A stretch of 21,840 nt of DNA from Deltaproteobacteria bacterium RIFCSPHIGHO2_02_FULL_40_28. GTDB lineage: Bacteria > UBA10199 > 2-12-FULL-40-28. The stretch spans positions 1 to 21,840 of the forward strand of contig MGRJ01000021.1 of the NCBI GenBank assembly GCA_001798135.1. Reading direction: 5' to 3'. The position numbers were made by a program, and so were the translations under genes. The notes beneath the pieces are model-generated. The model was not told the origin of the DNA. It did not search any database and was given only the letters and a program-made list of their open reading frames with translations. Positions 1 to 21,840 of the stretch are shown here, one piece after another. Position 1 is the first letter of the stretch. Every line of letters begins with the position of its first letter.

Positions 1-788
1 ATCTTGTGTCCAAATCGTTTCCAGCGCACTCCCCCACGGTCTGAATCGAGAGAAAACCAAATAACTAAGGCCTTTCCTTTTAAATTCTCGCGAGGCACAA
101 AACCCCATACCCTACTATCGGCGCTTTGATCTCTATTATCTCCCATCACAAAATAACTATTGGGAGGAACAATCAGATCATGGTCGGTAGCATTAGGCAT
201 AATTTTACTATTTTGCATCAGGTGGTTGATTCCCATTATATCTTCTGTTTTGATTTGATAGTTTTCATATCCCCGATAATAGGGAAGTTTTTTAAGAAGA
301 TAGGGGCTGGTTAATAAATTTTGTTCTGAAACAGTTAATCTTCGATCATCTTTGGGATCAAGACCCGTAAGGATAACATCTGAATTTTTAACTTCGCGAT
401 CATTGATGATTAAAATTCCGTTTACTAAACGAATATGATCCCCGGGTAATCCCACCACACGTTTAATAAAATCGAGAGATTCATTTTCTGGATAAATGAA
501 AACGATGATATCGCCTCTTTTGGGATCTGCAAATTTTTTAATCCACTTTTTCGTTCCAGGAACTCTTAAACCATAAATAAATTTATTAACAAAAATATGA
601 TCCCCAACCAAAAGAGTAGGCACCATGGATTTGGATGGAATTTTATAAGGCTCAACTAAAAAAGACCGGATTAAAAACGCAAAAAGTATGGCCCAAAAAA
701 GTGCTTCACCATATTCTCTCACCAAACCTTTTTTCTTTGTAGGAATGAGGGGTTCAGTTTTTCTGGGTTCATCCGGAATATAATCCAT
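1..788 (-). CDS. lepB: Signal peptidase I (3' end beyond window)
   Basis: Type I signal peptidase, the inner-membrane serine protease that removes signal peptides from exported proteins. I translated the minus strand from ATG 788 and it stays open for 262 codons to the window edge, so the C-terminus is missing. A membrane segment at about residues 28-46 is followed by PSKSMVPTLL, which holds the nucleophile Ser54. RGDIIVF (91-97) comes next, then KRVVGLPGD (109-117) with the general-base Lys109. The family box MGDNRDQSADSR lies at 215-226. All catalytic residues are therefore present. Between Lys109 and that box the domain carries a long insertion, about 135-205, as many Gram-negative enzymes do. 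The gene starts 8 nt after the lepA stop with GGAG just upstream, so it is probably co-transcribed with lepA. That neighbour pair is classical in Proteobacteria. Confidence 0.95.
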   Translation of the reverse strand, partial: MDYIPDEPRKTEPLIPTKKKGLVREYGEALFWAILFAFLIRSFLVEPYKIPSKSMVPTLLVGDHIFVNKFIYGLRVPGTKKWIKKFADPKRGDIIVFIYPENESLDFIKRVVGLPGDHIRLVNGILIINDREVKNSDVILTGLDPKDDRRLTVSEQNLLTSPYLLKKLPYYRGYENYQIKTEDIMGINHLMQNSKIMPNATDHDLIVPPNSYFVMGDNRDQSADSRVWGFVPRENLKGKALVIWFSLDSDRGGVRWKRFGHK

Positions 789-796
789 GCAATCTC

Positions 797-2599
797 CTAA
801 TCTATTTTAAGAACAGCTAAAAAAGCCTCTTGTGGAATCTCCACATGCCCTATTTGCTTCATTCTTTTTTTACCTTCTTTTTGTTTTTCTAACAGTTTTC
901 TTTTTCTCGTAATATCGCCTCCATAACATTTTGCAATCACATCTTTTCTTAATGCTTTTACTGTTTCTCTGGCAATAATTTTACTCCCAATAGCTGCCTG
1001 AATAGCCACTTCATATTGTTGCCTGGGAATAATTTCTCTTAATTTTTTAGTGAGTTCTCGTCCACGATAATAAGAAGTTTCGCGGTGAACAATAATAGAA
1101 AGAGCATCAACCACTTCATCGTTAATCAAAATATTCAGTTTCACTAAGTCTGAAGGTTTAAAACCAATGAGTTCATAATCTACCGAGGCATAGCCCTTGG
1201 TAATTGATTTAAGTTTATCATAAAAATCAAACATCATTTCAGGAAAAGGTAATTCATAATGGATCACCACACGATCAACCGTAATGTAATCGATTTTTTT
1301 TTGAGTTCCCCTTTTTTGTTCACAAAGACCAATCACAACTCCAACATATTCTGTTGGCACATGAATAATAACCTCGATGTAGGGTTCTTCTAAACGTTCG
1401 ATATTGGCAAAAGAAGGCATTTTGCTTGGGTTATCTACTTCAACCATTTTGCCACTAGTAAGATACACCCGATAAACAACCGTAGGGCTTGTAGAAATAA
1501 GTCTTAAATCATACTCACGCTCTAGTCTTTCTTGCACAATTTCCATATGTAAAAGCCCCAAGAAACCACAACGAAAACCAAAACCCAAGGCTACTGAGGT
1601 TTCAGGTTCAAAACGAAAAGCAGAATCGTTGAGGCGCAACTTTTCTAAGGAATCTTTTAAAACTTCATATTGATTTGATTCGATGGGATAAATGCCACAA
1701 AACACCATAGATTTCATTTCACGAAATCCAGGAAGCATTTTAGAAGCTGGGTTTTCTGCACCTGTGATAGTGTCTCCAATTTTGGCATCTCGAATTTCCT
1801 TGATACCCGCTATAATAATTCCCACTTCACCTGTTTCTAAACTATCAAAAAATTCCACCTGCGGAGTATAAGCCCCTAGTTTAATAACTTCGTGTTCCTT
1901 ACCCGTAGACATGAGAAGAATCTTTTGTCCCACTTCTATTCTCCCTTCCGCAACTCTTACCAACACCACAGCTCCCTGGTAAGAATCAAACCAGCTATCA
2001 AAAACCAGGGCTTGAAGTGGCGCGTCACTTTTTCCTTGCGGAGGTGGAATATATTTTACAATGGCTTCTAGAATTTCTTCGACACCCAAGCCTGTTTTAG
2101 CTGAAGCCAGCACTGCATGATCTGTGGGAAGCCCAACAATATCTTCAATTTGTTTTTTAACTCTTTCTGGATCGGCATTAGGCAGATCAACTTTGTTAAG
2201 AACGGGAATCATCTCTAAGTTTTGATCCATGGCCAAGTAAACATTAGAGAGGGTTTGTGCTTGAACTCCTTGGGCCGCATCCACAACAACTAAGGCCCCT
2301 TCACAAGCAAAAAGACTACGTGAGACCTCATACTGAAAATCAACATGCCCTGGGGTATCAATAAGATTGAATTCATATTGAAGCCCATCTTTGGCTTGAT
2401 AGTGAAGTCTCACTGATGAGGCCTTAATCGTAATCCCTCTTTCACGCTCTAAGTCCATCGAGTCTAGAAACTGTTCTTTCATTTGGCGAGCTTCAAGTGC
2501 TCCCGTTTTTTCGATAATACGATCGGCCAAGGTAGACTTGCCATGATCAATATGGGCAATGATGCAAAAATTTCTTCGTTGAGATTGAGATGGGGTCAA
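797..2599 (-). CDS. lepA: Elongation factor 4 (LepA), ribosome-associated GTPase
   Basis: A 600-residue protein, the usual size for EF4/LepA, a translational GTPase that acts on stalled or aberrant ribosomes. The G motifs are intact: AHIDHGKST (15-23), RGIT (54-57), DTPGH (81-85) and NKVD (135-138). The C-terminus has the LepA-specific segment with [11 protein letters not shown] near residue 560, which separates it from EF-G and BipA. The start is TTG at 2599. An in-frame TAA, the stop of the upstream RHH gene, lies only three codons before it, so no earlier start is possible, and there is no ATG before the P-loop. A weak GAG lies about 10 nt upstream. Rare start, weak ribosome site and close spacing together suggest translational coupling to the RHH gene. 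The gene is followed by lepB after 8 nt. Confidence 0.96.
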
Positions 2600-2605
2600 G
2601 ATAGC

Positions 2606-2797
2606 TTACTCGTCATGCTGGGTATCAATGAGGGATAATTGGCCCGGTAATTCTTTTTTGTGTTGCTCCAAAATTAAATCGATACCCTGCCTAATATATT
2701 CCGCCACCGGAACCTTGGTTTTGTCGTTGAGCTTTTTTAAAAGCTCATTTTGTTCTTCTGTAATGTAAATGGTCGTTGAAATTTTTTTCCGAGCCAT
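2606..2797 (-). CDS. Ribbon-helix-helix DNA-binding protein, probable autoregulator
   Basis: A 63-residue protein with the MetJ/Arc-type RHH layout. A basic start, MARKK, leads to a beta strand at about 6-12 (ISTTIYI), helix A at about 13-26 and helix B at about 29-46 (PVAEYIRQGIDLIL). The last 15 residues are polar and probably disordered. RHH proteins bind operators as dimers through paired beta strands. No toxin gene follows, so an antitoxin role is not supported; the next genes are lepA and lepB. A perfect palindrome covers the start codon and -10 box, which fits autorepression. No Shine-Dalgarno sequence precedes ATG 2797, and the -10 box ends only 8 nt before it, so the transcript may be leaderless. 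The fold assignment is firm; the target and the signal it senses are inferred or unknown. Confidence 0.8.
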   Translation of the reverse strand: MARKKISTTIYITEEQNELLKKLNDKTKVPVAEYIRQGIDLILEQHKKELPGQLSLIDTQHDE

Positions 2798-2812
2798 ATA
2801 ATGACATTATAT
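2796..2812. promoter_or_regulatory. Perfect palindrome over -10 box and start codon, candidate RHH operator
   Basis: ATATAATG-A-CATTATAT is a perfect inverted repeat with 8-nt arms around one central base. It covers the whole -10 hexamer and the first two bases of the RHH start codon. A second palindrome, CTATATATATAG at 2815-2826, fills the spacer to the -35 box. Adjacent short palindromes are the usual form of RHH operators, where two dimers bind side by side, and occupancy here would block RNA polymerase. Binding by the adjacent protein is inferred. Confidence 0.55.
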
Positions 2813-2832
2813 GACTATATATATAGCGTCAA
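2806..2832 (-). promoter_or_regulatory. Sigma70-type promoter of RHH-lepA-lepB, likely leaderless
   Basis: Read on the minus strand, TTGACG (2832-2827) is followed by a 15-nt spacer and a perfect TATAAT (2811-2806). The 15-nt spacer is short, but both boxes are close to consensus. The predicted transcript start falls within a nucleotide or two of the A of ATG 2797, leaving no room for a leader. The spacer itself contains the 12-nt palindrome CTATATATATAG (2815-2826). Confidence 0.65.
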
Positions 2833-2839
2833 CATATTT

Positions 2840-3511
2840 TTAAAACCCGGGAGCGGTGGCATTCATTCCATAATCTTGTTTAATTTGTTTTTTAGCTTGG
2901 TGCATACTTTCTTCATCTAGAAAAGGCCCCAGGTTAAGATAATATTTTCCTCCATTTTGCATTAAATTGTCTGCATGAGCAGGAATACCTTGCTTTGCTA
3001 ACTTACCTGCAAAACGAGTGGCTTCTTCCTCTGAAAAAAAACTTCCCAGCTGCATAAAATTTCCTTTTTGATTTTGATCCAAAACTTTCACAGGAGCAGG
3101 TTGCGGCTTTTGAAGAACTTCCGAAAGAACTGCTTCAAGAGGTTTTTCAGAAGGTTTTGAAGGAAGTATCACATGCGTTTTTTCTACGGGCTTAGACACC
3201 ACATCTTCATGGATCTCCTCCACCTGATCTGGTATTCCACTTCGAAAAATTACCCCAGTATCACTTTCTAAATACTTATTAAATATCATATTCTTATTTG
3301 ATTCTTCTTTAAGTAATGCTTCAAGTTCGTTGTCAGAAAGGGTTGTTGGGAGTAATGGATTTTCTCGAAAACGATCGAGATTTAATCCCCAGAGAAGTTC
3401 GGGCCCAAAACGAGCTCCTAAGTAAAAAAGAGCAAAGCCTAAAAGGGTTAAACACAAAATCCCAAAAAGGGTTTGTCCAAAAGTTAATTTGAGTGGGTAT
3501 TGATCTTTCAT
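2840..3511 (-). CDS. SPOR-domain, single-pass inner-membrane protein
   Basis: A bitopic protein of 223 residues. A short cytoplasmic start leads into one membrane helix at about residues 12-32. A Pro/Glu/Lys-rich periplasmic linker follows, and a C-terminal SPOR domain fills about 148-223, with GNFMQLGSF at its start and KYYLNLGPF near the end. SPOR domains bind denuded glycan strands at division septa, and this layout resembles FtsN/DedD-like proteins. A divisome link is inferred from architecture only. ATG 3511 overlaps the argS stop as TGATG; a GTG one codon earlier (3514) is also possible, and no clear ribosome site separates them. It is the last gene of the speA-kinase-M16-M16-argS run, and no terminator is visible before the RHH promoter. 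Confidence 0.85.
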   Translation of the reverse strand: MKDQYPLKLTFGQTLFGILCLTLLGFALFYLGARFGPELLWGLNLDRFRENPLLPTTLSDNELEALLKEESNKNMIFNKYLESDTGVIFRSGIPDQVEEIHEDVVSKPVEKTHVILPSKPSEKPLEAVLSEVLQKPQPAPVKVLDQNQKGNFMQLGSFFSEEEATRFAGKLAKQGIPAHADNLMQNGGKYYLNLGPFLDEESMHQAKKQIKQDYGMNATAPGF

Positions 3512-5184
3512 CACATGCGTTCAGGCGCCCCAATGCCTAAAATTTCTAACCCATTTTGTAATACTTGTTTGAGGCAGGAAAGAAAAAACAAACGAGCAGC
3601 AATTAAATTTTTATCTCCCGTTAAAATTCGATAACTCGAATCATTTCTGGCCCTATCATAGTAAGATTGAAAGCTCCTCGCTAATTCCAAAAGATAATAA
3701 GCCACACGATGGGGGGCCAAATCCTCTGCTGCCAATTTGATCGTGGCTGGATAATTTAAAAGAGTACGAGCCAAACTTAATTCTTCAGGACATTGCAAAA
3801 AAGAAACATATTCTTTTTGGTATAAAAAAGGATTTTGTGGAAAAATCCCCTCCTCGATTGCCTTGGCAAAAATACTTGAAATTCTGGCGTGAGCATATTG
3901 AATATAATAAACAGGATTTTCACTGGTTTGTTTTTTTGCAAGTTCTAAATCAAAATCAAGCTGGGCATTAAAAGAGCGCATCATAAAAAAATAACGAGCC
4001 ACATCTCGTCCTACTTCACCAATTACATTTTCGAGAGTTTCATATTGGGCCCTTCGGGTAGACATGGCAATTTGTTCACCGTCACGCACCAGGCTCACCA
4101 TTTGAATTAAAAGAATAGAAAGTTTACTTTCATCAAGGCCTAAAACTTTGAGAGCTGATTTAAGTCTAGGGGCATACCCTGCATGATCTGCCCCCCAAAT
4201 ATTAATCATGCGATCATAGCCACGAGCATATTTATTTTGATGATAAGCAATATCGGGGGTTAAATAAGTATTACTCCCATCAGACTTAATTAAAACCCTA
4301 TCTTTATCATCACCAAATTGCGTGGACTTAAGCCACAGAGCTCCTTCGTTTTCATAGGTAAATCCTTTGGTTTTTAATTCTTCCAAGATTTTTTGGACCT
4401 CGCCCGATTGATACAAGCTAGATTCCATAAAATAAGTATCAAAGGGTAAAACCCCAGCCTGAGTCATTTGATCTTTAATTTCTTCTAAAATACGATCACC
4501 TGCAATACGGCCTAATTCGCAAATGGTATCGCTTTCTTCTTTGGCTTTTGGATTAAAATTATTTTTTAATAAATCTTTGGCCAAATCGGTAATGTATTCT
4601 CCCTGATAGGCATTTTCAGGAAAAATAATCTTTTCTCCCTGCAATTCCTGCATTCTCAGATAAACCGATTTTCCTAAAGTCATCATTTGAATACCACCAT
4701 CGTTAATGTAGTATTCACGTTTTGCTTCATAACCAACAGCTTGCATTAATCTGGAAAGAGTATCTCCCACAACAGCATTGCGGCCATGCCCAATATGAAG
4801 CGGCCCCGTGGGATTAGCACTCACAAACTCAACTAACACCTTCTTGCCTTGATAATCTTTGCAAATACCATATTGTTTTTTTTCATGAGCAATGACCTGA
4901 AGAGCTTCTATAAGGGCTTTGGGGGTTAGTTTGAAATTAATGAAACCAGGACCTGCAATGGTAATGGATTCAAACACATCAGAAGAACCCAAACCATCTA
5001 CAATTTTTTGAGCCATTTCTCGTGGATTCATTTTTTGAGCCTTAGCTAAAACTAAAGCCACATTGCTGGCAAAATCACCATGCTCTGGTTTTACAGGGAT
5101 ACTCACTTCCCAAGAAGAAGAAGAAGAAAAACCTAAAACATTTAAAGTTTCTTTTAGTTTTAAAACAACAATTTTTTTAAGCAT
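3511..5184 (-). CDS. argS: Arginyl-tRNA synthetase
   Basis: A class I aminoacyl-tRNA synthetase of 557 residues that charges tRNA-Arg. The N-terminal additional domain has PEHGDFASN at 33-41. The HIGH motif is within ANPTGPLHIGHGRN, with HIGH at 130-133. The second signature is the ArgRS form, GEQIAMSTRRA, with MSTR at 374-377. The anticodon-binding (DALR) domain includes QYAHARISSI and the C-terminal helices and looks complete. The start ATG lies 1 nt after the stop of the upstream M16 gene, which implies coupling. An in-frame (TCT)5 tract at about 5112-5126 encodes five serines at residues 20-24; slippage there by one unit would change only a serine count. Confidence 0.97.
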   Translation of the reverse strand: MLKKIVVLKLKETLNVLGFSSSSSWEVSIPVKPEHGDFASNVALVLAKAQKMNPREMAQKIVDGLGSSDVFESITIAGPGFINFKLTPKALIEALQVIAHEKKQYGICKDYQGKKVLVEFVSANPTGPLHIGHGRNAVVGDTLSRLMQAVGYEAKREYYINDGGIQMMTLGKSVYLRMQELQGEKIIFPENAYQGEYITDLAKDLLKNNFNPKAKEESDTICELGRIAGDRILEEIKDQMTQAGVLPFDTYFMESSLYQSGEVQKILEELKTKGFTYENEGALWLKSTQFGDDKDRVLIKSDGSNTYLTPDIAYHQNKYARGYDRMINIWGADHAGYAPRLKSALKVLGLDESKLSILLIQMVSLVRDGEQIAMSTRRAQYETLENVIGEVGRDVARYFFMMRSFNAQLDFDLELAKKQTSENPVYYIQYAHARISSIFAKAIEEGIFPQNPFLYQKEYVSFLQCPEELSLARTLLNYPATIKLAAEDLAPHRVAYYLLELARSFQSYYDRARNDSSYRILTGDKNLIAARLFFLSCLKQVLQNGLEILGIGAPERM

Positions 5185-5185
5185 A

Positions 5186-6598
5186 TTAATCTAAATCTAA
5201 GGGGAGCGTATGAATGGCCCCTCCAATTTTAGAAAGATCCCCCATCTTTTCGGGATCGCCCACTACAACCATCACTAAGCGATCGGGGAAAAAATAATTT
5301 TGTAAAACTCTTTCAATATCGCCCTTTCCTACAGCTAACATTTTCTTTTGGTAAACAGAAAGATAATTGGGTGGATACCCATAGTAATCATAATAAACCT
5401 GGGACTCTACAATCTCAAAAGGATCGCTTAATTCAAAAATAAGACGTGTTAAAATGGCTTTTTTAGCATCTAAAATTTCCCTGTCGGTTGGATAATTTTG
5501 TGTCACGAGATTTTTAAAAACACTTTGAGCCTCGCTAAGGGCTTGAGCAGTAGTTTGACTCTGAGTACTAATATTCATTTCAAATGCACCCACATCTGTT
5601 GTGAGCGCATAAGCTGAATAGGCTCCATAAGCCAAACCCAACTCAACACGAATACGCGAACCTAATCTTCCTCCAAAAGTTGTCCCTCCCAAAATATAGT
5701 TAGCAAGAATAAGGGCATATTTATCTGGGTTTTGGCGCGTATCCCCAAAATGCCCCAAGGTAAGAGCTGATTGAGTATTTTTTTGTGGAACAACATAAAG
5801 CCCAGGCTTCCATTCTTTGACAACAGGTGCGGGCTTGGTTCGATCTATCGTAGAATTTTTCCAGGAAAATGAATACTCAGAAATTGTTTTTAAAATTTGA
5901 GCTTTGGAAATCTGGGAAGAAACAGCCAACCATATTTTTTGAGGCCCCACATAGTTTTTATAAAATTGGACCACATCATCACGTGTTATTTGAGAAGTGG
6001 TTTTTAAACCAGGGAGTCTGGCCCAAACACTTTCATTTCCAAAAAGAACCTGACGATATTCTCTCCCGGCCACATCACTTGGTGTTTCATTACGCCTCAA
6101 AATTTCATCAGTCATGGCTTGTTTAATGGTATTTAACCTCGCCTCATCAAAAGCAGGTTCTGTGAATAATTCAAAAAATAATTTAATGGCCAGTGGGGCA
6201 TCTTTGGCTAAAGAACGAATTTTAAAAACAGAAAATTCTGCATGGGTTTCACTACTTACCATCATGGCATACTGCTCTAAGGTTTGGTCTATTTCTTTCG
6301 AAGAGGTGTGCAAACTCCCTCCGGTACGAAGAAGTTCCATCATGACAGCAGCTAATCCTTTTTTCTCTACGGATTCATCAATAGAACCAACCTCAATTAA
6401 GGCCTGCATTTCAAAAACAGGAAGCTCCTGGTTTGGAAGGTAGTAAAACTTAAGCCCATTGGGTAAAACCTCCTTGGAAATCTCAGGCATTTTAATTTCA
6501 GGAACATTTAATTGATCAAATTGATCCAAGAAAGGGTCAGAAAGTACCAATCCTATAAAAGAAAAAACTAAAATGAAAGTAAGAATAATTTTTTTCAC
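5186..6598 (-). CDS. M16-family protein lacking the zinc motif (non-catalytic partner)
   Basis: A 470-residue exported protein with signal peptide at about 1-20 (cleavage after VLS) and two M16 half-domains. Where an active M16 enzyme has HxxEH after GLA, this one has GLAAVMMELL (81-90), so the zinc-binding histidines and the catalytic Glu are absent. The distal M16 feature GGRLGSRIRVELGLAYG is kept. In two-subunit M16 proteases such as MPP or bacterial M16B pairs, one chain carries the zinc and the other carries this Arg/Tyr region; the upstream gene supplies the zinc chain. The start is GTG 6598, overlapping the upstream stop as GTGA. The predicted location is periplasmic. The substrate is unknown. 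Confidence 0.9.
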   Translation of the reverse strand: MKKIILTFILVFSFIGLVLSDPFLDQFDQLNVPEIKMPEISKEVLPNGLKFYYLPNQELPVFEMQALIEVGSIDESVEKKGLAAVMMELLRTGGSLHTSSKEIDQTLEQYAMMVSSETHAEFSVFKIRSLAKDAPLAIKLFFELFTEPAFDEARLNTIKQAMTDEILRRNETPSDVAGREYRQVLFGNESVWARLPGLKTTSQITRDDVVQFYKNYVGPQKIWLAVSSQISKAQILKTISEYSFSWKNSTIDRTKPAPVVKEWKPGLYVVPQKNTQSALTLGHFGDTRQNPDKYALILANYILGGTTFGGRLGSRIRVELGLAYGAYSAYALTTDVGAFEMNISTQSQTTAQALSEAQSVFKNLVTQNYPTDREILDAKKAILTRLIFELSDPFEIVESQVYYDYYGYPPNYLSVYQKKMLAVGKGDIERVLQNYFFPDRLVMVVVGDPEKMGDLSKIGGAIHTLPLDLD

Positions 6599-8085
6599 TT
6601 GGTTTCCATCTGTGGTTCAAAAAAAGCAGTTACTTGTCTCTCAGAAATAAAATAGTGTTTGGCCACCGCTTGAATATCTTCGGCCTGTATTTTTTTTATT
6701 TCATCAATCAATGTATTTAAATTATTCCAATTACCAGTTAAGCTTTCATAAAAACTCAAGGTTGAAGCTAAACCCATATTAGATTTCATGGCCCAAACAC
6801 GATGAGCATCTACATTGTTTTTAACCTTCTCTAATTCAGCAGACGTAACTAATTCTGTTTTTAATTTATGAAGTTCCTCTAAGATACCTTGAAATAAATC
6901 CTGATTCGTATGGGGAGGAAGCGGTTGGGCATAAATGGTAAATAACCCATCTAACCTGGTTCCAGGGAGAGAAGCATCACATCCAACTTGACTCGCTAAT
7001 TTTTGTTCCAAAACCAAACTGGCATAAAGACGCGAAGTTCTGCCCTGACAAAGCAAGGTATCTAATACATCAAAAACTTTATCATCAACATGGGGATAAG
7101 CTGGACGATAAAAACCAACATACATCCTAGCTCCTCCCTGCCCCCGAATTGTTTTAGACTTTGGAAACCCCTCTAAAGATTCAGGTAAAATTTGGGTTAT
7201 ACTATCAGGCCTGGTAGGTAATTTTTCAAAATAATGTTTTACAACCTCAAGGGTTTTTTTTACATCTAAGTCACCAACCAAACTAATAACCATGCGAGAA
7301 GGAATATAATAACGATCATGAAAAGCTCTGGCCTGCTCGTAAGTATAGTTAGCAATATGCTCTGGTTTGCCAATTACATTATTTTTATAAGGACTGGTTT
7401 GAAAAGCTTCTGAAACAAAAGCCTCATAAATCTGCCCGTCGGGGCTATTTTCGTAACGCATCCGTCTTTCTTCAGCCACTACTTCTCTTTCTTTATAAAA
7501 TTCACGATACACAGGATTAAGCAACCGTTCGCTTTCCATGTAAGCCCACATTTCCAATCGATTGGAAGGAAGAGAAACATAGTAGTTGGTAAAATCATTC
7601 GAAGTGTTTGCATTCAAATCAGCCCCACCATGCCTTTGAAGCACGCGCACAAATTCATTAGGGATGATAAACTTTTTATATTCTTCCTCTAAGGTTTTAA
7701 ATTGTTCTTGATAGGATTTTAAATCTTTATCTTGCATACCTCTCTTTTTTAAAAGAACAATTTTAGTCCCTAACTCATGTATTTCTTCCAAAAGCCCTTT
7801 TTCGAGTTGATAATTTTTTGTGCCAATAGTGGGGGTGCCTTTAAAGGCCATGTGTTCAAAAAAATGAGCCAAACCGGTAGCATGAGGAGATTCCTCAATA
7901 TTTCCTACCTTAATTCGGGTAAAGGCTGAAAAAACAGGAGCCTCCCCTCTGGAAACAATGAGAACAGTAATTCCATTATCAAGTTTAAATCGATGCACCC
8001 CTTTTAAAAAAGAATCTGCATTAACCCCGCCACAAGCAACAAGAAAAAAAAGAAAACATATTTTGAGAAAAAATTTAATTTTCAT
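6595..8085 (-). CDS. M16-family zinc metalloprotease, lipoprotein, catalytic subunit
   Basis: A 496-residue protein with an uncleaved-form signal ending in the lipobox LVAC (Cys18), so it is probably lipid-anchored in the envelope. The inverted zinc motif is GLAHFFEH (71-78): His74 and His78 are ligands and Glu77 is the base. The third ligand lies in EREVVAEERR (199-208). An inserted Lys/Glu-rich helical stretch, about 96-145, separates the motif from the rest of the first domain. The frame is open upstream to 8220, but ATG 8085 gives a proper signal peptide, while the longer version would run through the kinase tail. The gene overlaps the kinase by 11 nt. With the next gene it forms a catalytic/non-catalytic M16 pair. 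The substrate is unknown. Confidence 0.92.
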   Translation of the reverse strand: MKIKFFLKICFLFFLVACGGVNADSFLKGVHRFKLDNGITVLIVSRGEAPVFSAFTRIKVGNIEESPHATGLAHFFEHMAFKGTPTIGTKNYQLEKGLLEEIHELGTKIVLLKKRGMQDKDLKSYQEQFKTLEEEYKKFIIPNEFVRVLQRHGGADLNANTSNDFTNYYVSLPSNRLEMWAYMESERLLNPVYREFYKEREVVAEERRMRYENSPDGQIYEAFVSEAFQTSPYKNNVIGKPEHIANYTYEQARAFHDRYYIPSRMVISLVGDLDVKKTLEVVKHYFEKLPTRPDSITQILPESLEGFPKSKTIRGQGGARMYVGFYRPAYPHVDDKVFDVLDTLLCQGRTSRLYASLVLEQKLASQVGCDASLPGTRLDGLFTIYAQPLPPHTNQDLFQGILEELHKLKTELVTSAELEKVKNNVDAHRVWAMKSNMGLASTLSFYESLTGNWNNLNTLIDEIKKIQAEDIQAVAKHYFISERQVTAFFEPQMETK

Positions 8086-9583
8086 GGGCTGTACAAAATA
8101 ACTTGGCCTCTTTTTTAAAATTAACCTGACAATGCATAGTGGATTGGCTTGCAATGTGAACCATTTGAGAAACCTCAATTTTTTTGGGAGCATAAAAAAC
8201 AGATACCCCATATTTACCAACAGGCAGACTTGCTTTGGTTAATGGAGTTTCTAAATTTTTCCCAATCCCAGATACACTTACCTTTCCCCAGGGGATGGCC
8301 GTCACCGTTAAACGTCCAGCATCTGAAAGAATTGGAGAAGACATGGGGAGAGATTCAACTTTTATTTCTTCAATTTGTTCTTCTTCAACTTTTGCTTCAT
8401 AAACCTCACTAGGAACCACAGTATGAGTTTTAGAAATGGTTCTTAAGTGAATGATTTCTGAATTCTGTACCAGAGGCTTCACTTCTGGATTATGGCTACT
8501 AAAAACAAAACTAGCAGAAATGAAAAATAAAATGCTTAATAAAACCATGGAAGAAGTTTTAATCAGCAAGCGATCGGGCTTAGAAACATTTGCAGTGTAA
8601 AACATCGTTTTGTCCCAAATTTTAGTAACAACACTAGGCACAACACGAAATTTTTTAGTCACCTTTAATGGAACAACCTCCTGTGAAGTAATACTGTGAC
8701 AAACCAGGGAAGAAAGAACTTCTCTTGCTTCTGTCTCCCTTACCCTTCCCCAGCATTCTTCTAAAGCAAGTCTCATTTCTTGTGCTGTTTGAAACCTATC
8801 TTTCAAATGAGGATGAAGAGCTTTCTGCAACAATTGTCTCTCGAGGCTGCTTAAATTACCAGGCAAAATCTCCCAGGGAATTTTACATTTTCTTGCTTTT
8901 TCTAAAACTAAAAGATCCTGATCTCCTTCAAAGCACTTCTGGCCCGCAAGCAGTTCAAACAAAACAAGGCCACAGGTATAAAGATCTGTTCTGGGATCAA
9001 CATTTCCTCCCTTGGCTTGCTCTGGTGCCATGTAGGAAAATTTCCCTTTTAAGGTATGGGAAGCTGTTTCCTGGGTGCGTCCCAAAACTTTAGCAATGCC
9101 AAAATCAGAAATCTTAATATCTCCTTGTGTACTCACTAAAATGTTATGGGGAGAAATATCGCGATGAATGATAGGAGTAGCACCACTATTGCTTAAGTGT
9201 CCATGAGCGTAATCAAGTCCTGCCAAAACTGAATCAAAAATAAAATGAATAACCCCCACTGGCAAAAGTTCGTGAGAAGGAAGCTTGGTCATAAGTTTTT
9301 TAAGATTAATTCCATCCACAAACTCTAAAACCATAAAGTAAACTTGCTTTTCACAATTGAGTTCAAAGACAGAAACAATATTGGCATGAGCTAAACCAAC
9401 GAGGGTTTTGGCCTCATCAACAAGCATGCGAATAAATTCCTGATTACCCGACCAAGCAGAAAGAATTTTTTTGATGGCTACTTTTTTTTCAAAACCTTCA
9501 ACACCGGTAAGCTTAGCCTGATAAACATCAGCCATTCCACCACTGCCAATAAGCCCCTCAATAAGATAGCGTCCGATTTGCAT
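8075..9583 (-). CDS. Membrane Ser/Thr protein kinase with PEGA-like C-terminal domain
   Basis: A Hanks-type kinase of 502 residues. The N-terminal domain has the glycine loop LIGSGGMADVY (11-21), VAIK (Lys38), the catalytic loop HRDISPHN (140-147), DFG (160-162) and APE (186-188), so it should be active. One membrane helix lies at about 339-361. Outside the membrane there is a Glu-rich linker and a PEGA-like domain (about 423-490). The HRDISPHN form is typical of Myxococcota and related deltaproteobacterial groups. I chose ATG 9583 because GAGG sits 5 nt upstream; GTG 9601 would add six residues but lacks a good site. The gene follows speA after 45 nt and overlaps the M16 lipoprotein gene, so kinase and proteases are probably made together. 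The phosphorylation targets are unknown. Confidence 0.93.
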   Translation of the reverse strand: MQIGRYLIEGLIGSGGMADVYQAKLTGVEGFEKKVAIKKILSAWSGNQEFIRMLVDEAKTLVGLAHANIVSVFELNCEKQVYFMVLEFVDGINLKKLMTKLPSHELLPVGVIHFIFDSVLAGLDYAHGHLSNSGATPIIHRDISPHNILVSTQGDIKISDFGIAKVLGRTQETASHTLKGKFSYMAPEQAKGGNVDPRTDLYTCGLVLFELLAGQKCFEGDQDLLVLEKARKCKIPWEILPGNLSSLERQLLQKALHPHLKDRFQTAQEMRLALEECWGRVRETEAREVLSSLVCHSITSQEVVPLKVTKKFRVVPSVVTKIWDKTMFYTANVSKPDRLLIKTSSMVLLSILFFISASFVFSSHNPEVKPLVQNSEIIHLRTISKTHTVVPSEVYEAKVEEEQIEEIKVESLPMSSPILSDAGRLTVTAIPWGKVSVSGIGKNLETPLTKASLPVGKYGVSVFYAPKKIEVSQMVHIASQSTMHCQVNFKKEAKLFCTAHEN

Positions 9584-9628
9584 TTTTTCCTCGGGTAACA
9601 CCCATACACGCCATTAATCACAAATGAT

Positions 9629-11560
9629 CTAGCGATGTACAAGGTAAGTATAACTTTTTAAAATTTGCTCGTAAAAATCGGTAAGGGTAACCCCTTCCTT
9701 GGGTTTGATGGCGCCTGTTTTAATTTTTTCATCAATGGCTCGTTTGACTGATTTAGCTAATTCACTCGGGAAGTATTGAAGTCTCACCAAAACATCCGAT
9801 ATGCTATCGCCAGGAATCACTTCTTCTAAGTAAAAATCTTCTGGATCTTCATCATCACAAAAAACATGAACCTCATTCACCCTTCCAAATAAATTATGCA
9901 TGTCCCCCATAATATCTTGATAAGCTCCCAACATAAAAAGCCCAATATAGTAAGGCTCCCCTGGTTTTAAATCATGAAGCCAAAGGGTATTTTTAGGAGC
10001 AACCGCATCAATAAATTTGGCGATTTTTCCATCACTATCACAAGTAATATCCACCAAGGTGCCACGACGTGAAGGATTTTCATTTAAACGATGAAGAGGA
10101 ACAAGTGGAAACAGTTGGCCAAAAGCCCAATGGTCAGGTGCCGATTGAAAAACAGAAAAATTAGCTAGGTATTGATCAGCTAAAAGTTCTTTTAAATGTG
10201 AAGTTTCCTTGGCTGCTTTTTTCTTTCTAGAACCCCTCAATTCCAAAATTTTGCGACAAATTTGCCAATAAAGAGCTTCAACCTTTGCTCGCTCTTCTAA
10301 ATCTAAAATACCTAAACGAAAAGCAGCAAGAGCATCTTCTTTTTTAGCATTGGCATCGTGATAACTTTCTTGAATATTGGCATCAGAAAGATTCTGAAAA
10401 ATTTTTCGCATCTCAGTTACAATTTGTGAGTGGTCTGATTTTCCTAAAATATCGGCATAGTCATGCCCCAATTGGATACTTCCAAAAACAGGAATAATAA
10501 TACAAGAATGATGCGCTGTAACAGCACGGCCAGATTCTGAAACAATATGAGGCTCTGGAACCTCTTCATCCTTACAAATTTGCTGAAGATTGTAGATTAA
10601 ATCAGCAATATATTCATCCATGGTATAGTTCATGGAAGATTGAGAGGTTGAATTAGCTCCTTCATAATCAACCCCTAGCCCACCACCTACATCAAAATAT
10701 TCCACAGGAAATCCCATCTTACAAAGCTTGGCATACATTCTAGCGCCTTCATTCATGGCTTCTTTGATCACACGCATATCTGTTAATTGGCTACCAGCAT
10801 GGAAGTGAAAAAGTTTTAAACATTCCATTTTACCTAAAGATTTTAAAAGATCGGTAGCCTGGATAATTTCTGGAACAGTTAATCCAAACTTAGCTGAATC
10901 TCCACTGGAGGATGTCCACTTTCCTGCTCCCTTCGTTGATAAACGGGCACGTAATCCAATATGAGGTTCTACTTTCATTTCTTCTGCAAGACGTAAAAGT
11001 TCAGGAAGCTCACTCAATTTTTCAATCACAACAATCACCTTACGATCTAGCTTTCGCCCTAAAAGAGCCAGACGCACATATTCTTCATCCTTAAAACCAT
11101 TACAAATGGTTAAAGCTTCTAAATCAGTATTGTAAGCTAAAACAGAAAGAAGCTCCCCTTTACTTCCTGCTTCTAAACCCAGATGTCCAAAGGCTCCCGC
11201 ATCCAAAATTTCTTCTACAACTTCGCGCATTTGGTTTACCTTGATGGGATAAACACCAAAGTAGGCTCCTCCATAATTCATTTCTTTAATATGTTTTTCA
11301 AAAGTACGAATGAGAAGCTCAACACGTGATCTCAAAATATCTTGAAAGCGAACCACACAGGGAAAACTTAATTTTTTATCCCGGATTTCATCCACCACAT
11401 CCATGATATCAATGCGGGGACCTGTCTCACCATAGGGCTGAACTGTCAGATTTCCTTTTTCATTCACGGTAAAATAACCCGAACCCCAATTGTGAATATT
11501 GTAATAATCAATAGCTGATAGGGTAGACCAATCTTTTTGCTTAGCAATCTCTTTGTCCAT
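9629..11560 (-). CDS. speA: Biosynthetic arginine decarboxylase
   Basis: A PLP-dependent, fold-III decarboxylase of 643 residues that converts arginine to agmatine for polyamine synthesis. FGVYPIKVNQ holds the Schiff-base lysine, Lys107. HFHAGS is at 252-257, the phosphate-binding VGGGLGVDY at 291-299, ESGRA at 342-346, and the active-site CDSDG, contributed across the dimer, at 507-511. Length and all motifs match the SpeA family rather than LysA or ornithine decarboxylase. ATG 11560 is preceded by AAGGAG at 4 nt. No agmatinase or agmatine deiminase gene is near. The gene is first in a minus-strand run that also contains argS, and it is divergent from the rimB-like gene. Confidence 0.97.
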   Translation of the reverse strand: MDKEIAKQKDWSTLSAIDYYNIHNWGSGYFTVNEKGNLTVQPYGETGPRIDIMDVVDEIRDKKLSFPCVVRFQDILRSRVELLIRTFEKHIKEMNYGGAYFGVYPIKVNQMREVVEEILDAGAFGHLGLEAGSKGELLSVLAYNTDLEALTICNGFKDEEYVRLALLGRKLDRKVIVVIEKLSELPELLRLAEEMKVEPHIGLRARLSTKGAGKWTSSSGDSAKFGLTVPEIIQATDLLKSLGKMECLKLFHFHAGSQLTDMRVIKEAMNEGARMYAKLCKMGFPVEYFDVGGGLGVDYEGANSTSQSSMNYTMDEYIADLIYNLQQICKDEEVPEPHIVSESGRAVTAHHSCIIIPVFGSIQLGHDYADILGKSDHSQIVTEMRKIFQNLSDANIQESYHDANAKKEDALAAFRLGILDLEERAKVEALYWQICRKILELRGSRKKKAAKETSHLKELLADQYLANFSVFQSAPDHWAFGQLFPLVPLHRLNENPSRRGTLVDITCDSDGKIAKFIDAVAPKNTLWLHDLKPGEPYYIGLFMLGAYQDIMGDMHNLFGRVNEVHVFCDDEDPEDFYLEEVIPGDSISDVLVRLQYFPSELAKSVKRAIDEKIKTGAIKPKEGVTLTDFYEQILKSYTYLVHR

Positions 11561-11574
11561 AAGACTCCTTACGG

Positions 11575-11602
11575 ATTATCAAGAGAATCAAGCTTCTGTC
11601 GA
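11575..11602 (-). promoter_or_regulatory. Possible speA promoter
   Basis: On the minus strand TCGACA (11602-11597) and GATAAT (11580-11575) are separated by 16 nt; each matches five of six consensus bases. The predicted start would leave a leader of only about 8 nt, beginning within the AAGGAG ribosome site, which is awkward. The true start may be elsewhere in this 119-nt divergent region. Confidence 0.3.
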
Positions 11603-11630
11603 TAAAAATCTTTTCAGTGCTCCTAGTTTC

Positions 11631-11659
11631 TTGACCTTCCCTTACAGCTAGTTTACCTT
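11631..11659 (+). promoter_or_regulatory. Possible promoter of the rimB-like gene and rimK
   Basis: TTGACC (11631-11636) and TACCTT (11654-11659) are 17 nt apart. The -35 is good; the -10 keeps only the three most conserved bases. Just downstream the purine-rich AAGAAGGGGA at 11664-11673 is a strong ribosome site for ATG 11680, so the leader would be about 13 nt. Confidence 0.35.
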
Positions 11660-11679
11660 CCTTAAGAAGGGGAATTTTT

Positions 11680-12138
11680 ATGAAAAAAAGAGGTATGGGT
11701 TGGAGAGAGTGGGTAGCCCTTCCTGACTTAGAAATAGAAAAAATCAAGGTAAAAGTAGATACAGGGGCTCGTTCTTCGGTTCTTCATGCGGAAGAGGTGA
11801 GTTTTTTTAAGTTAAAGGGACAAAAAAAAGTACGCTTTGTCATTTATCCTATTCAAAGAGACAATCGAAAAAAAATAATAGCTGAAGCTCATTTCTTAGG
11901 ATTTCGTTATGTCCGTAGCTCGAGCGGCCATGAAGAAACAAGACCAGTCATTCAAACAACTCTTGCTGTCAATGGCCTCTCATGGCCAATCGAAATTACC
12001 CTGACTAACCGCGACATTATGGGTTTTCGCATGCTTTTAGGTCGTCAGGCCTTAAAAGATTTTGTTATTTTGCCTAACCGATCTTTTCTTCTGGATAAAA
12101 ACATCATTTACAAAAAACTAAAGGAAAATAAATTATGA
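11680..12138 (+). CDS. RimB-like retropepsin-fold protease (putative ATP-dependent zinc protease family)
   Basis: A 152-residue soluble protein of the family annotated as putative ATP-dependent zinc protease (PF05618). Despite that name, the visible motifs are those of a retropepsin fold: [13 protein letters not shown], with DTGA at 27-30, and the later hydrophobic-hydrophobic-Gly motif MLLGRQ at 118-123. Members are often next to or fused to rimK. In Pseudomonas the RimA/B/K system adds glutamates to ribosomal protein S6, and RimB is part of it. Here rimK follows with an ATGA overlap, which supports a shared role. Whether this protein trims poly-glutamate tails or acts otherwise cannot be told from sequence. 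Confidence 0.85.
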
Positions 12139-13037
12139 AAATTGGTATTTTATCTCGAAAATCATCTCTCTACTCCACCTCCCGCCTGCGAGAAGCAAGC
12201 CTTGCGAGAGGACACGAGGTACGTATTGTTGATTACCTGCGTTGTTACATGAATATCACCTCCAGCAATCCCATGGTGATTTATTCTGGTGATGCTCTCA
12301 ACTTTGATGCCATTATCCCACGTATTGGGGCTTCTCATTCTTTTTATGGCACAGCCGTTGTGAGACAATTTGAAATGATGGGAGTTTTTCCAGCAAATGA
12401 ATCCCAAGCCATTACCCGTTCTAGGGATAAGTTACGAGCTCTCCAACTTCTTTGTCGCAAAGGGATTGGGCTTCCTGTTACAGGTGTGGCCCATTCTACC
12501 AAAGATATTGATGGGGTCATTAAAACCGTTGGAGGGGTGCCACTCCTCATTAAAATTATCGAAGGCACACAAGGATTGGGTGTTGTTTTAGCCGAAACCA
12601 AATCAGCAGCTCATTCTGTTATTTCAGCCTTTCGTGAACTGGATGCCCATATTTTGGTTCAGCAATTCATCAAGGAAGCCCAAGGCACAGATATTCGAAC
12701 GATTGTTCTTGATGGAAAAATAATTGCCTCTATGGAACGACATGCTTCTCCTGGAGAATTTCGCTCTAATCTTCATCGAGGAGGGAGCTCTCAAAAAATA
12801 GAATTAACTCCACACGAGGAAAAAGCAGCCATTTCTGCAGCAGGGGCCCTAGGACTCAACATTGCCGGAGTAGATATCATTCGTTCTAAAAAAGGCCCCA
12901 TGGTTTTAGAAGTAAATTCTTCTCCAGGTTTGGAAGGAATTGAAAAATGTACAGGAGTTGATGTGGCTAATGCCATTATTTGTTTTCTGGAAAGTAAGGC
13001 CACACGAGGAAAAACAGAAGATAAAATTAAGGTGTAA
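12135..13037 (+). CDS. rimK: RimK-type ATP-grasp ligase (ribosomal protein S6--L-glutamate ligase)
   Basis: A 300-residue protein, the usual RimK length, that starts MKIGILSRK and has the RimK pre-ATP-grasp domain. The ATP-grasp part has [11 protein letters not shown] (96-106), [15 protein letters not shown] (136-150) with the glycine-rich loop, a conserved IRTIVLDGK region near 187-195, and the metal-binding end [17 protein letters not shown] with EVNSSPG at 259-265. RimK adds glutamate residues to the C-terminus of ribosomal protein S6; related ligases act on other acceptors, and the S6 gene is not in this window. The gene overlaps the RimB-like gene by 4 nt. It converges on tRNA-Arg and no terminator is visible between them. 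Confidence 0.93.
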
Positions 13038-13056
13038 TTTAAAATTGAAATCATTG

Positions 13057-13130
13057 TGGCCTCGGGCAGAGTCGAACTGCCGACCTTGGGCTTAGGAGTC
13101 CCCTGCTCTATCCGTCTGAGCTACGAGGCC
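13057..13130 (-). tRNA. tRNA-Arg (anticodon CCU)
   Basis: A 74-nt cloverleaf on the minus strand. The acceptor stem GGCCTCG/CGAGGCC is perfect, followed by TA, the D stem GCTC/GAGC with a 9-nt loop containing GG, and the T stem GGCAG/CTGCC with loop TTCGACT. The anticodon loop is CTCCTAA with CCT at 13096-13094, reading AGG arginine codons. A73 is present and CCA is not encoded. The anticodon stem is odd: GGGGA faces GCCCA, so only three central G-C pairs form, with G-A at 27-43 and A-G at 31-39. It lies 7 nt after the apt stop, and so may be processed from the long operon transcript. Confidence 0.92.
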
Positions 13131-13137
13131 AAGAGGA

Positions 13138-13653
13138 TTAAAACTTAACTAAACTCAAAATGTTGTGATGAACTAATTTTTCACGCCCTTTTAAAAATTC
13201 AAGCTCAACCACAAAAGCAAAACCAAAAACTTTGGCCTTTTGTTTTTTCAAAAGAAGATTCACAGCCTCTGCAGTACCCCCTGTGGCTAACAGATCATCA
13301 ACAACCAGTACACACTCTCCTGTCTCAACAGCGTCAGCATGCATTTCAACTGTATCAGTTCCATATTCTAAATCGTAAGATTGTGAAACAGTCTTCCAAG
13401 GAAGTTTTCCTTTTTTTCTTACAGGAATAAATCCAATCCCCAACTGATAAGCAAGAGCTGCGCCAAACATAAAACCCCGTGATTCAATTCCTACAATTTT
13501 TTGAATTCCCTTATTTTTAAATTGTTCTGCAAAAGCATCAATGATGTCACGAAAACTTTGAGGATCCTTTAAAAGAGGAGTAATATCTTTAAAAATAATC
13601 CCGGGTTTTGGAAAATCCGGAACATCACGTATAATTTTTTTAAGTTTTTCCAT
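13138..13653 (-). CDS. apt: Adenine phosphoribosyltransferase
   Basis: A 171-residue cytoplasmic enzyme of purine salvage that makes AMP from adenine and [19 protein letters not shown] (14-28) is the APT N-terminal signature, [10 protein letters not shown] (55-64) follows, and the PRPP-binding loop [13 protein letters not shown] lies at 115-127. The length is normal. ATG 13653 with AAGG 8 nt upstream was chosen; GTG 13662 would add three residues. The upstream LysM/M23 gene ends 10 nt before this ATG, and tRNA-Arg follows after 7 nt, so apt is the last protein gene of the long operon. Confidence 0.96.
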
Positions 13654-13663
13654 AGTTGTCACC

Positions 13664-14440
13664 TTAATTTTTAGGAGGTAAAAACTTGAGAGGATCTAAA
13701 GGCCCGGTTTTATGTCTCACCTCAAAATGCAGATGAGGGGCAGTTGCCCTCCCCGTTCTACCTACTGTCCCTAATAATTCACCACGAGTTAATTTTTTCC
13801 ATTTCTTAGTTTTAATTTCATTTAAATGCGCATAAGCCGTAAAATAATGAGAGCGATGTTTTAAAATAACCAAATTTCCATAAGCCCTAAGCTTTCCAGC
13901 AAAAATCACTTCACCATTCGCTGCGGCATATACTGGCACCCCTATCTTAGCGCCAATGTCAATGCCATCGTGTGCCCTATTTCGTCGTGGGCCAAAGGGA
14001 GAAATAATTTCTCCTCGAACGGGCCAATGAAATGTTATGTGGTTTTCGTCTTCTGTTTCTGTGGGAGCATTTTCTTCCACTTTCAAAGCATCTTCTTTTT
14101 TAGCTCTTAAATCCCGGCGATAATCAAGTGTTTCTTTTTTTTGAGGAATAATAATAACTTGCCCTTCTTCTAAATGATCGGCCTCAGTAATATTATTTCG
14201 ATCGGCTAATTGATTCACTTCAATATCAAATTGACTGGCAATCTCACTCAAGGTTTCATCTTGATGCACTATGTAATGACGTTCTTTTTTTATGTTAGAA
14301 TTGCTAGACTTAGCCTCCCCGCCTAAAACATCAGAAAACTCAGCACAAGAAGATATAAAAAAACAACACAAAGACATTAGAAACAAATTACTGAAGATGG
14401 ATCCCCGCCTTCGCGGGGATGACAAAGCTTGATTAATCAT
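13664..14440 (-). CDS. LysM + LytM/M23 peptidase-like lipoprotein (NlpD/murein hydrolase-like)
   Basis: A 258-residue envelope protein. The signal peptide ends in the lipobox ISSC (Cys32). A LysM glycan-binding domain lies at about 54-99, then a charged linker, then an M23 domain at about 138-258. The zinc ligands HDGID (His157, Asp161) and HLH (His236-His238), and the catalytic AH (His205), are all present, so it could be an active endopeptidase, unlike E. coli NlpD, which is degenerate. Its place behind surE and pcm matches the surE-pcm-nlpD order of Proteobacteria. ATG 14440 overlaps the pcm stop; the frame is open upstream to 14494, and ATG 14377 would leave a poor signal lacking basic residues. 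Residues 7-14 are encoded by a REP-like palindrome. Confidence 0.9.
14401..14420. repeat. REP-like palindrome inside the lipoprotein signal peptide
   Basis: ATCCCCGC-CTTC-GCGGGGAT is a perfect 8-bp stem with a 4-nt loop, and the flanks continue as GTCATCCCC...GGGGATCC, a dispersed repeat type common in proteobacterial genomes. It is far more G+C-rich than its surroundings. It lies 13 nt after the pcm stop codon and is translated as part of SSPRRRGS. No T-run follows on the minus strand, so it is not a standard terminator, although it could stabilise a 3' end. Only one copy is in the window. Confidence 0.65.
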
Positions 14441-15140
14441 CAATAACAGACCTCTTTGGAAATATTCTTGTTCTATCTCTTCGGTGCCAGCCATGAGTTC
14501 CTACTAATTTTACAAAACGACAATCACCTAAAGATTCTACTTTTACCTGATTATTTTTTTTTGAAATTCTTACTAAAGTTTGTACGTCTTCTGTTCCTAC
14601 TGGCATCACTAATCTGCCCCCATCAGCTAATTGATCAACCAAGGGTTTGGGCACTACAGGAGAAGCCGCTGCAACAAGAATGGCATCAAAAGGTCCCATA
14701 TCCTCCCAACCCATACTGCCATCACCAATACGAAGCACAATATTAGTAAGTCTCAAAACCTTTAAATGATGTCTCGCCTTAAAAGCCAAATTTTTTATCC
14801 GCTCAATGGTATAAACCTGTTTAGCTAAGAGAGAAAATACTGCGGTTTGATATCCACAACCAGTTCCTATTTCCAAAACTTTTTCACTCCCAGTTAAGTT
14901 TAGGCTCTGGGTCATTTTGGCAACAATATAAGGCTGAGAAATAGTTTGGCCCTCACCAATACCCAAGGGATAATCTCCATAGGCTTGGCTTTGCAGGGCT
15001 TCATCTACAAACAAATGACGAGGAATAGAAAAAAGAGCTTCAATCACACGTTTATCCACAATATCCCGTCCTAACAGATGCCTTTCTACCATACGTCTTC
15101 TAGCTACAGCATAATAATCAAGGGATTTTGCTTCACGCAT
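14433..15140 (-). CDS. pcm: Protein-L-isoaspartate O-methyltransferase
   Basis: A 235-residue SAM-dependent methyltransferase that starts the repair of isoaspartyl residues in damaged proteins. The N-terminal part has the PCMT features FVDEAL (44-49) and the substrate-side motif GQTISQPYIVA (64-74). SAM motif I is VLEIGTGCGY (88-97), followed by VYTIER and the motif GPFDAILVAAA. The length is slightly above the usual 210-220 because of a basic C-terminal tail, RRDRTRIFPKR. ATG 15140 overlaps the surE end by 8 nt, so translation is probably coupled. The surE-pcm-LytM order is conserved in Proteobacteria and is linked to stationary-phase survival. Confidence 0.96.
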   Translation of the reverse strand: MREAKSLDYYAVARRRMVERHLLGRDIVDKRVIEALFSIPRHLFVDEALQSQAYGDYPLGIGEGQTISQPYIVAKMTQSLNLTGSEKVLEIGTGCGYQTAVFSLLAKQVYTIERIKNLAFKARHHLKVLRLTNIVLRIGDGSMGWEDMGPFDAILVAAASPVVPKPLVDQLADGGRLVMPVGTEDVQTLVRISKKNNQVKVESLGDCRFVKLVGTHGWHRRDRTRIFPKRSVIDD

Positions 15141-15888
15141 GAGTGAGTTTCCACTTTCTAATTTCTCTTAAAAAATTAAAATCAGTCATATCAACTTTAA
15201 TGGGAGTAATAGAAATCATTTGATCCAAATAAGCCTGGCAATCTGTACCTTCCTTATTTTCAAAACGAAAGGGATCTCCACCAATCCAAAAATAAGGTTT
15301 GCCACGTGGATCTACATTTTCGATAATCACATCCCCATAAGTATGTTTACCCAATTGAGTAAACAAAACACCGCGAATTTTTTCTTTAGGAAGACTAGGA
15401 ACATTAACATTAAGCACAACTCCTTTTGGGAGTTTATGTTTTAAAACTTTTTTTACAAGCTTTGTTGTAAACGATGCAGCTACATCAAAACGAAAATCAC
15501 CCATACCTACCTCTGAAACAGCAATGGCAGGAATCCCCATGATAGCTCCTTCCATAGCAGCAGAAACGGTTCCTGAATAATGAACATCCTCACCCAAATT
15601 AGCTCCCCGATTAATACCTGAAACAATCATGGCAGGTCGTTCATCAAGGAGCTTGTACACTGCAAGCATAATGGCATCGGTGGGAGTGCCATTTATAGAA
15701 TAAACATCAGGAGATAATTTTTCGACACGAAGAGGGCGATGAAGTGTTAAGGCATGTGAGGCCGCTGATTTTTCGCTGTCAGGTGCTGCCACCACAATAC
15801 GTGCTGCAGGAATTTTTTTCAAGGCTTTGACTAATTTTTTAATGCCTTCCGAATGCACACCATCATCATTTGAAACTAGAATAATCAT
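15133..15888 (-). CDS. surE: 5'/3'-nucleotidase SurE
   Basis: A 251-residue, metal-dependent phosphatase of nucleoside monophosphates, cytoplasmic. NDDG (7-10) gives the two metal-binding aspartates Asp8 and Asp9, and the SAASHALTL region near 41-49 supplies the conserved Ser. MIVSGINRGANLGEDVHYSG holds the conserved Asn, and YSGTVSAAMEG closes the active site. Length and motifs are those of typical SurE. The start ATG lies 3 nt after the stop of the upstream EEP gene, and the end overlaps pcm. No independent promoter is visible, so expression appears tied to the upstream ceramide genes. Confidence 0.96.
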   Translation of the reverse strand: MIILVSNDDGVHSEGIKKLVKALKKIPAARIVVAAPDSEKSAASHALTLHRPLRVEKLSPDVYSINGTPTDAIMLAVYKLLDERPAMIVSGINRGANLGEDVHYSGTVSAAMEGAIMGIPAIAVSEVGMGDFRFDVAASFTTKLVKKVLKHKLPKGVVLNVNVPSLPKEKIRGVLFTQLGKHTYGDVIIENVDPRGKPYFWIGGDPFRFENKEGTDCQAYLDQMISITPIKVDMTDFNFLREIRKWKLTHA

Positions 15889-15891
15889 AGT

Positions 15892-17094
15892 TTAAGAATA
15901 AATATCAATATCAACTAAGATAGGATCATGATCCGAAATAGGAGTTCCATTTTTACAAACAAGATTATGATAAACTTTGGGCGAAAGCGCTCCCAAATCA
16001 GAATGCGCGGGTTTAACCCATTTTCCTGCAAACCAATCGAGCTTCAAAGAACATTTTCCACCATGTCGTTTTAAAGTTTCTTCCATCACACGCCGGCACC
16101 ACTCTGGAACCACTTCCCTTACTAAATGATTTTGTTTTATGTCTTCAATAGAATAATGAAGGGTACCCTGACCTATTTCATTAAAATGTTCATAGTCAAA
16201 ACCATAATCCTTAAATACTTTAAATAAAAAACGATCAAAATAACGATCGGGATAGGGATAATGGTTTGCTATCACATGATCTACACCTCGAAAAACTTTA
16301 TTCCAAAAACCAAAAAAAGCAAATAAGGCATGTCTTGCATTATAACTTGATGTGTTCAAATCCCCCCCCAGAACAAGAGGATGACGCCCTTCTGCAAGAA
16401 AAGAAAGAATACTTTTGAGTTGAGCTGCCCTTTGCCTTTGCGAAGAATGGGCATCTAAATGCGCAGCAACCCCGGTTACTTTTCTAAAAGGAAATTCAAT
16501 TTCACAAACCAGGGCTTTTTGACAGCCAAGCCTTTTTTCCTTCCCTCTCATTTTATCAATGGCATTTTTTAAGGGCTGGGTTCTTAAGTTATGAAGAGGA
16601 TATCGTGATAAAATAGCATTACCATGAAGACCCAGTTCATTTTCTCCTTCATAATGTCCCTCGGCTAGGTTGCCCTTACATAAATTAAGATAAGAAGTAG
16701 CAAAAAAATAATTCATTTTAAGTTCACGGGCCAACTCACGCGCAATATTTACATTACGTGTTCTCGCCATGCCAATATCAGTTTCAACCAGGTAAATAAC
16801 ATCAGCACGGGAGAGATCCGGGTGAGTTTTAAAAACATGGACCACATCGTTAAAATTAATTCCTCTTTCAATATTCCAAGTTACAAAACGATAAAATTTT
16901 TTTCTTTCATAAGGTACTCTCAGAGAAAATTGATCTGCCTCCATCCCATTAACAACCAACAAAATTTGATCCTTGAGACTTTTAAAAAGGGCAGATTTTA
17001 AAAGAGATTTTGTAGAGGTATATTTCTGAAGCTCATCTTTATAAGCATTAAGATGATGTTCGATTAAAGGATAAGTTTGGGGAATAGCAGTCAT
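15892..17094 (-). CDS. Endonuclease/exonuclease/phosphatase (EEP) superfamily phosphoesterase
   Basis: A 400-residue protein with the metal-dependent DNase I-like fold and all core residues: TWNIERG with Asn74 and Glu76, LVETD with Glu104, HLDAHSS (212-218), GGDLNT with Asp245 and Asn247 (243-248), and SDHDP with Asp388 and His389. An N-terminal extension of about 65 residues looks helical and is followed by a basic stretch, and an insertion of about 90 residues separates GGDLNT from the end. There is no signal peptide, so it is probably cytoplasmic or membrane-peripheral. The superfamily includes nucleases, inositol phosphatases and sphingomyelinases, and sequence alone does not choose among them. 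It sits 9 nt after the small secreted protein, three genes behind the ceramide genes, and touches surE. Confidence 0.85.
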   Translation of the reverse strand: MTAIPQTYPLIEHHLNAYKDELQKYTSTKSLLKSALFKSLKDQILLVVNGMEADQFSLRVPYERKKFYRFVTWNIERGINFNDVVHVFKTHPDLSRADVIYLVETDIGMARTRNVNIARELARELKMNYFFATSYLNLCKGNLAEGHYEGENELGLHGNAILSRYPLHNLRTQPLKNAIDKMRGKEKRLGCQKALVCEIEFPFRKVTGVAAHLDAHSSQRQRAAQLKSILSFLAEGRHPLVLGGDLNTSSYNARHALFAFFGFWNKVFRGVDHVIANHYPYPDRYFDRFLFKVFKDYGFDYEHFNEIGQGTLHYSIEDIKQNHLVREVVPEWCRRVMEETLKRHGGKCSLKLDWFAGKWVKPAHSDLGALSPKVYHNLVCKNGTPISDHDPILVDIDIYS

Positions 17095-17103
17095 GCAGAA
17101 GCA

Positions 17104-17556
17104 CTACTTAGCATCTCGCAAAGCTTCTTGGCGATAATTTTCGTATCGATTTTTATAGGTACTCTCTTCCTGGGTAGTTATTCCTCCCTTATGAGCATCT
17201 TGCACAACCAAATTAATATCACTGGCTAAACTCCCAGCACCATTATTAGCTACTTCGAAATAAGCATTTAAAGTAGAATCTGATTGATCAAACCAGTACA
17301 ACCAAATTCCCTTAGTTCCTACTTCAGACCCTCTTAAACTTTTAAAAGGGAGGGTCCAAGTTTGACCCGTACGAATTGAAGTAAAATTATAGGAATCGGT
17401 AGATTTATAAATTCTAACTTTGGTCTTAGCTTCGAGAGGAGCATTTCCCTGTTTGTAGATAGCCTGATACTCCCCAGGCGCTACTACCTCCTCGGCCAAA
17501 GCAGGCAAAGTAAAAATTAAAATAAAGAAAACAAACGGTGTGATTTGTTTTTTCAT
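17104..17556 (-). CDS. Small exported protein of unknown function
   Basis: A 150-residue protein that I do not recognise. It begins with a clear Sec signal peptide (basic MKKQ, hydrophobic core, ALA cleavage after residue 21). The mature 129 residues are predicted mostly beta, with aromatic and Gly/Ser-rich stretches such as LYWFDQSDSTLNAYFEV, and end in a charged Tyr/Arg-rich helix, KNRYENYRQEALRDAK. There is no lipobox or Cys, and it is probably periplasmic. It starts 20 nt after cerR and ends 9 nt before the EEP gene, so it is embedded in the ceramide operon. It may be an envelope accessory to sphingolipid handling, but this rests only on position. Confidence 0.75.
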   Translation of the reverse strand: MKKQITPFVFFILIFTLPALAEEVVAPGEYQAIYKQGNAPLEAKTKVRIYKSTDSYNFTSIRTGQTWTLPFKSLRGSEVGTKGIWLYWFDQSDSTLNAYFEVANNGAGSLASDINLVVQDAHKGGITTQEESTYKNRYENYRQEALRDAK

Positions 17557-17576
17557 AAGCCAGTTATATCAAAAAA

Positions 17577-18548
17577 CTAAGACTTAAGCCAACCCTTATT
17601 TTCATACCAAGCTTTAGTTTGAGTTAAGCCAAAATCAAGCCCTATGGGGTTTTTATTAAAAAACTTCTGACTCCCCTCTTCCGCAATACAAAACCAATAG
17701 TTTTGTTTCATTTCAGCAAATTTATCTCTCGTAAACAAAGAGGGTCTCCGTGCTAGCTTTCCAAAAAATTCTACAATCCTGCAAAGAGCACTTATAAACC
17801 AAAGTGGAAAAAAAATAGGTTTAATTTTTCTTCCATAAAGCTTGCTTCCCAAATTTAAAAATTCATCTAAGGTATAACCCCCATGACCATCCTCTGGATG
17901 AAAAATTTGCCCATGATGTGGGGGCTCAAGACATAAACGAGAAAGAAACCAGGCTAAATCTTCCACATGAATAAAACTCAACTTAAGAGAACGAGAAAAA
18001 ACGGGAAAAAAACCACTTTTAAAAAGTTGAAAAAATCTTAAAGTTTCACGATCAGAAGGACCATACACGATAGGAGGTCTAACAATCACAATAGGAAACG
18101 CTCTCTCCTTACTTAAAAGCATCTCCTCTGCTTCTTTTTTACTTTTGCCATAGTGACTTACCGGACCTATGCCAGAAAAATGATAAGAGTCCGGGTTTGG
18201 ACCTCGAGCAGAAATTGAGGAAACAAAAATAAAAATCTTGGGCTTTAATTTTTCTTCAACGAAGTGGATTAATTGTTCTGTTCCTTGTGAATTAACCAGG
18301 TAAAAATCCTCTGGATGCAGGGCTTTAATTAACCCGCCAATATGAATAACAGCATCTATAGGACAATCAAGACTCACAGAATCAAGTGATTCCAAAGATC
18401 CAGAAACAAGATGAACTCCCTGTGATTTTAGAAAATAAGCTTGGGATAAATTTCGTACTAAAGCATAAACCGTATGGCCTTCAGAAATAAGAAGGGCAGT
18501 GGTATGCCGCCCTACAAAACCAGTAGCACCTGTTAAAAATATATTCAT
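17577..18548 (-). CDS. cerR: Extended SDR oxidoreductase, probable ceramide reductase CerR
   Basis: A 323-residue NAD(P)-dependent epimerase/dehydratase-type protein. The Rossmann motif is TGATGFVG (6-13), and the catalytic set is Ser111/Ser113 in VSSIS with Tyr133 and Lys137 in YGKSK. In Caulobacter the SDR CerR reduces 3-oxo-ceramide, the product of ceramide synthase. Here the gene overlaps the bCerS-like gene by 4 nt (ATGA) and follows an SPT-like gene, so the same step is inferred. SDR sequences alone do not show the substrate, and a sugar-epimerase or steroid-dehydrogenase-like role remains possible if considered in isolation. The C-terminal region is hydrophobic near residues 220-245 and may touch the membrane. 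Confidence 0.78.
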   Translation of the reverse strand: MNIFLTGATGFVGRHTTALLISEGHTVYALVRNLSQAYFLKSQGVHLVSGSLESLDSVSLDCPIDAVIHIGGLIKALHPEDFYLVNSQGTEQLIHFVEEKLKPKIFIFVSSISARGPNPDSYHFSGIGPVSHYGKSKKEAEEMLLSKERAFPIVIVRPPIVYGPSDRETLRFFQLFKSGFFPVFSRSLKLSFIHVEDLAWFLSRLCLEPPHHGQIFHPEDGHGGYTLDEFLNLGSKLYGRKIKPIFFPLWFISALCRIVEFFGKLARRPSLFTRDKFAEMKQNYWFCIAEEGSQKFFNKNPIGLDFGLTQTKAWYENKGWLKS

Positions 18549-19672
18549 GCTATATGCTTTTCAAAAACACGGTATTTTTTATAAGGCACCCCGCCCATTA
18601 AAGAAATACCATGATTAATCTTTTCGTTATCTTCCAAAGTCCAAGAAAGTTCTCCTCCATGATAAGCTAACTTCACACCTCTTTGATGCATTTCGGTATA
18701 GAGAAGAACACTTAAACCATTTAAAACATCGTGGCGAAATTCTTTTTTAATTCCTAGAAGACACAGTCTGGCGCTTTTTATCTTTTTGGTTTTAAGACGA
18801 TACAGAAGTTTAAACAATCCAAAGGGAAATAAGTGCCCATTTAAATCTCTAATCACTTCGTGATAATTAGGAATAGAAATCGCAATAGCAGCAGGTACAC
18901 CATTAACTTCAGCAATCAAAGCGATCTCGGGATCTAAAATCATTTTCATATCACGAGCTGCTTTTTTAAGTTCTTCGGAAGTCCAAGGAATAAAACCCCA
19001 ATTGTTTGACCAAGCTGAGTTAAAAACTTCACTAATAATTTTAATTTCTTCTTCCATTTTATTCAAATTTACTTCCCTTATTTTTAAACCTGGATGAACT
19101 TTAACAGCTTCTGCAATTTGCATAGCAACAATGGGCACAGGTTTGTGTGCATCATATTTCCAAGCAATCAGATCTTTAATTTGAGTAAAACCACTCTGCA
19201 CTAAAAGTGATTCATAATAAGGCCAATTATGAGGCATGTAAGGGTATGGAGGGCTATCATAACCCTCAACTAAAAGCCCCACTTCATCATTAATCGATAA
19301 GGTCATAGGCCCCACCATGCGTGTCATTCCTTTTGAAATGAGCCAAGAAGAAGCTGCATCAAAAAGTTCTGAGGCTACTTGGGTACTCTGGATACAATCA
19401 AAAAAACCAAAATGACCTGTTTTTTCTTGATAACGCTGGTTATGCAAAAAATTGATTTGGGCTGATATTCTACCCACCACCCTTCCCTCATTTTTAGCAA
19501 CAAAAAATACAGCCTCACCATGATGAAAAAAAGGATTCTTTTTTACATCCATCATTTCAGAACGTTCTAATCTTAAAGGAGGAACCCAATGGGGATCGTC
19601 TTTATAAAGTGTATAAGGAAAATTAAGAAAGTCTTTTTTGAGTGATTTTGAATTAACAAAAAAAACAGGCAT
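18545..19672 (-). CDS. bcerS: YghO/BcerS-type acyltransferase, probable bacterial ceramide synthase
   Basis: A 375-residue cytoplasmic protein resembling the YghO/BcerS group, which has a GNAT-like fold. Features I recognise are the N-terminal YTLYKDDPHWVPPL, then FFHHGEAVFFVA and GRVVGRISAQIN, typical of this group, MVGPMTLSINDEVGLLVEG, and YMPHNWPYYESLL in the middle. A second GNAT-like half follows (about 200-375). In Caulobacter the family member bCerS acylates 3-ketosphinganine from acyl-CoA to give 3-oxo-ceramide. Here it lies 1 nt after an SPT-like gene and overlaps the SDR gene, which strongly supports the same role. There is no homology to eukaryotic TLC-type ceramide synthases. The assignment rests on family resemblance plus context. 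Confidence 0.8.
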   Translation of the reverse strand: MPVFFVNSKSLKKDFLNFPYTLYKDDPHWVPPLRLERSEMMDVKKNPFFHHGEAVFFVAKNEGRVVGRISAQINFLHNQRYQEKTGHFGFFDCIQSTQVASELFDAASSWLISKGMTRMVGPMTLSINDEVGLLVEGYDSPPYPYMPHNWPYYESLLVQSGFTQIKDLIAWKYDAHKPVPIVAMQIAEAVKVHPGLKIREVNLNKMEEEIKIISEVFNSAWSNNWGFIPWTSEELKKAARDMKMILDPEIALIAEVNGVPAAIAISIPNYHEVIRDLNGHLFPFGLFKLLYRLKTKKIKSARLCLLGIKKEFRHDVLNGLSVLLYTEMHQRGVKLAYHGGELSWTLEDNEKINHGISLMGGVPYKKYRVFEKHIA

Positions 19673-19673
19673 A

Positions 19674-20927
19674 CTACCAATTATGTTTTTTCTTGAGTTC
19701 TGAAAATAATTCTAAAACTTTATCTAAATGGGCTTTGGTGTGCTCGGAAGTAACACTGGTTCTCAGAAGAGATTTGTTTTTAGGCACTCCCGGATAAAGA
19801 ACAGCATTCACATAAACCCCCAAATTTAATAACTCACGCCACAGGTTTAAGGTTAAGAGTTCATCACCCACAAAAACAGGAATAATAGGAGTTTCGGTTA
19901 CTCCTGTATTAAAGCCTAAACGACTGAGATGATCTTTTAAATAGAGTGCATTCGCCCGAACCCGATCAACACGTTCTGGTTCTGCTTGCAAAATTTCAAG
20001 CGCTGCCATTGCTGCTGCTGCAGAAGGTGGAGGCAAGCTAGCTGAAAAAAGAACAGAACGCCCAAAATGTTTGATAAAATCCACCACCTTCGCACTGCCC
20101 ACCACAAAACCACCAACAGAAGCTAATGTTTTACTAAAGGTTCCTGTGATTAAATCTACCTCATTATTTAAACCAAAATAATGGGTGACTCCACGTCCGC
20201 AAGGGCCAATAACTCCTACTCCATGAGCATCATCTACGGTAATACGTGCCCCATATTTTTTACTGATAGAAACAATCTCTGGAAGTTTTGTGAGATCCCC
20301 TTCCATGCTAAAAACACCATCCACCATCACCATCTTTCCACATTCTGGAGGAAGAGAAGCAAGCACACGTTCTAAATCATCAAGGTCGTTATGTTTAAAA
20401 CTTTTAAGTTCACCCTTCCCTAGTCTGGCCGCATCATAAATGCTGGCATGATCTGCTTTATCAATAACAAGATATTCATCCTGATTAATCAGGGCTGAAA
20501 TAACACCTAAGTTGGCTTGATACCCTGTAGAAAAAACCAAACAAGCCTCACGTCCAAAAAAACTGGCTATACCTTCCTCTAGGGTTTCATGTAATTTGTG
20601 AGTGCCGTTTAAGAGACGTGAACCAGTCAAACTAGTGCCAAACTCTTCAATAGCATTCTGGGCAGCCTTACGAACTTGAGGGTGAATCGTTAAACCCAAG
20701 TAGTTATTAGATCCCAGCATAATGACTTCTTTGCCATCCATAATGGCAATGGGGCCTTCGTTTCGATCAATGGTTTGGTAATAGGGATAAAGTCCTAACT
20801 TGCGAAGCATGTCGGCTTCGATAAATCTTTCACATTTAGAAAAAACATCCACATCCCCCTTTGAAAAAAGATCCATGCGACCGTCTAAGCTTACCTGTTC
20901 TTTGATTTTAGCTGATGTTTGTGGCAT
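19674..20927 (-). CDS. spt: Alpha-oxoamine synthase, probable serine palmitoyltransferase
   Basis: A PLP-dependent fold-I enzyme of 417 residues from ATG 20927. Motifs (this numbering) are MLGSNNYLGL (70-79), DKADHASIYDA with the ring-stacking His160, TVDDAHGVG with Asp232 and His235, and GTFSKTLASVGG with the Schiff-base Lys266. KBL, BioF, HemA and SPT share these motifs. The context of bCerS- and CerR-like genes selects SPT, which condenses serine with palmitoyl-CoA to 3-ketosphinganine. The N-terminal DLFSKCxxF-like region before LGLYPYY is also seen in bacterial SPT-like enzymes. The start is uncertain. GTG 20981 has GAGG 8 nt upstream but puts a terminator hairpin inside the gene; ATG 20927 follows the hairpin without a clear ribosome site; ATG 20876 is also possible. 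Confidence 0.85.
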   Translation of the reverse strand: MPQTSAKIKEQVSLDGRMDLFSKGDVDVFSKCERFIEADMLRKLGLYPYYQTIDRNEGPIAIMDGKEVIMLGSNNYLGLTIHPQVRKAAQNAIEEFGTSLTGSRLLNGTHKLHETLEEGIASFFGREACLVFSTGYQANLGVISALINQDEYLVIDKADHASIYDAARLGKGELKSFKHNDLDDLERVLASLPPECGKMVMVDGVFSMEGDLTKLPEIVSISKKYGARITVDDAHGVGVIGPCGRGVTHYFGLNNEVDLITGTFSKTLASVGGFVVGSAKVVDFIKHFGRSVLFSASLPPPSAAAAMAALEILQAEPERVDRVRANALYLKDHLSRLGFNTGVTETPIIPVFVGDELLTLNLWRELLNLGVYVNAVLYPGVPKNKSLLRTSVTSEHTKAHLDKVLELFSELKKKHNW

Positions 20928-20928
20928 A

Positions 20929-20969
20929 ATAAAAAGGGCGTAAGGTGGTTTTTTATCCACTTTACGCCC
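20929..20969 (-). terminator. Intrinsic terminator after the beta-barrel gene
   Basis: The arms are GGGCGTAAGGTGG (20936-20948) and CCACTTTACGCCC (20957-20969), 13 pairs with one G-T wobble, closing an 8-nt loop. On the minus strand the stem is followed by TTTTTAT, so it is a strong Rho-independent terminator for the upstream beta-barrel gene, 33 nt after its stop. The T-run ends 2-3 nt before ATG 20927 of spt, so the hairpin could also act as an attenuator or block spt translation. Confidence 0.85.
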
Positions 20970-21001
20970 GAAGTCAAACACTAAAAAAGCCTCAATTTTA
21001 T

Positions 21002-21661
21002 CTAGAAATGTACTCCAACAGCAGCCATAACTGAAATTTGATAATCAAAACCACCACTCAGGATGGTGGTATCAACTCCTGCAATCACTTTTTTGTACTC
21101 TTGGAGAAAAACCAAATCATTTGAAAGATCCAAACCTAAGTAAAGTGCCTTGTAATCAACTTCTAAACCACCACCTAAGCCAAAACCATAACCCCAAGCC
21201 CCTACCTTATCATCATCATTAGGAGCATTCACAAAAAGAGCATGAGCTAACCCACCTGCTTTGGCATAGGGATAAATCTTCCAACTGCGATCCTTATTAA
21301 AATCCGAGTACTGAGTAGTCAAAAAGCTATACTTACCGTTTAACCTTACCGTTAAGGCATGCTCTCTACCAGTACCACTGGGTGTATTTCCTGTTTTAGT
21401 GGAATAAGAAAACTGGAGTTCTGGCGCAATCCAGTCAGTGATATTATGCCCATAAGTAAAACCATAACCCAACTCGATATCATTACCAAACTCGGTCCCT
21501 GTTCTGTCATTGGTATCATGGGATAAATCCATAAAACCAACCATTGAGTAAATATAAGACCCTTTATGATTTTCTAGATCTGTGGCTAAAAGTTTTCCTG
21601 AAAAGCCAAACACGATCAGAAACATCACAAAAGTTTTAAAAAAATAACATCTTTTTTCCAT
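21002..21661 (-). CDS. Outer-membrane beta-barrel protein
   Basis: A 219-residue exported protein. The signal peptide covers about 1-26 (cleavage after LLA), and the mature chain of about 193 residues has alternating polar/hydrophobic beta strands rich in Tyr, Gly and aromatic residues, such as YSMVGFMDLS and WGYGFGLGGGLEVDY. It ends in Phe, the usual C-terminal signal for outer-membrane insertion by the BAM complex. The size fits an eight-stranded OmpA/OmpX-like or lipid-modifying barrel; no enzymatic motif is evident, so a porin-like, adhesin or structural role is open. ATG 21661 has AGGGGG about 5 nt upstream. It has its own promoter and terminator, so it is a single-gene unit. Confidence 0.85.
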   Translation of the reverse strand: MEKRCYFFKTFVMFLIVFGFSGKLLATDLENHKGSYIYSMVGFMDLSHDTNDRTGTEFGNDIELGYGFTYGHNITDWIAPELQFSYSTKTGNTPSGTGREHALTVRLNGKYSFLTTQYSDFNKDRSWKIYPYAKAGGLAHALFVNAPNDDDKVGAWGYGFGLGGGLEVDYKALYLGLDLSNDLVFLQEYKKVIAGVDTTILSGGFDYQISVMAAVGVHF

Positions 21662-21704
21662 TGTGCCCCCTTTAAATTTTAATACAAATAAAGATAAGGG
21701 CTAG

Positions 21705-21733
21705 ATTTTAAAGATTTTTTTGAAATTGGTCAA
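21705..21733 (-). promoter_or_regulatory. Sigma70-type promoter of the beta-barrel gene
   Basis: On the minus strand TTGACC (21733-21728) is separated by exactly 17 nt from TAAAAT (21710-21705); each matches five of six consensus bases. The predicted start near 21698 leaves a leader of about 37 nt with the AGGGGG ribosome site before ATG 21661. An AATGT-N5-ACATT inverted repeat lies upstream at 21748-21762. Confidence 0.75.
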
Positions 21734-21820
21734 TGAAAATGATAATAAATGTCACAAACATTAGATATGTCCTGGTCATAAACAATTAAAGATGTCCGCT
21801 TTAAGGGGATAGGTAATGTC

Positions 21821-21840
21821 ATGGAGGAATGGATAAACAT
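21821..21840 (+). CDS. Possible start of a divergent plus-strand gene (cut by window edge)
   Basis: ATG 21821 opens MEEWIN and runs to the window edge with no stop. The purine-rich AAGGGGATAGG at 21803-21813 is about 7 nt upstream and could serve as a ribosome site. Only six codons are visible, so the product cannot be named. The other nearby ATG at 21816 hits a stop after six codons. The 21662-21820 interval otherwise holds only the beta-barrel promoter. Confidence 0.3.

Follow-up and report, generated by a model that had tools for sequence, protein, structure and literature searches.

The spt-bcerS-cerR run and its neighbours

The window (the whole stretch of DNA analysed, 21,840 nucleotides) contained a run of three genes on the minus strand, together with the neighbouring features listed below.

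19674..20927, minus strand: spt, serine palmitoyltransferase (SPT)-type alpha-oxoamine synthase, ATG start (profiles, PDB matches, tree, AU test, and motifs)
18545..19672, minus strand: bcerS, predicted YghO/bCerS-type tandem-GNAT N-acyltransferase, 375 aa (YghO identity and fold)
17577..18548, minus strand: cerR, extended SDR, putative reductase of the ketosphinganine/ketoceramide type, 323 aa (motifs and tree)
20928..20975, minus strand: intrinsic-terminator-like hairpin in the interval between the OMP gene and spt, with arms GGGCGTAA..GTGG and CCAC..TTACGCCC, then TTTTTATT
13138..17556, minus strand: genes after cerR, for a secreted 150-aa protein, an EEP-family protein, surE, pcm, a LysM-M23 peptidase, and apt
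21002-21661: outer-membrane beta-barrel (OMP) gene upstream of spt

The ORF check revealed a 1-nt gap between spt and bcerS and a 4-nt overlap between bcerS and cerR, and all three frames were intact and carried conserved motifs. The spt frame is open to a GTG at 20981 (19674-20981) and contains another in-frame ATG at 20876. The hairpin before the ATG at 20927 had an MFE of -23.1 kcal/mol, compared with a mean of -14.2 for shuffled sequences (z -2.9), and is followed by a U tract, UUUUUAUU. As the start of spt, we favour the ATG rather than the GTG because this strong terminator-like hairpin stands between the OMP stop and the ATG. Since the hairpin and its U tract separate the OMP gene from the spt ATG, the transcript of spt probably begins at the hairpin or beyond it.

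The successive gaps or overlaps after cerR were 20, 9, 3, -8, -62, and 1 nt, and the six genes found there are probably co-transcribed with the cassette. Two genomes from the same taxonomic order (L035 and L037) share the arrangement EEP-surE-pcm after the cassette, and their copies are 59-66% identical. The product of the EEP-superfamily (PF03372) gene at 15892-17094 may have a lipid role, given that sphingomyelinases belong to this superfamily. A second EEP-family gene was found near the spt side in both relatives (L035:10698-11843 and L037:9386-10393). Additionally, cerR and the gene for the secreted 150-aa protein are separated in these genomes by a gene that weakly matches Type I phosphodiesterase (PF01663; L035:5200-6549 and L037:4464-5906), where the window has only 20 nt.

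Family assignments of the three proteins

Spt scored highest against the NCBIfam SPT models (475 and 413 bits), followed by BioF (379), KBL (368 and 306), and HemA (266), and its family-profile E-value was 1e-142. The top score is the best of all models yet lies below the SPT equivalog cut-off (475 vs 640 bits), as does that of the Rubrobacter relative; the NCBIfam SPT models were built on Bacteroidota and proteobacterial members. The best PDB match was the SPT of Sphingobacterium multivorum (E 3e-112); structures of KBL, BioF, HemA, and cysteate acyltransferase ranked below it. A tree of 49 oxoamine synthases placed Spt between the SPT of S. multivorum and those of the Sphingomonas type, and the branch splitting the SPT clade from KBL/BioF/HemA had an SH-aLRT of 99. 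The PLP-lysine and active-site motifs GTFSK (residues 280-284), DHASIYD (177-183), VDDAHG (249-254), and LLR (405-407) were identified, and further motif columns hold NGT and a motif other than SMDG. At the position two residues ahead of the conserved Arg (LLR in Spt), every complete row of the SPT clade had a hydrophobic residue and every KBL, BioF, HemA, and outlying row had Arg (RLR). Taken together, these sequence comparisons support placing Spt among the SPTs within the alpha-oxoamine synthases.

Sphingomonas and E. coli homologues served as comparators in place of the Caulobacter proteins. By tblastn, bCerS was 40% identical to E. coli YghO over residues 6-374 (98% of its length) and 36% identical to the Sphingomonas homologue, with no match to Pfam or NCBIfam models or to PDB sequences. 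Fourteen columns were invariant among 28 sequences. An AlphaFold model of bCerS, whose confidence is modest (pLDDT 62) because its alignment held three sequences, resembled tandem-GNAT enzymes along the whole length, the best fold match being the tandem GNAT 7q3a (Z 17.5, 282 residues, rmsd 6.6). Homology and the modelled fold support a YghO/bCerS-type tandem-GNAT protein, for which N-acylation of a long-chain base is predicted.

CerR carries GATGFVG at residues 7-13 (GxxGxxG) and Y133-GKS-K137 (YxxxK). It grouped with CerRs from the spt loci of E. coli, Klebsiella, Rahnella, and Sphingomonas with a support of 90, below the starred level; the E. coli sugar enzymes GalE, RfbB, Fcl, Gmd, and HldD were on the opposite side of the tree (95), and RfbD, on a very long branch, strayed. 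Because of this weaker tree resolution, the assignment of the putative CerR is less secure than the other two. No N-terminal signal was found ahead of the glycine motif of the Rossmann fold (residue 7), and the sequence does not decide the location of the protein; Caulobacter CerR has been reported as periplasmic from fusions (PMC11087976).

The earlier note had described three genes, the first two 1 nt apart and the last two overlapping by 4 nt, for an oxoamine synthase with a PLP lysine motif, a YghO/BcerS-type GNAT-like protein, and an extended SDR with YxxxK. This description agrees with the ORF coordinates, with GTFSKTLASVGG at residues 280-291 of the GTG frame, with the YghO identity and tandem-GNAT fold of the middle protein, and with the position of the SDR outside the sugar epimerases. 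In the phylogeny that it had proposed against KBL, BioF, HemA, and SPT, the window protein fell inside the SPT clade, with two characterised SPTs spanning it.

Recurrence within the class and envelope context

Genes for bCerS were found in 22 of the 46 genomes of the class. Among the 45 genomes besides that of the window, 21 had bCerS with an SPT-like match (at least 315 bits, or a partial copy beside bCerS), one had SPT without bCerS, and 23 had neither; every bCerS genome had Spt (21/21; Fisher p 6e-12, indicative because the genomes are related). A 64% identical Spt was observed at G001:C342:23212-24429, in a 97% complete genome of 440 contigs in which no bCerS was detected. The distances of Spt and bCerS were correlated (rho 0.55, reached in 0 of 1000 shuffles), and the correlation for CerR was lower (rho 0.34-0.35).

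The full same-strand order spt-bcerS-cerR was identified in 11 other genomes of the class and also on plasmids of Streptomyces sp. NBC_01001 and Rubrobacter radiotolerans. The cassette is therefore an old, recurring unit that is not particular to the window's genome, since it is found within the class and in Streptomyces and Rubrobacter, and it is not a chance association, given the E-values of 1e-142 and 3e-112 and the recurrence of the tandem in relatives. Frequent clustering of the three ceramide genes and Spt-like proteins in 38 Black Sea phyla have been reported (PMC11334938). Eight class members had an spt-bcerS pair without a recognisable adjoining cerR, and their reductase may be located elsewhere, different, or missing; pairs with no recognisable cerR nearby were seen at L040, L041, L043, L052, L057, L058, and L060. 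At L039, in a genome of the same order with no CerR beside bcerS, a classical SDR (FabG-like, 10592-11359) adjoins spt and may replace CerR in the manner of a eukaryotic-type reductase. In addition, a plasmid of Priestia megaterium (L074) encodes a 49% identical Spt-clade synthase beside an acyltransferase and a methyltransferase, with no adjoining bCerS or CerR.

Lipid A is the anchor of the usual outer-membrane lipid. LpxC, the product of a key lipid A gene, was detected in none of the 46 class genomes, 29 of which are more than 90% complete with at most 5% contamination, and the same search detected it in four control genomes. LpxB had no match in the window's genome, and its three matches in the class were fragments scoring close to the cut-off; nothing over the cut-off was found for LptF/LptG in the class, the window's genome included, and the LpxA C-terminal domain was absent from the window's genome. 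That genome encodes two Omp85 proteins, M23 peptidases, and outer-membrane barrels. Since LpxC is absent and LpxB and LptF/LptG are essentially absent from the 46 assemblies while the window's genome keeps Omp85, the simplest reading is that the class is apparently an LPS-free diderm lineage.

A simple replacement of LPS by sphingolipids found no support as a rule, because class members without the operon also lack LpxC. About half of the class has no sphingolipid genes, and sphingolipids are therefore not the sole LPS substitute. The lipid made by the window's operon would probably be destined for the outer membrane. Export of the Lpt type has been suggested for Caulobacter via LptF2/G2 (PMC11324152), and lptF/lptG adjoin the Sphingomonas and E. 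coli ceramide loci; this route was rejected here, with no LptF/LptG match in the window's genome. The envelope context is the most useful aspect of the locus, in that a class without LpxC, with and without the operon, allows the sphingolipid-for-LPS idea to be examined within one lineage. The class-wide absence of lipid A genes and that of AcpR and AasR are additions beyond the earlier note.

Predicted pathway and comparison with known ceramide systems

We consider it highly probable that the locus is an operon for a sphingolipid backbone, ending in dihydroceramide, by which an uncultured lineage joins the predicted sphingolipid producers. We infer as follows which amino acid and acyl donor are used, in what order acylation and reduction occur, and which lipid results. 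Spt, as a PLP enzyme, would form 3-ketosphinganine by condensing L-serine and a long-chain acyl thioester, for which acyl-CoA is the most likely candidate. The tandem-GNAT bCerS would N-acylate this 3-ketosphinganine; the SDR CerR would then reduce the ketone to give dihydroceramide, and translational coupling through the 1-nt gap and the 4-nt overlap would hold the three enzymes in step. The enzyme identities and the ceramide pathway as such, already put forward in the earlier note, are supported by phylogeny, family profiles, fold, and co-occurrence, the synthase falling outside the KBL and BioF clades. Two of its further claims stand in part. The genes do occur in the order spt, bcerS, cerR, but condensation, acylation, and reduction is only one of two competing models (PMC11087976), and the gene order therefore cannot be read as the reaction order. 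Similarly, the cassette is complete as a three-enzyme core only, since Caulobacter requires five genes (PMC11324152).

The product could instead be a related N-acyl oxoamine-derived lipid, either 1-deoxyceramides, if alanine or glycine is used, or a sulfonolipid, if cysteate is. The PLP enzyme would differ solely in the amino acid it takes, the Black Sea is rich in 1-deoxysphingolipids that have been linked to bacteria encoding Spt-like proteins (PMC11334938), and cysteate acyltransferase (28eh) is also homologous to Spt. We nevertheless regard this product as unlikely, as Spt matched cysteate acyltransferase at 256 bits and SPT at 379 bits and grouped with SPTs, apart from the Persicobacter, Phocaeicola, and Photobacterium outliers.

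A KBL- or BioF-type synthase beside an unrelated acetyltransferase and sugar epimerase is very improbable, even though all three proteins come from broad superfamilies and the best NCBIfam model for the SDR was HpnA, a hopanoid-associated epimerase (76 bits vs a cut-off of 368). Forcing the window clade with KBL/BioF/HemA cost 69 log units (AU p=0.001), and tree and AU test rule out such an identity for the first enzyme unless the model misleads. Apart from spt, the genome has a single oxoamine synthase gene, on contig C4, and its product matches BioF above its cut-off. HpnA or sugar-epimerase identity was rejected for the SDR from the profile score and the CerR tree, and the cassette recurs with a YghO-type bCerS in distant bacteria. 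There is next to no reason to regard the genes as non-functional, or the contig as a binning error (the window being an entire 21.8 kb contig of a 31-contig assembly), given three intact frames with conserved motifs and the downstream EEP, surE, and pcm genes, whose arrangement is shared by two genomes from the same taxonomic order.

The predicted sphingolipid operon has the same Spt, YghO/bCerS-type N-acyltransferase, and extended-SDR CerR as the systems of Caulobacter crescentus, E. coli, and Sphingomonas (aasR, cerR, acpR, spt, and cerS). In those bacteria, spt stands with acpR, cerS forms a separate unit, and aasR lies nearby or elsewhere (PMC9386255, PMC11324152), whereas bcerS sits between spt and cerR in one run in the window. 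The yghO gene of E. coli adjoins spt and genes for an ACP, a fatty acyl-AMP ligase, and an SDR resembling CerR; in one E. coli sequence listed as a plasmid (NZ_MG591698.1, L065), these genes and yghO lie beside lptF/lptG and glc genes.

Unlike the Caulobacter and E. coli loci, the window contained no gene for ACP/AcpR or an acyl-AMP ligase (AasR). Proteobacterial Spts take acyl-AcpR produced by AasR (PMC9386255). Five AMP-binding genes were found in the genome, and all four complete ones tested matched acyl-/acetyl-CoA ligases rather than FAAL models in NCBIfam; E. coli AasR matches the fatty acyl-AMP ligase model at 871 bits. Because AcpR and AasR genes are not in the window and the four AMP-binding proteins are not of the FAAL type, acyl-CoA is the likely donor for Spt, as in Bacteroidetes. 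A three-gene unit without AcpR and AasR is suited to reconstituting ceramide synthesis and to settling the order of acylation and reduction.

It has been stated that bacterial cerS is always in another operon than the remaining genes, and this was used to argue for a salvage role (PMC11324152). The window locus and its relatives are counter-examples to that statement, from outside the proteobacteria underlying it. The earlier note called the compact form notable, and this holds only in part: the form contradicts that generalisation, yet it is no rarity, since 11 other class genomes, Streptomyces, and Rubrobacter share the order and clustering has been published (PMC11334938).

Among the closest known arrangements are those of the Streptomyces sp. 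NBC_01001 plasmid, with the same order and strand and 4-nt overlaps, and the Rubrobacter radiotolerans plasmid, with the same order and strand, an 8-nt overlap, and a 13-nt gap; their proteins are each 34-44% identical to those of the window, and their neighbours are different. In Bacteroidota, unlike in the window, the three genes are not near one another (PMC11334938). The Bacteroidetes-type SPT (S. multivorum, 3A2B/8GUH), which uses acyl-CoA without AcpR, gave both the best PDB match and the best NCBIfam model for Spt and has the SMEGD motif in common with it.
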